NCBI GenBank assembly: GCA_001939945.1
Contig: MOEB01000004.1
Location: forward strand, 1-64,000
Direction: 5' to 3'
DNA length: 64,000 bases
From: Aerophototrophica crusticola
GTDB taxonomy: Bacteria; Pseudomonadota; Alphaproteobacteria; Azospirillales; Azospirillaceae
Numbering within the stretch: position 1 is the first letter of the stretch; every line of letters begins with the position of its first letter. Under the pieces are notes generated by a model. The model was given only the letters and a program-made list of their open reading frames with translations. It ran no database searches and was not told where the DNA came from. Below are positions 1-64,000 of the stretch, piece by piece. The translations under genes and the position numbers were made by a program.

Positions 1-42
1 CCAAGCCGCCGGAGGCGGCGCCCGGCGCCCGGGGGGCGCGTG
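1..42. other. GC-rich palindromic gap at window edge
   Basis: A GC-only stretch directly 3' of the minus-strand gene that ends at 43. It holds short inverted repeats such as CCGCCGGAGGCGG that could fold as a terminator, but there is no T-run. It also resembles fragments of the CGGCGGCGACC repeat family found elsewhere in the window. Confidence 0.3.
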
Positions 43-513
43 TCAACGCGCGGCGATGCTGACGGTGACGGTGTCGGCGTAGCTGCCGGCGATGTACTGG
101 GCGGAGGCCGGGACGGTGACGGTCAGGTCGCGCTGGCGGCCGAACTGGGCGCTGTCGCGGTTCACCTGCAGGGCGGTGGACAGGCCGCCGGAAGCGCCGT
201 CATAGCCCACGGTGTAGCTGATGGGGGTGGCGCCGGCGGCCGCGGAGGTCAGGGTGCCGGCGTTGGCCGAGGCGACGGTGATGGTGTAGCCGTTGCCCTT
301 GTTGCAGGTCTCCACGATGCGGCCCACGGCGCGGGCGCTCTCGCCACCCGCCAGGTTCAGGGCCACGTTGTTGTCCGTCACCGCCACGGTGCAGGCGACC
401 GCCACCGAACCGTTGAGCTGGATGGTGCCGGAGGCGGACTGCGCCAGGGCGGGCGCCGCGGCCAGCAGGGCCAGGGTGGAGGCGGCGAGGGCGGAAGCGG
501 CGAGACGGGACAT
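43..513 (-). CDS. Spore coat U domain (CsuA/B-like) secreted protein
   Basis: 156 residues. Residues 1-25 are a clear Sec signal peptide ending ALAQ. The rest is a beta-rich domain of the spore coat protein U type: it opens with GTIQLNGSVAVACTV, has a second Cys (ETCNKGNGY) that could form a disulphide with the first, and ends with the alternating strand DTVTVSIAAR. The family includes subunits of chaperone-usher (archaic, Csu-type) pili and secreted adhesive proteins. Such genes usually lead an operon with a chaperone and usher. Any partners would lie beyond the left edge, so pilus function is inference. The ATG has a GAGACGGG-type purine stretch upstream. Confidence 0.75.
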   Translation of the reverse strand: MSRLAASALAASTLALLAAAPALAQSASGTIQLNGSVAVACTVAVTDNNVALNLAGGESARAVGRIVETCNKGNGYTITVASANAGTLTSAAAGATPISYTVGYDGASGGLSTALQVNRDSAQFGRQRDLTVTVPASAQYIAGSYADTVTVSIAAR

Positions 514-877
514 GGGAGAAGCTCCATCGGTTCGGCGGGGCGGCGCATGGGCCGGTTATGCCGAACGGAGTATGCATGCTGCGGGCCAAGTGTGACGATC
601 TCGGGCGATTCCAAAAAACCTCATAATGAGAAGGGGTTGGTGTCGGAGGGTAGGCCGATGGGGTCTGGATTGATGCAGCGCCAGTGCGTATCGCAATGGC
701 GAAGAGCAATGATCCTGGAACGGACCCCGGCCTTCTTGCAAACCGCAATGACCCTTTGTCCACGCCCCACCGCGCGGGGGCTTCACCCCGGCCGTCCCTT
801 GTCCCATCATGCCGCCCGTCCCGGAACCCCCGGATCAGGCCGGGCGTTGACCGGATGGTGCCCCAAGAACAAGCCGC
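514..877. other. Divergent intergenic region
   Basis: Between the divergent SCPU and M48 genes. It has an AT-richer patch (about 610-650) with a short inverted repeat CTCAT-A-ATGAG at 620-630 that could be a regulator half-site pair or part of the SCPU promoter. The reading frames here have no recognisable protein features. No RNA gene was recognised. Confidence 0.4.
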
Positions 878-2365
878 ATGAAGAGGAACCGCCCCGTGCC
901 GCCCCGCCGCCCCCGCTTGCCGGTCGCCGCTTGGCTGGCCGGCGCCCTTTTGGCCCTGTCCGCCTGCACCACCAACCCGGCCACGGGCGAGCGGCAGTTC
1001 ACCGCCCTGATGTCGCCGGAGCAGGAAAAGTCCGTCGGGGCGGAGCAGCACAAACAGGTGATGGACGAGTTCGGCGGGCCCTATGACAACCCCGCCATCC
1101 AGGCCTATGTGGACAAGATCGGCCAGCGGCTGGCGGCCAATACCGAGCGGCCGGACGTGCGCTACACCTTCACGGTGCTGGACAGCGACATCGTCAACGC
1201 CTTCGCCCTGCCGGGCGGCTATGTCTATGTCACCCGCGGGCTGATGGCGCTGGCCAACAACGAGGCCCAGCTCGCCGGCGTCATCGGGCATGAGATCGGC
1301 CACGTCACCGCCCGCCACTCCGCCGAGCGCTACAGCCGGGGCACCCTGGCCCAGGTGGGCGCGGTGCTGGCCACGGTCCTGGGCGGGGCGGAGGTGGGGC
1401 AACTGGCGCAGCAGGGCGCCGCCGGCGTGCTGGCCGGCTGGAGCCGCGGGCAGGAGCTGGAGGCGGACAGCCTGGGCATCCGCTACATGGCCGGGTCGGG
1501 TTTCGCGCCGACGGAGATGTCCAGCTTCCTGGCCACCATGGGCCGGCACGCGCAACTCCAGGCCCTGCTGGCGGGCAAGCCGGGCGCGGCCGACCAGTTC
1601 AGCTACCTGCAGACCCACCCGCCCACGGGCGAGCGGGTGGAGCAGGCCGCCGCCGCCGCCAAGCAGCGGGCGCCCCAGGATTGGGAGACGGACGGCGCCG
1701 CCTACCTGCGCACCATCGACGGCATGCTCTATGGCGACAGCCCCAAGAACGGCTATGTGCGCGGCCAGGTCTTCGCCCACCCGTCCCTGGGCTTCCGATT
1801 CGAGGTGCCGGAGGGCTTCCGCCTGCTGAACGGGCAGAGCAACGTCACCGCCATCGCCCCCGACGGCAAGACCCTGATGGTGTTCGACGGCGCGCCCGGC
1901 CAGGGCGCCCGCAACCCGGCGGAGTTCATCGCCGGTGTCTGGGCCCCCAACGCGCCCCTGTCGGGCACCCAAACCCTGACGATCGACGGCTTGCCCGCCG
2001 CCACCGCCATCACCCCGGTGAACACCCGTTCCGGCCAGGTGAACGCGCGGCTGGTGGCGATCCGCTGGGACGCGGACAGCTATTACCGGTTCCTGTTCGT
2101 CACCCCCACCCTGAGCCCGGCCGCCGACCGGGCCTTCCAGGACACGGCCACCAGCTTCCGCCGACTGACCTCCGCCGACCGGGCCGGGCTGCGCCCCTAC
2201 CGGCTGCGGGTCGTCCAGGTGCGGGCGGGCGAGACGGTGGAGGACCTGGCCCGCCGCATGCCCTTCCGCGACTACCCGGAGGAGCGGTTCCGCGTCCTGA
2301 ACGACATCGCCCCCGGCACGCCGCTGCGGCCGGGCCAGTTGGTGAAGCTGGTGGTGGCGGATTAA
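878..2365 (+). CDS. M48 family metalloprotease lipoprotein with LysM-like tail
   Basis: 495 residues. The N-terminus is a basic signal with a lipobox (LSAC, Cys30), so an envelope-anchored lipoprotein is expected. The zinc motif HEIGH is at residues 138-142, and ELEAD at 193-197 supplies the third ligand, as in M48 peptidases of the BepA/YfgC and LoiP kind that do outer-membrane protein quality control. The last ~50 residues (VQVRAGETVEDLARRM...PLRPGQLVKLVV) look like a LysM-type module, which fits cell-wall retention. The start ATG follows AAGCCGC without a strong ribosome site, but the lipobox spacing supports it. Substrates are unknown. Confidence 0.9.
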   Translation: MKRNRPVPPRRPRLPVAAWLAGALLALSACTTNPATGERQFTALMSPEQEKSVGAEQHKQVMDEFGGPYDNPAIQAYVDKIGQRLAANTERPDVRYTFTVLDSDIVNAFALPGGYVYVTRGLMALANNEAQLAGVIGHEIGHVTARHSAERYSRGTLAQVGAVLATVLGGAEVGQLAQQGAAGVLAGWSRGQELEADSLGIRYMAGSGFAPTEMSSFLATMGRHAQLQALLAGKPGAADQFSYLQTHPPTGERVEQAAAAAKQRAPQDWETDGAAYLRTIDGMLYGDSPKNGYVRGQVFAHPSLGFRFEVPEGFRLLNGQSNVTAIAPDGKTLMVFDGAPGQGARNPAEFIAGVWAPNAPLSGTQTLTIDGLPAATAITPVNTRSGQVNARLVAIRWDADSYYRFLFVTPTLSPAADRAFQDTATSFRRLTSADRAGLRPYRLRVVQVRAGETVEDLARRMPFRDYPEERFRVLNDIAPGTPLRPGQLVKLVVAD

Positions 2366-2383
2366 GGGCGGCGACCGCCGCCC
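2366..2383. repeat. CGGCGACCGCCG palindrome (family B)
   Basis: Starts immediately after the M48 stop codon. GGGCGGCGACCGCCGCCC is a self-complementary unit with a short loop, followed by CGGCGCCTGAGG. The same core recurs at 18823, 25373, 48089 and, inverted, near 49968. It may act as the transcript end for the M48 gene. Confidence 0.6.
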
Positions 2384-2522
2384 GGCGCCTGAGGGAGCGC
2401 TTGATCGGCAACGATCGAGGGCCACGGAATGGTCCCCCTAACCCCGAAGGCTGGGGCCGATCCGGGTCGGGGGGACGGGCCGGCGGTTGCGGGCGGGGCA
2501 GCCCGCCTGTAGCTTGCCCGCC

Positions 2523-4475
2523 ATGATGGCCGATACCCCTGCCGGCGAACCGCCCCTGGACTGCACGCCGTTCCGCCGGCCCTGGCGGCGGAAGCGCTTC
2601 CGGCTGCCCATCGCGGCGGTGCTGGTGGTGGGGTTCGGCGGGCTGGTGCTGCTGGCGGTGGCCAGCGTGCTGGTGCTGGGCCTCAACGTCTCCGGCCGGA
2701 ACACGTCGGAACTGGTGGGCGACAAGGCCGACCTGGTCATGAAGATGATGGAGACCCGGGTCCGCACCCAGTTGGAACCGGCCCGGGCCCAGGCGGAGTT
2801 CGTCACCGGCCTGTTCTCCACCGGCCAGGTGGACCCGGCGGAGCAGGGGCGGCTGGCCGACACGCTTCGTGCCTCCCTGGCCGCGGCGCCCCAGATCACC
2901 GGCATCGGGTTCCTGGCGCGTGAGGGCGACTTCCACGTGGCCGTGCGCGACGGCAAGGGCGGCGTGCTCTACCGGGTGGAGCCGAAGCAGCCCTGGGGCC
3001 AGGAGGTGCTGGACGCGGCGCTCCAGACCGGCGGCGCCGTCTGGGCCGACCCCATCTGGGCGGAGGAGGAGAAGGCCACCATCCTCAGCGTGCGCGTGCC
3101 GGTGCGCCGGGACGGGCGGTTCCTGGGCATCATCGTCACGGGCGTGAGCTTCCTGGACCTGTCCCGTTTCCTGGACCGCATGGACCAGGGCACCGAGGCC
3201 CGCAGCTTCATCCTGTATGACGACACCTACGTGCTGGCCCACCCGGCCCTGCCGGCCAAGGCGCTGGACTATGCCAAGGTGACCGGCCGCCCGCCCCTGC
3301 CCACCCTGGCGGAGCTGGGTGACCCCGTGGCGGCCGGCATCTGGCAGAAGGCCGGGCCCGACGGCGCCTCCAGCCAGAAGGGGCCGGAGGGCATGCGGGT
3401 GCGGGCGGAGTTCCAGATCAGCGGCGACCCCGGCCTGGAACTGCGGGCGTCGGAGCTGGGGGACAAGAAGTATGTCTACCTGCTGAAGACCTTGAAGGAC
3501 TATGGCAGCCACCCCTGGACGCTGGCCATCGCCTTCGACGAGGAGGAGGTGACGCCGGAACTGCGCCGCCTGGTGAAGCTGGCCGGGGCGGGATTCGTCA
3601 TCCTGGTGGTGTCGGTGCTGCTGGCCCTGTTGCTGGGCAAGGCGATCAGCCGGCAGATCAAGCGGCTGGCCGGGGCGGCCGTGTCCTTGCGGGACCTGGA
3701 CTTCCAGACGGTGCCGGAATTGCCGGACAGCCGCTTCCGCGAGGTGTCGGACGCGGCGGAGGCGTTCAACACCATGGTGTCCGGCCTGCGCTGGTTCGAG
3801 ACCTATGTGCCCAAGGCCCTGGTGCTGCGCCTGATCCGGCGGGAGGCGCGCAGCGTCGGCGTCCGGTCGGAGGAGCGGGAGGTCACGGTCCTGTTCACCG
3901 ACATCAAGAGCTTCTCCGCCCTGGCCGAGGCCATGAGCCCGCAGGAGACGGCGGACTGGCTGAACCGCCACTTCACCCGGATCGCCGCCTGCATCGAGGA
4001 GGAGGGCGGCACGGTGGACAAATTCATCGGTGACGCGGTCATGGCGTTCTGGGGGGCGCCGGAGGACCAGCCAGACCACGCGGCCCGCGCCTTGCGCGCC
4101 GCCATGGCCATCGCCCGCGTCGTGGAAGAGGAGGGGGCGGAGGCCCGCGCCGCCGGCCGGCCGGCCATCTGCCTGCGGGTGGGCGTGCATTCCGGCCCGG
4201 TGGTGGTGGGCAACATCGGGGCCCTGAGCCGCATCAACTACACCATCGTCGGCGACACGGTGAACACGGCCGCGCGGCTGGAGGCCCTGGGCAGCGAGCT
4301 GCTGGGGGACGAGTGCTGTGTCGCCCTGGTCAGCGCGGACACGGTACGGGATGCGGGCGACTGCGTCGTCGACATCCCGATGCAGGATATCGGCACCTAC
4401 ACGTTACGCGGGCGTACCGGGCCCGTCAGGGTCTGGCGGCTCAAGACCGACCCGGCCGGGAATAAGCTTAATTAG
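2523..4475 (+). CDS. Membrane-bound class III adenylate cyclase
   Basis: 650 residues from ATG 2523; a TTG 36 bases upstream keeps the frame but looks less natural. Order: first membrane helix about 25-50, a ~300-residue periplasmic sensor of Cache type, second membrane helix about 360-380, a HAMP linker (GKAISRQIKRLAG), then a cyclase domain. The catalytic domain has both metal aspartates (FTDIKSF and GDAVMAFWG), the ATP-selecting Lys (VDKFIGD) and Asp (YTIVGDTVNTAARLE), and the transition-state Asn/Arg, so it should be active and use ATP rather than GTP. It should turn a periplasmic signal into cAMP. The ligand is unknown. Confidence 0.9.
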   Translation: MMADTPAGEPPLDCTPFRRPWRRKRFRLPIAAVLVVGFGGLVLLAVASVLVLGLNVSGRNTSELVGDKADLVMKMMETRVRTQLEPARAQAEFVTGLFSTGQVDPAEQGRLADTLRASLAAAPQITGIGFLAREGDFHVAVRDGKGGVLYRVEPKQPWGQEVLDAALQTGGAVWADPIWAEEEKATILSVRVPVRRDGRFLGIIVTGVSFLDLSRFLDRMDQGTEARSFILYDDTYVLAHPALPAKALDYAKVTGRPPLPTLAELGDPVAAGIWQKAGPDGASSQKGPEGMRVRAEFQISGDPGLELRASELGDKKYVYLLKTLKDYGSHPWTLAIAFDEEEVTPELRRLVKLAGAGFVILVVSVLLALLLGKAISRQIKRLAGAAVSLRDLDFQTVPELPDSRFREVSDAAEAFNTMVSGLRWFETYVPKALVLRLIRREARSVGVRSEEREVTVLFTDIKSFSALAEAMSPQETADWLNRHFTRIAACIEEEGGTVDKFIGDAVMAFWGAPEDQPDHAARALRAAMAIARVVEEEGAEARAAGRPAICLRVGVHSGPVVVGNIGALSRINYTIVGDTVNTAARLEALGSELLGDECCVALVSADTVRDAGDCVVDIPMQDIGTYTLRGRTGPVRVWRLKTDPAGNKLN

Positions 4476-4573
4476 AGTGTGTATTATTATACTCCTTTCG
4501 GGTTATTGCGCAGGTTCGAAGAAAAGGGTGATCATACCTGCAATCGTATGTAGCGGACCGGCAGGGGGTACCA

Positions 4574-6040
4574 TTGTCTCTCTGGCAGGAAATGGCAGAT
4601 CCCCCGGCTTGGGCAGGCAATGGCGCATTGGTGGCGGCCGGGGTGGACCCGTTCCGCCCGGCGATGCCCCCCTCCCAGGCGGCCCAGGCGGCGGACCGTG
4701 TGGATGTCGGGGCCTTCTCCCTGGAACTCGACACCGGCTCCCTCGACCGGTCGGAGCGGCTGGACGACATCTTCGGCTTCCGGCCCGGCGAGGCCGGCCA
4801 CCGGGTGGACGCGTTCTTCGCCCGGCTGCATCCGGAAGATGCCCGCAGGCTGTCCCTGCGCGCCCTGCGCGTGGTTCCGGACGGCCGGCTTGAGCGTCAT
4901 GTCCGTCTCCGCTTGCCCAGCGGGGAGCAGCGCTGCGTCCTGGTGCGCGGCGACCTGCGCACCCATCCCCAGTCCCGCGCCCGCAGCCTGACCGGCGTGG
5001 TGGTGGATGAGACGGGCCGTGAGGGTCCCGGCTCCGCCAGCCTCTTCGCCCGCCTCGACCTGGCCACCGACCTGACCGGCCTGGGGTTCTGGGAGTGGGA
5101 ACCGGAAGCCACCTACAGCGCCGGGCGCCTGCATGAGCTGCTGGGCCTGCCGCCAGGCAAGTCGGTCGGCTTCCGCGGGCTGCTGGACCGCATCCACCCG
5201 GAGGACCGGGCGGCGGTCACCGCCCTGTTCGGCCGGGCCTTCCTGCCCCTGGACGGCTTGCCGCTGCAGGCGGAGTTCCGGGCCGTGCGCAAGGACGGGG
5301 AAGTGCGGCGGGTCCGGTCCCTCTGGCGCACCCTGCGCGGCGATGACGGCACGGTCCGGCGGGTCGTGGGGGCGCTGTACGACGTGACGGCCCAGTCCGC
5401 CGCCCTGCCCCAGGAAGAGCTGCTGGCCCGCCACGACCTGATGCTGAAGGAGGCCAACCACCGCATCAAGAACAGCCTGCAGATGGTGGCGAGCCTGCTG
5501 GCCCTTGAGGCGGCGGTGTCCCCCTATCCGGAGGTGCGGCGCAGCTTCGACGAGGCCTGCGGCCGCATCCTCACCGTTTCCCGCATCCATGAGCGGCTGT
5601 ACCGGGGGGAGCGGGCCGACGGGGTGGGCCTGCGGGACTACCTGTCCGGGCTGGTGGACGACCTTACCCGCAGCCTGGGCCTGGACGGGCGCACCATCCG
5701 GGTGTCCGTGACGGTGGCCGAGGACAGGATGCTGGCACCGGACCGGCTGGTGCCCCTGGCCCTGATGGTGAACGAGCTGGTGACCAACGCCGTCAAGCAT
5801 GCTTTCCCCGGCAACCGCCCCGGGGAGGTGAGGGTGGAGACACTGGCCGTGGGTGTCGGCGGGAGCCTGGCCGTCACCGTGGCCGATGACGGGATCGGCC
5901 TGCCGCGGGGTTTCGACCTGGGCCAGTCCACCAGCCTGGGCCTGCGGCTGGTGCGCGCCCTTTGCCGCCAGTTGGGCGCCAGCCTGGGGGTGGAGTGCGG
6001 GCCGGGCACCCGCTTCACCCTGGGCGTGCCGCTGGAATAG
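4574..6040 (+). CDS. PAS-domain HisKA_2-type sensor histidine kinase
   Basis: 488 residues. Two PAS-like segments (about 35-140 and 150-280; the second has the PAC-type VRSLWRTLRGDDGTVRRVVG) precede a HisKA_2 dimerisation/phosphoacceptor region with the hallmark KEANHRIKNSLQ, then a HATPase_c domain (NELVTNAVKHAF, ADDGIGLP). No membrane helix, so a cytosolic sensor. This kinase class often feeds the PhyR/EcfG general stress pathway in alphaproteobacteria; that link is inference here. The start is either TTG 4574, with AGGGGG six bases upstream, or ATG 4592. The AT-rich gap 4476-4573 (TATTATTATACTCC) is a plausible promoter. Confidence 0.85.
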   Translation: MSLWQEMADPPAWAGNGALVAAGVDPFRPAMPPSQAAQAADRVDVGAFSLELDTGSLDRSERLDDIFGFRPGEAGHRVDAFFARLHPEDARRLSLRALRVVPDGRLERHVRLRLPSGEQRCVLVRGDLRTHPQSRARSLTGVVVDETGREGPGSASLFARLDLATDLTGLGFWEWEPEATYSAGRLHELLGLPPGKSVGFRGLLDRIHPEDRAAVTALFGRAFLPLDGLPLQAEFRAVRKDGEVRRVRSLWRTLRGDDGTVRRVVGALYDVTAQSAALPQEELLARHDLMLKEANHRIKNSLQMVASLLALEAAVSPYPEVRRSFDEACGRILTVSRIHERLYRGERADGVGLRDYLSGLVDDLTRSLGLDGRTIRVSVTVAEDRMLAPDRLVPLALMVNELVTNAVKHAFPGNRPGEVRVETLAVGVGGSLAVTVADDGIGLPRGFDLGQSTSLGLRLVRALCRQLGASLGVECGPGTRFTLGVPLE

Positions 6041-6148
6041 GGGCTCTCGCCCTTCCGAAACACATGGGTGGCCTGCCGCCGCCGCGGATTGCCGCAGGGG
6101 CGATGGGGCCATACGCTTCCGGTCCTGAACCATCGCCGGAGCGCACCC

Positions 6149-7351
6149 ATGCCGTCCCGTGGCCCCTCCGCCCTGACCGTGCTGCTCTGCGGGTCGTTCG
6201 CCCTGGCGGTGGCCATGGGCATCCGGCAGATCTTCGGGCTGGTTCTGTTGCCCGTCAGCCAAAGCCAGGGCTGGGCCGTCACCTCCGTCTCCTTCGCCTT
6301 CGCCCTGCAGCAGATCGTCTGGGGCGTGGTGCCGCCCCTGTTCGGCGCCCTGGCGGATACCAAGGGCCCGCGGCTGGTGGTGGCGGGCGGGGGCCTGGCC
6401 TATGCAGCCGGGCTGGTGCTGATGGCCCTGGGCGGCAGCGTCTTCGCCTTCCAGGTGGGGGCCGGGTTGCTGGTGGGCACGGCGCTGGGGGCGCTGGGCT
6501 TCTCCATCGTCCTGGGGGCCGTGGCAAGGGTGACGCCGCCGGAAAAGCGCAGCCTGTATTTCGGCATCGCCAGCGCCGGCGGCTCCTTCGGCATGTTCGC
6601 CTTCGTGCCCCTGGGACAGTCGCTGATCGGGGACCAGGGCTGGCAGGTGGCCTTGATGGCCATGGCGCTGCTGGCCCTGCTGGTGGTGCCCATGGCCTGG
6701 CCGCTGGGCGGCCCGCCGCCCCGGCCCGCCGAGGCCGCGCCCGGCCCGTCCCTGCGGGAGGCGCTGGCCCTTGCCGGCCGGCATGAGGGCTACTGGCTGC
6801 TGTCCCTGGGGTTCTTCGTCTGCGGCTTCCAGCTCGCCTTCATCACCACCCACCTGCCCGGCTACGTGGCCAGTTGCGGCCTGATGCCGGAGGTGGGCGC
6901 CTGGGCCCTGGCCCTGGTGGGGCTGTTCAACATCATCGGCAGCCTGGCGGCCGGCCAGCTCGGCGGGCGGTACCGGCCCAAATACCTGCTGTCGGCCATC
7001 TACGGCCTGCGCGGCCTGCTGATCACCCTGTTCCTGCTGCTGCCCAAGACCCCCGGGGTGACCCTGGCCTTTGCCGCCTCCATGGGGCTGCTCTGGCTCA
7101 GCACCGTGCCCCTGACCACGGGGGTGGTGGCGGGGATCTTCGGGCCCCGGTTCGTCTCCACCCTGTTCGGCCTGGTCTTCCTCAGCCACCAGGTGGGGGC
7201 ATTCCTGGGGGCGTTCCTGGGCGGCATCTCCGTCGAGGCCTTCGGGAACTACGACGCCGTCTGGTACGCCAGCATCGGCCTGTCCGTGCTGGCCGCCCTG
7301 GTACACCTGCCCATCCGCGACCGCCGGCTCGCCGCCTTCGCGAACGCCTGA
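6149..7351 (+). CDS. MFS transporter
   Basis: 400 residues from ATG 6149; the frame is open 27 codons further up but that part looks non-coding. Twelve hydrophobic segments with the MFS loop motif GALADTKGPR between helices 2 and 3. The overall look (MGIRQIFGLVLLPVSQSQGW at the N-terminus) matches the monocarboxylate/oxalate-formate-like branch. Substrate unknown. It stands alone, with no enzyme or regulator adjacent that would identify the cargo. Confidence 0.85.
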   Translation: MPSRGPSALTVLLCGSFALAVAMGIRQIFGLVLLPVSQSQGWAVTSVSFAFALQQIVWGVVPPLFGALADTKGPRLVVAGGGLAYAAGLVLMALGGSVFAFQVGAGLLVGTALGALGFSIVLGAVARVTPPEKRSLYFGIASAGGSFGMFAFVPLGQSLIGDQGWQVALMAMALLALLVVPMAWPLGGPPPRPAEAAPGPSLREALALAGRHEGYWLLSLGFFVCGFQLAFITTHLPGYVASCGLMPEVGAWALALVGLFNIIGSLAAGQLGGRYRPKYLLSAIYGLRGLLITLFLLLPKTPGVTLAFAASMGLLWLSTVPLTTGVVAGIFGPRFVSTLFGLVFLSHQVGAFLGAFLGGISVEAFGNYDAVWYASIGLSVLAALVHLPIRDRRLAAFANA

Positions 7352-7365
7352 GCCGTCCGTTCCCG

Positions 7366-7386
7366 GACAGTGTCCGCAGGCGGACA
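7366..7386. promoter_or_regulatory. Alternating CGGACA/TGTCCG half-sites
   Basis: CGGACAGTGTCCG overlaps TGTCCGCAGGCGGACA, giving three alternating half-sites in 21 bases, about 105 bases upstream of the FtsX-type permease start. Such arrays are typical activator sites. Overlap of two perfect inverted repeats is unlikely by chance. Confidence 0.55.
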
Positions 7387-7432
7387 GCGGATCAGCTGAG
7401 GGGAATCCAGGATTTCCGCGGCTTCGGGTCGG

Positions 7433-7446
7433 GGTCCGGTTCTTGC
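7433..7446 (+). promoter_or_regulatory. Possible sigma-54 promoter (GG-N10-GC)
   Basis: GGTCCGGTTCTTGC shows the invariant GG and GC dinucleotides ten bases apart, with the -12 element TTGC followed by TTT. The -24 side (GGTCC) is a poor match to TGGCAC, so this is a weak call. Its position, about 50-65 bases after the half-site array and ~45 bases before the start codon, fits enhancer-dependent transcription. Confidence 0.35.
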
Positions 7447-7489
7447 TTTCCGTCGCGCTGACCGGTTCCGCCACGGGAAGCATGCCAGC

Positions 7490-9877
7490 ATGGTCCACCT
7501 GCTCCGCCTGTTCCGCCGCCAGACCCTGTTCACCCTGATCAACCTGGTGGGCCTTGCCGTGGGGATCGCCGGGTTCCTGGGCGTCAGCCTCTATGTCCAG
7601 GGGGAATACGCGGTGGACCGCAGCTTCACCGCCGCTGACCGGCTGTACCGGGTGGCCAATACCATCACCCTGCCGGGCCGCGGCCCCATGGTGACCACCA
7701 TGTCGGCGCCGGAGATGCTCGGTCCCCTGCTGGGGCGCTTCCCCGAGGTTGAGGCCGCAACCCGGGTCCGGCGACAGCAGGTGGGGCTGGACCAGGATGG
7801 CCGGGTGTTCGAGGCGGCGCTGCTCTGGGCGGACGCCAACCTGTTCTCCGTCCTGGACTTCCCCCTGCGGTCCGGCGATCCCGCCACGGCGCTGGCCCGG
7901 CCGGACGGGCTGGTCCTGTCGCCGACGCTGGCGCGCACGTTGTTCGGGGACCTGGACCCGGTGGGCCGCACGGTGTCCGTGAAGGGCGGCCCGGTCCTGA
8001 CCGTGACCGGCGTGCTCGCCCCCGTGCCGGAAAGCCACCTGGACTTTGCCGCCATCGCCGCGGAGGCGGCCCTCGGCCCCCGCTCCTGGTCCAATTGGGC
8101 GTCAGAAAGCTGGAGCCAGGGCGGCGCCAGCACCTATGTCCGCCTGCGGCAAGGGGCCGACCCCGGCCGGCTGCGTGATGGCCTCACCGCCTTCGTGGAG
8201 CAGTTCGCCACCGGCCTGCCGCCCAAGGAATGGGCACCGGACTTCCTGCGCCTGCGCCTGGACGCCGTCACCGACATCCACCTGAAGGTCAAGGCGGTGG
8301 ACGATGCCAAGCCAGGCGGCGACGTGGGCACCCTGCGGCTGCTGGTGGGGGTGGCCCTGCTGATCCTGGGGGTGGCGGTGGTGAACTACACCAACCTGGC
8401 CACGGCCCAGGCCATCCAGCGGGCAAAGGAAGTGGGCATTCGCAAGCTGGCGGGGGCCCGGCGACGCCAACTTGTCCTGCTGTTCACGGGGGAGTCGGTG
8501 GCCCTGGCCCTGGCCGGCACGATCCTGGCGCTGGGCCTCGTGGAGTTGCTGCTGCCGGCCTTCGAGGGGCTGGTGGGCCGGCAGCTCTCGGCCGCCTCCC
8601 TCTATGCCGGGCCGCTGCTGGCGGTAAGCCTGGCGGCGCCCCTGGTGGTGGGGGTGCTGGGCGGCCTCTACCCGGCCCTGGTCCTGTCCGGCTACCGCCC
8701 GGCGGAGGTGCTGAAGGGCCGGGCGGGGCCGCCGGGCTCCGGCCGGCTGCGCTCCGCCCTCGTGGTGGGGCAGTTCGCCATCTCCATCGCCCTGGTGGTA
8801 GCGACCCTGACCGTGCAGGGGCAGGTGGACCATGCCCGCGGCGCCGATCTGGGCTTCCGGCAGGAAAACCTCTATGTGGTCGGCAGCCTGCCCGACGGGC
8901 CGGAGGGCACGGCCCAGACCCTGAAGGCGGAGGCTGCGCGCATCCCCGGCGTGCTGTCCGCCACCCTCACCTCCATCGTCCCCGCCAACCCCAGCGAGAC
9001 CATCAGCACCGTCCTGGTGGAAGGCCGCCGGAACGATGAGCCGGCGCTGATGTCCACCTTCACCGCGGACAGGGATTTCCTGGCCACCTACGACATCCCG
9101 GTCACCGCCGGGCCCGGGCTGCCCGGGCAGGCCCCCGACTGGCGTTACGGGTTGGTGAGCGAGGCGGGGGCGCGGCGGCTGGGCTTCGCCAACCCGGCCG
9201 AGGCCGTGGGTACCCGGTACTTCTTCCGCGAGGAGGATTCGGGCAACCCGACGGAGATCGTCGGTGTCATCCCCGACATCCGCCTGCGCAACGCGAGGGA
9301 AGGGGCGGAGGCCATGCTGTTCACCATCGGCCCGGCGGCGGACTTCCTGACGGTCCGCCTCGCGCCCGGCGACCCACGCCCGGCGGTGGAGGCCCTGTCC
9401 GCCTTGGTGGACCGGCTTTTCCCCGGTCTGGAACGCATCTGGCAAGGCTTCCTGGATGACAGGATCGACTCCCTCTACCGGAATGAGGAGCGCCAGGCAC
9501 GGGTCTTTGCCGTGTTCGCAGCGCTGGCCATCCTGCTGGCCAACCTGGGGCTGTTCGGCCTGACCGCCCTGGCCGCCGCCCGACGGACGAAGGAAATCGG
9601 CATCCGCCGGGTGGTGGGGGCCGGAGTGGGGGACGTCTTGCGCCTGCTGGCGTGGCAGTTCACCCGGCCGGTGCTGCTTGCCAACCTGGTGGCCTGGCCG
9701 GTGGCCTGGTGGCTGCTGTCCGGCTGGCTGGAGCAGTTCACCGTGCGCATCACCCTGGGTCCGGAGCCCTTCATTGCCGCCGGGACCGCCGCGCTGGTGG
9801 TGGCGCTGGCGACGGTCAGCCTGCATGCCCTGCGTGTCGCCCTGGCCCCGCCGGCCCGGGCTTTGCGGTATGAGTGA
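7490..9877 (+). CDS. FtsX/MacB-type ABC transporter permease
   Basis: 795 residues: an N-terminal helix (about 15-40), a long MacB-type periplasmic domain, three helices with an FtsX domain (about 290-410), a central helix, a second periplasmic domain, and a second FtsX domain (about 675-790) with the conserved ARRTKEIGIRRVVGAG. The first half carries the matching AKEVGIRKLAGARR. This duplicated form belongs to the mechanotransmission-type permeases that normally pair with a LolD/MacB-like ATPase and often with an HlyD adaptor. Neither is adjacent on this strand. The neighbouring TetR/HlyD/ABC-2 genes belong to a different class and orientation. Confidence 0.85.
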   Translation: MVHLLRLFRRQTLFTLINLVGLAVGIAGFLGVSLYVQGEYAVDRSFTAADRLYRVANTITLPGRGPMVTTMSAPEMLGPLLGRFPEVEAATRVRRQQVGLDQDGRVFEAALLWADANLFSVLDFPLRSGDPATALARPDGLVLSPTLARTLFGDLDPVGRTVSVKGGPVLTVTGVLAPVPESHLDFAAIAAEAALGPRSWSNWASESWSQGGASTYVRLRQGADPGRLRDGLTAFVEQFATGLPPKEWAPDFLRLRLDAVTDIHLKVKAVDDAKPGGDVGTLRLLVGVALLILGVAVVNYTNLATAQAIQRAKEVGIRKLAGARRRQLVLLFTGESVALALAGTILALGLVELLLPAFEGLVGRQLSAASLYAGPLLAVSLAAPLVVGVLGGLYPALVLSGYRPAEVLKGRAGPPGSGRLRSALVVGQFAISIALVVATLTVQGQVDHARGADLGFRQENLYVVGSLPDGPEGTAQTLKAEAARIPGVLSATLTSIVPANPSETISTVLVEGRRNDEPALMSTFTADRDFLATYDIPVTAGPGLPGQAPDWRYGLVSEAGARRLGFANPAEAVGTRYFFREEDSGNPTEIVGVIPDIRLRNAREGAEAMLFTIGPAADFLTVRLAPGDPRPAVEALSALVDRLFPGLERIWQGFLDDRIDSLYRNEERQARVFAVFAALAILLANLGLFGLTALAAARRTKEIGIRRVVGAGVGDVLRLLAWQFTRPVLLANLVAWPVAWWLLSGWLEQFTVRITLGPEPFIAAGTAALVVALATVSLHALRVALAPPARALRYE

Positions 9878-9911
9878 GGGGGGCGGTGGGGTATGCCGGG
9901 GTTCCCGTTGG

Positions 9912-9950
9912 TCACCCCGACCTACGCGTGCGTCCCGTAGGTCGGGGTGA
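9912..9950. terminator. Perfect 14-bp stem between convergent genes
   Basis: TCACCCCGACCTAC at 9912-9925 pairs perfectly with GTAGGTCGGGGTGA at 9937-9950 across an 11-base loop. It sits between two convergent genes (stops at 9877 and 9989), so it could end transcripts from both sides, although no T-run follows. The GTAGGTCGG end ties it to the TAGGTCGGATTA repeat family. Confidence 0.55.
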
Positions 9951-9988
9951 GCGCCAGCGAACCCCGACAACAAGCGAACATAGGTGCT

Positions 9989-11128
9989 TCAGTCCAGCGT
10001 CTGCCGGTACCGGTTCACGGCGATGGTGCTGACCACCAGCAGGAACAGCACCAGGGGCCACAGGTTGGGCCAGGCGTCCGGCAGGCCGTTGCCCTTCAGC
10101 ATGACGCCGCGGACGATGCGCAGGAAATGGGTCAGCGGCAGGGCCTCGCCGATGGTCTGGGCCCATTGGGGCATGCCGCGGAACGGGAACATGAAGCCGC
10201 TCATCAGGATGGACGGCAGGAAGAAGAAAAAGCTCATCTGCATGGCCTGCAGCTGGTTGCGGGCCAGGGTGCTGAACAGGAAGCCCACCGCCAGGTTGGC
10301 GGTGATGAAGAACAGCAGCCCCACGACCAGGGCCACCGGGCTGCCCAGCATGGGCACGCCGAACAGCAGGCGGGCCGCGCCGATGATGATGGTCACCTGC
10401 ACGGCGCCCACCAGGATGAAGGGGGCGAGCTTGCCCACCATCACCTCCAGCGGGCGGACGGGCATGGCCAGCAGGTTCTCCATGGTCCCGCGCTCCCGCT
10501 CCCGCGTCACGGCCAGGGCGGTCATGATGATCATGGTCATGGTCAGGATGGTGCCCACCAGCCCGGGCACGATGTTGTACTGGGTCAGCCCCTCCGGGTT
10601 GTAGCGGCGGTGGATGCGCAGATCGACCGGCGGCTGGGATTGCGCCAGTTCCGCCAGCGGCCCGGTCAGGTCATGGCGCAGGCTGTCGCGGACAATATTG
10701 TTCAGGGCGCCCACGGCGTTGCCCGTGGCGGCGGGGTCGGCGGCGTCCGCCTCCAGCAGCAGCACCGGCCGGTCCCCGCGCACCAGGTCCCGGCCGAAGC
10801 CGGCGGGGATGGTCAGCACGAACTGCACCACGCCCCGGTCCAGCATGGCGTCCACCTCAGCCCGCGTTTCCGCTACCCATTCGACCCGGTAATAGGCGCT
10901 GTTCTGCAATCCGGCCACGACACTGCGCGAAAACGGGCCCTGGTCCAGGGACAGGATGGCGGTGGGCAGGTGCTTGGGGTCGCTGTTGATGGCGAAGCCG
11001 AACAGCATCAGCTGGATGATGGGGATGCCGACCATCATGGCGAAGGTCAGCCGGTCCCGCTTCATCTGGATGAATTCCTTCACCACCATGGCCAGCAGCC
11101 GGGTGGGGGAGAAGCGGTCGCCGCTCAT
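9989..11128 (-). CDS. ABC-2 type exporter permease
   Basis: 379 residues from ATG at 11128, which overlaps the ATPase stop by four bases (ATGA), so the two are translationally coupled. One N-terminal membrane helix (FAMMVGIPIIQLMLFGFAIN), a ~140-residue external domain, then five C-terminal helices, with the ABC-2 signature near TRERERGTMENLLAMPVRP. This matches the YhhJ/YbhS/YbhR group of drug or metabolite export permeases. Many relatives use two different permeases; only one is present here, so it would act as a homodimer. Confidence 0.88.
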   Translation of the reverse strand: MSGDRFSPTRLLAMVVKEFIQMKRDRLTFAMMVGIPIIQLMLFGFAINSDPKHLPTAILSLDQGPFSRSVVAGLQNSAYYRVEWVAETRAEVDAMLDRGVVQFVLTIPAGFGRDLVRGDRPVLLLEADAADPAATGNAVGALNNIVRDSLRHDLTGPLAELAQSQPPVDLRIHRRYNPEGLTQYNIVPGLVGTILTMTMIIMTALAVTRERERGTMENLLAMPVRPLEVMVGKLAPFILVGAVQVTIIIGAARLLFGVPMLGSPVALVVGLLFFITANLAVGFLFSTLARNQLQAMQMSFFFFLPSILMSGFMFPFRGMPQWAQTIGEALPLTHFLRIVRGVMLKGNGLPDAWPNLWPLVLFLLVVSTIAVNRYRQTLD

Positions 11129-12078
11129 GCCGTGCCTCCCGTCGCCGTCCCGGGGGCGAAGTTGTCCCGGGACTGGTGCATCAAGTGGATGAAGACGTCC
11201 TCCAGCGACGGCTCCACCGCCTGCCAACGCAGGCCCGGCTGGTCCCGCCAGGGGTCGACGGCCTGGGCCAGCAGCACCGGGTCCGGCCCGCTGACATGCA
11301 GCCGCGAGCCGAAGGGCGCCACCATGCTGACCCCCGGCTTGCCCTCCAGGTCGCGGCGGACGGGGCCCAGCTCCTCCCCCTCTGCCGCCAGGCTGTGCAG
11401 GCCGGCCCCGGCGATGACCTCCGGCACGCTGCCCACGGTCAGCAGCTTGCCATAGGCCAAGTAGGCGATGCGGTGGCAGCGCTCCGCCTCATCCATGTAG
11501 TGGGTGCTGACCAGCACGGTCATGCCCTCCGCCGCCAGGGCGTGGATCTCGTCCCAGAACTCCCGCCGCGCCTTGGGGTCCACCCCGGCGGTGGGCTCGT
11601 CCAGCAGCAGCAGCTTCGGCCCGTGCAGGATGCAGGCGGCCAGCGCCAAGCGCTGCTTCCAGCCGCCGGACAGGGTGCCCGCCAACTGGTCCCGCCGGTG
11701 GGCCAGGCCCAGCCGGTCCAGCGCCGCTTTCACCTGCGCCTTGCGGTCGGGCAGGGCATAGAGGCGGGCGACGAAGTCCAAATTCTCCCCGATGGTCAGG
11801 TCCTCATAGAGGCTGAACTTCTGGGTCATGTAGCCGACCTGGCGCTTGATGGCCCAACTCTCCCGCACGATGTCGTGGCCGAGGCAGGTGCCCGTGCCCG
11901 CGTCCGGCACCAGCAGGCCGCAGAGCATGCGGATGGTGGTGGTCTTGCCGCTGCCGTTGGGGCCCAGGAAGCCGTGGATCTGGCCCCGGGTGACCTGGAT
12001 GGAGAAGCCGTCCACCACGGTCTTGGCCCCGAACCGCTTGGTCAGGCCCTGCACGTCGATGGCGGGGGCGCCGGTCAT
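11125..12078 (-). CDS. ABC exporter ATP-binding protein
   Basis: 317 residues. Walker A GPNGSGKTTTIRM, signature LSGGWKQRLALA, Walker B LLLLDEPTAGVD and the H-loop VSTHYMDEAERC are all intact. A C-terminal ~70-residue extension (PVRRDLEGKPGV...) is typical of ABC-2 exporter ATPases. The start overlaps the stop of the HlyD gene by four bases. Drives the permease encoded just downstream. It has a single ATPase domain, unlike the double-domain YbhF. Confidence 0.92.
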   Translation of the reverse strand: MTGAPAIDVQGLTKRFGAKTVVDGFSIQVTRGQIHGFLGPNGSGKTTTIRMLCGLLVPDAGTGTCLGHDIVRESWAIKRQVGYMTQKFSLYEDLTIGENLDFVARLYALPDRKAQVKAALDRLGLAHRRDQLAGTLSGGWKQRLALAACILHGPKLLLLDEPTAGVDPKARREFWDEIHALAAEGMTVLVSTHYMDEAERCHRIAYLAYGKLLTVGSVPEVIAGAGLHSLAAEGEELGPVRRDLEGKPGVSMVAPFGSRLHVSGPDPVLLAQAVDPWRDQPGLRWQAVEPSLEDVFIHLMHQSRDNFAPGTATGGTA

Positions 12079-13055
12079 GTCCCGGCCCCTGCCGACGCGG
12101 CCTCCAACGGCGCCACGTCCACCGGCTGGCCGGGCAGCAGGGCGAAGGGCCTGCCCTCCGGCAGGGCCTCCACCCGATAGACCAGCTTGGCGCGGTTCTC
12201 CACGCTGTACAGTACGGGCGGGGTGTATTCCGCCTCCGCCGCCACGAAGCTGACCCGGGCCGTCATGTCAGGCGGGCAGCCGTCACAACCCACGGACAGT
12301 TGCTTGCCCGGGGCCAGGGACGACCGCGCCCCCTCCGGCACGAACAGCACCAGCTTGACCTGCCTCGGCGGCAGCAGGGTGACCACGGCGCCATTGGCGG
12401 GCACCCACTCCCCCGGGCGGCGCAGCGTGTCGTCCACCAACGCCGCAACCGGGGCCACCACCCGGCGCTGGTCCAGGGACCATTGCGCCTGGGCCAAGGC
12501 GGCCTTCGCCGCGGCCACGGCGCCCTCCGCGGCGGCGATCTGGTCGGCGCGGGCGGGCAGGCGGGCGGTGGCCAGCTCCGCCTCCGTCGCCGCCACCTGG
12601 GCGCGGGTCGACTCGAACTCGGCGCGGGCTTGGTCCAGCCGCGCCTTGGCCGCCACATCCTGCCGGGCCAACTGCTCTTGCCGGCGCAGTTCCAGCTGGG
12701 CGAGGCGCAGCATGGCCTCATGCTGGTGAAGTCGCGCCTCCACCTGCGCGATCTCCTCCGGCCGGCGGCCCAGGCGAAGGTCGGCCAGGTTGGCTTCCGC
12801 CCGCGCCAGCTCGGCCCGGGCCTGGGCCAGGGCTGCCTGTTGGCGGCTGGACTCCAGGGTGAACAGGGGCGCGCCGGCCTCCACCCGTTGGCCGCGCGCC
12901 ACGGACAGGCTCTCCACCCACCCGGCTTCCGGGGCGCCCATCCGCAGGTATTCCCCCTCCGCATAGCCCTGCCAGCGGGTCGGGCCCTCGTCCCCACAGG
13001 CCGCCAGCAGGGCCAGGGCGGCAAGCGGCAGGGCGCGGATGATCTCAGGCCGCAT
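12075..13055 (-). CDS. HlyD-family periplasmic adaptor lipoprotein
   Basis: 326 residues from ATG 13055; the open frame extends further but inside the tetR gene. N-terminal lipobox LLAAC, a biotinyl-lipoyl half (ESLSVARGQRVEAGAPLFTLE), a long alpha-hairpin rich in Ala/Arg/Glu (about 65-170), then the second lipoyl half and a beta-barrel. This is the adaptor that links the inner-membrane exporter to an outer-membrane factor. It resembles E. coli YbhG. It overlaps tetR by 11 bases and the ATPase by 4, so one operon. Confidence 0.88.
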   Translation of the reverse strand: MRPEIIRALPLAALALLAACGDEGPTRWQGYAEGEYLRMGAPEAGWVESLSVARGQRVEAGAPLFTLESSRQQAALAQARAELARAEANLADLRLGRRPEEIAQVEARLHQHEAMLRLAQLELRRQEQLARQDVAAKARLDQARAEFESTRAQVAATEAELATARLPARADQIAAAEGAVAAAKAALAQAQWSLDQRRVVAPVAALVDDTLRRPGEWVPANGAVVTLLPPRQVKLVLFVPEGARSSLAPGKQLSVGCDGCPPDMTARVSFVAAEAEYTPPVLYSVENRAKLVYRVEALPEGRPFALLPGQPVDVAPLEAASAGAGT

Positions 13056-13683
13056 CGGTCCCTCCCTCCGGGGCCAGGCCCCGCAGCATGATGTCCACAT
13101 GGGTGCGCAGATAGTCGTCCAGCTCCAGCGGCGCCCCGCCCACCGGCTCGAAGGTGGTCCGCCAGACCACGGCCAGCAGCAGGGGCGCGAACCACAGCTT
13201 TGCCACCGTGTCCGGCGCCAGGGGCCGGAACTCCCCCCGCTCCGCGCCGCGGCGCAGGATGCCGGAGATCAGACCCAGGCCCCGCTCCACCACCTCCCGC
13301 CGGTAAAAGTCGGCCATCTCCGGCTGGTTGCCCGCCTCCCCGATCACCAGCCGGGGGATGGTGACCACCTTCGGGTCGCGGACCAAGGTGGGGAACAGGG
13401 CCATGGCCTGCCGCAGCAGGTCCGCCGTGGGTCCCTCGTAGGCGGCGGCCATGGCCTCCAGCCGTTCCACGTTGGGCAGGATGGCTTGGCGCACCAGCGC
13501 CTCGAACACCGCCTGCTTGCTGGGAAAGTAGAGATAGACCGTGCCCTTGGACACGCCCGCCCGGGCGGCGATGTCCTCCATCCGGGCGGCGGCGAAGCCC
13601 TTGGCGGCGAAGACCTCCCGGGCCGCCGCCAGCAGTTCGGCAGGGCGGGCATCCTTGCGGCGGCGGATCGGGGTGTCTCGCAT
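13045..13683 (-). CDS. TetR-family transcriptional regulator
   Basis: 212 residues. N-terminal TetR helix-turn-helix (AREVFAAKGFAAARMEDIAARAGVSKGTVYLYFPSKQAVFEALV condensed over residues 21-64) and a C-terminal ligand domain of the CecR/YbiH-like type. First gene of the tetR-hlyD-ATPase-permease operon, the same order as E. coli cecR-ybhGFSR. A near-perfect palindrome lies 18 bases before its start, so self-repression relieved by an exported compound is the likely logic. Confidence 0.9.
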   Translation of the reverse strand: MRDTPIRRRKDARPAELLAAAREVFAAKGFAAARMEDIAARAGVSKGTVYLYFPSKQAVFEALVRQAILPNVERLEAMAAAYEGPTADLLRQAMALFPTLVRDPKVVTIPRLVIGEAGNQPEMADFYRREVVERGLGLISGILRRGAERGEFRPLAPDTVAKLWFAPLLLAVVWRTTFEPVGGAPLELDDYLRTHVDIMLRGLAPEGGTDAA

Positions 13684-13700
13684 GGGGTCGATCGCTAGTA

Positions 13701-13718
13701 ACTGACTGGTCAGTCAGT
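13701..13718. promoter_or_regulatory. TetR operator palindrome
   Basis: ACTGACTGGTCAGTCAGT contains CTGACTG-GT-CAGTCAG, a perfect inverted repeat with 7-base arms, placed 18-35 bases upstream of the tetR start on the minus strand. TetR-family operators very often have this TGACTG...CAGTCA form, so it is the likely autoregulatory site for the exporter operon. Confidence 0.8.
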
Positions 13719-13855
13719 AAAGCGCTGCGTTGCCGATGATGTCAATGCTGCCCGGCGCAGGTCTTGGGGGGAAATGACCTGCGTCAGGCGCGGGGGAAGG
13801 GGGGCATCGGGTGCCAGCGCGGTCACCGGAAGTCCGGCACGCAAGGTGTGTTGGG

Positions 13856-14046
13856 AACGCAGAGGACACGGATGGCCGCAGAGGACGCAGAGGGACAGGG
13901 CCAAGTGTCTGGCCTGGGCCAATCGGTTGCCGTCCAGGTCCACGGTGCCGGAGGCGCAGACGGTCCGCCATCCACGGGGAAGCCGGCGGTTGGACGCAGG
14001 GCCGGACCGCTCTGTGTCCTCTGCGGCCATCTGCGTCCTCTGCGTT
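13856..14046. repeat. Large inverted repeat, GCAGAGGAC family
   Basis: Left arm 13856-13892 and right arm 14010-14046 are each 37 bases and pair at 34 positions, with the unit GCAGAGGAC repeated inside each arm. The ~117-base centre is GC-rich. No credible protein is encoded. The structure resembles a miniature inverted-repeat insertion or a long transcribed hairpin between the tetR operon and the next minus-strand gene. Confidence 0.7.
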
Positions 14047-14096
14047 ACTCTGGACCCGCCGCCATGGCCTGTCGCGGCGCGAACGACGATCCTCCC

Positions 14097-14867
14097 TCAC
14101 CCCACCCGCACGGCCCTGACCCGGGTCACCAGCTGCTTGCCGCCGGGCAGCTCACCCCGCGGGGCCATGTCCCAGTCCCATTCCTCGCCCGGCGGCAGGG
14201 CCAGGCCGGCGAGGGGGTCTTCGTCCGACAGCAGCGCGCCGTCATGGCCATAGGCCCGGCGGCGCACGTCGGTGACCAGCAGGGCCGGGCAGTTGAAGGC
14301 GCGGAGGTGGGCCAGGTGCGCCTCCACCACCGCGCGGGCGAAGCGGTCCCCCTCCAGCCCCGGCCAGCGCGCCGAAGCTGCCGCCACCGGCAGCAGCGGC
14401 AGTTGCGACAGCAGGTTGGCGGAGACGACAAGCCCCACTCCCGGCCGGTCCAGCAGGGCCGTGCAGCCGGGTCGCGGCGGCGCCGGGGCGTCCGGGTCCA
14501 GCAGCCCCGCCGCCGTGCCCGTCAGGTCCAGGCTCACCAGCTCGATCCCGGGGTGCCGGCGGGCCAGGGCCTTTGCCGGCGGCGGGTGGGCCGCGTCGAC
14601 CAGGACCAGCTTGGGGAAGCGGGCCAGCAACGCCGGCACCGGCAGGTCCAGGCAGGGGCCGGAGCCCAGGACGATGGCCGTGTCCCCCGGCCCGGCCCAG
14701 GCCAGCGCCGCGTGGATGGCGGCCTTTGTCCGTTCCTGGTGCGGGGCCCAGGCCTTGGCGCAGCGGCGGGCGCGGGCCAGACAGGCCACCGCGCCATAAC
14801 GGTAGCCCAGCCGCCGCAGGTCCGGCGGGCAGTCGGTGCGCAGGCTGGCCCAGAGTTCCCAGAGCAT
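14097..14867 (-). CDS. Hypothetical protein, possible methyltransferase-like fold
   Basis: 256 residues from ATG 14867; a TTG ten codons earlier is possible. No signal peptide. The middle has a Rossmann-like pattern: TAIVLGSGPCLDLPVPALL resembles SAM-binding motif I (GxGxx), followed by an acidic strand end (LVLVDAAHP) and a later SANLLSQLPLLP segment where methyltransferases place motif IV. That suggests a class I methyltransferase or relative, but the motifs are loose and I cannot name a family. Downstream is the inverted repeat at 13856-14046. Confidence 0.6.
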   Translation of the reverse strand: MLWELWASLRTDCPPDLRRLGYRYGAVACLARARRCAKAWAPHQERTKAAIHAALAWAGPGDTAIVLGSGPCLDLPVPALLARFPKLVLVDAAHPPPAKALARRHPGIELVSLDLTGTAAGLLDPDAPAPPRPGCTALLDRPGVGLVVSANLLSQLPLLPVAAASARWPGLEGDRFARAVVEAHLAHLRAFNCPALLVTDVRRRAYGHDGALLSDEDPLAGLALPPGEEWDWDMAPRGELPGGKQLVTRVRAVRVG

Positions 14868-14902
14868 GCCGCAAGGTAGCGGCAGGCCCGCCCCCAAAGC
14901 AA

Positions 14903-14930
14903 ACGGCCCGCCGGTTTCCCGGCGGGCCGT
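14903..14930 (-). terminator. Rho-independent terminator of the mlaC gene
   Basis: Perfect 12-base stem (ACGGCCCGCCGG / CCGGCGGGCCGT) with a four-base loop. Read on the minus strand it is followed by TTTGCTTTG, a weak U-tract. It lies 70 bases after the mlaC stop. Confidence 0.75.
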
Positions 14931-14999
14931 AGACTCATGCTATTCCCTCAAGCGCCGGGCGCGCGCCCGCGGGCCGGCGGTCGCAGGCCTTGGCTCCCG

Positions 15000-15668
15000 T
15001 TACCGCGCCTGGGCCGTCTGGGTGCGCTGGCGCAGGGCGTCCAGCAGGGCGTCGAAGCGGCCGCCATTGTTCTCGATCACGCTGGCGAACTCGCTGCGCT
15101 GGGTCTGGCTCATGCTGACATTCTCCACCAGCACGTCCACGATCTTGAAGGCGCCGTCGCGGTTGCGCACGCGCCAGGATACGTTGACCGGCGGGCCGTT
15201 GGGGCGGACCACCTGGCTGGTCACCAGCGTGTCGCGCTCACCCGTGGATTGGCCGCCGGTGACCTTGAAGGTCTCCCCCGCGTACTGGCTGAAGCGCTCG
15301 GCATACACGTCGATGATCATGCGCTCGAACAGCTGCATGTACTGCTGCTGCTGCTCCGGCGTGGCGGTGTTCCAATAGCGGCCGACCACGAAGCGGCCGA
15401 TGGTGGTCAGGTCGAAGTTCTGGTTCAGCAGATCCCGGAAGACCTGCTTGGTCTGCGCCGGGTCCTTCTTCTGGGCCAGGGTGGCGATGGCCTTGTCGCC
15501 CAGGCCCTGCACGAAGTCCGTCGGGGCCTTGGCAGAGGGCTGGGCCGCGACCTGGGCCGGCGCCGTCTGCTGCGCGGTCGCCGGCAGCGCGAAGGCTGCC
15601 AGGCCGGCCATCAACAGGCCAGCGGCGGGGCGGAGGAGGGGGCGACGGTTGGTCAGCATGGCATCCAC
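15000..15668 (-). CDS. mlaC: MlaC/Ttg2D-type phospholipid-binding protein
   Basis: 222 residues with a signal peptide ending ATAQQ. The mature part matches the MlaC family: DFVQGLGDKAIATL, FRDLLNQNFDLTTIGRFVVGRYW, the LFERMIIDVYAERF helix and the strand block ETFKV...DTLVTSQV...VNVSWRVR, ending with an aromatic-poor C-terminal helix. MlaC carries phospholipid across the periplasm between the MlaA outer-membrane complex and the MlaFEDB inner-membrane ABC transporter. The ABC genes are not in this window. Start either 15668 or the ATG three codons later. Follows mlaA by 78 bases on the same strand. Confidence 0.9.
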   Translation of the reverse strand: MDAMLTNRRPLLRPAAGLLMAGLAAFALPATAQQTAPAQVAAQPSAKAPTDFVQGLGDKAIATLAQKKDPAQTKQVFRDLLNQNFDLTTIGRFVVGRYWNTATPEQQQQYMQLFERMIIDVYAERFSQYAGETFKVTGGQSTGERDTLVTSQVVRPNGPPVNVSWRVRNRDGAFKIVDVLVENVSMSQTQRSEFASVIENNGGRFDALLDALRQRTQTAQAR

Positions 15669-15746
15669 GGCTAAAATCCTTCAGTCCAAGTCAAGTATCA
15701 GGCGGCGCTAACAGTCCGACAGTGACGGGCGTCACGGTCCGGGGCC

Positions 15747-16604
15747 CTAGGACCCCTGGCCAGCCCGCACCGGCGAGGGCGGGGCGGCATCGCCGTCGTC
15801 GTAATCCGGAATATCCGGCAATTGCGACGGATCTGCGGCGCCGTCGCGAATCCAGTTGTCCCGCCGCTGGCGGTAGAGGGAGCGCATGGCGGCGTAGTAG
15901 TCGAAGCTGTTCCGCTTCAGGTCGTCGATCACGTCGATGTAGCCGGCGCGGGTATCCGCCACGGTCAGCCCGGCGCGACCATAGGTGAACCAGTCGGCGT
16001 CGTTGTTGCTGGCATAGTTGGATACCGGGTCCGCATAGAACTCCGCCCCGAATCCCACCGCGTCGCGGAGGGAGGAGGACCCGATCACCGGCAACACCAG
16101 GTACGGCCCCTCCGGCACGCCCCAGACCGCCAGGGTCTGGTCGAAGCTTTCATACTCATAGGGGATGCCGTTCTTCCCGGCCACGTCGATCAGACCGCCC
16201 AAGCCGACGGTGGTGTTGATGGCGAAACGCTTCACCACGTCGCCCGCCCCGTCCCAGTCCCCCTGCAGGGTCTGGTTGGCGAGGTCCAGGGGTGAGCGCA
16301 GGTTCTGCAGCACGTTGCGCACGCCGCGCTGCGCCGGGTCGGGCAGCACGGCCCGGTAGATTTCCGCCACCGGGCGGATCAGCACGGCGTCCAGCGCCTC
16401 GTTGAACCAGAAGATGCCCCGGTTCACCGGCTCCAGCGGGTCGTTGTTGTTCACGGGCACCACCGTGCCGGGCGCGCCCGATGCCTGGCCCGGCGGGCCG
16501 TCCAGGGTCGGGGTGGTCGCCTGCTGGGTGCTGGTCGAACAGGCAGCCAGGGCAGTCGCGGCGACCGCCAGCAGCATGAGCCGGGAAAGGGGACCAGGGC
16601 GCAT
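15747..16604 (-). CDS. mlaA: MlaA/VacJ outer-membrane lipoprotein
   Basis: 285 residues from ATG 16604, chosen because it gives a normal lipoprotein signal (MLLAVAATALAACS lipobox); the frame stays open upstream but those residues look non-coding. MlaA hallmarks: DPLEPVNRGIFWFNEALD, RNVLQNLRSPLDLANQTLQGDW, GGLIDVAGKNGIPYEYESFDQTL, and VWGVPEGPYLVLPVIGSSSLRDAVG. MlaA forms a ring in the outer membrane that removes misplaced phospholipid and passes it to MlaC, encoded next. Confidence 0.93.
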   Translation of the reverse strand: MRPGPLSRLMLLAVAATALAACSTSTQQATTPTLDGPPGQASGAPGTVVPVNNNDPLEPVNRGIFWFNEALDAVLIRPVAEIYRAVLPDPAQRGVRNVLQNLRSPLDLANQTLQGDWDGAGDVVKRFAINTTVGLGGLIDVAGKNGIPYEYESFDQTLAVWGVPEGPYLVLPVIGSSSLRDAVGFGAEFYADPVSNYASNNDADWFTYGRAGLTVADTRAGYIDVIDDLKRNSFDYYAAMRSLYRQRRDNWIRDGAADPSQLPDIPDYDDGDAAPPSPVRAGQGS

Positions 16605-16839
16605 GGGGGACAGACTTTCCAGGGTGGGGCGGCGGGGAACCGCCCGGTAGGCCATTGGCGGATATAATGTTGAGAATCGGTGACGCAATGATCCTGGACC
16701 TCCGACCAGCCATGCAGGGTTGCCGTCCCCAGTTCGGGGTAGACCATTCGGCGAGGTCGGATGGCGTGTGCAGCAGGAACGCAACCCAAGGGGAAAAGTT
16801 GCAAGTACCTGCCGGACCACGGACCAAGGTTTACAAGGC
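16605..16839. other. Divergent promoter region, mlaA / arsR-metF
   Basis: Non-coding stretch between mlaA (minus) and the arsR/methyltransferase gene (plus). Apart from the palindrome at 16840-16855 and an AT-rich tail near 16840-16860, no clear motif stands out. Confidence 0.5.
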
Positions 16840-16855
16840 ATAAAGATATCTTTAT
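16840..16855. promoter_or_regulatory. Perfect 16-bp palindrome, likely ArsR/SahR operator
   Basis: ATAAAGATATCTTTAT is perfectly self-complementary and lies 51 bases before the start of an ArsR-family regulator gene. Regulators of the SahR type control methionine-cycle genes, respond to S-adenosylhomocysteine, and bind AT-rich palindromes of this sort. The neighbour metF fits such a regulon. The exact SahR consensus is from memory, so the assignment is inference. Confidence 0.7.
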
Positions 16856-16906
16856 ATATTGATCCAGCGGCTGACGTTGGCCCGATCCCTGGTGAAGGCT
16901 GGTGCC

Positions 16907-17881
16907 ATGGAGTTTCTGCTGAATGCGTTGAAGGCCGCGGCTGAGCCTACGCGGCTCCGCCTGCTGGCCTTGTGCGCCCATGGCGAACTCACCGTGACCG
17001 AGCTGACCCAGATCCTGGGCCAGAGCCAGCCCCGTGTCTCCCGGCACCTGAAGCTGCTGTGTGAGGCGGGATTGCTGGAGCGCTACCGGGAAGGCATCTG
17101 GGCCTATTACCGCTTGGCGGAGCGTGGCCCCACGGCGGAGCTGGCCCGCACCCTGGTGGACGCGCTGCCCGCCGACGATTCGGGCCTCGTGCTGGACCTG
17201 GAGCGTCTGGAGAGCATCCGCGACAGCCGCCGCACCGCCGCCGCGCGGTACTTCAGTGAGAATGCCGGACGCTGGCATGAGATCCGCAGCCTGCACGTGC
17301 CCGAGGCGGAGGTGGAGCAGAGGCTCCTTTCCCTGCTGCCGGAGACAGGTGTGCAGGATTTGCTGGACGTGGGCACCGGCACCGGCCGGATGCTGGAGCT
17401 GTTCGGCCCCCGGGTGGGCCGGGCGCTGGGCATCGACAGCTCGCGCGAGATGCTGGCCGTGGCCCGGGTGAACCTGGAGAAGGCGGGCCTGCGCAACTGC
17501 CAGGTGCGCTTGGGCGACATGTACCAGCTGGCATTGCCGGGGCAGAGCCAGGATGCGGTGATCTTCCACCAGGTGCTGCACTTCGCGGAGGAGCCGGCGG
17601 AGGCGCTGGGGGAGGCCGCGCGCCTGCTGCGGCCCGGCGGCACCCTGCTGGTGGTGGACTTCGCCCGCCATGAGCTGGAAGCCCTGCGCACCGACCATGC
17701 CCACCGCCGCCTTGGCTTCGACTCAGGTGAGGTGGAGGGCTGGATGGCCAAGGCCGGCCTTGCCCCCGAACCCGTGGTGGCCCTGCCGGGCCAGCCCCTC
17801 ACCGTCTGCGTCTGGCGCGGCACCCGCCCGCCCGCCGCCCAACCCGTTCCCACCCGCGCCATCGCCGGAGCCCTGTCATGA
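16907..17881 (+). CDS. ArsR-family regulator fused to SAM methyltransferase domain
   Basis: 324 residues from ATG 16907. Residues ~1-85 are an ArsR winged helix (EPTRLRLLALC, LTQILGQSQPRVSRHLKLL, wing YREGIWAYYRL) without the metal-binding Cys motif. Residues ~125-290 are a class I methyltransferase (motif I LLDVGTGTGRMLELF, FHQVLHFAEEPAEAL, LLRPGGTLLVVDF). The fusion plus co-transcription with metF (four-base ATGA overlap) points to a methionine-cycle regulator that senses SAM or SAH through the methyltransferase fold. Whether the domain still methylates anything is unknown. A TTG start at 16859 is less likely because it lies close to the palindrome. Confidence 0.88.
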   Translation: MEFLLNALKAAAEPTRLRLLALCAHGELTVTELTQILGQSQPRVSRHLKLLCEAGLLERYREGIWAYYRLAERGPTAELARTLVDALPADDSGLVLDLERLESIRDSRRTAAARYFSENAGRWHEIRSLHVPEAEVEQRLLSLLPETGVQDLLDVGTGTGRMLELFGPRVGRALGIDSSREMLAVARVNLEKAGLRNCQVRLGDMYQLALPGQSQDAVIFHQVLHFAEEPAEALGEAARLLRPGGTLLVVDFARHELEALRTDHAHRRLGFDSGEVEGWMAKAGLAPEPVVALPGQPLTVCVWRGTRPPAAQPVPTRAIAGALS

Positions 17882-18822
17882 GCCTAGCCGAACTGCTGGA
17901 CGCCACCACCGACCCGACCGCCCTGGTGACGACCCCGTCCGGCCTGTCCGTCAGCTTCGAGTTCTCGCCGCCCAAGACGGAGAAGGCGCACGAGAACCTG
18001 TGGGCCGCCATCCACCGGCTGGCCCCGCTGAAGCCGTCCTTCATGTCCGTGACCTATGGCGCCGGCGGCACCACGCGGGAGCGGACCCATGCCACGGTGA
18101 CGGAGATCCAGGCCAAGACCGGCATCCCCGCCGCCGCCCACCTGACCTGCGTCGGCTCCACGCGGGAGGAGATCGACGAGATCGCCCGCACCTATTGGGA
18201 CGCCGGCATCCGCCACATCGTAGCATTGCGCGGCGACCCGCCGCTGAAGGCGGACGGCACCGGTGGCCTGGGCGGCCTTGGGTATGAACCGCATCCCGGC
18301 GGCTACGCCTATGCCGCCGACCTGGTGGAGGGGCTGAAGCGGGTGGCGGACTTCGAGGTCTCGGTCGCCTGCTTCCCGGAGATCCACCCGGAGGCGCCCA
18401 GCGCCGACATCGACCTGGACAATCTGAAGCGCAAGGTCGACGCGGGCGCCAGCCGCGCCATCAGCCAGTTCTTCTTCGACCCGGCGGTGTTCCTGCGCTT
18501 CCGCGACAAGGCGGCGGACAGGGGCATCGACGTGCCCATGGTCCCCGGCATCATGCCCATCCTGAACTTCACCAAGACCGCGGAGATGGGCCGCAAGTGC
18601 AACACCTACATCCCCCGCTGGATGACCAACCTGTTCGAAGGGTTGGACGACTCGCCGGAGACGCGGCACTTGGTGGCCGCCACCGTGGCCATCGAGCAGT
18701 GCCGCTACCTGGCCAAGCACGGGGTGAAGGATTTCCACTTCTACACCATGAACAAGGCCGACCTGACCGTCGCCCTCTGCCACATGCTGGGCGTGCGGGC
18801 GAAGGCGAAGGTGGTCGCCTAA
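17878..18822 (+). CDS. metF: Methylenetetrahydrofolate reductase
   Basis: 314 residues, normal length for bacterial MetF. Family motifs: VSFEFSPPKTEKA with the catalytic Glu, SVTYGAGGTTRERT, HLTCVG, RHIVALRGDPP, GGYAYAADLV, CFPEIHPEAP, QFFFDPAVFLRF and VPGIMPI. Reduces 5,10-methylene-THF to 5-methyl-THF with FAD and NADH, supplying the methyl group for methionine synthase. Translationally coupled to the upstream ArsR/methyltransferase regulator. Confidence 0.97.
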   Translation: MSLAELLDATTDPTALVTTPSGLSVSFEFSPPKTEKAHENLWAAIHRLAPLKPSFMSVTYGAGGTTRERTHATVTEIQAKTGIPAAAHLTCVGSTREEIDEIARTYWDAGIRHIVALRGDPPLKADGTGGLGGLGYEPHPGGYAYAADLVEGLKRVADFEVSVACFPEIHPEAPSADIDLDNLKRKVDAGASRAISQFFFDPAVFLRFRDKAADRGIDVPMVPGIMPILNFTKTAEMGRKCNTYIPRWMTNLFEGLDDSPETRHLVAATVAIEQCRYLAKHGVKDFHFYTMNKADLTVALCHMLGVRAKAKVVA

Positions 18823-18840
18823 GGCCGGCGACCGCCGGCC
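18823..18840. repeat. CGGCGACCGCCG palindrome (family B)
   Basis: GGCCGGCGACCGCCGGCC begins right after the metF stop codon, as the 2366 copy does after its gene. Self-complementary arms with a four-base GACC-type centre. Could end the arsR-metF transcript, although no T-run follows. Confidence 0.55.
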
Positions 18841-18952
18841 CGCGGGTCCACCCTGTCCTTTTGGTCCTTTGCGCGAAAGGGTAAGTGGGATCACCCTCTG
18901 GGGGAGGGGAGGCCGGCCCCGGCCTTCCCGTCTTCTTGGGAGGGGGGCGGAC

Positions 18953-19174
18953 ATGACCCGTATCCTGCTGTCCAGCGCCAACCCGTCCGGCAAGCGGACG
19001 GAAGAGATACTATCCGAGATCCGGTCCGACCTGCTGGTGCGCATGGTCGGCTACGGCCAGGATCCCCGGCGCGAGATGCGCGCCATCCTGGACAACAACG
19101 TCCGTATCCTGGGACTGCTGACCGAAGCCATCCGGCTGGCGGAGGAGAACAGCCGCGTCCTGGACCAGGGATAG
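18953..19174 (+). CDS. Small hypothetical protein
   Basis: 73 residues with a strong GGGAGGGG ribosome site ahead of ATG 18953. Not recognised. N-terminal MTRILLSSANPSGKRTEEIL, then a predicted long helix (RREMRAILDNNVRILGLLTEAIRLAEENSRVLDQ) that is amphipathic with Leu/Ile at heptad-like spacing. No signal peptide or membrane segment. Stands alone between metF and the DUF2141 gene. Confidence 0.6.
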   Translation: MTRILLSSANPSGKRTEEILSEIRSDLLVRMVGYGQDPRREMRAILDNNVRILGLLTEAIRLAEENSRVLDQG

Positions 19175-19523
19175 GCTGGGCTTGCGCCGACAAAGCGGCC
19201 TAAGCCATAGTAATATTAATGTTTTCTTGCTCAATCATTGACAGAAACTGAGCATCGCCATGAACGGATAGGGCACAGAGCAAGAAAGTCGGGACATTGG
19301 CCGTGAACGGACGGGGATCGTCCGGTTAGCCCGGATGTTCTCTCTCACTTAAGCCATAACTACTTCGGGTAGGTCTTGCGCCAGTGTGCGGGCCGGGATG
19401 CCCGCGACCGGGGCAAGCCGGGCGGGCACCCCTTACGGACGGTCGTTCCCGTCACTTTCCCCCGCATATAGTGGGGGCACCGGGCCCCTGATGGCCCGCG
19501 ACCCCGTTGGAGCCGCCCCCGCC
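19175..19523. other. AT-richer intergenic region
   Basis: About 350 bases with lower GC than its surroundings, including TAATATTAATGTTTTCTTGC near 19211 and a TTGACA at 19238-19243. A short hairpin CGGACG-GGGAT-CGTCCG sits at 19308-19324. This probably holds the promoter of the DUF2141 gene. An unannotated small RNA is possible but I see no family signature. Confidence 0.4.
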
Positions 19524-19961
19524 ATGCGCCTTCCCACCCGCCCCACCCTGGCCGTGACCCTGGCCCTCGGGGCCGCGGCGCCCGCCCTGGCCGGCGACCT
19601 CAGCGTCTTCATCACCAACGTCGCCCCGCTGGCCGGGGCCAGCCAGCTCCGCGCCGCCATCTATGACAGTGAGGAGGCGTTCGAGAAGAACGGCGCCCCC
19701 GTGGCCGCCCTGGTGCTGCGCAACGCGCGTGACGGGGCCCATCTGGCCGTGGGGCCGCTGCCGCCGGGCAAGTATGCGGTACGCGTCTTCCAGGACCTGA
19801 ACGACAACGGCAAGGTGGACACCAACCTGCTGGGGGTCCCGACAGAGCCCTTCGGCTTTTCCAACGACGCCATCGGCACCCTGGGGCCGCCCAGCTTCGG
19901 CGCCGCCGCGGTGGTGGTGGGGGATGCGGGGGCCTCGCTGAAGATCAACCTCCGCCGCTAG
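19524..19961 (+). CDS. DUF2141-family secreted protein
   Basis: 145 residues. Signal peptide ends PALAGD. The mature part matches DUF2141: DLSVFITNV...GASQLRAAIYDSEEAF, then the signature PGKYAVRVFQDLNDNGKVDTNLLGVPTEPFGFSNDA. It resembles a small transthyretin-like beta sandwich; the DLNDNGKVD stretch looks like a calcium-type loop. Function unknown for the family. ATG 19524 was chosen because it starts the signal peptide; an ATG at 19491 is in frame. A second, tandem-domain member lies 1.2 kb downstream. Confidence 0.85.
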   Translation: MRLPTRPTLAVTLALGAAAPALAGDLSVFITNVAPLAGASQLRAAIYDSEEAFEKNGAPVAALVLRNARDGAHLAVGPLPPGKYAVRVFQDLNDNGKVDTNLLGVPTEPFGFSNDAIGTLGPPSFGAAAVVVGDAGASLKINLRR

Positions 19962-20109
19962 GACGGTTTCCGGGGCCCGGGAGCCGTGCCGGCGTCGCCA
20001 CCTTGCCCCGGCCGCGCCCATCGCCTGCCACAAAGTCCCCCCAGCTTGCAGGGGTGCCCGCTCGTCCGGGCGATGGATGGGAGCACCCCCGGGGGTGCCG
20101 CGTGGAGTG

Positions 20110-20772
20110 ATGAAGCCGACCATTGCCATCCTGGGCCTCACCTTGGCCGCCTGGGCCGGTCCCGCCGCCGCCGGGTCGGTCACGCTCTTTTCCGAAGGCC
20201 ACTTCCGGGGGGAGCGGCTGACCATCGACGGCGACATCTCCAACCTGTCCAAGCTGCCGCCCTGGAATGACCGGGCGCGCTCGCTGGTGGTGAACAGCGG
20301 TGTCTGGGAAGTCTGCAAGCACAAGAAATACAAGGACTGCGTCCAGCTCCGCCGCGGCGCCCGTGTCGCCGACCTGGGCCAGATCGGCTATTTCGGCCAG
20401 ATCAGTTCCTTGCGCCAGGTGGGGGATGATTACGGCTGGCGTGGCCGCGACCGCGACCGTGACTGGGACGATGACCGGCGTTGGCCGCGCGACCCGGACT
20501 GGCGTGACGACGATTGGCGCCGCCCGCCCCCGCCACCCCCGCCGCCGCCCCGCTGGGGCGACCGTGACTGGGACCGTGACCGGGATTGGGGCGGGGACCG
20601 GGATTACGACTGGTCCAGCTGCCAGCGCCAGGTCTATGACGGGCTGATCCAGCGCTACGGCTATCGCGCCCGGGCGCGTTTCAGCGGCTTCCCCGACGAG
20701 GGCACGGTCTGGTTCGACGGCCAGCCCTGGCAGTTCCGCTGCCGCGGCGGTCGGGTGAACATCTGGCAGTAG
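20110..20772 (+). CDS. Beta/gamma-crystallin-type secreted protein with Arg-Asp repeats
   Basis: 220 residues. Signal peptide ends AAAGS. Residues ~22-105 form a crystallin-like unit (VTLFSEGHFRGERLTIDGD, then WEVCKHKKYKDCVQLRRGARVADL). A low-complexity linker of RDRDWDDD-type repeats (about 115-180) surrounds a run of nine prolines. The last ~45 residues (CQRQVYDGLIQRYGYRARARF...FRCRGGRVNIWQ) form a separate small domain with two Cys. Envelope or secreted. The charged linker may be disordered. GTGGAGTG precedes the start. Confidence 0.8.
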   Translation: MKPTIAILGLTLAAWAGPAAAGSVTLFSEGHFRGERLTIDGDISNLSKLPPWNDRARSLVVNSGVWEVCKHKKYKDCVQLRRGARVADLGQIGYFGQISSLRQVGDDYGWRGRDRDRDWDDDRRWPRDPDWRDDDWRRPPPPPPPPPRWGDRDWDRDRDWGGDRDYDWSSCQRQVYDGLIQRYGYRARARFSGFPDEGTVWFDGQPWQFRCRGGRVNIWQ

Positions 20773-20779
20773 GCCCGGC

Positions 20780-20962
20780 TCAGGACGGGTCCCGCTCCGT
20801 GGCCTCCACCGCCGACTGGTAGGCGGAGGCGACGGCGATGGCGGTGATCACCGCCAGGGCCTGGGCGCTTGCCCCCTCCAGCCCCGCGATGCCGGTCAGC
20901 AGCCAGTGCGCGGTCCCCCCAGCCACCAGGGCCAGCAGGATCGCCAGCAAATTCCGCAACAT
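20780..20962 (-). CDS. Small membrane protein
   Basis: 60 residues with a strong GGAGGGGG ribosome site nine bases before ATG 20962. Two hydrophobic segments (LLAILLALVAGGTAHWLL and AQALAVITAIAVASAYQ) and a charged end ATERDPS. Function not recognised. It sits on the opposite strand between two secreted-protein genes; the crystallin-like gene converges on it with a 7-base gap. Confidence 0.55.
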   Translation of the reverse strand: MLRNLLAILLALVAGGTAHWLLTGIAGLEGASAQALAVITAIAVASAYQSAVEATERDPS

Positions 20963-21185
20963 GGGCCAGTCCCCCTCCAGACACCCCCCATCCCCCTGGA
21001 ACAAGGGGGCGCCCCGTTCGTCCCAACGCAGGGCCCCTGGGCAGGCTCCCGCGCGGACGATTCCCAGCGAGATTGTGCAGGTGCCCGGGTGGTCAAGCCG
21101 CGGTGGCAGGGCGCATCCGCGAGGGCCCTTGACGGCCGGGGCAGGGTCTGCCAGCCAGGGCGGGTAGCCCTTCCGAGAGGTTCGC

Positions 21186-21995
21186 ATGCCCGCCCGCCTT
21201 GCCGCCGTCCTGTCGGTGCTCGCCCTGGCCGTCCCCGGTGCCGCCGCGGCCGACCTGACCGTCACCACCCCAGGCATAAGCGGGGCGGAGGGGACGGTGC
21301 GGGTCATGCTGTTCGACAATGACAAGGACTACCGCGACCTGGACCGGCCGAGGCTGACCCTGCGGGTGCCCGCCCTGGACGGGGTGCCGGAGTACCGGAT
21401 CGGCGGGCTGGCGCCGGGCAGCTACGCCGTCGCCGCCCACCATGACCGGGACAATGACGGCGACGTGGAATACACGGTGGCCGACGGCATCGGTGACCCG
21501 CTGGCGGTCGGCGGCGGCCGGCCCCTGCTGAAGCGCCCGCCCATCCCTGCCTTCGCCGACGTCGCCGTCCCGCTGGCGGGGAAGGGGCCGGCAGCGGTGG
21601 CCCTCGCCCTCGGCCCCGGCGCCAAGCTGGAACGGCGACCCCAGGGCCCCACCCTGCGCCTGAGGAACCTGCCGACGGGGGAGGGGGTGCTGCGCCTGCG
21701 CCTGTTCGCGGACGGGAAGGGTTGGGCCCGGGCGGCGGAAAGCGGGCGCGACGCCACGGTGTTCCTGAACCGGACCGGACCCGCGTCGGCGGAGCTGACC
21801 CTGACCCTGCCGCCCCTGCCGGAGGGCCGCTACGCCGTGCTGGCCTTCTTCGAACCCATCCCCGACGGCCGGCTGGGCGAGGGGGAGCCGCGGGCCGTCA
21901 GCGGGGAGGCACCCGCAGGCGGGGCCCTGCCGACGTTCGAGGCGGCGGCCGTGCCGCTGCTCCCCGGCACGGAAACGGCGCTCACCCTGCGCTGA
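21186..21995 (+). CDS. Tandem DUF2141-like secreted protein
   Basis: 269 residues, signal peptide ending AAAADL. Two DUF2141-like units: residues ~23-130 (GTVRVMLFDNDKDY, GLAPGSYAVAAHHDRDNDGDVEYTVADGIGDPLAVGG) and ~150-265 (GVLRLRLFADGKGW, LPEGRYAVLAFFEPIPDGRLGEGEPRAVSGEAP). The first keeps the Asp-rich loop; the second has lost most of its acidic residues. Probably arose by internal duplication and may bind a divalent metal through the first unit only. Role unknown. Confidence 0.75.
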   Translation: MPARLAAVLSVLALAVPGAAAADLTVTTPGISGAEGTVRVMLFDNDKDYRDLDRPRLTLRVPALDGVPEYRIGGLAPGSYAVAAHHDRDNDGDVEYTVADGIGDPLAVGGGRPLLKRPPIPAFADVAVPLAGKGPAAVALALGPGAKLERRPQGPTLRLRNLPTGEGVLRLRLFADGKGWARAAESGRDATVFLNRTGPASAELTLTLPPLPEGRYAVLAFFEPIPDGRLGEGEPRAVSGEAPAGGALPTFEAAAVPLLPGTETALTLR

Positions 21996-22027
21996 GCGGC
22001 TCCCGCCCGTTCACGCCACAACCGATG

Positions 22028-22052
22028 GGAACCCTCCTTCCCCCGGCCTGTT
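22028..22052 (+). promoter_or_regulatory. EcfG-like promoter (GGAAC-N16-TGTT)
   Basis: GGAAC at 22028-22032 and TGTT at 22049-22052 are separated by 16 bases, one mismatch from the alphaproteobacterial general-stress consensus GGAAC-N16/17-CGTT. It lies 58 bases before the SRPBCC gene, suitable for a short leader. Confidence 0.45.
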
Positions 22053-22109
22053 GTCGGGGGGAATTGCCAACCCGCCGGGTCAGCAACGGCGGCAACTTGG
22101 AGGGATTCC

Positions 22110-23153
22110 ATGAGCAACTACGGCACATCCGGGCGCGGCTACGGCTACGGCATGGACGATGACGACGACTCCTACGGCGGCGGCTATGGCGGCCGCGGCG
22201 CCGGGAGCAACTATGGGTCGCGCTCCGGCGGGTCGCGGTTCGGCGGGTCCCGGATGGGGTCCTTCGGCCAGGGCGGCCGTGGCGGCCGTGGGCAGGAGCG
22301 TGGCACCCAGGGCACCGGCTCGGCCTACCAGATGGCGCCGCTGGTCGTGGGCGGCCTGATGGCGGCGCTGGGCGTCCGGCGTGGCGGCTGGCTGGGTTAC
22401 GGCATCGCGCTGGCCGGGCTGGGCGTCATCCAGCAGGCCTTCAGTGGCAAGCCCGACATCGCCCAATGGGTGGGCATGGGCGGCCAGGTGGACCATGAGA
22501 GCCGGGCCAGCACCGTGTCCCACACGGTGACCATCAACCGGTCCGCCGAGGACCTGTACAGCTTCTGGCGGGACTTCTCCAACCTGCCGCAGTTCATGAA
22601 CCACATCGACCGGATCGAGGTGATCGACGACCGCAACTCCCATTGGGTGGCCAAGGCCCCGGCGGGGCTGCGCGTCTCCTGGGATGCCCAGGTCACCGAC
22701 GACCAGCCGAACCGCCGCATCGCCTGGCGGGCGGTCGAGGGGTCCGACGTGCCGAACTGGGGCCATGTGGAGTTCCGGCCGGCGCCGGGCGGCCGCGGCA
22801 CCGAGCTGCACGCCGTCATCCGCTACGAGCCGCCGGGCGGCGCCCTGGGCCGCGCCGTCGCCAAGCTGCTGGGCGAGGAGCCGCAGCAGCAGATGATCGA
22901 CGACCTGAACCGCTTCAAGCGGATGATGGAGACCACGGGCGCGGGCTCCGGCTCGTCCTCCTCGTCCATGGGCTCCACCTCCTCCATGGGCGGGTCCGCC
23001 ACCGGTTCCACCTCCTCCGTGGGTGGCACCAGCGGCGCCACCCTGGGCAGCTCCACCAGCACGGGCAGCCTGGGCGGCGGCACCGGTTCCACCACCGGCA
23101 GCACCACCCGCACGGGGGCCATGGCCGGCAGCACCACGGGCACGGGTTCGTAA
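22110..23153 (+). CDS. SRPBCC (COQ10/START-like) protein with Gly-rich head and Ser/Thr/Gly-rich tail
   Basis: 347 residues. The first ~70 are Gly/Ser/Tyr/Arg-rich with an acidic MDDDDD patch. Residues ~75-105 are two hydrophobic segments (GGLMAALGVRRGGWLGYGI), then an SRPBCC domain ~130-275 of the type seen in stress proteins: VSHTVTINRSAEDLYSFWRDFSNLPQFMNHIDRIEV, ARAGL-like strand, RGTELHAVIRYEPPGG, LGEEPQQQMIDDLNRFKRMMETT. The tail (~285-347) is Ser/Gly/Thr low complexity. Relatives are often in stress regulons, which fits the EcfG-like box upstream. Ligand unknown. Confidence 0.82.
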   Translation: MSNYGTSGRGYGYGMDDDDDSYGGGYGGRGAGSNYGSRSGGSRFGGSRMGSFGQGGRGGRGQERGTQGTGSAYQMAPLVVGGLMAALGVRRGGWLGYGIALAGLGVIQQAFSGKPDIAQWVGMGGQVDHESRASTVSHTVTINRSAEDLYSFWRDFSNLPQFMNHIDRIEVIDDRNSHWVAKAPAGLRVSWDAQVTDDQPNRRIAWRAVEGSDVPNWGHVEFRPAPGGRGTELHAVIRYEPPGGALGRAVAKLLGEEPQQQMIDDLNRFKRMMETTGAGSGSSSSSMGSTSSMGGSATGSTSSVGGTSGATLGSSTSTGSLGGGTGSTTGSTTRTGAMAGSTTGTGS

Positions 23154-23180
23154 CCCCACCCCGACCCGGACGTGACGCGA

Positions 23181-23210
23181 AGCCCGCGCGGGGGAACCCC
23201 CGTGCGGGCT
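23181..23210 (+). terminator. Terminator after the SRPBCC gene
   Basis: Two 14-base arms (AGCCCGCGCGGGGG and CCCCCGTGCGGGCT) pair at 13 positions plus one G-U, with a two-base centre, followed by TTTCG. A stable hairpin 28 bases after the stop codon. Confidence 0.75.
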
Positions 23211-23281
23211 TTCGCCGCTTGGGTGGGGGCGCCGTCCAACCTTTCCACTCAACAAACCTCCCACCCAAGAGGATGGTCGCT

Positions 23282-23872
23282 ATGAGACGGACCCTTGCCC
23301 CGCTCCTCACCCTCGCCGCGCTGCTGGCCGGACCGCCGGCCTGGGCGCAGGTCACCACGGGTGGCGTTCCCGCGACGGGGGCGGAATCGAAGGCCCTGCC
23401 CAAAGCCGGCAAACCCTTGGCAGAGGCGGACCGCTCCTTCCTGGAAGGCGCCATCGGCACCGCCATCTACACGGTCGAGGCCTCCCGCCTCGCCGCCGAG
23501 CGTTCGGACAATGAAGAGGTGCAGCAGTTGGCGGAGACGCTGCTCACCTCCCAGAAGGGCCTGCATGACGACCTGACCGCCATCGCCAACGACCAGGGCG
23601 CCCTGCCGGCGGCGGAGCTGGACCCACCCCGCTCGGCCATGCTGGAGCAACTCCGCCAGGTGGGCGACGGCGGCTTCGACCAGCTCTGGCTGGAACAGCA
23701 GGTGGACAGCCAGCGCCGGGCGGTGGAGCTTTACCAGCAGGCCGCCGCCGGTTCCCAGGACGGGGTCCTGTCCAGCATGGCCCGGGACGCGTTGCCGACC
23801 TTGCAGGAAAACCTGGGCGCCCTGGAACAGGCTGCCGGCGCCGGCATGGCCCAGAACCAGGCGCCAAGATAG
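23282..23872 (+). CDS. DUF4142-family exported protein
   Basis: 196 residues. Start ATG 23282 is preferred over ATG 23273 because AAGAGG sits nine bases before it. Signal peptide ends AWAQV. Two helical ferritin-like halves typical of DUF4142: DRSFLEGAIGTAIYTVEASRLAAERSDNEEVQQLAETLL, then WLEQQVDSQRRAVELYQQAAAGS. The family is predicted to fold as a four-helix bundle in the periplasm; function unknown, often stress-linked. It is 14 bases ahead of the next small gene, so probably one transcript. Confidence 0.82.
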   Translation: MRRTLAPLLTLAALLAGPPAWAQVTTGGVPATGAESKALPKAGKPLAEADRSFLEGAIGTAIYTVEASRLAAERSDNEEVQQLAETLLTSQKGLHDDLTAIANDQGALPAAELDPPRSAMLEQLRQVGDGGFDQLWLEQQVDSQRRAVELYQQAAAGSQDGVLSSMARDALPTLQENLGALEQAAGAGMAQNQAPR

Positions 23873-23886
23873 GGGAGGGGAAACCG

Positions 23887-24114
23887 ATGCAGGTCGTCTA
23901 TGTCTACCAGGGCGGTCGCGACCAGGCGCTGGAGGGGGAAGTGCTGGAGCTGTTCCCCGGCGCCCGCACCCTGGCCGCCACCCCCGGCATGCAGGGCATG
24001 ACCGAGGTCACCTTGGAATTCCCCGGCGGGCCGGTGCCCGACGCGGTGGATCGGCTACGCGCCATGCCGCGCATCGTGGACGCCGCCCCGGGGTCGCTGG
24101 GGGAGGGGGCGTGA
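23887..24114 (+). CDS. Small hypothetical protein
   Basis: 75 residues, GGGAGGGG ribosome site seven bases before the ATG, and 14 bases after the DUF4142 gene. Pattern suggests a small alpha-beta fold: MQVVYVYQGGRD, a helix with VLELFPGA, strand TEVTLEF, helix PDAVDRLRAMPRIVDA. It resembles an ACT/NIL-like half but I cannot name a family. Cytosolic. Confidence 0.6.
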   Translation: MQVVYVYQGGRDQALEGEVLELFPGARTLAATPGMQGMTEVTLEFPGGPVPDAVDRLRAMPRIVDAAPGSLGEGA

Positions 24115-24538
24115 GCCCTGGCGTCGCCCCGATCCCGCTGGCCAGCCCTCCGGCTCCCCAATTCCAATCCACCCCCTGACGGTTCGGTGATCGGGATTGG
24201 GTTGAAGTCGCTGGAGCGGAGGTGTCAGCGACAACTCGGTCGGGTCCGGCGTCCACCAACGCCACTTTCGAATTCGAAAGTGGCTGTACGATTGCCCGAT
24301 CGGGCCCCCAGCGATGCGCGGGGCGCATCATCGTGTGCTAGAGCCATGCCCGGCCGGACCAGATTTCGTGTGTCCCGGCAACCCTTCTCACAATCCCGCC
24401 GAAGACCATAAATTTCATGTTTCTAATCAGTCCCTTGTCCCGGCCGGATTCCGAGAAACCAGCTTTCGATTGAGGTTGAATCCTGGAAGGGGCCTCCCAA
24501 TATGGAAGTCCAGTCCAACAGGAGTTTCGGGGACATCC
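24115..24538. other. Intergenic region upstream of the BI-1 gene
   Basis: About 420 bases without a credible gene. It contains the perfect 24-bp palindrome at 24261-24284 and an AT-richer patch at 24395-24480 (CATAAATTTCATG) that probably holds the promoter. No riboswitch or RNA gene recognised. Confidence 0.5.
24261..24284. promoter_or_regulatory. Perfect 24-bp palindrome
   Basis: GCCACTTTCGAA followed directly by its exact reverse complement TTCGAAAGTGGC, with no loop. Uninterrupted dyad symmetry of this length usually marks a dimeric protein's binding site rather than an RNA hairpin. No regulator gene is adjacent. 255 bases upstream of the BI-1 start. Confidence 0.5.
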
Positions 24539-25258
24539 ATGGCTAACGGACCTTTCGGTCGCTTCGCGACATACGACCGGACGATCGACCAGGCCCAGTT
24601 CGACGCCGGTCTGCGCCAGCATATGCTGAGCGTTTACAACTACATGTGCATGGCCCTCGCGGTGACGGGCCTGGTGGCCTTCTTCGGCTCCCAGAGCCAG
24701 GCGCTGGTGCAGGCCATCTACGGCACGCCGCTGAAGTGGGTGGTGATGCTGGCGCCGCTGGCCTTCATCTTCTTCGGCTTCCGGCCGCAGACCATGTCGG
24801 CTGGCACGCTGCGCACCATGCTGCTCGTGTTCAGCGCCCTGATGGGCCTGAGCATGATGGCGATCTTCCTGGTGTTCACCGGGGCCAGCATCGCCCGGGT
24901 GTTCTTCATCACCGCCGGCATGTTCGCCGCCACCAGCCTGTACGGCTACACCACCAAGGCCGACCTATCGAAGATGGGCTCGTTCCTGGTGATGGGCCTG
25001 ATCGGCCTGATCATCGCCGGCCTGGTGAACATCTTCCTGCAGTCCAGCGCGTTGCAGTTCGCCATCTCCGCCATCGGCGTCCTGGTGTTCACCGGCCTGA
25101 CCGCCTGGGACACCCAGAACATCAAGGAGAGCTACGCCGAGTCCTACGGGCAGGAGGCGAACTCCCGCATGGCGGTCATGGGTGCCCTGTCGCTGTACCT
25201 GAACTTCATCAACCTGTTCCAGTTCCTGCTGCAGTTCATGGGCCAGCGTGAGGAGTAA
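24539..25258 (+). CDS. Bax inhibitor-1/YccA family membrane protein
   Basis: 239 residues from ATG 24539. Seven hydrophobic helices with the BI-1 pattern: short cytosolic N-terminus (YDRTIDQAQFDAGLRQHMLSVYNYMCMALAVTG), FFITAGMFAATSLYGYTTKADLSKMGSFL, a helix with VFTGLTAWDTQNIK carrying the conserved Asp, and the C-terminal LYLNFINLFQFLLQFMG. Family members (YbhL, YccA, TMBIM) are pH-sensitive calcium leak channels or modulators of FtsH. The role here is inferred from the family only. Confidence 0.92.
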   Translation: MANGPFGRFATYDRTIDQAQFDAGLRQHMLSVYNYMCMALAVTGLVAFFGSQSQALVQAIYGTPLKWVVMLAPLAFIFFGFRPQTMSAGTLRTMLLVFSALMGLSMMAIFLVFTGASIARVFFITAGMFAATSLYGYTTKADLSKMGSFLVMGLIGLIIAGLVNIFLQSSALQFAISAIGVLVFTGLTAWDTQNIKESYAESYGQEANSRMAVMGALSLYLNFINLFQFLLQFMGQREE

Positions 25259-25290
25259 GCGCGTCGGCCCCACCGGCCAGACCCGCGACG

Positions 25291-25323
25291 CCGCCCGGGG
25301 GCAACCCCGGGCGGTTTTGTTTT
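25291..25323 (+). terminator. Rho-independent terminator after the BI-1 gene
   Basis: Perfect 10-base stem CCGCCCGGGG / CCCCGGGCGG with a GCAA loop, followed by TTTTGTTTT. The best-formed terminator in the window, 33 bases after the stop. Confidence 0.92.
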
Positions 25324-25370
25324 GGGGGCCAGGAGTCGATTGAAGGCGTTCCTGCACCCCGCAGGGACGC

Positions 25371-25480
25371 CACGGCGGCGACCGCCGCCGCGCGCACCCG
25401 TGTGCGCGTGAGCCCCCGCTGGCGCATGCCAGCATGCGCATGGGCCCGCGGAGCGGGCGCGAGCCTGCCCCGGCCCCCGA
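25371..25480. repeat. Family B repeat, extended copy
   Basis: Begins with CGGCGGCGACCGCCGCCG (25373-25390) and continues through further inverted segments (GCGCACCCGTGTGCGC, GCGCATGCCAGCATGCGC). The downstream ~60 bases parallel those of the copy at 48089. Non-coding, between the BI-1 terminator and the next gene. Confidence 0.6.
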
Positions 25481-25589
25481 GCCGGGGGCGTTTGAGGGGG
25501 CAATAGGACGGGTGGGCTTGACCAGCCGCCATGCTCCCGCCATCTGCCGACCTTAGCCTCAGCGTATCCGCCAGCCGGAGACCGCCCTC

Positions 25590-25907
25590 GTGAGCGACAA
25601 GGAAGAACGGCGCCTCGACCGCCAGTTCGACAAGTTGGAACAAGCCCTGCCGGACCCCGTCAGCGTCCAGGTCAGCCGCCTGCGCCGCCCGCGCGCCGTC
25701 TGGATCCGCGTGCCCGTCGCCCTGCTGTTCATGGTGGGCGGGGTGTTCAGTTTCCTGCCGGTGCTGGGCGTCTGGATGCTGCCCATCGGCCTGCTGCTGC
25801 TGGCCATCGACCTGCCCTTCCTGAAGGGCCCCGTCAGCCGCATGATGGTCTGGGGGGAACGCAAGTGGAAGACCTGGCGCCGCCGCCGGAACGGCAGCCC
25901 TGCCTGA
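25590..25907 (+). CDS. Small membrane protein, possible PGPGW-type
   Basis: 105 residues, GTG start with CCGGAG nine bases upstream. A charged N-terminus (SDKEERRLDRQFDKLEQAL), one or two membrane helices (IRVPVALLFMVGGVFSFLPVLGVWMLPIGLLLLAIDLPFL condensed over 38-77), and a basic tail WGERKWKTWRRRRNG. This layout resembles short inner-membrane proteins of the PGPGW group. Function unknown. Converges with the histidine kinase gene 6 bases downstream. Confidence 0.7.
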   Translation: MSDKEERRLDRQFDKLEQALPDPVSVQVSRLRRPRAVWIRVPVALLFMVGGVFSFLPVLGVWMLPIGLLLLAIDLPFLKGPVSRMMVWGERKWKTWRRRRNGSPA

Positions 25908-25913
25908 CCGCCG

Positions 25914-27311
25914 TCACCCCCGAAGCACCATCGTGAACCGCGTCCCGCCCGGGCCGGTGCCGTCCAGGCGGATGTCGCCGCCATGGGCCCGCGCCACCTC
26001 CCGCGCGATGGCGAGGCCCAGGCCCGTGCCATTGGGCTTGCCGGATGAGGCGAAGGGCTGGAACAGCCGGTCCAGCACCTTGGTCGGCAGGCCGGTGCCG
26101 TCGTCGCCGACCGACAGCCGTACATGCCCGTCCTCCCCCACCGCCGCCACCGTCACCCGTGTCGCGCCCGCCTCCAGCGCATTGCGGCCAAGGTTGCCCA
26201 GGGCGCGGAAAAGCTGGCCCCGGTCCGCCTCCAGCACCAGCTCTTCCGGGATGTCCACCTGCCAGACCGGGGCGGCCGCCTGGGGCAGTTGGCTGTGCTC
26301 CACCAGCAGCGCCTCCCCCACCTCCTCCGCCAGCCGGGCCAGGGCCACCGGTTCCCGCCGGGGTGGGGCCACGCCGTCGCGGGTATAGTCCAGGGTCTGG
26401 CCGCAGAGCTGGGCCGCCCGTTCCAGCGCCGCCAGGATGCGCGGCCCGTCCCGCCGCACCTGCGGGTCCGGGCTGTCCAGCAGCCGCTCCGACAGCAGGG
26501 TGGCAGAGGACAGGATGCCCCGTATGTCATGGTTGATCTTGGTCACCGCCGTGCCGACCGTTGCCAGCCGCTCCCGCTGGCGCAGGGCTTGGCGGACGGC
26601 GGCCTGCATGGAAAGCAGCTCCCGATGGGCGATGCCCACCTCATCCTGCCGCCGGGTGGCGAGGCGGGCGGCCGGTTCCGCGCTTTCCGGGTCGCGCTTG
26701 AACGCCATCATCGCCTCCACCAGCCGCCGCATGGGCCGCACGGTGAGGACATGCAGGGACAGGAAGACGAGGCTGGCCGTGACCAGGGAGATGATGATGG
26801 ACAGCCAGAGGATCCTGCCGGAAAACTCCAGCAGCGCCGCCCGCAGCGGCCCCTCCTGCACCAGCATGGCCACACCCACCGCCGGGTCCTTGGGCGAGGG
26901 GCCGGTGACCGTGACCACGCGGTTCCCCACCCGCAGCAGCAGGGCCAACGTCTCCCTGATCATGTCCAGCGGCCCGGATGCCGCCAGGTCATAGCGGGCC
27001 ATGGGGGCGGGCTGGTCCGGCCGCATCAGCATCAGCACCCGCTTGTCCGCCAGGGTCACGTCCACGGCATAGGCCTGGACATGGCTCAGCAGCTCCGCCT
27101 CCAGCTCGTCCGTCACCATGCCCTCGGGTGCGGCGACCACCGACAGGGCCGCAAGGTGGGCGGAGGCCAGCCGGGCGTTCAGCCAGTCCACCCGGAACTT
27201 GGCCGCCGACGGCAGAAAGATCAGCACCTCCGCCAGCATGACGAAGGCCACCGTCAGCAGCAGCAGCTTGGATGACAGGCTGCGGGCGAAGGGGGGCAGG
27301 GTAAGAGCCAT
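25914..27311 (-). CDS. Membrane sensor histidine kinase
   Basis: 465 residues. N-terminal helix (LLLLTVAFVMLAEVLIFLP), periplasmic sensor ~40-165, second helix (IIISLVTASLVFLSLHVL), HAMP (TVRPMRRLVEAMMAFKRDPE), a phosphoacceptor region with the unusual box KINHDIRGILSSATLLSE, and HATPase_c with N box (LGNLGRNALEAG), G1 (GDDGTGLP) and G2 (NGTGLGLAIAREVARAHGG). No response regulator gene is adjacent, so its partner is elsewhere. Upstream lies a long repeat hairpin. Confidence 0.88.
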   Translation of the reverse strand: MALTLPPFARSLSSKLLLLTVAFVMLAEVLIFLPSAAKFRVDWLNARLASAHLAALSVVAAPEGMVTDELEAELLSHVQAYAVDVTLADKRVLMLMRPDQPAPMARYDLAASGPLDMIRETLALLLRVGNRVVTVTGPSPKDPAVGVAMLVQEGPLRAALLEFSGRILWLSIIISLVTASLVFLSLHVLTVRPMRRLVEAMMAFKRDPESAEPAARLATRRQDEVGIAHRELLSMQAAVRQALRQRERLATVGTAVTKINHDIRGILSSATLLSERLLDSPDPQVRRDGPRILAALERAAQLCGQTLDYTRDGVAPPRREPVALARLAEEVGEALLVEHSQLPQAAAPVWQVDIPEELVLEADRGQLFRALGNLGRNALEAGATRVTVAAVGEDGHVRLSVGDDGTGLPTKVLDRLFQPFASSGKPNGTGLGLAIAREVARAHGGDIRLDGTGPGGTRFTMVLRG

Positions 27312-27379
27312 GTCTCCTGGTGGGGAAGGACGGGATCTGCGACGGGGTCAGGTCCCATGATGCGGGCCGTGGGGCAAGA

Positions 27380-27515
27380 TACACACACGGACACGCACCA
27401 GACACGCACGAACATTCACGAGAAGAACTGCCTGCGGCGCTGCCTGGGCGGCGAAACCGCAATGATCTTGTGTGCGTGTCCGTGGGTGTGTTGTGCGTGT
27501 CCGTGGATGTTCTTG
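27380..27515. repeat. CACGGACACGCAC long hairpin (family C)
   Basis: Left arm about 27380-27422 and right arm about 27467-27515 are imperfect reverse complements built from repeats of CACGGACACGCAC. The centre carries AGAAGAACTGCCTGCGGCG, which recurs in the copy at 53866. Sits between the divergent start of the kinase and the end of the nucleoside hydrolase gene (both on the minus strand). Confidence 0.65.
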
Positions 27516-27541
27516 GCTCCGAGCTGGCAAGGTCCCCGCCG

Positions 27542-28483
27542 TTACCCCAGCCGCCTCAGCCGCTCCGTCAGCAGGTCGAAGAACCCGTCCGCGTCGGCCT
27601 TGCGCATGTACACGGCGTTGGTTGGGCGGCCGGTCTTGTGGAAATGGTCCACCACGGTCTGGCCGATGGTCAGGGGGCTGGACACCTCCACCTCCACGTT
27701 GACGCGCTTGCCCTCGAACAGCTCCGGCTTGATCAGCCAGGCGATGACGCAGGGGTCGTGCAGGGGGCCGCCGTCAGTGCCGTACTTCTTCTCGTCATAC
27801 TGCCGGTAATAGTCCAGCATCTGGTAGGTCGCCTTTGCCAGCGGCGTGCCGATGGCGGCGATGGCCTCCATCCGCTTCTGGCTGGTCAGCACCTGGTGGG
27901 TGACGTCCAGCGGGAACATGACGATGTCCACGCCGGACTTCAGCACCACGTCCGCGGCGTGGGGGTCGACGAAGATGTTGAACTCCGCCACCGGGCTGCT
28001 GTTGCCGCCCTCCGACTGGGCCCCGCCCATCAGCACGATGCGCTTCAGCCGCGCCGCCACCCGCGGGTCCTTCATCAGCGCGCGGGCCACGTTGGTCAGC
28101 GGCCCCAGGGGGCACAGGGTGACGGTGCCCGGCGGCTCGTTCAGCACCGTCTCCACGATGAAGTCCACGGCGTGCTGCCCCTGCAGCGGCATGGCCGGGT
28201 CCGGCAGGTCCGGGCCGTTCAGGCCGGTGGGGCCGTGCACCTCAGGGGCCGTGTGCAGCTCCAGCAGCATGGGCTTGTCACAGCCGGCGAAGACCTTGAT
28301 GTCCGGGCGGCCCGCCAGCTCACAGATCTTGCGGGTGTTGACCTCGGTCAGGTGCAGGGGCGCGTTGCCGGCCACGGCGGTGATGCCCAGCACCTCCAGC
28401 TCGGGGCTGGCCAGGGCCAGCAGGATGGCCACGGCGTCGTCCTGGCCGGGGTCGGTGTCGATGATGATCTTCTCGGGCGCCAT
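27542..28483 (-). CDS. Inosine-uridine preferring nucleoside hydrolase
   Basis: 313 residues. N-terminal IIIDTDPGQDDAVAILLAL supplies the Asp cluster that binds Ca2+ and the nucleoside ribose. AEFNIFVDPHAADVV, VTLCPLGPLTNVARAL and the later GGPLHDPCVIAW complete the active site. Hydrolyses ribonucleosides to base and ribose in salvage. GAGGAGAG precedes the ATG. No signal peptide. Substrate preference cannot be read from the motifs alone. Confidence 0.93.
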   Translation of the reverse strand: MAPEKIIIDTDPGQDDAVAILLALASPELEVLGITAVAGNAPLHLTEVNTRKICELAGRPDIKVFAGCDKPMLLELHTAPEVHGPTGLNGPDLPDPAMPLQGQHAVDFIVETVLNEPPGTVTLCPLGPLTNVARALMKDPRVAARLKRIVLMGGAQSEGGNSSPVAEFNIFVDPHAADVVLKSGVDIVMFPLDVTHQVLTSQKRMEAIAAIGTPLAKATYQMLDYYRQYDEKKYGTDGGPLHDPCVIAWLIKPELFEGKRVNVEVEVSSPLTIGQTVVDHFHKTGRPTNAVYMRKADADGFFDLLTERLRRLG

Positions 28484-28619
28484 TCTGTCTCTCCTCGGAT
28501 GGGAGAGGACTTACCCGCAAAGCTATTGAGAGGAAAGCGCCGCGGGGGCTATTTTCACGCCGACCGTGCGCCGTGGGGTCTTTCCCGGCGCGCCGGCCCG
28601 TTTCTTTCGGAGGCCCGCC

Positions 28620-29033
28620 CTGTTCGCCCGTGCCGTCAACCTGGTCGCCAACGGCGTGCTGATCTACGCCATCTTCTATGGCGTCCTCTGGGTGCTGGCC
28701 GTGAAGGTGGGCCTGCTGGCCCAGGTGGCCCTGCGCTGGCTGGACGGCATCCCCGACCTGGTGGAAGGGGTGCTGGCGCCCATGGGGTTGAGCTTCCTGG
28801 CCGCCTTCCTGGCCCATGCCGGGCTGCGGCTGACCCTGAAGCACCTGCGCCTGAAGCTGTCCGTGCCAGAGGCCAACGCCAGTTGGGTGTTCCTGGCGGT
28901 GCTGACCCTGCTGGCCTTCTCCGGCGGGTTCGGCCGCTTCTTCGACACGCCGGAAACCATGCCCCTGACGGCCCCCGCCATCGTGCTGGGCGCCTGGGGC
29001 GGGGTGGCGCTGCGCCGGCGGGTCCGGCTGTGA
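28620..29033 (+). CDS. Hypothetical membrane protein, possible CTG start
   Basis: About 137 residues from CTG 28620, or 155 from GTG 28566. The CTG has an ideal GGAGG six bases upstream, while the GTG has no ribosome site, so the CTG start is preferred with caution. Three hydrophobic helices (LVANGVLIYAIFYGVLWVLAV, MGLSFLAAFLAHAGLRL, NASWVFLAVLTLLAFSGGF) and a short basic tail. Not recognised. Its stop overlaps the GTG start of the HAD gene, so the two are co-translated. Confidence 0.65.
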   Translation: MFARAVNLVANGVLIYAIFYGVLWVLAVKVGLLAQVALRWLDGIPDLVEGVLAPMGLSFLAAFLAHAGLRLTLKHLRLKLSVPEANASWVFLAVLTLLAFSGGFGRFFDTPETMPLTAPAIVLGAWGGVALRRRVRL

Positions 29034-29644
29034 GCCGGGGCATTGCCATCTTCGACTTCGATGGCACGCTGGTCCAGGGGGACAGCCTGGTGCCGTTCGT
29101 GGAACGGCTGGTCGGCCGCCGCCGCGCCCGCACGGCCTTCCTGCTGTCCGTGCAGCGCGCCCTGCGCCAGGCGGCGCGGCGGCCGGGGCCCGGGTTCGAC
29201 ATCCGCACCGCGGTGAAGACCGGCTTCCTGGCCCGCACCCTGAAGGGCGTCCCGGTATCCAAGGCACAGGACGCGGCAACCGGCCTGAAACCCTGGCTGC
29301 GCTGGCACCCGCCCTTGCTGGACACGCTGCGGCGCCACGCGGACAAGGGCGACCGGGTGGTGGTGGCCACCGGCGCCCTGGCCCTCTACATGCCGGCCCT
29401 GCTGGACGGCCTGCCGGTGGACGCCCTGCTGGCGACGGAACTGGAGTGCAAGGACGGCGTCCTCACCGGCCACCTGTCCGGCGGCAACTGTGTGCGGGAG
29501 GAAAAGGCCCGGCGCGTCACCGCCTACCTGGCCGAGCACGGCCCCTTCACCGGCACCTGGGGCTACGGCAACCGCCCCTCCGACCTGCCCTTCCTGGCCC
29601 TGATGCAGCACCCCACGGTGGTGAAGACGGTTCGGCGGAGATAG
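29030..29644 (+). CDS. HAD-IB family phosphatase
   Basis: 204 residues from GTG 29030. Motif I is FDFDGTLV, motif II VVVATGALALYMP, and motif III GYGNRPSDLPFL, in which the usual first Asp of GDSxxD is Asn, as in several HAD-IB phosphatases. A helical cap carries ARTAFLLSVQRALRQ. The likely substrate is a small phosphate ester (phosphoserine-, phosphatidylglycerophosphate- or sugar-phosphate-like); the sequence does not decide. Overlaps the preceding membrane protein gene, which hints at a membrane-linked substrate. Confidence 0.85.
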   Translation: MSRGIAIFDFDGTLVQGDSLVPFVERLVGRRRARTAFLLSVQRALRQAARRPGPGFDIRTAVKTGFLARTLKGVPVSKAQDAATGLKPWLRWHPPLLDTLRRHADKGDRVVVATGALALYMPALLDGLPVDALLATELECKDGVLTGHLSGGNCVREEKARRVTAYLAEHGPFTGTWGYGNRPSDLPFLALMQHPTVVKTVRRR

Positions 29645-29687
29645 CGTGTGTCTTGACTTGGGTAAGGGCTGGCCTTAGTTTGGCATC

Positions 29688-29972
29688 GTGAAGATAGATT
29701 TCGACCCCGCCAAAAGTGAGAGGAACCTCAGGGAACGCGGGTTCGGCTTCCTGGCGGCTGCCCGTATCTTCCTGGGACATACCGTCGAGCGGGATGACAC
29801 CCGGTTTGATTATGGGGAGCGAAGAATCCACGCCATCGGTATGGCAGACGGCATGTATCTAGCGGTCATCTACACATGGCGCATGGCAGAGGACGGCCCC
29901 TATCGCTGGATCATCTCCGCCCACATCGCAAACCGGAAGGAACGGAGGAAACATGCCGCGTTTTTCCCTTGA
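29688..29972 (+). CDS. brnT: BrnT-family toxin
   Basis: 94 residues, GTG start. Opens with the BrnT signature KIDFDPAKSERNLRERGFGF, continues with ARIFLGHTVERDDTRFDYGERRIHAIGMADG and YTWR, and ends in SAHIANRKERRKHA. BrnT toxins are RelE-like ribonucleases that cut RNA and stop translation. Overlaps the next gene by 20 bases, the toxin-first order typical of brnTA. Confidence 0.9.
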   Translation: MKIDFDPAKSERNLRERGFGFLAAARIFLGHTVERDDTRFDYGERRIHAIGMADGMYLAVIYTWRMAEDGPYRWIISAHIANRKERRKHAAFFP

Positions 29973-30303
29973 GGATGTGGAGGCCGCGCGGTTTGAGGAT
30001 CGCGCGAAGATGGAGGCCACCACGGAAGAGGATATCCAGCGTCATATCGTCGAGGATGGCGGCATCGACCTTGGCGAACTGGACGAGGCCGAGTTCCGCG
30101 TTGTTCGTGCCTATCCCGATCCCAGATCACTTCGCCGCAAGTTGGGCATGACCCAAGAGGAATTCGCCAGCACTTTCGGACTGAACCTCTACACCCTACG
30201 TGACTGGGAACAGGGCCGTGCCCAGCCGGAGGGCACTGCCCGCACGCTCTTGCGGGTCATAGAGCACGCGCCGGAAACCGTCCGTCAGGCGCTGGCTGCC
30301 TGA
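29953..30303 (+). CDS. XRE-type helix-turn-helix antitoxin
   Basis: 116 residues. Residues ~1-50 are acidic (EDVEAARFEDRAKMEATTEEDIQRHI) and probably bind the toxin. Residues ~55-115 are a lambda-repressor-like helix-turn-helix: RSLRRKLGMTQEEFASTFGLNLYTLRDWEQGRAQPEG. The usual BrnT partner, BrnA, is a ribbon-helix-helix protein; the XRE partner here is a variant pairing. Expected to neutralise BrnT and repress the operon. Confidence 0.88.
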   Translation: MPRFSLEDVEAARFEDRAKMEATTEEDIQRHIVEDGGIDLGELDEAEFRVVRAYPDPRSLRRKLGMTQEEFASTFGLNLYTLRDWEQGRAQPEGTARTLLRVIEHAPETVRQALAA

Positions 30304-30387
30304 ACCAACCCAGGAACCCTGACCCGATTGGGCTGTTCCCCCACCGCTTGCACGCGGCCGGGGGCGCTTTATATGCTGGAATGCTCA

Positions 30388-30401
30388 ACCGTCCGGACGG
30401 T
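30388..30401. promoter_or_regulatory. Perfect 14-bp palindrome ACCGTCCGGACGGT
   Basis: Uninterrupted dyad four bases upstream of the preferred start of the metal-binding protein gene, or inside its first codons if ATG 30381 is used. It does not look like a Zur, Fur or MntR box. If functional it would block initiation directly. Confidence 0.4.
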
Positions 30402-30404
30402 GCG

Positions 30405-31388
30405 ATGACCCAAGCCCCTGCCTTGCCCCGACGTCACCTGCTGGCGCTGGCCGCTTCCCTGCCGTTGGCGGGGGTTGCGCTGGCCGCGCGGGCGCAGGGC
30501 AAGCCGGCGAAGGTCCTCACCACCACGGCGCAGGTGGCGGAGCTGGTCCGCGCCGTGGCCGGCGACCGGGCCGTGGTGGAGAATTTGTTGGGGGAGGGGA
30601 TCGACCCCCACACCTACAAGCTGACCCGCAGCGACGTGGCCCGCCTGATGGGGGCGGAGGCCGTGTTCTACAACGGCCTGCTGCTGGAAGGCAAAATGAC
30701 CGACGCGCTGGAGCGGGTGGGCAAGACCGGCCGCCCGTCCGTGGCGGTGGCGGAGGGGATCGGCAAGGACAGCCTGCTCACCCCCGCCGGGTTCGAGGGG
30801 GAGCCGGACCCCCATGTCTGGATGGACGTCAGCCTGTGGCGCCGGGGGCTGGAGGTGGTGCGGGACGCCCTGTCCAGTTTCCGCCCGGCGGACGCCGCCA
30901 CCTTCAAGGTCAATGCCGACGCCTATGCCAAGGAGCTGGAGCGGCTGCACGGTTATGCGGCGGACGTCCTCGCTTCCGTCCCGCAGGAGCGGCGGGTGCT
31001 GGTCACCGCCCATGACGCCTTCAACTACCTTGGCCGCGCCTATGCGGTGGAAGTGGTGGGCATCCAGGGCATCAGCACGGAGTCGGAGGCCGGCCTGCGC
31101 CGGATCGAGGAGCTGGTGGCCATGCTGGTTGACCGCAAGGTCCCGGCCGTGTTCGTGGAGACGTCCGTCACCGACCGCAACGTGCGCGCCCTGGTGGAAG
31201 GGGCCGCTGCCCGCGGGCACAAGGTGGTGATCGGCGGCAGCCTGTTCTCCGACGCCATGGGCGCCCCGGGCACCTATGAAGGCAGCTATGTCGGCATGAT
31301 CGACCACAACGTCACCACCATCGCCCGCGCCCTTGGCGGCAACGCCCCGGCGGGCGGCTTCCAGGGCCGGCTGGCGCTGGCGCGGTAA
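30405..31388 (+). CDS. Mn/Zn-type ABC transporter substrate-binding protein
   Basis: 327 residues from ATG 30405; ATG 30381 is also in frame. The signal sequence has twin arginines (PRRHLLALAASLPLAGVALAA), so Tat export is possible. Cluster A-I binding protein: metal ligands in GIDPHTYKLT, PHVWMD, a Glu in the ISTESEAG region, and DHN near the C-terminus. The acidic/His loop seen in many ZnuA proteins is absent, and the two-permease operon resembles SitABCD/MntABCD, so Mn(II) or Fe(II) is at least as likely as Zn(II). Confidence 0.88.
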   Translation: MTQAPALPRRHLLALAASLPLAGVALAARAQGKPAKVLTTTAQVAELVRAVAGDRAVVENLLGEGIDPHTYKLTRSDVARLMGAEAVFYNGLLLEGKMTDALERVGKTGRPSVAVAEGIGKDSLLTPAGFEGEPDPHVWMDVSLWRRGLEVVRDALSSFRPADAATFKVNADAYAKELERLHGYAADVLASVPQERRVLVTAHDAFNYLGRAYAVEVVGIQGISTESEAGLRRIEELVAMLVDRKVPAVFVETSVTDRNVRALVEGAAARGHKVVIGGSLFSDAMGAPGTYEGSYVGMIDHNVTTIARALGGNAPAGGFQGRLALAR

Positions 31389-31397
31389 GGGGGGACC

Positions 31398-32180
31398 ATG
31401 CTGCAACGCCTGCGCTCCCTGGACTTCATCCCGCCGAAGGAGGCGGGGGTCAGCCCCTTGCTGGTGAAGGGGCTGACGGTGGCCTACCACCGCCGCCCGG
31501 TGCTGTGGGACGTGTCCTGGACGGCGCCGCAGCAGGGCCTCGTGGCCGTGGTCGGCCCCAACGGCGCCGGCAAGTCCACCTTCCTGAAGGCGGTGTTGGG
31601 CCTGGTCCCGCCGCTCGCCGGGACGGTGGAGGTGTTCGGGCGGCCCCTGGCGCGGCAGCGCCGGCTGGTGGGCTATGTGCCCCAGCGGGAAAGCGTGGAC
31701 TGGGACTTCCCCGTGTCGGCCCTGGACGTGGTGGCCATGGGCCGCTACCGCATGATCGGCTGGGGCCGCCGGGTGTCCAAGGCCCACAGGCAAGCGGCGC
31801 TGCACGCCTTGGACCGGGTGGGCATGGCGGACTTCGCCAACCGCCAGATCGGGCAATTGTCCGGCGGGCAGCAGCAGCGGGTGTTCCTGGCCCGGGCCCT
31901 GGCGCAGGAGGCCCGGCTGTATTTCATGGATGAGCCGCTGGCCGGCGTGGACGCCGCCACGGAGCGGGCGGTGCTGGACGTGCTGCGCGACCTGGACAGC
32001 CAGGGCCGTACCGTCGTCTGCGTGCACCATGACCTCCAGACCGTGGCCGACGTCTTCGACCACGTGCTGATGCTGAACGTGAAGGTGGTGGCGTCCGGCC
32101 CCACGCGGGAGGTGCTGACCGACGCCAACCTCCGCGCCACTTATGGCCATAGGGCGAGCGACGCGCCGCTGCTGCCATGA
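31398..32180 (+). CDS. Mn/Zn-type ABC transporter ATPase
   Basis: 260 residues, AAGGGGGG ribosome site. Walker A GPNGAGKSTFLKAVL, Q-loop YVPQRESVDWDFP (typical of Mn/Zn/Fe ABC ATPases), signature LSGGQQQRVFLARAL, Walker B YFMDEPLAGVD and H-loop VHHDLQTV. Nine bases after the binding-protein gene. Powers metal uptake. Confidence 0.93.
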   Translation: MLQRLRSLDFIPPKEAGVSPLLVKGLTVAYHRRPVLWDVSWTAPQQGLVAVVGPNGAGKSTFLKAVLGLVPPLAGTVEVFGRPLARQRRLVGYVPQRESVDWDFPVSALDVVAMGRYRMIGWGRRVSKAHRQAALHALDRVGMADFANRQIGQLSGGQQQRVFLARALAQEARLYFMDEPLAGVDAATERAVLDVLRDLDSQGRTVVCVHHDLQTVADVFDHVLMLNVKVVASGPTREVLTDANLRATYGHRASDAPLLP

Positions 32181-32187
32181 GCCGGAA

Positions 32188-33123
32188 ATGATCGGCGATC
32201 TGGGCTTCAACACCCTGGTGGTGCTGTTCGGGGCCACGGCCCTGGGCATCGCGTCCGGCGTGGTGGGCACCTTCATGCTGCTGCGCCGCCGGGCCCTGGT
32301 CAGCGACGCGCTGAGCCACGCCACCCTGCCGGGCATCGCCGGCGCCTTCCTGCTGGGCGCCTGGTTCGGGGTGGAGGGGCGGTCGCTGCCCCTGTTACTG
32401 GCGGGGGCCGCCGCCAGCGGGGTGTTGGGCGTGCTGGCCATCCAGGCCATCACCCGCTGGACCCGCCTGCCGGAGGACGCGGCCATCGGCGCCGTGCTGT
32501 CCTGCTTCTTCGGGCTGGGCATCGTGCTGCTGTCGGTGGTGCAGGGCCTGCCCACCGGCGGGGCGGCGGGGATCAAGACCTTCATCTTCGGCCAGACCGC
32601 GGCCATGCGCGCGGCGGAGGCGGCGGGCCTCGGCGTGCTGGCCCTGCTGGCGGCGCTGGTGGTGGCCCTGCTGTTCAAGGAACTGAAGCTGGTCGCCTTC
32701 GACGAGGGGTTCGCCAGGGTCCAGGGCTGGCCCGCCGGGCGCATCGACCTGGCCCTGATGGCCCTGGTCACCCTGGTGACGGTGGTGGGGTTGCAGACCG
32801 TCGGCCTGATCCTGATCATCGCCCTGCTGATCACCCCGCCCGCCGCCGCCCGGTTCTGGACCGACAGCCTGGAAAGCATGGTGGGCATCGCCGCCCTGAT
32901 CGGGGGCTTGAGCGGCGGCATCGGCGCCTGGCTGTCCGCCAAGTATGAGGACATGCCCGCCGGCGCGGTGATCGTGCTGACGGCCACGGCCCTGTTCACC
33001 CTCAGCCTGCTGTTCGCGCCCAAGCGCGGCCTGCTGGCCCAGACCTGGCGGTACCGCCGGCTGCGTGGCGCCATCGCTCGGGGCGACGTGACCCTGGGGG
33101 AGGGGACGCCATGGGGGGCATGA
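32188..33123 (+). CDS. Mn/Zn-type ABC transporter permease 1
   Basis: 311 residues from ATG 32188. Eight to nine helices of the ABC-3 family, with GVVGTFMLLRRRALVSDALSHATLPGIAGAFL, the EAA-like loop ELKLVAFDEGFARVQGWP and the helix LIIALLITPPAAARFWTD. Overlaps the second permease by 13 bases. The pair would form a heterodimeric channel. Confidence 0.92.
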   Translation: MIGDLGFNTLVVLFGATALGIASGVVGTFMLLRRRALVSDALSHATLPGIAGAFLLGAWFGVEGRSLPLLLAGAAASGVLGVLAIQAITRWTRLPEDAAIGAVLSCFFGLGIVLLSVVQGLPTGGAAGIKTFIFGQTAAMRAAEAAGLGVLALLAALVVALLFKELKLVAFDEGFARVQGWPAGRIDLALMALVTLVTVVGLQTVGLILIIALLITPPAAARFWTDSLESMVGIAALIGGLSGGIGAWLSAKYEDMPAGAVIVLTATALFTLSLLFAPKRGLLAQTWRYRRLRGAIARGDVTLGEGTPWGA

Positions 33124-34079
33124 CCGGCTTCCTCTCCATCGACCTGCCGGCCATCCTGGCGGCCACCTTCGCCTGCCTGTCCTGCGCGTTGGTGGGCAAC
33201 TTCCTAGTGCTTCGGCGGCAAAGCCTGATGGGCGACGCGGTCAGCCATGCCGTCCTGCCCGGCATCGTCGCCGGGTTCCTGGTCGCCGGCACGCGGGACA
33301 CCTTCCCCATGCTGGCCGGCGCCCTGGTGGCGGCCCTGGTGGCCGGGGTCTTGATCGAGCTGGTCCGCCGGTTGGGCAAGGTGGAGGCGGGGGCGGCCAT
33401 GGGCGTGGTCTTCACCGGCATGTTCGCCCTGGGCGTGGTGCTGATCGAGCAGGGCGCCGCCCGCGCCGTGGACCTGGACGCGGACTGCGTGCTGTACGGC
33501 CAGTTGGAGGCCGTGCTCTGGTTCGGGCCCACCGACCTGTCCTCCCTGGCCGACCCGGCGGTGTGGTCAACCCTGCCGCGGCAGGTGGTGCAGGTGGCGG
33601 TGGTGTTCTTCCTTTGCCTTGCCCTGATCGTGCTGTTCTTCAAGGAATTGCGGCTGGTCAGCTTCGACCCGGCCCTGGCGGACACGCTGGGCATCCCCGC
33701 CGGCCTTGTCCAGCACGGCATCGTGGCGCTGACCGCCATCGCGGCCATCGCGGCGTTCGAGGCGGTGGGAAGCATCCTGGTCATCGCCATGCTGATCTGC
33801 CCGCCGGCCACGGCGCGGCTGCTGACCGACGACCTGAAGGCCCAGGTGGCCCTGTCCCTGCTGGTCGGCGGGATCACCGGCGTGGGGGGGTATGTCCTGG
33901 GCGCCTTCGGGCCGCTGGCCCTGGGGTTTGAGACGTCGCTGAACGCGGCAGGCATGATCGCCACCCTGTCGGGCCTTTTCCTTGCCCTTGCCATCCTGTT
34001 GGCCCCGCGCTACGGCGTGTTGGCCAAGCGGCGCCGGGCGCGCGCCGCGGCATTGGACCTGGCGGCGGAAGGCGTCTGA
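33111..34079 (+). CDS. Mn/Zn-type ABC transporter permease 2
   Basis: 322 residues, GGAGGGG ahead of ATG 33111. Same ABC-3 layout as its partner: FLVLRRQSLMGDAVSHAVLPGIVAGFL, loop ELRLVSFDPALADTLGIP, helix ILVIAMLICPPATARLLTDD. Presence of two non-identical permeases places the operon with Sit/Mnt/Tro-type importers rather than single-permease ZnuABC. No Fur, Zur or MntR gene is adjacent. Confidence 0.92.
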   Translation: MGGMTGFLSIDLPAILAATFACLSCALVGNFLVLRRQSLMGDAVSHAVLPGIVAGFLVAGTRDTFPMLAGALVAALVAGVLIELVRRLGKVEAGAAMGVVFTGMFALGVVLIEQGAARAVDLDADCVLYGQLEAVLWFGPTDLSSLADPAVWSTLPRQVVQVAVVFFLCLALIVLFFKELRLVSFDPALADTLGIPAGLVQHGIVALTAIAAIAAFEAVGSILVIAMLICPPATARLLTDDLKAQVALSLLVGGITGVGGYVLGAFGPLALGFETSLNAAGMIATLSGLFLALAILLAPRYGVLAKRRRARAAALDLAAEGV

Positions 34080-34085
34080 GGCGGC

Positions 34086-34358
34086 ATGGACAGATCCGGC
34101 ATCGTGGTGGCGGGCAGCGACGGCCCGGCGGCGGGGGCCGCTTGGGCCCTGAAGGCGGCAGGGGCCCGGCTGGTGGTGCTGGACACCGACATCGACCGGG
34201 GCCACCGCTTGGTCCTGGCGCTGAACACCGGCAATGGCGGCATCGCCGTCTTCCTTCCCGGCGACCCGTCCTCCCCCGCCGACTTGGCCGAGGCGGTGGC
34301 CGAGTGCCGCACCTGCTGGGGCCGCTGCGACCTGGTGGTGCAGGCGCCGGCTGTTTGA
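34086..34358 (+). CDS. Mini-protein resembling the N-terminal half of an SDR
   Basis: 90 residues, six bases after permease 2. The pattern matches the first four beta-alpha units of a short-chain dehydrogenase: IVVAGSDGPAAGAAWALKAAGARLVVLDTD (dinucleotide fold, though the Gly-rich loop is altered), a strand IAVFLPGD, SSPADLAEAVAEC, then WGRCDLVVQAPAV where an SDR has GRIDVLVNNAG. It stops there, before the catalytic Ser-Tyr-Lys, so it cannot be an active dehydrogenase. It could be a decayed gene or a recruited nucleotide-binding mini-protein. Confidence 0.6.
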   Translation: MDRSGIVVAGSDGPAAGAAWALKAAGARLVVLDTDIDRGHRLVLALNTGNGGIAVFLPGDPSSPADLAEAVAECRTCWGRCDLVVQAPAV

Positions 34359-34363
34359 GCCAG

Positions 34364-34466
34364 GGGCACGGACGATTTACGGACGGGCACGGACCGGTAC
34401 CTGCCCGGCGGAGCCGATCCTTGTCGTCCGCGGTTGTCCCGTGTGCCGGTCCGTGTCGTCCGTGTA
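34364..34466. repeat. CACGGAC inverted repeat (family C)
   Basis: Left arm about 34364-34399 (GCACGGACGATTTACGGAC) and right arm about 34421-34466 (GGTCCGTGTCGTCCGTGTAG) are imperfect reverse complements. Fills the gap between the mini-SDR gene and the metal exporter gene. Confidence 0.6.
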
Positions 34467-34506
34467 GACTTGGCTGCCCTTCGGGCCTGAACCCGGGACC
34501 CCGTCC

Positions 34507-35496
34507 ATGCCAGACCACCACGACCACCCCCATCCCCACCACCACACGCCTGCGGATGATTGCGCCGCGCGGGACCATGGGTTCCTGGGCGCCGGGCACC
34601 GGCGGAACGAGTCGCGGACCTGGTGGGTCATCGGCTTGACCGTGGTCACCATGGTGGCGGAGATCTGGGCGGGGACCGTCTTCGGCTCCATGGCCCTGGT
34701 GGCGGACGGTTGGCACATGGCGACCCATGCCGGGGCGCTGCTGGTGACGGCGGGGGCCTATGCCTTCGCCCGCCGCCACGCCCGCGATCCCCGCTTCAGC
34801 TTCGGCACCGGCAAGGTGGGCGACCTGGCGGGCTTCGCCAGCGCCGTGGCCCTGGGCTTCGTCGCCCTGATGATCGGCTGGGAATCGGTGGAGCGGCTGC
34901 TGGACCCGGGGCAGATCCGGTTCGGGGAAGCCATGCTGGTGGCGGTGCTGGGCCTGGTCGTCAACCTGGCCAGTGCCGCCCTGCTGCACGACAAGGAGCA
35001 CGGGCACCACCATGGGCACGGTCACCATGACCACCACGACCATGACCATGGCCACCGTGAGGATGAGGGCCGGCACGCCCACCGGCGGGACCTGAACCTC
35101 AGCTCCGCCTATTTCCACGTGCTGGCCGACGCGCTGACCTCCGTCCTCGCCATCCTGGGACTGGCGGCGGGGTGGAAGCTGGGGTGGACCTGGATGGATG
35201 CGGCGGTGGGGCTGCTGGGCGCGGTGGTGATCGCCCGCTGGTCCTGGGGGCTGACGCGCGACGCCGGGGCGAACCTGCTGGACGCCGTGCCGGACACGAA
35301 GCTGGAGCACGCCATCCGCGGCCGGCTGCAGGACACGGGCGCCACCGTCACCGACCTGCACCTTTGGCGCCTGGGCCCCGGCCATTTGGCCGCCGTCGCC
35401 CACGTGACCGACCCGGCAGGCCGCCGCGCGGGCTTTTTCCGGGAACGGCTGGCCGGGCTGGAGGGCTTGAGCCACGTGACCGTGCAGGTAGAGTAG
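34507..35496 (+). CDS. dmeF: DmeF-type CDF metal efflux transporter
   Basis: 329 residues. Starts with a His-rich head (HHDHPHPHHH), has six helices with the CDF metal site (HMATH in helix 2 region, HVLADALTS in helix 5), a central His-rich loop (HGHHHGHGHHDHHDHDHGH condensed near 165-185), and a short cytosolic domain. The two His clusters match DmeF, which exports Co(II)/Ni(II). The TAG stop is the first three bases of the repeat that follows. The usual DmeR partner is not seen. Confidence 0.88.
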   Translation: MPDHHDHPHPHHHTPADDCAARDHGFLGAGHRRNESRTWWVIGLTVVTMVAEIWAGTVFGSMALVADGWHMATHAGALLVTAGAYAFARRHARDPRFSFGTGKVGDLAGFASAVALGFVALMIGWESVERLLDPGQIRFGEAMLVAVLGLVVNLASAALLHDKEHGHHHGHGHHDHHDHDHGHREDEGRHAHRRDLNLSSAYFHVLADALTSVLAILGLAAGWKLGWTWMDAAVGLLGAVVIARWSWGLTRDAGANLLDAVPDTKLEHAIRGRLQDTGATVTDLHLWRLGPGHLAAVAHVTDPAGRRAGFFRERLAGLEGLSHVTVQVE

Positions 35497-35583
35497 GTCG
35501 GATTAGCGGCGCCAGCCGCGTAATCCGACGTCCCCACGGGCTTGCCCCTTCATGTCGGATTACGCTTCGCTAATCCGACCTAC
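35494..35583. repeat. TAGGTCGGATTA/TAATCCGACCTA double hairpin (family A)
   Basis: Two hairpins in series, GTCGGATTA...TAATCCGAC and TGTCGGATTA...TAATCCGAC, with outer ends TAGGTCGG and CCGACCTA complementary to each other. This is the architecture of bacterial interspersed mosaic elements. It donates the TAG stop of the dmeF gene and ends just before the ribosome site of tam. Confidence 0.85.
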
Positions 35584-35597
35584 GAGGGATGTCCGCC

Positions 35598-36362
35598 ATG
35601 GCCTGGGACCCGGAACAGTACGACCTTTTCCAGGGCGCGCGGGAGCGGCCGGGGCAGGACCTGATCGCCGCCCTGCCACCGCTGGAGCCCGCCCGGATCG
35701 TGGACCTTGGCTGCGGTACCGGGCATTTGGCCCGGCGACTGGCGGATAAATGGCCCGACGCGCGGGTGGTGGGGCTGGACAGTTCCTCTGCCATGCTGGC
35801 CAAGGCGGTGGGCCAGTCCAGCCGGGTGGCATGGGAGCTGGGCGACATCGCCCATTGGCATCCGCCGGAACCCGTGGACCTGGCCTTCAGCAACGCGGCC
35901 CTGCACTGGCTGCCGGACCACCAGACCCTGTTCCCCCGGCTGTTGTTGGCGCTTGCCCCCGGCGGGGTGCTGGCCTGCCAGATGCCCCGCAACTTCGCCA
36001 GCCCCAGCCACGCCCTGATGCGGGAGGTGGCAGCCACCGGCCCCTGGGCGGCCAAGCTGGACGGGGCGCTGGCGGAGGAGCCGGTGCACCCGCCCGCCTT
36101 CTACTGGCGCCTGCTGCGCCCGATCTGCCGCAGCGTGCAGGTCTGGGAAACGGAATACCTGCATGAGCTGGACGGGCCGGACCCGGTGCTGGAATGGGTC
36201 AGGTCCACCGCCCTGCTGCCGGTGCTGGAGCGGCTGGAAGGGGCGGAGCGGGATGCCTTCATCGCCGCCTACCGCGACCGCTTGCGGGAAGCCTACCCGC
36301 CGGAAACGGGCGGCCACACGCTGTTCCCCTTCCGCCGCCTGTTCCTCATGGCAAGGGTGTGA
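35598..36362 (+). CDS. tam: Trans-aconitate 2-methyltransferase
   Basis: 254 residues from ATG 35598; GAGGG is nine bases before it, whereas the in-frame ATG 35589 directly abuts GAGGG. Opens with the Tam signature AWDPEQYDLFQGARERPGQDLIAAL, then SAM motif I VDLGCGTGHLARRL, the acidic strand end VVGLDSSSAML and ALHWLPDHQTLFPRLL. Methylates trans-aconitate, an inhibitor formed from the citric-acid-cycle intermediate cis-aconitate. Confidence 0.93.
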   Translation: MAWDPEQYDLFQGARERPGQDLIAALPPLEPARIVDLGCGTGHLARRLADKWPDARVVGLDSSSAMLAKAVGQSSRVAWELGDIAHWHPPEPVDLAFSNAALHWLPDHQTLFPRLLLALAPGGVLACQMPRNFASPSHALMREVAATGPWAAKLDGALAEEPVHPPAFYWRLLRPICRSVQVWETEYLHELDGPDPVLEWVRSTALLPVLERLEGAERDAFIAAYRDRLREAYPPETGGHTLFPFRRLFLMARV

Positions 36363-36401
36363 CCCGGCGGCGTGAGCCTGCGCCGGCGCGCTTGAACGGG
36401 G

Positions 36402-36430
36402 CGTTGGTCGCGGGCGATCGACGACCAACG
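36402..36430 (+). terminator. Hairpin after tam
   Basis: CGTTGGTCG at 36402-36410 pairs perfectly with CGACCAACG at 36422-36430. Forty bases after the stop codon, no clear T-run but an A/T-rich ATGTAACAAAAGTTTAC follows. Candidate terminator. Confidence 0.5.
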
Positions 36431-36530
36431 ATGTAACAAAAGTTTACCCGTGCGCCCGGGGGATTGCGCGGGCACCCCGGCATACCCTTATCTATGGTGG
36501 TGTCTTGGCGGTTTTGCGGGGAGTGCCGGC

Positions 36531-36884
36531 GTGAACGCCTTGGAAATCGCGGTGTATGCGCTTGTCCTGTCCGGCGGCACGGACGGCTTCACCTGCCGTA
36601 CCATGGAGGCGGCGACGGGGGAGGTGGTGACCTGCACCAACGGCCGCAGCGCCCTGGAAGAGGACGGCCGGATCAAGTTCGAGAACGGCGTCAGCATCAC
36701 CAAGCTGCCGGACGGCAAGCTCGCCTTCTCCAACGGCATCAGCACCCATTGGGGCAGCGCCGGCTGGGTGCAGTTCAGCAACGGCATCTCCGTCCGCCGC
36801 ACCAGCGACGGCAGCTTCAAAAGCTCCACCGGCATGCGCTGCGCCCAGTCCGGGGCCACCGCCGCGGCTTGCCGGAAGGAGTAG
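36531..36884 (+). CDS. Hypothetical protein with FSNGIS repeats
   Basis: 117 residues from GTG 36531, chosen for the GGGGAG seven bases upstream. N-terminal hydrophobic stretch (ALEIAVYALVLSGG) too weak for a certain signal peptide. The middle has repeated strand-turn units: IKFENGVSITKL, LAFSNGISTHW, VQFSNGISVRR, each ~20 residues apart. Four Cys (TCRTM, TCTNG, RCAQS, ACRKE) could form two disulphides, which favours the periplasm. Family not recognised. Confidence 0.65.
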   Translation: MNALEIAVYALVLSGGTDGFTCRTMEAATGEVVTCTNGRSALEEDGRIKFENGVSITKLPDGKLAFSNGISTHWGSAGWVQFSNGISVRRTSDGSFKSSTGMRCAQSGATAAACRKE

Positions 36885-37022
36885 CTGGGTCGGCCACCCG
36901 GAAGGGGTGAAGCATGGTCGCAACAGCCGTGGCGATTCCGCACTTTGACGCAGCTTCGCCTTTGACCGGACAAGGGGTTGGGGCGTTATGTCTGTCAATC
37001 GCGGCTGCTGCGGCGCCCTATC

Positions 37023-38054
37023 ATGTCCTCCCTCGTCTGGCGTATCACCCCGCTAGTCCTGTTGGCCCTGCTGGCCGCGGCCTTGTGGCGCGTGCCCGAC
37101 GTGCCGGCGGCGGAGGTCCGTTACCTGCGCATCGCCGCCGGCCCCACCGGGACCCTGGGGTTCCAGACGGGCACGGTCCTGGCGGGGGTGCTGTCGCGGC
37201 CACCCGGCCTGCCCCCCTGCCGGCCGGGGGAGGCCTGCGGCGTGCCCGGGCTGGTGGCCCTGGCGCAGAGCCTGCCGGTCCAGGGTGACATCACCGCCGC
37301 CGTGGCCGGCGGGCAGGTGGACACGGGCATCGCCACCGCCGACGCGGTCCATGCCGCTCGCTGCCCCGCCGAACCCAACGCCAAGCCCGCCAACCTGACC
37401 CTGCTGGGCGACCTGTATGGGGAGACGCTGCATGTGCTCGTCCGCCCCGGCCTGGACATCACCACGGTGGAGGGGCTGAAGGGCCGCCGCGTCGCCATCG
37501 GCAAGGCCGCCTCGGCCGACCGGCGGCTGGCCGACCGGCTGCTGACCGCCCATGGCCTGCGCCGCCGCGACGTGCGCGCCCAGGAACTGGCGGGGGATGA
37601 TGCCCTTGCCGCCTTGGCGGAGGGCAAGGTGGACGCCCTGTTCCGCATCGCCGCGGTGCCCGATCCCAAGGTGGCCGAGCTGGCCGCCGCCCAGAAGGTT
37701 GTGCTGCTGCCCGTGACGGGGGAGGCGGCGGGCCGCCTGTCCGCCCTGCATCCCTTCTCCGGCCCGGGGAAGATCCCGGCCGGGACCTATGGGGAGGCGG
37801 GGGCGGTGGAGACCCTGGACCAGCCCGTGGTCTGGATCGCCGGGCCGGACCTTCCCGCCACCCTGGCCGGCCCCATGGCCCAGGCCCTCTCGGCAAAGCC
37901 GAACCGTGACCTGCTGAAGGCGGGCGATACGATCCCCCTGGCCCTGGAACAGCCGGTGCCCGCCCGCCCGGTGGCCCCCCTGCACCCCGGTGCCGCCGCC
38001 GCCTATGGCCGCGATCCCGTCGCCATGCCCTGCCAGCAGGTACGGGCACGCTGA
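37023..38054 (+). CDS. TAXI-type TRAP transporter solute-binding protein
   Basis: 343 residues from ATG 37023. N-terminal helix (ITPLVLLALLAAALWRV), then a TAXI-type binding fold: LRIAAGPTGTLGFQTGTVLAGVLS, GQVDTGIATADAV, ITTVEGLKGRRVAIGKAAS, ADRLLTAHGL and AALAEGKVDALFRIAAVP. These proteins feed a fused DctQM permease. No permease gene is nearby, so it is an orphan here. Two cysteine pairs (CRPGEAC near 60) are unusual for the family. Confidence 0.8.
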   Translation: MSSLVWRITPLVLLALLAAALWRVPDVPAAEVRYLRIAAGPTGTLGFQTGTVLAGVLSRPPGLPPCRPGEACGVPGLVALAQSLPVQGDITAAVAGGQVDTGIATADAVHAARCPAEPNAKPANLTLLGDLYGETLHVLVRPGLDITTVEGLKGRRVAIGKAASADRRLADRLLTAHGLRRRDVRAQELAGDDALAALAEGKVDALFRIAAVPDPKVAELAAAQKVVLLPVTGEAAGRLSALHPFSGPGKIPAGTYGEAGAVETLDQPVVWIAGPDLPATLAGPMAQALSAKPNRDLLKAGDTIPLALEQPVPARPVAPLHPGAAAAYGRDPVAMPCQQVRAR

Positions 38055-38138
38055 AACAGCTTCACCGGATTGGACTTTGCCCGAACTTTCGGGACAGGCT
38101 ATCGGTAAGTCCGACTGAGACTACCGGCACGAGGTCCC

Positions 38139-39467
38139 ATGTTCCTGCCCCAGGAAGTCATCCGTACCAAGCGCGACGGCGGACGGCTCGACCCTGACGC
38201 GCTGGCCCGCTTCGTCACCGGCATCGCCGACGGCAGCGTGACGGAAGGGCAGGCCGCGGCCTTCGCCATGGCGGTGTTCTTCCGCGGCCTGGACAGGGCC
38301 GAACGGGTGGCCTTGCTGCGCGCCATGACCAATTCCGGCAGCGTGCTGGACTGGACGCCGGAGGGGCTGCCCGGCCCCATCCTGGACAAGCACTCCACCG
38401 GCGGGGTGGGGGACAAGGTCAGCCTGGTGCTCGCCCCCATTGTCGCGGCCTGCGGCGGCTTCGTGCCCATGATCTCCGGCCGGGGGCTGGGGCACACCGG
38501 CGGCACCCTGGACAAGATGGAAAGCATCCCCGGCTACCGGGCGCAGCCGGATACGCCCCTGCTGCGCCAGGCGGTGCGGGAGGCGGGCTGCGCCATCGTC
38601 GGCGCCACGGCGGACATCGCCCCCGCCGACCGCCGGCTTTATGCCATCCGCGACGTGACCGCAACGGTGGAAAGCCTGGACCTGATCACCTGCTCCATCC
38701 TGTCCAAGAAGCTGGCGGCGGGCTTGCAGGGCTTGGTGCTGGACGTGAAGTTCGGCAGCGGCGCCTTCATGCCGGAACGGGACTGCGCGGAGGCGCTGGC
38801 AAAGGCCCTGGTGGATGCGGCCACGGGCGCCGGCCTGCCCACGGTGGCCTTGTTGACCGACATGGACCAGGTGTTGGGCCGGACCGCCGGCAACGCGCTG
38901 GAGGTGCGGGAATGCCTGGACATCCTCACCGGCGGCGCGCGGGAGGGGCGGCTGTGGGACGTGACGCGGGAGCAGACGGCGGAACTGCTGCTGCTGGGCG
39001 GCCTCGCCACCGACCTGGACGACGCCCGGGCCAAGGTGGATGCGGCGTTGGACAGCGGACGCGCGGCAGAGCACTTCGCCCGCATGGTCCGGGTGCTGGG
39101 CGGGCCGGCGGACCTGCTGGAGGAGCCGGGCAAGCACTTGGCCGCGGCGCCGGTGGTGCGGGCCGTGGAGGCGCCGCGGGCCGGCTTCGTGGCGGGGCAG
39201 GACGTTCGGGCCATCGGGCTGGCCGTCGTTGCGCTTGGGGGCGGCCGGGCCAAGGCCAGTGACCCCGTGGACCCGGCGGTTGGCTTCAGCGACGTCGCCG
39301 CCCTGGGCACCCGCGTGGGGCCGGGGGAAGCCCCGCTCTGCATCGTCCACGCCCGGACGGGGGCGGAGGCCGACGCGGCGGCGGAGGCCATCCGGCGCGC
39401 CGTGACCATCGGCGAGGCGGAGCCCGTCCCCCAAAATCCCGTTGCCGGGCGGGTCACGGCAGGGTAG
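38139..39467 (+). CDS. deoA: Thymidine phosphorylase
   Basis: 442 residues. [50 protein letters not shown] (positions ~88-137) is the phosphate and nucleoside site of the pyrimidine-nucleoside phosphorylase family. [21 protein letters not shown] and [12 protein letters not shown] complete it. Length fits DeoA. Converts thymidine and phosphate to thymine and deoxyribose-1-phosphate. GAGG lies seven bases before the ATG. panD follows after 61 bases. Confidence 0.95.
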
Positions 39468-39528
39468 AGCACGGCGCCATTGCAGCGTGGCGTGCCCATC
39501 CCGGGCATCGCCACAGGGTCGGGGCCCC

Positions 39529-39987
39529 ATGATCAAGATCGTCCGCGCCAAGTTCCACGGCATCCGCGTCACCGGGGCCGACCTGAACTACCACGGCTCC
39601 ATCACCCTGGACCCGGAACAATGCGCCCTGGCGGGCATCTACCCGCTGGAATTCGTGGAGATCTGGAACAAGAACTCCGGCGCCCGGATCAGCACCTACG
39701 TCATCTTCGGGGAGCCCGGGTCCCGCTGCTGCGTGCTGAACGGCGCCGCCGCCCGCACCTGCCAGAAGGGCGACGAGGTGATCATCGCCGCGTCCCAAAG
39801 CATCGAGCCGCGGGACCTGTACACCGTGAAGCCCAAGGTCCTGACCTTCCACCCGGACAACCGGGTGGACCGGGTGCTGTGCTACGACGTCTACAAGGGC
39901 GAGACCCGCGACTTCGACTTCCGCACCCTGGACATCACCGACGGCGAGGCCGAGGCCACCCTGGTGCCCGTGCCTATCCAGGGGTGA
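39529..39987 (+). CDS. panD: Aspartate 1-decarboxylase
   Basis: 152 residues from ATG 39529. The self-processing site is [12 protein letters not shown], where the Gly-Ser bond is cleaved to give the pyruvoyl group. Downstream motifs [40 protein letters not shown] match PanD. Makes beta-alanine for pantothenate and CoA. About 25 residues longer than E. coli PanD because of a C-terminal extension after [12 protein letters not shown]. Confidence 0.9.
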
Positions 39988-40046
39988 AGACCTGGTTTCG
40001 GCGTCCCGCATCCCGTGTTACTGTTGCAGGCGGATGGGGGACAGCC

Positions 40047-40232
40047 ATGCCTGACGATCCGGCCGGGACGCGTGTTGAAACGCCAGAGGAAGAGGGTCGG
40101 CGGCTGACGGAAGATGCCCTGCGCAAGGCTGACCAGGGCATTGGCATCCCTATTGAGGAGGTTGAGGCTTGGCTGGACAGCTTGGGGACCAACCGCGAAC
40201 TGCCGCGCCCCCAAGCCCGCCAGTGTTTCTGA
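40047..40232 (+). CDS. Antitoxin-like small protein, copy 1
   Basis: 61 residues, MPDDPAGTRVETPEEEGRRL at the start and GIGIPIEEVEAWLDSLGTN in the middle. Closely similar to the gene starting at 40264 (same first five residues, shared ETPEEE, GIGIP and EEV.AW motifs). Probably the N-terminal part folds and the C-terminal part would bind a toxin. No toxin follows this copy directly. Family not named. Confidence 0.65.
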   Translation: MPDDPAGTRVETPEEEGRRLTEDALRKADQGIGIPIEEVEAWLDSLGTNRELPRPQARQCF

Positions 40233-40263
40233 TGGATGGACGGAGTGACGGGAGGGGAATGCG

Positions 40264-40452
40264 ATGCCTGACGATCCGATCCGCAAGCGCCTTGAGACCC
40301 CCGAGGAGGAGGACGCGCGCCTGACCGAGGAGGCTTGGCGGGAGTACTCGGAGGAGGGTATCGGGATTCCCGGCGAGGAGGTCCATGCGTGGATCGAAAG
40401 TTGGGGCACGGACAACGAATTGCCGCCACCGAAGGCACGCAAGCTTCGTTAA
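40264..40452 (+). CDS. Antitoxin-like small protein, copy 2
   Basis: 62 residues, MPDDPIRKRLETPEEEDARL then GIGIPGEEVHAWIESWGTD and a basic end KARKLR. Eleven bases before the ParE gene, so this copy is the likely cognate antitoxin. No classical ribbon-helix-helix or PhD signature is visible. Confidence 0.72.
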   Translation: MPDDPIRKRLETPEEEDARLTEEAWREYSEEGIGIPGEEVHAWIESWGTDNELPPPKARKLR

Positions 40453-40463
40453 GAACCGAAATC

Positions 40464-40745
40464 ATGCCCTATCGCCTATTGTACACGCCGCGAGCCGCGT
40501 CCGACCTGGAAGATATCAGACTCTACTATTCCCGTGGTGGACGAGCTGCCCTGAAACGGGCGAGCGCGATCAGCAAGGCATTGCGGATGTTGGCAGATGG
40601 TCCTTATCGATGGCCGATTGACGACAGGAATGCTGCGTATCGGATGCGCATCGTCGAGGGGCACCGTATTCGCTATAGGATCATCGAGGAAACCGGCGTC
40701 GTCCTCATCATCCGCGTGCGTGGCCCCTGGCAGGACCTTCCCTGA
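40464..40745 (+). CDS. ParE/RelE-type toxin
   Basis: 93 residues from ATG 40464. ParE-family layout: YTPRAASDLEDIRLYYSRGG, a helix ISKALRMLADGPY, AYRMRIVEGHRIRYRIIEETGVVLIIRVRG. ParE toxins poison DNA gyrase, RelE toxins cut mRNA; the C-terminal VRGPWQDLP lacks the catalytic residues of RelE, so the ParE type is favoured. Directly follows antitoxin copy 2. Confidence 0.85.
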   Translation: MPYRLLYTPRAASDLEDIRLYYSRGGRAALKRASAISKALRMLADGPYRWPIDDRNAAYRMRIVEGHRIRYRIIEETGVVLIIRVRGPWQDLP

Positions 40746-40822
40746 GGCTGCCGCACCCCCGCCTTGATCTTGCCGTGTCGCTCCCCTACCAAGGCGGGAG
40801 CTTTTCCTGATGCACGGCCCCG

Positions 40823-42433
40823 ATGCCCACCCCTGATCCTGCCGCCCGCCCGACCCCGCCGCTGGTGCTGCTGGCGCTGGCCCTGTTCCCGCTGCTGGTG
40901 GCCGGCTTGTCCCTGGCCCTGGGCCAGGACGGGAACTGGGACCTGCGGAACTACCATTGGTACAACGCCTACGCCTACCTGACGGGGCGGGAAGGGTTCG
41001 ACGTGGCGCCGGCCCAGGTGGCCAGCTTCTACAACCCCACCCTGGACCTGCCGGTCTACTGGCTGGCGCAGGTGCTGCCCGCCAAGGCGGTGGGGGCGGC
41101 CATCGGGCTCGTGCAGGGGCTGAACATCCTGCCGCTCTACGGCCTGTCGCTTGTGCTGCTGGCGGGCCTGCCGGCCGGGCGGCGTGAGGTGGCGGCCCTG
41201 GCCCTGGCGGCCATCGGCTTCTTCGGCGGCGGGCAGGTGGGGCTGGTCGGCACCACCTTCTATGACAACGTCATCAGCCTGTTCGTGCTGGGCGCCGCCT
41301 GGGTGGTGGCGGCCAAGGCGCATGTGGTCTGGGACGGCCCGCCCGGGCGCGCCTTCGCCACCGTGGCCTTCGGCGGGCTCCTGGTAGGCAGTGCCGTGGG
41401 GCTGAAGCAGCCGACGCTGCCCTATGCGGTGGGGCTGTGCTTCGCCTTCCTGCTGGTGGCGGGCGGGTTCTGGCGGCGGTTCTTCCTGAGCTTCTGGTTC
41501 GGCATCGGCGTCATCGCCGGCATGGCCCTCTTCTCCGGCCATTGGATGTGGCACCTGTGGAGCCGGTACGAGAACCCGCTGTTCCCCTATTTCAACGACA
41601 TCATCAAGTCGCCCTGGGGCGTGCCGGAGGCGTACCGGGACGACAAGTTCATCCCGCCGGGCCTATTGCCGAAACTGCTGTTCCCCTTCAGCTGGGTAGC
41701 CGATCCGAAGCTGGTGGGGGAGATCATCTTCCGCGACCTGCGGGTCCCCGTGGCCTATGTGGTGCTGCTGCTGACGCCCCTCCTGTTGCTCTGGGGCCGG
41801 TTGCGCGGTGCCGCCGCCCCGGCCGTGGGGGACCGGCGGCCACTGGTCTACCTGCTCGTGGCGGGGGCGCTGACCTACCTGGTCTGGTTGAAGCTGTTCA
41901 GCATCTACCGCTACCTGATCCCGCTGGAGATGCTGGCGCCGCTGCTGGTCGTGGCGGCCATCGCCCTCTGGCCCATCCCCGTGAAGGCGCGGGCGGCCAT
42001 CGCGCTGGCCCTGCTGGCCCTGGTCACGGTCACGGCCAAGCCCGGCACTTGGGCGCGCATCCCCTGGTCCGACCGGTTCGTGGAGGTCCAGGCCCCGAGC
42101 CTGCCCAACCCGGACAACACCATCATCCTGCAGACCGGATACGCCCCCACCAGCTTCCTGATCACCGGTTTCCCCAAGCAGGTGCCGTTCCTGCGTATCC
42201 ACAGCTACTTCATCCACCCGGACCACGGGGACATCCTGCTGAACAAGGGGATGCGGGAGCGGATCGCCGCCCATACCGGCGACTTCTACCTGCTGGTCGC
42301 CCATTGGGAGACCTGGACCAACGACCACATCCTGCCCTTCTACGGGTTGAAGGCCGACCTGGACGCTTGCCAGCCGGTGACCAGCAACCTGGATGAGCCG
42401 ATGAAGCTGTGCCCCGTGAAACGGGCGGGGTGA
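40823..42433 (+). CDS. Polytopic membrane protein, GT-C glycosyltransferase-like
   Basis: 536 residues with about 11-12 hydrophobic helices. After the first helix comes GQDGNWDLRNYHWYNAYAYL: the acidic/aromatic loop (D-L-R-N-Y-H) matches the first periplasmic loop of GT-C transferases, where an Asp coordinates the metal. The ~110-residue C-terminal periplasmic domain ends CQPVTSNLDEPMKLCPVKRAG. Followed by GT2 and GtrA genes, the arrangement of polyprenyl-phosphate-sugar-dependent glycosylation cassettes. Acceptor unknown. Confidence 0.78.
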   Translation: MPTPDPAARPTPPLVLLALALFPLLVAGLSLALGQDGNWDLRNYHWYNAYAYLTGREGFDVAPAQVASFYNPTLDLPVYWLAQVLPAKAVGAAIGLVQGLNILPLYGLSLVLLAGLPAGRREVAALALAAIGFFGGGQVGLVGTTFYDNVISLFVLGAAWVVAAKAHVVWDGPPGRAFATVAFGGLLVGSAVGLKQPTLPYAVGLCFAFLLVAGGFWRRFFLSFWFGIGVIAGMALFSGHWMWHLWSRYENPLFPYFNDIIKSPWGVPEAYRDDKFIPPGLLPKLLFPFSWVADPKLVGEIIFRDLRVPVAYVVLLLTPLLLLWGRLRGAAAPAVGDRRPLVYLLVAGALTYLVWLKLFSIYRYLIPLEMLAPLLVVAAIALWPIPVKARAAIALALLALVTVTAKPGTWARIPWSDRFVEVQAPSLPNPDNTIILQTGYAPTSFLITGFPKQVPFLRIHSYFIHPDHGDILLNKGMRERIAAHTGDFYLLVAHWETWTNDHILPFYGLKADLDACQPVTSNLDEPMKLCPVKRAG

Positions 42434-42553
42434 CAATCCCGGGCGGCAAGGGCGGGTTGCACGGGAAAGCCCGGACGGCACCATCCTTTCGCCCCTTTTC
42501 GTGTTATCTATGGGTAGAAGTCATCTTCTTCCCCAGTCGGGACCCTGATCCAG

Positions 42554-43564
42554 ATGTCCACGCCGCAGACCGCGACCCTTTACCCGATCCAGGCCCCCGC
42601 GGCCGTGGCCCAGCCGGCCACGCCCCGCATCGCCGTGCTGGTGCCCTGCTACAATGAGGAAGCCAGCATCGAGAAGGTGGTGGCGGACTTCAAGGCGGCC
42701 CTGCCGGGCTGCACGGTCTATGTCTATGACAACAACTCCAAGGACCGGACGGTGGAGCTGGCCAGCAAGGCCGGCGCCGTGGTCCGGCGGGAGCCGTTGC
42801 AGGGCAAGGGCAACGTGGTCCGCCGCATGTTCGCCGACATCGAGGCGGACGTGTACGTGATGGTGGACGGCGACGACACCTATGACGCGTCCAAGGCGTC
42901 GCTGCTGGTGGAGAAGCTGCTGGCGGAGCAGCTGGACATGGTCAACGGCGCCCGCGTGACGGATTGGGAGAACTACCGCACCGGCCACCGGTTCGGGAAC
43001 GTGCTGCTGACCACCCTGGTCACCATGGTGTTCGGCAAGCGCACCCAGGACATGCTGTCCGGCTACCGAGTCTTCTCCCGCCGCTTCGTGAAGAGCTTCC
43101 CGGTCCTGGCCGGCGGCTTCGAGATCGAGACGGAGCTGGTGGTCCACGCGCTGGAGATGCGCATGCCCATCGGCGAGGTGGAGACCCCCTACAAGGATCG
43201 CGCCCCCGGCAGCGTCTCCAAGCTCAGCACCTTCCGCGACGGCTTCCGCATCCTCTGGATGATCGGCAAGCTGATCAAGGAGGAGCGGCCGATGCAGTTC
43301 TTCGGGCTGGTGGCCCTGGCCCTGGCCCTGGTCTCGGTCGTCATCGCTTGGCCCATCTTCACCTACTTCATGGAGACGGGCACGGTGCCCCGGCTGCCCA
43401 CGGCGGTGCTGTCCACGGGCCTGATGATCCTGTCCTTCCTGTCGCTGGTCTGCGGCCTGATCCTGGACACGGTGACCCGTGGCCGGCGGGAGATGAAGCG
43501 CCTGAAGTACCTGGAGGTTCCGGCCCCGGACTTCGACCCCGCCACGGTCAAGGGCGCGGCCTGA
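42554..43564 (+). CDS. GT2 polyprenyl-phosphate glycosyltransferase
   Basis: 336 residues. GT-A fold: IAVLVPCYNEEASIEKVV, VYDNNSKDRT, the metal site MVDGDDTYD, and MLSGYRVFSRRFVKSFPVLAGGFEIETEL. Two C-terminal membrane helices (LVALALALVSVVIAW and GLMILSFLSLVCGLIL). Resembles GtrB/DPM1-type enzymes that move a sugar from UDP or GDP onto undecaprenyl phosphate on the cytosolic face. Four bases before the gtrA-like gene. Confidence 0.9.
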   Translation: MSTPQTATLYPIQAPAAVAQPATPRIAVLVPCYNEEASIEKVVADFKAALPGCTVYVYDNNSKDRTVELASKAGAVVRREPLQGKGNVVRRMFADIEADVYVMVDGDDTYDASKASLLVEKLLAEQLDMVNGARVTDWENYRTGHRFGNVLLTTLVTMVFGKRTQDMLSGYRVFSRRFVKSFPVLAGGFEIETELVVHALEMRMPIGEVETPYKDRAPGSVSKLSTFRDGFRILWMIGKLIKEERPMQFFGLVALALALVSVVIAWPIFTYFMETGTVPRLPTAVLSTGLMILSFLSLVCGLILDTVTRGRREMKRLKYLEVPAPDFDPATVKGAA

Positions 43565-43567
43565 GGC

Positions 43568-44023
43568 ATGGCCGACGCCGCGTCCGCCCCCGCCGCCCCT
43601 GCGGGCGGCCTGCGCCGGGAACTGTTGAGCTTCGCCGTGATCGGCGGGGTGGCCCTGTTCGTGGACATGGGCGCCCTGTGGGTGGCGCTGAACCTGCTGG
43701 GCCTGGGCGTCTACAGCGGCGGCCTGTTCAGCTACCTGGTCGCCGCCACCTTCACCTGGTACCTGAACCGCACCTTCACCTTCCGCGGCGTCAGCCGCCG
43801 CCGCGCCCTGGCGCAATGGGCCAAGTTCCTGGCTGCCAACGGGGTGGGGGCGGCGGTCAACTATGCCGTCTACGCCGCCGTCGTCACCTTCGGCCCCCCG
43901 CTGGCCCCCTGGCCCGCCGTGACCCTGCCCCTGCTGCCCTACTTGGCCAAGGCCGCTGGCAGCTTGTCCGGCATGGCGTTCAACTTCGTGGCGTCGAAGT
44001 TCCTGGTGTTCCGGCGGGGGTGA
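43568..44023 (+). CDS. GtrA-family membrane protein (putative lipid-sugar flippase)
   Basis: 151 residues, four helices: ELLSFAVIGGVALFVDMGALWVAL, FSYLVAATFTWYLNRTFTF, QWAKFLAANGVGAAVNYAVYA and SLSGMAFNFVASKFLVFRRG. The WYLNRTFTF and NFVASKFLVF motifs are GtrA hallmarks. Proposed to flip the polyprenyl-linked sugar to the periplasm for the GT-C protein encoded upstream. Confidence 0.9.
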   Translation: MADAASAPAAPAGGLRRELLSFAVIGGVALFVDMGALWVALNLLGLGVYSGGLFSYLVAATFTWYLNRTFTFRGVSRRRALAQWAKFLAANGVGAAVNYAVYAAVVTFGPPLAPWPAVTLPLLPYLAKAAGSLSGMAFNFVASKFLVFRRG

Positions 44024-44116
44024 TCCGGACAGCCCTCGGGTCCCCACCCACGCATCCCCGCCCTGACCCGCTGCCCGGTTTACCAACCCCGGCCGCTCGC
44101 CATATAAGGGCGCATC

Positions 44117-44956
44117 ATGGCGCGCCGATTCCTCAAGATGCATGGGCTGGGCAACGACTTCGTTGTCATCGATGCCCGACACGACCCGTTGTCCCTGACG
44201 GCGGCGCAGGCGCGCGCCATCGGGGACCGGCGCACCGGCGTGGGCTTCGACCAGCTGATCGTGCTGGAGCGGGACGCGGGCGCCGACGTCTTCATGCGCA
44301 TCCTGAACCCCGACGGCAGCGAGAGCGGGGCCTGCGGCAACGCCACCCGCTGCGTGGCCAGCCTGGTGGCAGGGGGCTTGGGCAAGGACGACCTGACCAT
44401 CCGCACCATTTCCGGCCTGCTGGGCGCCACAGTGCACGCCAACGGGCTGGTGACCGTGGACATGGGGCCGGCCCGGCTGGGCTGGCAGGACATCCCGCTT
44501 TCCCGGGAAGAGGACACGCTGCACCTGTCCGCCGCCGCCGGCCCGCTGGCCGACGCGGTGGGTGTCAACATGGGCAACCCCCACGCCGTCTTCTTCGTGC
44601 CTGACGCGGAGGCGGTGGATCTCCCGACGCACGGCCCCGTGCTGGAGCACCACCCCCTGTTCCCCCAGCGCTGCAATATCGAGGTGGCAACGGTCCTGTC
44701 CCCCACCCTGGTCCGCATGCGGGTGTGGGAGAGGGGCGCCGGCATCACCCGGGCCTGCGGGTCCGGCGCCTGTGCCGTGGGCGTGGCCGCCATCCGCCGG
44801 GGCTTGGCGGAGCGCGCCTTGACCGTGCGGCTGGACGGCGGCGACCTGCATATCGCGTGGCGCGAGGACGGCCACGTGCTGATGACCGGCCCGGTGGCCA
44901 CCTCCTTCGAGGGCGTGTTGCACCCCAGCCTGCTGGACGAGCGGGTGCCGGCATGA
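44117..44956 (+). CDS. dapF: Diaminopimelate epimerase
   Basis: 279 residues. [14 protein letters not shown] at the N-terminus; both catalytic cysteines are present in GACGNATRC and [15 protein letters not shown]. Makes meso-diaminopimelate for peptidoglycan and lysine. First gene of a dapF-mtaB-ftsY operon; its stop overlaps the mtaB start by four bases (ATGA). Confidence 0.97.
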
Positions 44957-46287
44957 GCGACGCGCACCTTCGCGACCGCGACCAGGTCCATGCCGAGGAG
45001 GAGGCCGGCCCCCCCGTGTTCAGCGGGGAGGAGGGCGGGCCCACCCTGGTCACCTTCGGCTGCCGCCTGAACACCTATGAGTCGGAGGTGATGCGCACCC
45101 ACGCCCGCGCCGCCGGCCTGGGCGACGTGGTGATCGTCAATACCTGCGCCGTCACCTCCGAGGCCGAGCGGCAGGCCCGCCAGACCATCCGCAAGCTGCG
45201 GCGGGAGCGGCCGGGCGCCAAGATCGTCGTCACCGGCTGCGCCGCCCAGGTTAACCCGGACGGGTTCGCCGGCATGGCGGAGGTGGACCATGTGTTGGGC
45301 AACGACGCCAAGCTGACCGCCCAGCCCTGGGCCGATTTGGGCGCCGGGGCGACGGAGCGGGTGCGCGTCAACGACATCATGTCGGTGCGGGAGACGGCGG
45401 GCCACCTGATCCAGGGCATGGAGGGCCGCGCCCGCGCCTTCGTCCAGGTGCAGAACGGCTGCGACCACCGCTGCACCTTCTGCATCATCCCCTTCGGCCG
45501 CGGCAATTCGCGGTCCGTGCCCATGGGGGAGGTGGTGGCCCAGGTCCGCGCCCTGGTGGCCGCCGGCTACAATGAGGTGGTGCTGACCGGGGTGGACGTC
45601 ACCAGCTACGGCCCCGACCTGCCGGGCCAGCCGACCCTGGGCCAGATGGTGCGCCGCCTGCTGGCGGCCGTGCCGGAGTTGCCGCGCCTGCGCCTGTCCT
45701 CCCTGGACGCGGTGGAGATGGACGACGACCTCTGGCGCTTGGTGGCGGAGGAGCCGCGGCTGATGCCGCACCTGCATTTGTCGCTCCAGGCCGGGGACGA
45801 TTTGACCCTGAAGCGCATGAAGCGCCGCCACAGCCGCGCCGACGCGATATCCTTCTGCGAGAAGGCCCGGGCCCTGCGCCCCGACATGGTGTTCGGCGCC
45901 GACATCATCGCCGGCTTCCCGACGGAGACGGAGGAGATGTTCCAGAACACGCTGTGCAGCGTGGAGGAATGCGGCCTGACCTGGCTGCACGTCTTCCCCT
46001 ACAGCCCGCGCCCCGGAACCCCCGCCGCCAAGATGCCCCAGGTCCCCGGCCCCGTCCGCAAGGAGCGCGCCGCCCGCCTGCGTGCCCTGGGCGAGGTGCA
46101 GGTGCGCCGCCACCTGGAAGGGCTGGTGGGCACCACCGCCGACATCCTGTTGGAAAAGCCCACCCTGGGCCGCACCCCCACCTTCGCCCAGGTCACCCTG
46201 GACCGCCCGGGCGAGCCCGGCGCCATCGTCCGCGCCAGGCTGGCGGGGATTTCGGGCGACACCCTGACCGCCACGGTGCTGGACTGA
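44953..46287 (+). CDS. mtaB: tRNA t6A37 methylthiotransferase MtaB
   Basis: 444 residues from ATG 44953. N-terminal MTTase domain with [30 protein letters not shown] and VVTGCAAQ supplying three Cys for one iron-sulphur cluster; a radical-SAM centre [17 protein letters not shown] with CxxxCxxC; and a C-terminal TRAM-like domain. Adds a methylthio group to t6A at position 37 of tRNA. A ~25-residue N-terminal extension ([14 protein letters not shown]) is not typical. Its stop overlaps the ftsY start by one base. Confidence 0.94.
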
Positions 46288-47603
46288 TGTTCGACTGGTT
46301 CCGCAAGAAGAAGCCCGCCGAGCCCGCCAAGACGGAGGAGGCGAAGGCGCCGGAGGTGGTGCCGGACGCGACCCCCGCGGCGGTGCCGGAGACGGTGTCG
46401 GACAGTGATTCCGCCATCCCCCCTTCCACCGTCATCCCCGCGGAAGCGGGGACCCAGGAGCCCCAGGCACCGACCCCTCCGCCTGCCCCGGCCGACGTTG
46501 ACCCCGACGTCGATCCCCTGACCCTGGCTCCCGGCTTGCGCCGGGATGACAGGGAGGAGGATGGAGAGCCCACTCCCGAAGTCACCCCCGAACAGGCCGG
46601 CTTCGCCGCGGAGCCGGAGCAAGTTTCCCCCCTCCCGGCCGCCCTTGAGGCCGATGCCATCCCCGAGCTGGAGGACAAGCCGGAGAAGAAGAGCTGGTTC
46701 TCCCGGCTGAAGGATGGCCTGTCCAAGTCCACCTCCCGCCTGACGGAGGGGATCACCGGCATCTTCACCAAGAAGAAGCTGGACGATGAGGCGCTGGAGG
46801 AGCTGGAGGAGCTGCTGATCCGGGCCGACCTTGGCCCCACCACCGCGGCGCGGCTGACCGCCGGCCTCGCCAAGACCCGTTTCGGCAAGGAGGTCTCCCC
46901 CCAGGAGGTGCGCGAGTACCTGGCGGGGGAGGTGCAGAAGATCGTGGAGCCGGTGGCGAAGCCCCTCACCATTGATCCCGCCCGCAAGCCCCATGTGGTG
47001 CTGGTGGTGGGGGTCAATGGCACCGGCAAGACCACCACCATCGGCAAGCTGGCCCGCCAGCTCCGTGCCGAGGGCAAGACCGTGTGGATGGCCGCGGGCG
47101 ACACGTTCCGCGCCGCGGCCGTCAGCCAGCTGAAGATCTGGGGGGAGCGCACCGGCTGCCCCGTGGTGGCCCGGGACACGGGCGCCGACGCGGCCGGTCT
47201 GGCGTTCGACGCCTTCCAGCAGGCCAAGGCTGCCGGGGCGGACGTGCTGCTGATCGACACGGCCGGCCGCTTGCAGAACAAGGCCGGCCTGATGGACGAG
47301 CTGCGCAAGGTGGTCCGCGTCATCAAGAAGCTGGACCCGGACGCCCCCCACACCACCCTGCTGACCCTGGACGCCACCACCGGCCAGAACGCCCATTCCC
47401 AGGTGGAGGTGTTCAAGGACATGGTCGCCATCAACGGCCTGGTCCTGACCAAGCTGGACGGCAGCGCCCGCGGCGGCGTGCTGGTCGCCCTGGCGGAGAA
47501 GTTCAAGCTGCCCGTCCACTTCATCGGCGTGGGCGAGGGCGTCTATGATTTGCGTCCCTTCGAGGCGAAGGCCTTTGCCCGGGCCCTGGTGGGGCTGGAA
47601 TAA
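46287..47603 (+). CDS. ftsY: Signal recognition particle receptor FtsY
   Basis: 438 residues from ATG 46287. Residues 1-~130 are the variable acidic A domain; the NG core follows: FSRLKDGLSKSTSRLTEGI, G1 VVGVNGTGKTTTIGKLA, AAGDTFRAAAVSQLK, DTAGRLQNK, VLTKLDGSARGG, HFIGVGEGVYDLRPF. Docks ribosome-SRP complexes to SecYEG. Residues ~49-88 are encoded by an embedded repeat-like palindrome (46431-46550), which is unusual. Confidence 0.96.
   Translation: MFDWFRKKKPAEPAKTEEAKAPEVVPDATPAAVPETVSDSDSAIPPSTVIPAEAGTQEPQAPTPPPAPADVDPDVDPLTLAPGLRRDDREEDGEPTPEVTPEQAGFAAEPEQVSPLPAALEADAIPELEDKPEKKSWFSRLKDGLSKSTSRLTEGITGIFTKKKLDDEALEELEELLIRADLGPTTAARLTAGLAKTRFGKEVSPQEVREYLAGEVQKIVEPVAKPLTIDPARKPHVVLVVGVNGTGKTTTIGKLARQLRAEGKTVWMAAGDTFRAAAVSQLKIWGERTGCPVVARDTGADAAGLAFDAFQQAKAAGADVLLIDTAGRLQNKAGLMDELRKVVRVIKKLDPDAPHTTLLTLDATTGQNAHSQVEVFKDMVAINGLVLTKLDGSARGGVLVALAEKFKLPVHFIGVGEGVYDLRPFEAKAFARALVGLE
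46431..46550. repeat. GTCATCCCCGC...GGGATGAC repeat inside ftsY
   Basis: The outer ends GTCATCCC and GGGATGAC are exact reverse complements. The left part GTCATCCCCGCGGAAGCGGGG contains its own hairpin, and the right part CCCGGCTTGCGCCGGGATGAC another. This matches the layout of a widespread bacterial intergenic repeat. Length 120 bases keeps the ftsY frame open; it is translated as STVIPAEAGTQEP to LAPGLRRDDREE in the variable acidic domain. Confidence 0.7.
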
Positions 47604-47658
47604 AGCCGGCCCCGTCGCCACTTCCATAGGCGGATGGCCCGCCCGCGGAGTGATGCCC

Positions 47659-48054
47659 ATGCGCCCGACCCTCGCCCTCCTGCTGCTCCCCCTGGCCCTG
47701 GCCGCCTGCGCCAGCCCGGAACAGAAGGCGGCCCGCAAGGCCGAACTCCAGGCCGTGGTGGCCTCGGCGGAAAAGACCGGCAAGGACGATGCCTGCGCCT
47801 GGGCGACGCCCGTCTACAACTTCACCCCGGTGGATGAGGAAAACCTGATCCTCCAGACGAACGAGGGGCGCTACCTGCTGCGCTTCGGCGGCTTCTGCCA
47901 GGCGAGGCTGACCGACGGCCTCGCCATCGGCCTGCAATCCACCGCCGGGTCCGTCTGCCCGGGCGACCGGGTCTTCGTCGAGGGGCGGCCCTGCCTGATC
48001 ACCAAGATGTGGAAGGTACCGGAGACGGCAAAGGTGGCCGAGGCGGCCCGCTGA
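47659..48054 (+). CDS. Small lipoprotein, DUF6491-like
   Basis: 131 residues from ATG 47659, eight bases after GGAG (ATG 47653 is too close). Lipobox LALAAC gives a lipid-modified Cys. Mature part: helix EQKAARKAELQAVVASAEK, WATPVYNFTPVDEENLILQTNEGRYLLRFGGFCQARL, then VCPGDRVFVEGRPCLITKMWKV. The strand pattern and the Cys residues resemble DUF6491 lipoproteins; that match is tentative. Function unknown. Confidence 0.72.
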   Translation: MRPTLALLLLPLALAACASPEQKAARKAELQAVVASAEKTGKDDACAWATPVYNFTPVDEENLILQTNEGRYLLRFGGFCQARLTDGLAIGLQSTAGSVCPGDRVFVEGRPCLITKMWKVPETAKVAEAAR

Positions 48055-48088
48055 CCGGCCCCATGGCGGCTTCTCCATGAAGCCGCCA

Positions 48089-48160
48089 CGGCGGCGACCG
48101 CCGCCGCGCGGGCCCATGCCCGCGTAAGCCAAGCAGGCGGAGCCTGCGCCGGTGCCTGAG
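48089..48160. repeat. Family B repeat, full copy
   Basis: CGGCGGCGACCGCCGCCG then CGCGGGCCCATGCCCGCG (a second palindrome) then AGGCGGAGCCTGCGCC. The inverted counterpart at about 49920-49985 repeats all three parts, defining a ~70-base unit of three linked hairpins. Confidence 0.65.
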
Positions 48161-48181
48161 GAACATGAAAAGCTCTCCCAC

Positions 48182-48216
48182 CTTCAACATATCGTCAGGA
48201 AAGCTTCAACATATCG
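48182..48216. promoter_or_regulatory. Two CTTCAACATATCG direct repeats 22 bases apart
   Basis: Identical 13-base units at 48182-48194 and 48204-48216, start-to-start 22 bases, i.e. two helical turns. AT-rich in a GC-rich setting and 60-94 bases before the AMP nucleosidase gene. Suggests a pair of activator or repressor sites on the same DNA face. Confidence 0.6.
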
Positions 48217-48275
48217 GTGCTTCCCAGACGGGCGGTGATGCAGGCATATAGGCGTGCAAACTCGTAGGAGCTTGC

Positions 48276-49784
48276 ATGATCCCGACATTGACGACCGATA
48301 CCGAACCGGTGGAAGCCTTCGCCGACGCGGAGGGCGCTTACCAGCGCGTCCTGTCCCTTTACCAGACCGCCACCCAGTACCTGCGCGACCGGTTCCAGGC
48401 CTTCGCCAAGGGCGAGGCGATCCATGGCAGGGTCCGCGCCTGCTACCCCTTCGTACAAATCCGGGTGGATACGGAACCCCGCGTCGACGGTCGGCTGGCT
48501 TTCGGCTTCGTGGCCGGCCCCGGCACCTACCGCACCACCGTGACCCGGCCGGACCTGTTCGACCATTATTACCGGGAACAGCTCCGCCTGTTGGTGAAGA
48601 ACCACGGCGTCGCCATCGAGGTGGGCACCAGCCGCACCCCCATCCCCATCCAGTTCGCCTATCCCGAGGGCATGCATGTGGAGGGGGACCTGACGCCGGA
48701 GCGGCTGTACCAAATGCGGGAGGTGTTCGACCTGCCCGACCTGGCGCTGATGGACGACAGCATCGTCAACGGCACCTTCCAGCTGATGCAGGGGGAACCG
48801 TCCCCGCTGGCCCTGTTCACCGCCCCGCGGGTGGATTACAGCCTGCACCGGCTGAAGCACTATTGCGCGACCAAGCCGGACCATTTCCAGAACTACGTCC
48901 TGTTCACCAATTACCAGTTCTACATCGACGAGTTCGTGCGCAAGGGGCTGGAGATCATGCAGCCCAGCGACGACCCGGCGGTCCAGGCCTATCGCGACCA
49001 GTATGAGGCCTTCATCGAGCCGGGCGACCACATCACCTGGAACCAGGCCCTGCACCCCGGCCGCGCCCCGGAAGGGGCGAAGGTGGCGCGCCTGCCGCAG
49101 ATGCCCGCCTACCACCTGAAGCGCAAGGACGGGAACGGCATCACCATCGTCAACATCGGCGTGGGCCCGTCCAACGCCAAGACCATCAGCGACCACATCG
49201 CCGTGCTGCGGCCCCATGTCTGGCTGATGCTGGGCCACTGCGCCGGCCTGCGCGACACGCAGCGGCTGGGCGACTATGTGCTGGCCCACGGCTATGTGCG
49301 GGAGGACAAGGTGCTGGACGCCGACCTGCCCACCTGGGTCCCCGTCCCCGCCCTGGCGGAGGTGCAGGTGGCCCTGGAGAAGGCGGTGGAGCGGGTGACG
49401 GGCTTGGAGGGCTACGCCCTGAAGAGCCTGATGCGCACCGGCACGGTGGCCACCATCGACAACCGCAACTGGGAACTGCGCGACTACCGCGAGCCGGAAC
49501 GCCGCTTCAGCCAGTCCCGCGCCATCGCCCTGGACATGGAATCCGCCACGGTGGCGGCCAACGGCTTCCGCTTCCGGGTGCCCTACGGCACGCTGCTCTG
49601 CGTCTCCGACAAGCCCCTGCACGGGGAGATCAAGCTGCCCGGCATGGCCAACGCCTTCTACCGGGAACGGGTGGACCAGCACCTGGCCATCGGCATGCTG
49701 GCCATGGAGATCATGCGCGACTACGGCCTGGAGAAGCTGCACTCCCGCAAACTGCGCAGCTTTGACGAGGCGGCGTTCCAATGA
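48276..49784 (+). CDS. amn: AMP nucleosidase
   Basis: 502 residues, AGGAG five bases before the ATG. The N-terminal ~180-residue domain is specific to AMN; the C-terminal part is a nucleoside-phosphorylase fold: ITIVNIGVGPSNAKTISDHIAVLRP, LGHCAGLRDTQRLGDYVLA, ALDMESATVAANGFRF, TLLCVSDKPLHGE. Splits AMP into adenine and ribose-5-phosphate, setting adenylate levels. Regulation by the two direct repeats upstream is inferred. Confidence 0.95.
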   Translation: MIPTLTTDTEPVEAFADAEGAYQRVLSLYQTATQYLRDRFQAFAKGEAIHGRVRACYPFVQIRVDTEPRVDGRLAFGFVAGPGTYRTTVTRPDLFDHYYREQLRLLVKNHGVAIEVGTSRTPIPIQFAYPEGMHVEGDLTPERLYQMREVFDLPDLALMDDSIVNGTFQLMQGEPSPLALFTAPRVDYSLHRLKHYCATKPDHFQNYVLFTNYQFYIDEFVRKGLEIMQPSDDPAVQAYRDQYEAFIEPGDHITWNQALHPGRAPEGAKVARLPQMPAYHLKRKDGNGITIVNIGVGPSNAKTISDHIAVLRPHVWLMLGHCAGLRDTQRLGDYVLAHGYVREDKVLDADLPTWVPVPALAEVQVALEKAVERVTGLEGYALKSLMRTGTVATIDNRNWELRDYREPERRFSQSRAIALDMESATVAANGFRFRVPYGTLLCVSDKPLHGEIKLPGMANAFYRERVDQHLAIGMLAMEIMRDYGLEKLHSRKLRSFDEAAFQ

Positions 49785-49789
49785 TGTCG

Positions 49790-50028
49790 TAGGTCGGATT
49801 AGGCGCCGTGCGGCGCCGTAATCCGACACCGGCGGCCGCATGGCCGTCGGATTACGCGGCCGGGGCCGCTAGACCCGTTTTCCGTTGACCGGAAACGGGT
49901 CTAGCCTTTCGTGTTCCTCACACGCCGGCGCCGCATCCGCGGCTTGTACGCCCGCATGGGCGGGCGCGGCGGCAGTCGCCGCCGGAGCGTGTTTACGGTC
50001 TGCGTAAACACGCTCTACTCCGACCTAC
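49790..50028. repeat. Composite nested repeat (families A and B plus two hairpins)
   Basis: Opens with TAGGTCGGATTA and a first complete hairpin, then GTCGGATTACGCGGCC, and closes with TCCGACCTAC at 50019-50028. Between lie a hairpin at 49869-49904 (CTAGACCCG...CGGGTCTAG), an inverted family B unit (about 49920-49985), and a perfect 13-base stem GAGCGTGTTTACG / CGTAAACACGCTC at 49985-50015. Non-coding, between the convergent amn and CBS genes. Confidence 0.75.
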
Positions 50029-50036
50029 GGCACCCC

Positions 50037-50465
50037 TCACGAGTTGCTCGGCGCTTGGCTGATGTCGCTCTGGGCGGCGCCGGCCACGTCCTCGTCGTCG
50101 GATTTGGAGGCCACGTCGCCCAGGCTGACGACGCCTACCAGGCGCTTGTCCCGGCTCAGCACCGGCAGGCGCTTCACCGCCTTCTCGGCCATGACCTGGG
50201 CGGCCTCGGCCGTGTCCTGGTCCTCGAAGACATAGACAAGGTTGTCGGTCATGGCGTCGCTGACCTTGGCCTCCGCGGGGTTGGCGCCCTCGGCCACGCA
50301 GCGCACGGTGATGTCGCGGTCGGTCACCGTGCCAACCAGCTTGTCGTTCTCACCCACCGGGAGGAACCCGGTGTCCGCGTCGCGCATCTTCCGCGCGGCC
50401 TCCTGGAGCGTGGTGTTGGGCGACACCAGTTCCACGTCCTTGGTCATGATTTCACGGATCTGCAT
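50037..50465 (-). CDS. CBS-domain pair protein
   Basis: 142 residues from ATG 50465 with GGGAGAAC upstream. Two CBS motifs: IREIMTKDVELVSPNTTLQEAARKMRDADTGFLPV...GTVTDRDITVR (about 1-60) and VSDAMTDNLVYVFEDQDTAEAAQVMAEKAVKRLPVLSRDKRLVGVVSLGDVA (about 68-122), with an acidic tail. Binds adenine nucleotides in known relatives. Common in alphaproteobacterial stress regulons, which fits the promoter motif upstream. Partner unknown. Confidence 0.9.
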   Translation of the reverse strand: MQIREIMTKDVELVSPNTTLQEAARKMRDADTGFLPVGENDKLVGTVTDRDITVRCVAEGANPAEAKVSDAMTDNLVYVFEDQDTAEAAQVMAEKAVKRLPVLSRDKRLVGVVSLGDVASKSDDEDVAGAAQSDISQAPSNS

Positions 50466-50513
50466 GGGTGTTCTCCCTGTGGCCGGCCCGGTCGCGGGCC
50501 TGTGCGCCACCCC

Positions 50514-50538
50514 AACCGTGGCCGGGGCAGGGGGTTCC
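50514..50538 (-). promoter_or_regulatory. EcfG-like promoter of the CBS gene (GGAAC-N16-GGTT)
   Basis: On the minus strand GGAAC (50538-50534) and GGTT (50517-50514) are 16 bases apart, one mismatch from GGAAC-N16/17-CGTT. It lies about 50 bases upstream of the CBS-protein ATG. Confidence 0.45.
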
Positions 50539-50613
50539 GCCGCGGGAAAAGCAAGGGGCGGCCAGGAATTCCCGGCCGCCCCGCCAAATTGCCGATCCCC
50601 TGCCGGGATCGGT

Positions 50614-50931
50614 TCAGACCACACCCAGCTGTTGCTTTGCTTCCGCGACGACACCTTCAGAATCGGCGAAGACGTATCCCTTCTCCAGCAGCCGCTTGGT
50701 GTAATAGCTATTGTAGAGGAATGCCCAGACGATCATGGCAATGAAGGACCCAATGCCAAACGTCAGGGCCCCAAGAATAACGATGATGACGAACGCCCCG
50801 ATGAATGTCAGGAAATCTCCGCGAAAAAGAGCCGGAAAGAACCCGAAAAAGAAAGTCGTCCAGGAGAAACCATAGAAACCACGCTTAATGATGCCGCTAC
50901 CAGCGTGTTTCATCATAACGGTTTTGGCCAT
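50614..50931 (-). CDS. DUF2628/HrgC-like membrane protein
   Basis: 105 residues from ATG 50931, with GGGG five bases upstream; a GTG four codons earlier is possible. [34 protein letters not shown] is characteristic of this small membrane protein family, followed by two helices ([39 protein letters not shown]) and a cytosolic tail. Function unknown. Its DNA is clearly poorer in GC than the neighbours, so it may have been acquired recently. Confidence 0.75.
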
Positions 50932-51254
50932 ATCGTCCCCCACTTAAGCATTTAGCCGTGCTGAAATTGATAATACCACTTCCGAGATAAGGCAATAGGG
51001 GTATTAAGGTTTCCCGTGCCCGTGCCTCTGCCACAGGGCGGCCTACGGCACGGCCCGACGCTCTGGGGCGGGACTGGAAATGCCGGGAATTGACGATGCT
51101 GCGGCCCCGGCAGGGCGTGTGCGCACCCATGCTGACGGCACCTAACCTTACGCTTACGTCACCTCGCCATTGACGCGTGCATCCCGCCCCTGTCACTTTC
51201 GCGCCAACCGACGATGGGGCGGCGGAGACCGCCCGGCAGGGAGCCCCCAGGACC

Positions 51255-52733
51255 ATGGCCGAGACTGAGACCCGCACCCCCGACCCCGCAAGCAAGCCGG
51301 AGCCGGTTCCGCCCCCGCGGCTGTTCGAGACCCAGCACACCGGCGTGTTCAACGGGACGGAGGTGGATTACCGCGCCGTCGCCGGGGAGCAGCACCTGCT
51401 GGACGAGAAGGGCAAGCCCCGCGCCGCCATCTTCTCCGTCGCCTACCTGATGGACGGGGTGGACGACCCGGCCCGCCGGCCCGTCACCTTCCTGTTCAAC
51501 GGCGGCCCCGGGTCCGCCAGCCTGTGGCTGCACATGGGCAACATGGGGCCGAAGCGGGTGGCCGTGCCCAGCGACGCCACCTCCGCCGGCGCCCCGCCCT
51601 ATGCCGTGGTGGACAACCCGCTCTGCCCCCTGGACGTCACCGACCTGGTCTTCATCGACCCGGTGGGCACCGGCTACAGCCGCGCCGTGGGCGAGGGGAA
51701 GGAGGAGGATTTCTGGGGCATGGACCAGGACGGCGAGTCCGTGGCCCAGTTCATCCGGGACTGGCTGACCAAGCACCGCCGCTGGGCCTCCCCGAAATAT
51801 GTGGGCGGGGAGAGCTATGGCACCACCCGCGCCGTCATCGTGGCGGACAAAGTGAACGGCAATTTCCGCGGCGTGACGCTGAACGGCCTGCTGCTGGTCT
51901 CCACCATCCTGGATTTCCACACCGCCCGCTTCAACAGGGGCAACGTGCTGCCGGAAGTGGCCTTCCTGCCCACCTACGCGGCCACCGCCCTCTACCATGG
52001 CAAGATCAAGCCGGCCCCGCGGGATGCCGCTTCCTTCCTGCGCCGGGTGCGGGATTTCGCGCTGACCGACTATGCCACCGCCTTGCTGATGGGCCAGCGC
52101 CTGCCGGTGAAGAGGCGCAGGCAGGTGGCCCAGGACTTGGCCCGCTACACCGGCCTGTCGCCGGAATACCTGGAGCGGGTGCGGCTGCGGCTGGAGCCCG
52201 CGCGGGTGCGCAAGGAGATGCTGCGGGACCGCGGCCTGACCTTCGGCCGGTTCGACACCCGCTACACCGGACGCGACCTGGACGACGTGGGCGCGGAGCC
52301 GGAGAACGACGCCTCCGCCTATGCCATCGACGGGGCCTATGTGGCCGCGGTGATGGACCACCTGACCCGCACCCTGAAGGTGGAGATGGACCAGACCTAC
52401 CACGTCATCCGGCGGGAGGCCTTGGAGAAGTGGGATTGGCTGGGCAAGCGCCCGCCCGGCACCTTCAATTGGCCCACCGCCCCCAACGTGGCCCCCACCC
52501 TGGCCCGCATGCTGCGGGAACAGCCGGGGCTGCGGGTGCTGGTCGCCAACGGCATCTATGACCTGGCGACACCCTTCTTCGCGGTGGAGAACACGCTCGC
52601 CACCAACGACATCCCCGCCGACCGGGTGGAGATGACCTATTACGAGGCCGGGCACATGATGTATGTGCACGAGCCCTCGCTGGAGGCGCTGAACGCCGAC
52701 ATCCGCCGTTTCGTGGCGCCGTGGATTTCGTAG
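51255..52733 (+). CDS. S10-family serine carboxypeptidase-like protein
   Basis: 492 residues from ATG 51255. Family motifs: FLFNGGPGSASLWLH (oxyanion hole), FIDPVGTGYSRA, the nucleophile GGESYGTTRA, an Asp in NGIYDLATPF, and a His in EAGHMMYVHE, so the catalytic triad is complete. No signal peptide at this start, which is unusual for S10 enzymes. The TAG stop is the first codon of the adjoining repeat, and the last residues read RRFVAPWIS. Confidence 0.88.
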   Translation: MAETETRTPDPASKPEPVPPPRLFETQHTGVFNGTEVDYRAVAGEQHLLDEKGKPRAAIFSVAYLMDGVDDPARRPVTFLFNGGPGSASLWLHMGNMGPKRVAVPSDATSAGAPPYAVVDNPLCPLDVTDLVFIDPVGTGYSRAVGEGKEEDFWGMDQDGESVAQFIRDWLTKHRRWASPKYVGGESYGTTRAVIVADKVNGNFRGVTLNGLLLVSTILDFHTARFNRGNVLPEVAFLPTYAATALYHGKIKPAPRDAASFLRRVRDFALTDYATALLMGQRLPVKRRRQVAQDLARYTGLSPEYLERVRLRLEPARVRKEMLRDRGLTFGRFDTRYTGRDLDDVGAEPENDASAYAIDGAYVAAVMDHLTRTLKVEMDQTYHVIRREALEKWDWLGKRPPGTFNWPTAPNVAPTLARMLREQPGLRVLVANGIYDLATPFFAVENTLATNDIPADRVEMTYYEAGHMMYVHEPSLEALNADIRRFVAPWIS

Positions 52734-52805
52734 GTCGGATTAGCGAAGCGTAATCCGACAGCCGGGGCCTCGGATTACGGCGCTGACGCGCCTAATCCGA
52801 CCTAC
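52731..52805. repeat. Family A double hairpin supplying both stop codons
   Basis: TAGGTCGGATTAGCGAAGCG TAATCCGA forms the first hairpin and TCGGATTA...TAATCCGACCTAC the second. TAG at 52731-52733 ends the plus-strand peptidase gene and CTA at 52802-52804 (TAG on the minus strand) ends the convergent gene. The element fills the entire gap. Confidence 0.88.
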
Positions 52806-53194
52806 TTCGACATCAGCCGCTGCGCCAGGGCGCGGACGTAGCGGCTGTCCTCCGCCGTGAACTCCCCGGCGGTCAGGTCGGCGCGCAGGTCGCGCAGCTC
52901 CTGCCGCGTGTCGTCGGACAGGGGCATGTCCAGCAGCCGGTCGATCAGGGCGGCGTCCTGCTCCTCCCCCGCGCTGAAGGCGGCGGGGTGGGGGGAGCGT
53001 TCCTCCGGCTCGTCCCCGTCCAGGCCGGTGGCCGGGGCCGCGCCGGGCGGCGGGACCAACAGGCTGTCCCAGCCCACCCCGGCCTCTTCCAGGCGGGCAT
53101 GGATGGTGCGTGCCGCCGCCAGGGCGGTGGCGTCGTCCGGGTCGCCCAGCGTCTCCAGCATCCGGATGAAGCTGTCACGGTCCAGGAACGGCAT
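52802..53194 (-). CDS. Hypothetical acidic protein
   Basis: 130 residues. N-terminal helix MPFLDRDSFIRMLETLGDPDDATALAAARTIHARLEEAG condensed over residues 1-39, a Pro/Glu-rich middle (PPPGAAPATGLDGDEPEERS), and a C-terminal helical part DRLLDMPLSDDTRQELRDLRADL...RALAQRLM. Cytosolic, acidic. Not recognised. The stop codon is donated by the neighbouring repeat. Confidence 0.65.
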   Translation of the reverse strand: MPFLDRDSFIRMLETLGDPDDATALAAARTIHARLEEAGVGWDSLLVPPPGAAPATGLDGDEPEERSPHPAAFSAGEEQDAALIDRLLDMPLSDDTRQELRDLRADLTAGEFTAEDSRYVRALAQRLMSK

Positions 53195-53344
53195 CGTCTC
53201 CCCCTTTTGCCCCGATCTTTTGCCTTAGGTGGGGAGGGTTGGCCTGCCGTCAACCGTCGGCTGCCGCCTTTCCTGTCCCCGCCCGCTTGGCGGGGTGCTA
53301 TCATCCGTCCCCGTCCCCCGAACCGGAAGCCGAACAAGAAAGCC

Positions 53345-53836
53345 ATGCCGTCCTTCGACATCGTCTCCAAGACCGACACCGCCGAGGTCACCAACGCCGT
53401 TCTGGGCGTGATGCGGGAAGTGGAGAACCGCTTCGACTTCAAGGGCTCCAAGAGCACCATGGAGCACAAGGAGAAGGAGGGGGAGATCCTGATCCAGACC
53501 GAGGACCACACCAAGCTGGCCCAGCTGACCGAGATGCTGAAGGCCTATTTCGTCCGCCGCAAGCTGGACCCCGGCGCCCTGGACTGGGGCAAGGCGGAGA
53601 ACGCGGCCGGCGGCACCCTGCGCCAGGTGATCAAGGTCAAGCAGGGCATCGAGCAGGAACTGGCCAAGAAGATCGTCAAGGCCATCAAGGACAACAAGAT
53701 GAAGGTCCAGGCCGCCATCCAGGGCGACGAGCTGCGCATCACCGGCAAGAAGCGCGACGACCTGCAAGAGGCCATCGCCCTTGTGAAGGGCCTGAAGATC
53801 GAGCAGCCGCTGCAGTACGTGAACTTCCGGGACTGA
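53345..53836 (+). CDS. yajQ: YajQ-family nucleotide-binding protein
   Basis: 163 residues, the standard length. MPSFDIVSKTDTAEVTNAV, RFDFKGSKSTMEHK, DHTKLAQLTEMLKAYFVRRK, KQGIEQELAKKIVKAIKDNKMKVQAAIQGDELRITGKKRDDLQEAIAL (residues ~102-150) are diagnostic. YajQ proteins bind nucleotides including c-di-GMP and have been linked to transcription factors. Stands alone. Confidence 0.96.
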   Translation: MPSFDIVSKTDTAEVTNAVLGVMREVENRFDFKGSKSTMEHKEKEGEILIQTEDHTKLAQLTEMLKAYFVRRKLDPGALDWGKAENAAGGTLRQVIKVKQGIEQELAKKIVKAIKDNKMKVQAAIQGDELRITGKKRDDLQEAIALVKGLKIEQPLQYVNFRD

Positions 53837-53865
53837 CGGCCGTGGTCTAGGGCGCGGGGCCGTAA

Positions 53866-53966
53866 GCACGCACGGACACGCACAAGAAGAAGGCTGCCTG
53901 CGGCGAAGCCACATCAATTCTCTTGTGAATGTTCGTGCGCGCCTGGTGCGTGTCCGCGAATGTTCC
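53866..53966. repeat. CACGGACACGCAC long hairpin (family C)
   Basis: Left arm GCACGCACGGACACGCAC from 53866 and right arm GTGCGTGTCCGCGAATG ending near 53963 are imperfect reverse complements. The centre has AGAAGAAGGCTGCCTGCGGCG and TCTTGTG, both shared with the copy at 27380. Confidence 0.68.
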
Positions 53967-53986
53967 CTGGCACTCCCCGGGAAATC

Positions 53987-55306
53987 TCACCCCTCCGCCA
54001 AAACCCGCCCCGTCGCCTGCTCGATGGCCCGGCGCAGGCGGGCGGGGTGGACCGGCTTGTGCACCACGGTGATGTTGGCGGCCTTGGCCAGGGCCAGCGT
54101 GTCCGGGTGGGTGTCGCCGGTCAGCATCAGGGCGGGCAGGGCGGTGCCGTACCGGTGGCGCAGGGCGGCCACCAGTTGGGGGCCGGTCAGCCCCTTGGAC
54201 AGGCGGTAGTCGGTCACCACCAGGCCCGGCGCCCGGTCGCCCAGACTCTCCAGCAACTCCGCCGTGCCGCCGCCCAGGGCCGCATCGCAGCCCCAGCCCC
54301 CCACCATGGATTCCAGGGCGGCCAGTTGCAGCCGGTCATCCTCCGCCAGGGCCACCAGCAGGCGGGCATCCCCGGTCGCGGGCTCGGGGGCGGCAGGTTC
54401 CGGACCTGCCGCGGGCACCACGCCGTCCAGCGCCAACCCCACGAAGAAACAGGCCCCCCGCCCGGGCACGGTGCGCACACCGGTGGCATGGCCCAGCAGG
54501 TCGCCCGTGCGACGGACGATGGCAAGCCCCAGGCCCAGGCCGCCCTTGCGGTCCTTGCCCCGGTCATCCCCGCGGATGAAGGGCTGGAAGACGGCGTCCT
54601 GCCGCTCCGCCGGGATGCCCGGCCCCTGGTCCAGGACCTGCGCCTCCACCACGGCCCCGCGCCGCCGCGCACCCACCAGCACCTTGTCCCCGGTGCCGAA
54701 GCGGATGGCGTTGTCCAGCAGCGGGCGCAACATCTTTTCCAGCAGCACCGGGTCACTGCGCACGGCGGCCCTGGTCGCCACCAGCCGCAGGGTGATGCCC
54801 TTGGCCGCGGCCTGGGGCGTGAACTCCTCCACCAGCCGGGACAGCAGGGGGCCCAGGGGGACGGCGCCGAGCGAGACCTTGGCCGTGCCGGCTTCCAGCG
54901 TCGCCAGGTCCAGCAGCGCGTTGACCTGCCCCGCGCCGGCCTCCAGTGCCTCTTCCAGCCGCTGGGCGAGTTCCAGGTCCTTCGGCGCGGACAGCCGGCC
55001 TTCCAGCAGGTGCAGGAACAGCCGCATGGCCTGGAAGGGCTGGCGCAGATCGTGGCTGGCGGCTGCCAGCAGCCGGAAGGTCTGTTGCCCCGCCGGGTCG
55101 GGCGTGGCGGGCGGCGGCGGCAGGTCCCGCGCCTTGGCTTCCGCCGCGGCCAGGGCGGCCCGCAGGCTGGCGGCCTCCGCCCGTGCCGCCTGCAATGCCT
55201 GGCGGTCGGCGTCCCCCTGCCGGCGCGCCGCTTCCAGGGCCGCCTCGGTCTCGGCAAGCGTTTCCGCCGGGGCGGCACCGATCAGGTTGCGCAGCAGGTT
55301 GCGCAC
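53987..55306 (-). CDS. Cytosolic histidine kinase with C-terminal receiver domain
   Basis: 439 residues from GTG 55306; a GTG at 55369 is possible. N-terminal coiled coil (AETLAETEAALEAARRQGDADR...), HisKA with the box ASHDLRQPFQAMRLFLHLL, HATPase_c with DNAIRFG, DQGPGIP and GLGLGLAIVRRTGDLLGH, then a receiver (LLVALAEDDRLQLAALESMVGGWG, phospho-Asp in LVVTDYRL, Lys in VVHKPVHP). SHDLRQPFQ kinases of this type usually respond to cytosolic or soluble signals. No membrane domain. Confidence 0.86.
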   Translation of the reverse strand: MRNLLRNLIGAAPAETLAETEAALEAARRQGDADRQALQAARAEAASLRAALAAAEAKARDLPPPPATPDPAGQQTFRLLAAASHDLRQPFQAMRLFLHLLEGRLSAPKDLELAQRLEEALEAGAGQVNALLDLATLEAGTAKVSLGAVPLGPLLSRLVEEFTPQAAAKGITLRLVATRAAVRSDPVLLEKMLRPLLDNAIRFGTGDKVLVGARRRGAVVEAQVLDQGPGIPAERQDAVFQPFIRGDDRGKDRKGGLGLGLAIVRRTGDLLGHATGVRTVPGRGACFFVGLALDGVVPAAGPEPAAPEPATGDARLLVALAEDDRLQLAALESMVGGWGCDAALGGGTAELLESLGDRAPGLVVTDYRLSKGLTGPQLVAALRHRYGTALPALMLTGDTHPDTLALAKAANITVVHKPVHPARLRRAIEQATGRVLAEG

Positions 55307-55475
55307 GGGGGTCTGTCCTCGGGATGTTGGGCAACGAAGGGCGGGCGGGCCGGGACGGCCCCCGGGCACCGCCGCAGATTAAGCCATGGTCCCGGCAGGG
55401 TTGGAAAGCCGTGCTTTCGGTGCACGCGACATCGCGTCGCCCTGCCCATCCGTGCGGCCCGGGGTTGTCTTCCGC

Positions 55476-56276
55476 CTAGGTCTGTGGCTTGGCCGGGGCA
55501 TCGCCGGTGCAGAGGAACCGGCGCTCCGCCCCTTCCAGCACCAGGCAGGTCAGGCGGCCGGTGGCATAGGCGCCGGTGTCGATGCCGATTCGGTTGTGGC
55601 GGATGTCCGGCGCCTCGGTGATCGTGTGCCCGTGGACGACCACCGCGCCATGGTCGGCGGTGCTGGACAGGAACGGCTCCCGGATCCACAGCAGGTCCTG
55701 CTCCTCCTGCCGGTCCAGGGGCACGCCCGGGCGGATGCCGGCATGGGCGAAGACATAGTCGCCCACCTTCAGCCGGCCGCGCAGGGCGCGCAGGAAGGCC
55801 AGGTGCAGGGGGGGCAACTGCGCCGCCAGGGCATCCCGCGCCACCTCCAGCCACTCGTCATGGCTCAAGGACGGGTGGCGGTAGACCTCATAGCTCGCCA
55901 GGGTCGTCTGCCCGCCGAAGCGCAGCCAGTCATTGCCCACCGCCGGGTCCGCCAGGAAGGCCAGCATGGCCTCCTCATGGTTGCCCTTCAGGAAGATGGC
56001 ACCGAAGCCCGGGGGCGGGTGGCCGGCCAGCAGGTCCAGCACGCCCCGGCTGTCCGGCCCCCGGTCCACATAGTCGCCCAGGAAGACCAGCGTGTGGTGC
56101 AGCCCGGGCGGCGCCGTGGCGGCATCGGCGCGGATGCTGTCCAGCATCTGCGCGGCCAGGTCCACGCGTCCGTGGATGTCGCCGACGACATACAGGCGCT
56201 GTCCCGCCGGTACCCGGGCCTGGCGCGGGGCGGCGGGCCTGGCGGCCGGGCGGGGGCGGAATCGGAGCAACGGCAA
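55476..56276 (-). CDS. PPP-family metallophosphatase
   Basis: 266 residues. Signature motifs of PPP phosphatases: VVGDIHGRVDLA (GDxHG), FLGDYVDRGPDSRGVL (GDxVDRG), FLKGNHEEAML (GNHE), and FAHAGIRPG, VVVHGHTI. Likely a Ser/Thr-protein or diadenosine-tetraphosphate phosphatase (ApaH-like). The start is uncertain: the listed TTG has no clear ribosome site, and the core begins around residue 27. Confidence 0.88.
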   Translation of the reverse strand: MPLLRFRPRPAARPAAPRQARVPAGQRLYVVGDIHGRVDLAAQMLDSIRADAATAPPGLHHTLVFLGDYVDRGPDSRGVLDLLAGHPPPGFGAIFLKGNHEEAMLAFLADPAVGNDWLRFGGQTTLASYEVYRHPSLSHDEWLEVARDALAAQLPPLHLAFLRALRGRLKVGDYVFAHAGIRPGVPLDRQEEQDLLWIREPFLSSTADHGAVVVHGHTITEAPDIRHNRIGIDTGAYATGRLTCLVLEGAERRFLCTGDAPAKPQT

Positions 56277-56319
56277 TCGGGTCCGTGGGCGGTCTGTCTC
56301 GGGTCCTCAAACACTAGAG

Positions 56320-57036
56320 TTAATGGGTTGGCGGCAACGAATCCAGGATGGGCGCGAGGGATTGCAGGGGTACCACCACCTCCCGCCGCCCCAGGGCCGG
56401 CCAGTGATAGGGCTCGGGCTCCGACGGCGTCACCACATGGAAGGACAGGCGCAGCAACGACCCGGCGCGGAGCTGGGGCAGCAGCCGCGCCATGGCCTCG
56501 CAGGCCACGCCCAGGCGGCGGCTTTCCTTGATGCGGGCGAAGCGGGCCAGCATCTCCGCCGCCGCCGGCTCCCCGGCCGCCACCTGGCCGGCTGCGATCT
56601 CCGTCAGGAAGGCGGCGAAGCCCGGCTCGCCGAGGTTGGCGCGTTGGCCGGCATCCACCGCGTCGGCCAGGTCGTTGAGCTGCTTGGGCGTGTAGAAGGC
56701 CTGCACCGGCCCGTCATCCACCCGCATCAGCACCGGCCGGGACAGGTCGATGGCCCGATCGAAGCCCACATGCAGGCTGGTGCACTGGGCGTCGCGGCGC
56801 AGGCTGACGGTCACCCGCTCCCGCCCGCCGCGGTTGTCGCCATAGGCGGGCGTGGCGGTGATGGTGCAGAACCCGTCCGGGCCCTTGCGGGGGCAGACGG
56901 CGCTCCAGTCGGGGCCGGGCTTCTCCGCCGCCTCCGGCGCCTGGGGCGGGGCCGACCGGGCCGGGGCGGCCCCCAGCAGCAGCGCGGTGGCAAGGCAGGC
57001 GGCAAGGGCGGCGGGACGGAAGGGCAGGGGGGCCAT
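56320..57036 (-). CDS. Exported hypothetical protein
   Basis: 238 residues with a signal peptide ending PARSAPP. Mature part has CPRKGPDGFCTITATPAYGDNRGGRERVTVSLRRDAQCTSLHVGFDRAIDLSRPVLMRVDDGP (residues ~48-110): a beta-rich domain with three or four Cys that loosely resembles IalB-type proteins. The second half is helical (LNDLADAVDAGQRANL...). Family not certain. Next to the phosphatase gene on the same strand. Confidence 0.6.
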   Translation of the reverse strand: MAPLPFRPAALAACLATALLLGAAPARSAPPQAPEAAEKPGPDWSAVCPRKGPDGFCTITATPAYGDNRGGRERVTVSLRRDAQCTSLHVGFDRAIDLSRPVLMRVDDGPVQAFYTPKQLNDLADAVDAGQRANLGEPGFAAFLTEIAAGQVAAGEPAAAEMLARFARIKESRRLGVACEAMARLLPQLRAGSLLRLSFHVVTPSEPEPYHWPALGRREVVVPLQSLAPILDSLPPTH

Positions 57037-57197
57037 CGGGGCGTTCGACCGGCTGGGGAGGGGTGCGCCATAATCGCCCCTGTCGGCTTGCTGGCCGGTT
57101 AACGGGCGCCCCTGCGGTTGACCCGGCAGATGCGCGGGGCCATATCCGGGATCCGGCCGGTCCCCGGCCCCGACAGCGACGGCCTTGACGACACGCC

Positions 57198-57554
57198 ATG
57201 AGCCTGAACAGCCATCCCGAATCCCGGCCCTTCCCCCTCAGCCCCGTGGCCCTGAAGATCCTGGGCGACGCGGTGCTGGCCGCCACCCTGCTGCGGGCTG
57301 GCGACCTGCCGCCGGAATCGCAGGGGCAGGCCGTTGTCCTGGCCCTTCTGCTGGGCCTGGGCACCAGCATGGCCGCCGGGCTGATGCTGGTGCGCTCCGG
57401 CCAGGGCCAGTTGTGGGAGATCACCACCGTCGCCTGCCTGGTGGCCATGACGGTGCTGCTGGCCCTGCACGGGGTGCTGTTCTTCGCCCTGATGTTCGGC
57501 GGCATCGCCCTGTGGCGCTGGCGGCAGCTCAATGCCAAGCGGGCGGGGGGCTGA
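57198..57554 (+). CDS. Hypothetical membrane protein
   Basis: 118 residues. Charged N-terminus, then hydrophobic segments VALKILGDAVLAATLL, AVVLALLLGLGTSMAAGLMLV and the strong pair EITTVACLVAMTVLLALHGVLFFALMFGGIALWRW (residues ~75-109). Ends in a basic tail. Nine bases before the next gene, so co-transcribed. Not recognised. Confidence 0.62.
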   Translation: MSLNSHPESRPFPLSPVALKILGDAVLAATLLRAGDLPPESQGQAVVLALLLGLGTSMAAGLMLVRSGQGQLWEITTVACLVAMTVLLALHGVLFFALMFGGIALWRWRQLNAKRAGG

Positions 57555-57563
57555 GCCCGCCCC

Positions 57564-57953
57564 ATGCCGCGCACCCTGCTGCTCCTGCTGCTGGCGGCCC
57601 TGCTGCTGACCGGCCCCGCCATGGCCGGCGGCAAGAAGCCCACCCGCCCGCCGGACAACGTCCTGCGGATGGAACCCTTCATGATCCCCATCCCCAGCCG
57701 CGGCCCCTATGCCATGGCCCGGGTCCAGGCGGACATCGTGTTGCAGGACCCCACCCAGCGCGACCTGGCCCGCAGCCAGCAGCCCCGCATCGTCGGCAAG
57801 GTCATCGCCGAAAGCTGGGAGCAGCCGGTGGGCGAGGGCCGGATCACGGCGGAAGACGCCAAGGCCCTCAAGCAGCGCATCCTGGACGCCGCCCGCGCCG
57901 CCCTGGGCGACGTGGTGCTGGACGTGCTGCTGGTGTCGTTGGTGGAGCGCTGA
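57564..57953 (+). CDS. FliL-like exported protein
   Basis: 129 residues. Signal peptide or single helix ending AMAGG, then MEPFMIPIPSRGPYAMARVQADIVLQD, RQQPRIVGKVIAESWEQP-like segment and LKQRILDAARAALGDVVLDVLLVSLVER. The MEPFMIPI strand and the terminal helix-strand ending resemble FliL-type periplasmic domains, but no flagellar genes are nearby. Tentative. Confidence 0.55.
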   Translation: MPRTLLLLLLAALLLTGPAMAGGKKPTRPPDNVLRMEPFMIPIPSRGPYAMARVQADIVLQDPTQRDLARSQQPRIVGKVIAESWEQPVGEGRITAEDAKALKQRILDAARAALGDVVLDVLLVSLVER

Positions 57954-57963
57954 CCCGGCCCAC

Positions 57964-58530
57964 TCAGGGGCTGGCGGGCCACAGCCGCTGCACGATCCCT
58001 TCCGCCACCAGCCCCACCGCCACCCCGGCGGCCACGTCGCTGGGGTAATGCAGCCCCGTGGGCATGCGCGCCGCCGACAGCAGGCCCGCGGCCAGGTAGG
58101 CGGGCAGGGCCGCCGCGGGCCAGGCACGGGCGACGGCCGCGGCCACCGCTGCCGCCCCGGCGGCGTGGCCGGAGGGGAGGGAGTGCCAGCTCTTGTCCTT
58201 CTTCCCGCGCAGGCGCACCCGGTGGATGCCCTTGTCGTGCAGCAGCACCGGCCGTGACCGGGCCACCGACCGTTTCATCCCGTCCTTCAACAGGGTGGCC
58301 GCCGCCAGGGCGCCCAGCACATGGGCCAGCTTTCGTGCCTCCGCCCGGTAGCCGCTGGCCCAGGCCAGGGCCATCAGGCCCGCCGCCCCGGCGAACAGCG
58401 GCTCCTGGTCCGTCAGCTCGCTCCAGTCGGCGGCGGCCTGCAAGAATCCGTGGTGGCGGTGGGGGTGGATGGCGCGGGCGGCCCGCAGGTCGGCCCGGGT
58501 CAGGGGATTGTCGGTCAGGTAAGTTCCCAT
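57964..58530 (-). CDS. PAP2-family phosphatase
   Basis: 188 residues from ATG 58530. The three PAP2 motifs: KDGMKRSVARSRP (K-x6-RP), HSLPSGHAAGA (PSGH) and ARMPTGLHYPSDVAAG (SR-x5-H-x3-D type). Several helices. Removes phosphate from lipid phosphates, for example undecaprenyl pyrophosphate or phosphatidate. A longer open frame upstream overlaps the NUDIX gene and is probably not used. Confidence 0.92.
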   Translation of the reverse strand: MGTYLTDNPLTRADLRAARAIHPHRHHGFLQAAADWSELTDQEPLFAGAAGLMALAWASGYRAEARKLAHVLGALAAATLLKDGMKRSVARSRPVLLHDKGIHRVRLRGKKDKSWHSLPSGHAAGAAAVAAAVARAWPAAALPAYLAAGLLSAARMPTGLHYPSDVAAGVAVGLVAEGIVQRLWPASP

Positions 58531-58577
58531 GCCCTGGAAACCGTCCCGGGCCGGGAAAGTTGCCCGGGGGCCGCCCG

Positions 58578-59009
58578 TCAGCCCAACAGGCCCCGGGCTT
58601 GGGCGGCCATGCGCAGCACCACGCGCAGCGGCTCCCAGGCCACCAGGGCCTCCGCCTCCGCCAGGGTGGCCCAGCGGGCGTCCAGTACGTCGTCGGCGGC
58701 CTGCGGCTCCCCCGCCGCCCAATCCGCCACCACGTCCACGATGGTGTAGTGGAACAGGATGCCCCCGTCCGGGCCCGGCACGATGTTGTCCACGGCGGTC
58801 AGCACGCTGGTGGGCGTGGCGGTCACCCCCGTTTCCTCCAACACCTCCCGCGCCGCGGCCTGGAACAGGGTCTCCCCCAGCTCCTGGCTGCCGCCGGGCA
58901 GGGACCACTCGCCATAGCCCGGCGGCTTGCCCCGCCGCACCAGCAGCACCCGATCCCCCTTCCAGACGATGCAGCCGACGCCGACGCGGGGATGGGTGGG
59001 GTTGGTCAT
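58578..59009 (-). CDS. NUDIX hydrolase
   Basis: 143 residues. NUDIX box [23 protein letters not shown] (residues ~40-62) with all metal-binding Glu present. Opens with [34 protein letters not shown]. Related to ADP-ribose/MutT-type pyrophosphatases; substrate undecided. Shares strand with PAP2 and precedes it by 47 bases. Confidence 0.93.
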
Positions 59010-59126
59010 GGCTCGGGGCTCCCGTCACGGTGCCGCGACATTAACCCCTCCTTGACCCCGGTCAAGGCGGGGCGGCCAGATCCGGGATATGCTGGGAGAG
59101 TGAAGGAACAGAGGGAGGAAGGGGCC

Positions 59127-59708
59127 ATGACCCAGATCCTCATCATCCAGGGGCATCCGGACCCGGCGGGCGGCCATCTCTGCCATGCCCTGGCGGATGC
59201 CTATGCGGCAGGGGCGCGGGCCGGCGGGCATGAGGTGCGGCGGGTGGATGTCGCCGGGTTGGATTTCCCCCTGGTCCGGTCCAAGGCCGAATGGGACGCG
59301 GGCCTGCCGCCGCCATCCGTCGCCGCGGTCCAGCCGGACCTGCTCTGGGCCGACCATTTCGTCATCCTCTACCCGCTCTGGCTGGGCTGCATGCCGGCAG
59401 TGCTGAAGGGCTTCCTGGAACAGGTGCTGCGCCCCGGCTTCGCCATGGAACGCAGCAGCCCCACCGCCTGGAAAAGCCGGATGAAGGGCAAGTCGGCTCG
59501 GGTGGTCATCACCATGGGCATGCCGGCCCTGGCCTATCGCTGGTGGTTCGGCGCCCATTCCCTGCGCTGCCTGAAGCGCAGCATCCTGGGCTTCGTCGGC
59601 ATCAGCCCCATCCGCGACACGCTGGTGGGCATGGTGGAGGGCCTGACGGAGGCAAAGCGCGCAGCGATCCTGGGCAGGATGCGGGGGTTGGGGGTGCGGG
59701 GCGTCTGA
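59127..59708 (+). CDS. NAD(P)H-dependent flavoprotein oxidoreductase
   Basis: 193 residues, GGGAGGAAGG ahead of the ATG. Flavodoxin-like fold of the NQO1/MdaB group: ILIIQGHPDPAGGHLCHALADAY, WADHFVILYPLWLGCMPAVLKGFLEQVL, a segment RPGFAM. Transfers electrons from NAD(P)H via FMN or FAD to quinones. The last ~60 residues are basic (WFGAHSLRCLKRSILG). Stands alone. Confidence 0.88.
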   Translation: MTQILIIQGHPDPAGGHLCHALADAYAAGARAGGHEVRRVDVAGLDFPLVRSKAEWDAGLPPPSVAAVQPDLLWADHFVILYPLWLGCMPAVLKGFLEQVLRPGFAMERSSPTAWKSRMKGKSARVVITMGMPALAYRWWFGAHSLRCLKRSILGFVGISPIRDTLVGMVEGLTEAKRAAILGRMRGLGVRGV

Positions 59709-59724
59709 TCCCGCCGCGCTGGTG

Positions 59725-59757
59725 CCGTGCCGACGGGATGCCACCCCGTCGGCACGG
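59725..59757. terminator. Bidirectional hairpin between convergent genes
   Basis: CCGTGCCGACGGG and CCCGTCGGCACGG form a perfect 13-base stem with a 7-base loop, between the flavoprotein gene (stop 59708) and the glucanase-like gene (stop 59773). No T-run. Confidence 0.65.
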
Positions 59758-59772
59758 CGGGTTGCCCGCTTG

Positions 59773-61131
59773 TCAGCTACCGAAGCTGGCGAAGGCGGTG
59801 GTCAGCGCGTCGATGGTGGGCGTCCGGGCCATCCGCCGGTCCAGCGGCACCACCGGGCCCTGGGTCATGCTTGTCGGGTCCACCGTCCAGGTGGGGGCGT
59901 CGTTGGGAAGCGGATAGTTCGTCGGGTTCGGGTAGGACAGGAAGCCCCGGCCGACGGCATACAGACCGAACCCGTCCTGGTCCCAGAAGCCGTTGGGGAA
60001 TCCCGGCGCGGCTGGGCCGCCATACCAGGTGTAAATGTTGGGCGACCCGGCCTGGTTCCACCATTCGTCGCAATACTCGAAATAGAACAGGCCCAGGCAC
60101 AAGGGCTGGGCCGACGGGGACGCTTCCGGGATGACGTTGGTGATGTTGGTCGCCGCCTTGGCCTCCGTGGCGGAATCGGCATAGATGGTGGACGGATCGT
60201 CCGCCACCTTGTGGCCGGTCGCCGGCACGCCCCATTCGGTCAAGATGACCGGCTTCAGGGCCGCCCCGGTCAGGCCGGCATAACCGGGGCCGATGTTCGG
60301 GATCGCCCCGAAGACCGGGTCGAAGTTGACCTGCTGGTAGCTGTTCACCCCCCAGAAATCCATGGAGGTGCAGCCGGCCATGTAGGTCGCGGCCTGGCCG
60401 CAGATGTTCGGGTCGTCATGCACCGCCATGCCGACCAGCTTCTGGTTCGTGCCCAGGGCCGCCTTGGCCGCTTGGGCCATGGCCTCCACCTGGTCCCACC
60501 AGAAGGTGACGGCGGTCGTGTCCGAACCATAGGTGACGACGCCGGAATCCCACTCGTTCTGGATGATGAAGCCCATCACCGCCGGGTGGCCGGCCACCTG
60601 GGCCACCGTCTCCGCCAGGACGGACTCCCAGAAGGTGATCTGCGACGCGGGCGTCTGGTCATGGACGGATTTCCAGAACATGGCCTGGGGCAGCGGGATC
60701 CCGACCAGGACATAGAGCGGGTCCTGGCCGCCGTTCCAACAGGCGTCCAGGAAGGCCGTGTGTTGGAACTCGTGGCCATAGGGCGGGGCGGGGTAGGTCC
60801 CGTCGGGGTTGAGCTGGCGCGACAGCATGGAATAGACGCGGATGGCGTTCACCCCCAGCGCGCGGATCTTCGGCAGGTCGTTCTGCCAGACCCCGGCCCA
60901 ATCGTTGATGGTCCAGCCATTCGCGGTATAGCTGTCCCAGAACCAGTCGCCCAGGTTGGGCGCGCTGCTGTTCGCGGCGTTGATCGGGCACGGCGAGTAG
61001 CAGAGGCCCTTCAGGACCGTGGGCGCTGCCGTGGCGCCGTTCAGCGCCATCGTCAGGCTGGCAGTCGGCGCTGCCCCATCGCTGCCGGCCGTAGCACTGC
61101 ATGACCAGGACGTTTTGTCGGTGTTGGTCAT
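59773..61131 (-). CDS. Glycoside hydrolase, GH72/clan-A-like
   Basis: 452 residues. TIM-barrel glycosidase pattern: LKGLCYSPCPIN, DLPKIRALGVNAIRVYSML, a general acid Glu in GFIIQNEWDSG, SMDFWGVNSYQQ and a nucleophile Glu in VILTEWGVPA. The layout matches fungal-type beta-1,3-glucanosyltransferases (GH72) or related clan-A enzymes. No signal peptide is visible, which is unusual for a polysaccharide enzyme. Family number is inference. Confidence 0.75.
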   Translation of the reverse strand: MTNTDKTSWSCSATAGSDGAAPTASLTMALNGATAAPTVLKGLCYSPCPINAANSSAPNLGDWFWDSYTANGWTINDWAGVWQNDLPKIRALGVNAIRVYSMLSRQLNPDGTYPAPPYGHEFQHTAFLDACWNGGQDPLYVLVGIPLPQAMFWKSVHDQTPASQITFWESVLAETVAQVAGHPAVMGFIIQNEWDSGVVTYGSDTTAVTFWWDQVEAMAQAAKAALGTNQKLVGMAVHDDPNICGQAATYMAGCTSMDFWGVNSYQQVNFDPVFGAIPNIGPGYAGLTGAALKPVILTEWGVPATGHKVADDPSTIYADSATEAKAATNITNVIPEASPSAQPLCLGLFYFEYCDEWWNQAGSPNIYTWYGGPAAPGFPNGFWDQDGFGLYAVGRGFLSYPNPTNYPLPNDAPTWTVDPTSMTQGPVVPLDRRMARTPTIDALTTAFASFGS

Positions 61132-61224
61132 TTTCTCCCCCTGTTTTCATTGGGCATATGAAATTTGGGGGTAGTAGCCACTCTAAGTCAATGCCCCTTG
61201 GGCCATCGATAAACCAAAACGCGA

Positions 61225-61252
61225 ACGGCCCCCGGGTTTCCCCGGGGGCCGT
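61225..61252 (-). terminator. Rho-independent terminator of phaB
   Basis: Perfect 12-base stem ACGGCCCCCGGG / CCCGGGGGCCGT with a four-base loop, followed on the minus strand by TCGCGTTTTGGTTT. 25 bases after the phaB stop. Confidence 0.85.
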
Positions 61253-61276
61253 CCGTCGCGCTGACCCCGGCGGGGA

Positions 61277-61999
61277 TCAGTACATGTGCTGGCCGCCGTT
61301 GATGGACAGGGTGGAGCCGGTGATGAAACCGGCATTGTCCGCCACCAGGAACAGCACGCCGCGGGCGATCTCCTCCGCCTCGCCCAGCCGTCCGACCGGG
61401 ATCTTGGCGACGATCTTCTCCAGCACGTTCGGCGGCACGGCGCGGACCATGTCGGTGTTGATATAGCCGGGGGCGATGGCGTTCACGGTGATGCCCTTGG
61501 CGGCACCTTCCTGCGCCAGGGCCTTGGTGAAGCCGTGGATGCCGGACTTGGCGGCGGCATAGTTCACCTGGCCGTACTGGCCGGCCTGGCCGTTCACCGA
61601 TCCGATGTTGACGATGCGGCCGAAGTTCCGCTCCCGCATGCCGTCGATCACGGCGCGGCAGGTGTTGAAGCAGCTGGTCAGGTTCGTCTGGATGACGGCG
61701 TTCCACTGCTCGAACGTCATGCGGTGCATGGTGCCGTCCTTGGTGATGCCGGCGTTGTTCACCAGCACGTCCACGGGGCCCAGCTCCGCCTCGATCTTCT
61801 TGACGGCTTCCTGGACGGCGCTGAAGTCCGACACGTCGAACTTGTAGGCCTTGATGCCCGTCCGCTCGGTGAACTCCTGTGCCGCCTTGTCGTTGCCGCC
61901 ATAGTTCGCGGCGACCGTGTAGCCCGCGTCCTTCAGGGCCAGGCTGATCGCCTCGCCGATGCCGCGGGTGCCGCCGGTCACCAATGCCACTCGTGCCAT
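61277..61999 (-). CDS. phaB: Acetoacetyl-CoA reductase
   Basis: 240 residues. SDR motifs: ALVTGGTRGIGEAIS (cofactor loop), VLVNNAGITKDGTMHRM, a Ser in RIVNIGSVNGQAGQ and the catalytic VNYAAAKSG. Closely fits PhaB, which reduces acetoacetyl-CoA to (R)-3-hydroxybutyryl-CoA with NADPH. Directly downstream of phaA on the same strand, so the two first steps of PHB synthesis are paired. The polymerase gene is not in the window. Confidence 0.95.
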   Translation of the reverse strand: MARVALVTGGTRGIGEAISLALKDAGYTVAANYGGNDKAAQEFTERTGIKAYKFDVSDFSAVQEAVKKIEAELGPVDVLVNNAGITKDGTMHRMTFEQWNAVIQTNLTSCFNTCRAVIDGMRERNFGRIVNIGSVNGQAGQYGQVNYAAAKSGIHGFTKALAQEGAAKGITVNAIAPGYINTDMVRAVPPNVLEKIVAKIPVGRLGEAEEIARGVLFLVADNAGFITGSTLSINGGQHMY

Positions 62000-62138
62000 A
62001 GTTTTCCCCCCGTTGATGGTCTCTTACGGCCGTCGGTTGCGCCCGCCGTCCCGTCCGCTCAGGATAAGGTCGGGTCGGGTGCCGAGGCTAGCCCCGGGAT
62101 GGGGGAGGGCTCCCCGCCCTGCCGCCCCCGGGAATTCC

Positions 62139-62175
62139 GGCCCCCGCCCCGGCACGCCGGCCGGGGCGGGGGGCC
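62139..62175 (-). terminator. GC-rich hairpin between phaA and phaB
   Basis: GGCCCCCGCCCCGG and CCGGGGCGGGGGGCC pair over 14 bases with one bulged G. Just after the phaA stop. No T-run; it may attenuate or separate phaA from phaB transcripts rather than end them fully. Confidence 0.5.
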
Positions 62176-62183
62176 GTGTCAGG

Positions 62184-63359
62184 TCAGTCGCGCTGGACGC
62201 AGAGCGCCACGCCCATGCCGCCGCCGATGCACAGCGTGGCCAGGCCCTTCTTGGCGTCGCGCCTCTGCATCTCATGCAGCAGGGTCACCAGCACCCGGGC
62301 GCCGGAAGCGCCGATGGGGTGGCCCAGGGCGATGGCGCCGCCATTGACGTTCACCTTGGCCGGGTCCCAGCCCAGGTCCTTGTTCACGGCCATGGCCTGG
62401 GCGGCGAAGGCTTCGTTGGCCTCGATCAGGTCCAGCTCGTCGATCTTCCAGCCGGCCTTGCGCAGGGCCTCACGGCTGGCCGGGATCGGGCCGGAGCCCA
62501 TGACCGCCGGGTCCACGCCCGCCGTGGCCCAGGACACGATGCGCGCCAGCGGCTGGACGCCGCGCTTTGCGGCGCTGTCGGCAGACATCAGCACCAGGGC
62601 GGCGGCGCCGTCATTGATGCCCGACGCGTTGCCGGCGGTCACCGTGCCGTCCTTCTTGAAGGCGGGGCGCAGCTTGGCCAGGGCCTCGGCCGTGGTGCCG
62701 TGCTTCGGGTATTCGTCCGTGTCGACGATCACGTCACCCTTGCGGCCGGCGATGGTCACCGCCGCGATCTCATCCTTGAACCTGCCGGCCTTCTGGGCGG
62801 CCTCGGCCTTCTGCTGCGAGGCGGCGGCGAAGGCGTCCTGCTCCTCACGGGTGATCTGCCACTTCTCGGCCACGTTCTCCGCCGTCTGGCCCATGTGGTA
62901 GCCGTGGAAGGCGTCGAGCAGCCCGTCCCGCAGCATGGTGTCCACCATGGCGGCGTCACCCATCTTGGTGCCGGACCGCAGGTGCATCACGTGGGGCGCC
63001 TGGCTCATGCTCTCCATGCCGCCGGCGACGATCACGTCGGCATCGCCCAGGGCGATGGCCTGGTAGCCCAGCGCCACGGTGCGCAGGCCGGAACCGCAGA
63101 GCTGGTTGATGGCGTAAGCCGTGCGCTCCACCGGGATGCCGGCCTTCACGGCGGCCTGGCGGGCGGCGTTCTGGCCGGTGCCGGCGGCCAGAACCTGGCC
63201 CAGCACCACCTCGCTCACCTCGGCGGCGTCGGTCTTGGCCCGGGCAAGGGCTTCACGGATGGCGACTTCCCCCAGGAAAGAGGCGGGGACGCTGCTCAGC
63301 GAACCGTTGAAGGAGCCGATCGGCGTACGCGCCGCACCGGCGATGACGACCTCAACCAT
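62184..63359 (-). CDS. phaA: Acetyl-CoA acetyltransferase
   Basis: 391 residues from ATG 63359 with AGAGGGAA upstream. Thiolase motifs: the acyl-binding Cys in [32 protein letters not shown] with the catalytic His, and the second Cys in [13 protein letters not shown]. Condenses two acetyl-CoA to acetoacetyl-CoA, the first step of PHB synthesis. phaB lies 184 bases downstream. Confidence 0.96.
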
Positions 63360-63826
63360 GACTGTTCCCTCTCTCAAGCGGGCATTATGGGCCTGGGCAG
63401 GCGCCTGGGAGATTAGGCGGAGTCGTGCAGCATCCGCAAGGATTCGGGGGGCGCGTCCAGTGCCCGCGACAATTATTGCGGTAAGTCAAGAATGGCGGAT
63501 CTTTGACGGTACCTCTTCGGCACCACTTTCCCTCTCCCGCGGCGGCGCTTTCAGGGCGAAGACAAGGATGAACTCTGCCTCACCGCCCATGGCCGCGGTG
63601 ACGATGGTGGACACTTGGCGCCGGCCCGGCGCGGACCCGCCGCAGCCCGTCCCAGGCCTGTCCCCTCCCGGGCTGGCTGCCCCGAAGCAGTCGGGCAGGC
63701 AGGGCCGTTCGGGCCCGCGTCACCCCGCCTGGGGTGGCGCGGTGTCCCACGCCTGTCCCACCCCTTGCCCTGCACGCGCTGTTAGAGCAGAAGTCGTAAG
63801 GCCAGCTACCGCCTTTGGAGAGGATG
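63360..63826. other. Intergenic region between phaA and the last gene
   Basis: About 465 bases between divergent genes. The part near 63465-63505 (CAATTATTGCGGTAAGTCAAG) is AT-richer and may hold the phaA promoter. The rest is GC-rich with no RNA signature or convincing reading frame. Confidence 0.45.
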
Positions 63827-64000
63827 ATGTACCACGCCGAAGCCCTGCCGACGATGATCGACTTCCTCCGCGGGATCGGGATGGCTGTGGAGGTGGGGGC
63901 GGAAGGTGCCGCGGACGGCTTCCTGCCCGGGATCAACATCCATGGTGGGGTGATCCATGTGGACCCGGAGACCCTGGTCGGTTCCGGCGACCTGCTGCAT
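63827..64000 (+). CDS. Hypothetical protein, 5' fragment
   Basis: The first 58 residues of a gene that runs off the window: MYHAEALPTMIDFLRGIGMA, then GFLPGINIHGGVIHVDPETLVGSGDLLH. GGAG lies six bases before ATG 63827. In related proteins that I recall, the DLLH segment continues as HEAGH, a zinc-protease-like motif, so a metallopeptidase-like protein is possible; this cannot be checked here because the motif would lie beyond the edge. Confidence 0.7.
   Translation, partial: MYHAEALPTMIDFLRGIGMAVEVGAEGAADGFLPGINIHGGVIHVDPETLVGSGDLLH

Follow-up and report, generated by a model that had tools for sequence, protein, structure and literature searches.

A CGTC-type REP dimer lying in frame within the ftsY gene of Aerophototrophica crusticola

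The gene for the SRP receptor FtsY of A. crusticola carries within its reading frame a 120-nt segment that belongs to a dispersed repeat family. In our reading, which we hold with a probability of roughly 0.88, this segment is a CGTC-type REP dimer that is translated, within an A domain predicted to be disordered, into 40 additional residues and is tolerated there. A dispersed dimer of this type, a small repeat that carries no gene, would have come to lie in the A domain of ftsY and then have been read through in frame as 40 added residues. Its 120 nt leave the reading frame intact, being a multiple of three, no stop occurs in frame, and the A domain is a variable, unstructured stretch, which may explain why the insert is tolerated. 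The gene was studied in a window made up of the first 64,000 nucleotides of contig MOEB01000004.1, and was compared with the rest of the genome and with the genomes of relatives.

Structure of the element and its dispersed family

The dimer (46431..46550, + strand) consists of a left REP arm of 28 nt (46431..46458, + strand) with the hairpin TCCCCGC-GGAA-GCGGGGA, a spacer of 64 nt (46459..46522, + strand), and an inverted right REP arm, also of 28 nt (46523..46550, − strand), with a hairpin of the CCCGGC/GCCGGG type. An earlier note on this DNA had described exact terminal complements and internal hairpins in the 120-base segment, and both were recovered: the complements GTCATCCC (46431-46438) and GGGATGAC (46543-46550) extend over 8 nt, the two arms are 86% complementary overall, and each arm has its own hairpin with 7/7 stem pairs. 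The tag of the left arm is CGTC at 46430-46433, the C at 46430 preceding the arm, and the outer tag of the right arm is TGTC (GACA on the + strand). Both loops have 4 nt, and the tails, CCCAGG and GCCAGG, fit CCA. Folded as single-stranded DNA, positions 46425-46556 reach −36.5 kcal/mol, against −24.05 (sd 2.96) for shuffles (z −4.21), and none of 200 shuffles was equally good. An Rfam scan of the region 45900-47000 gave four matches, all under the gathering scores of their families.

The end tag, the 4-nt loop and the CCA-containing tail are shared with the CGTC REPs of Di Nocera, De Gregorio and Rocco (2013, PMC3733652). According to the part of that paper drawn on here, these repeats occur mostly as head-to-head dimers, mainly in alphaproteobacteria, without a dedicated transposase and in some cases inside genes, all of which resembles the present case, and TGTC and CCTC variants of the tag are known (PMC3733652). 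Their stems are described there as 8-9 bp, nearly always opening with complementary A-T pairs, and their loops as 4-5 nt, whereas the window element has 7 stem pairs, one short, and beyond these inner pairs the next A opposes C in the left arm or G in the right arm. The dimer is also longer as a coding insert, with 40 residues as compared to the 20-30 encoded by the dimers or groups that make up more than half of the inserts in the same part of PMC3733652. The window element is thus of a kind already known, an intragenic CGTC REP, its stem falling one pair below the described range. We found no report of a REP in ftsY in the literature searched, and the gene does not appear in the main text of PMC3733652 as drawn on here.

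The earlier note had proposed a search for further copies of the element, and these are present throughout the genome. With the pattern GTCATCCCSGCGNNNGCSGGGANCCAGG, allowing up to 3 mismatches, 29 REP arms were found genome-wide, and none with the reversed pattern that served as control. The best other copy of the ftsY segment, on contig C183, is 79% identical by BLAST over all 120 nt, spacer included, and further long copies show 75% and 71% identity. Ordinary A-domain coding sequence that is palindromic by chance could be considered, as Pro, Ala and Glu abound in the A domains of relatives, but the 29 arms against a control of zero, together with the 79% full-length copy elsewhere, rule this out, and its probability is practically nil. 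Among the 12 own-genome head-to-head dimers displayed from the BLAST loci, seven measure 116-123 nt and five 78-80 nt; 9/12 are open in frame −0, with 3-6/12 open in each of the other five frames, at a GC content of 0.66-0.75. All 11 genomes of the genus contain REP arms (13-297 each, with a slightly wider pattern), with one arm in five of them and none in six for the reversed control.

Single full palindromes of the form GTCATCCCGGC...GCCGGGATGAC also occur, at G000:C1:506605 and G000:C307:110063, a form that matches an element in the E2 linker of a relative (G002, see below). As a separate observation, the C183 copy sits in an open frame of 319 aa (L002:958-1914) without a Pfam match and is in the identical reading frame to the ftsY element; this frame is a candidate gene only.

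A Pfam scan of 20 own-genome frames that run across a repeat left 17 without a match, the 319-aa frame among them, and found a SAICAR synthetase, a DegT aminotransferase and sigma-70 regions in the other three. In each of these the domain begins only after the repeat, which may therefore precede the true start.

The REPINs of RAYT systems are dispersed units of two inverted REPs, and the window element shares this organisation, being likewise two inverted REPs in a dispersed family. Unlike REPINs accompanied by RAYT transposases (Bertels and Rainey 2011, PMC3116915), it is found in a genome where a profile search for PF01797 (Y1_Tnp, the RAYT transposase family) returned no match, in agreement with what the part of Di Nocera et al. 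2013 (PMC3733652) drawn on here says of CGTC REPs. Elsewhere, PF01797 was matched in one of the 11 genus genomes (24.5 bits) and in one of three further genomes, G064 (33.4 bits), and neither of these loci contained a REP arm, the best match having 6 mismatches, the same number as the reversed control gave. A RAYT protein as the mover was thus rejected, on the own genome without PF01797 and on the two loci of relatives without arms.

Coding status and the A domain

ftsY is essential in bacteria, and in the window it occupies 46287..47603 (+ strand), coding for 438 aa with the Pfam domains SRP54_N (residues 152-213) and SRP54 (residues 235-435). The frame is open throughout, REP dimer included, and the statement of the earlier note that the element lies in frame in the A domain and encodes about 40 residues proved exact, the insert being 40 codons, residues 49-88 (VIPAEAGTQEP...LAPGLRRDD). 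The start of the protein, MFDWFRKKK, lies upstream of the insert and is common to the window, Oleisolibacter albus and G064, and the GTPase core lies downstream. The open frame and the common start point to translation of the 40 residues, and the protein would presumably be both made and working.

The A domain was taken as residues 1-129 (46287..46673, + strand). AlphaFold2, run on an alignment of 18 sequences, gave pLDDT values below 50 for all of these residues, with the core scoring high for the most part (overall mean 73.1), and the insert therefore falls in a stretch predicted to be disordered. Without the insert, residues 1-137 have a net charge of −13. The insert itself has a net charge of −6, as does the corresponding 27-residue insert of G064, and 10 other own-genome dimers read in the VIPA-type frame have a mean charge of 0 (range −3 to +3). 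Descriptively, this acidity fits an adjustment to the acidic domain; the insert is probably a near-neutral filler, which may have drifted or been selected towards the character of its surroundings. A point against such a filler comes from E. coli, where FtsY truncated N-terminally (NG+1) has partial activity only, according to the part of PMC2780400 drawn on here, so the N-terminal region has some function, a point that bears on the region and not on the insert itself.

The element can be compared with the Rickettsia palindromic elements (RPEs), which, in the portion of PMC2229807 used here, are palindromic repeats of 105-146 bp lying in frame in conserved genes. That source, reviewing the work of Ogata et al. 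2000, states that an RPE-bearing guanylate kinase is translated and active, and it reports 19 Rickettsia reading frames with inserts, as against one convincing gene in the window genome. The Rickettsia parallel drawn by the earlier note turned out to be closer than was claimed, as RPE-6 and RPE-4 of Rickettsia conorii have been equated with CGTC-1 and CGTC-4 REPs, and Neisseria dRS3 likewise with CGTC REPs (PMC3733652, in the part drawn on here). RPEs are described for Rickettsia, and the window element is likened to them by description, the link to RPE-4 and RPE-6 being a statement of that paper. What was found in ftsY corresponds to an RPE-like coding palindrome, that is, an in-frame member of a dispersed family that is absent from this gene in most relatives scanned.

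ftsY in relatives and the origin of its arms

In the family search, 80 of 82 genomes had a FtsY match, with one locus each, and 79/80, all but L263, were readable; every position was scanned from the frame start to the GTPase motif, up to 1500 nt. L040 offered only 183 nt, and contig ends are the source of L034, L220 and L264. REP arms were found in 3/79 loci, namely the window (0 and 0 mismatches), O. albus (right arm only, 1 mismatch) and G064, a genome placed in another genus (2 and 3 mismatches). The other 76 had best matches with 5-8 mismatches, like the reversed control (5-9), so that the check on relatives proposed by the earlier note came out in favour of an insertion; the opposite outcome, with the residues in all relatives and no other copies of the DNA, was not seen. 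In a second set of named genomes, several of which are also in the family set, O. albus alone has an arm among 79/80 readable loci, the rest giving 5-10 mismatches and the control 5-11. The A domains of seven other genus genomes (L033-L039, L034 being cut), G065 and G076 contain no arm. A-domain length is too variable among relatives for an exact empty site to be drawn, but we infer that insertion, and not loss, made the difference in FtsY. In a plasmid collection only pieces of FtsY were found, with 60-80% identity.

The relatives show the gene in several states, intact, with one arm lost, decayed and acidified, or with the element absent. In O. albus the left arm has been lost and LDPRLRGDD is left, and in G064 (L195 / L265) there is a dimer of 81 nt with both arms partly decayed and an acidic peptide. 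In all three carriers the element is at about one place, shortly upstream of PEVT, and GAGCCTGYGGCYCTGG beside the right arm is common to O. albus and G064; this sequence may partly be of REP origin, because another G064 dimer (L286) is rather like it. O. albus grouped with G064 in the FtsY-only tree (89/90) and with the window in the two-gene tree (64/95), and a tree constrained to hold the three carriers together was not rejected (p-AU 0.267).

The shared place can be explained by one old insertion in the common ancestor of the carriers, the arms then being replaced on the spot by gene conversion, with REPs of the host as donors, a reading we regard as tentative. In favour of it, the five in-gene arms of ftsY are on average nearer to host REPs than to each orthologous arm, with mean distances of 3.6 (orthologues 6, 8), 4.0 (6, 7), 6.7 (7, 8), 3.7 (5) and 3.5 (5), the smallest difference being 0.3, in one arm. 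However, an arm's own host does not always come nearest: the window arms are as near or nearer to G064 REPs, of which 22 of 57 rows were sampled, with distances of 2.9 (own host 3.6) and 3.6 (own host 3.7), and the G064 right arm is at 6.8 from O. albus REPs as compared to 6.7 from its own host. The arms of G064 are, moreover, partly decayed instead of homogenised, and the arms are short and the cases few.

Separate insertions would be the other explanation: a REP would have arrived independently in each lineage, at a preferred position of the A domain, or an older REP would have been hit by a newer one; this is possible, though short of probable, and we consider the two accounts about equally likely. 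The window element falls in the 116-123 nt class of its genome, and the 81 nt of the G064 element resemble the dimers of its own genome, where complete dimers in 10 loci examined measure 79-82 nt, save for one pairing of 131 nt. In O. albus a GTCGT type prevails among the REPs, and the ftsY arm differs by 2 mismatches from the pattern that the commonest host arms match exactly; a scan for that pattern in G001, G064, G065 and G076 gave 17, 57, 68 and 0 matches, with 4, 1, 5 and 5 in the reversed controls. Against separate insertions, three landings within a few codons are unlikely without a target preference, and GAGCCTGYGGCYCTGG is common to O. albus and G064. A comparable case is recB of two Xanthomonas species, where different REPs lie at approximately the same site of an orthologous gene (PMC3733652, in the part drawn on here), but in another gene and lineage; here the orthologues are three for FtsY and, separately, four for E2.

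The E2 linker and the meaning of presumably translated REPs

To the own-genome frames we added 19 further frames over REPs in relatives, hand-picked from a list and scanned with Pfam. Three of them contained domains; a GTPase (L305) and an ABC transporter (L172) have the repeat before their domain, and in the E2 acyltransferase of G009 it falls between two domains, with the lipoyl domain at residues 7-79, the repeat at about 120-160 and the first listed E3-binding stretch at 184-218. REP elements are present in this linker in four of the five species compared (L316-L319, L326), as dimers of 119 nt in G009, 113 nt in G005 and 88 nt in G004, and as one 26-nt palindrome in G002; G008 has none. 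The best arms have 0, 1, 3, 4 and 6 mismatches in G009, G005, G004, G002 and G008, respectively (reversed controls 8, 8, 7, 9 and 8), the G002 element scoring 4 because it is a palindrome without a tail.

The spacers of the E2 elements align well, with identities of 27/31, 38/44 and 27/31 that refer to aligned columns only, as the lengths differ. The arms are identical at 18-25 of 28 positions; for the upstream flanks the identities range from 45/56 to 56/61, and for the downstream flanks from 62/78 to 66/77. From the alignment of spacer, arms and flanks, the E2 elements likely go back to one old insertion, since which the arms have changed no less than the sequence around them. The stems change between CCCCGC/GCGGGG and CCCGGC/GCCGGG on both sides, with pairing mostly kept, a pattern that, with the well-aligned spacers, also speaks for an old insertion followed by conversion.

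Alternatively, such two-sided changes could be compensatory, the hairpins being under selection as RNA or DNA structure in the gene, where they might, for example, make translation pause. Nine of the 12 in-gene arms of ftsY and E2 keep 7/7 pairs, and the fold of the ftsY element is better than that of its shuffles, but two arms keep 6 pairs and one, the right arm of G064 ftsY, has 4 plus 2 wobble pairs. Furthermore, O. albus has no left arm, 76/79 relatives scanned have no arm at all, and the detection of arms by REP likeness in itself favours intact stems; we thus find selected hairpins improbable.

Going back to the dimer as a tolerated insert, the earlier note had suggested that disordered domains may absorb repeats. 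This holds for the FtsY A domain and for the E2 linker, and as a general claim it has these two cases only; flexible linkers or loops have already been proposed as places tolerant of REPs (PMC3733652, in the part drawn on here). A wider and rather speculative proposal is that translated REP dimers in disordered linkers, as in FtsY and E2, keep their orthologous place while their sequence is rewritten towards the current REP types of the host. In-place rewriting by gene conversion is a possible route, and the part that is possibly new is that REPs translated in two proteins would have changed without leaving their place.

If this proposal is true, a dispersed repeat would drive concerted protein evolution across species, and even genera, in which paired stem switches change amino acids. 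Together, ftsY and the E2 linker form a small natural series in which intragenic REPs can be considered as relics, as re-inserted, or as rewritten by conversion. With its ftsY element, A. crusticola would offer a clear case beyond Rickettsia of repeat DNA turned into protein in a needed gene, a known but uncommon route.
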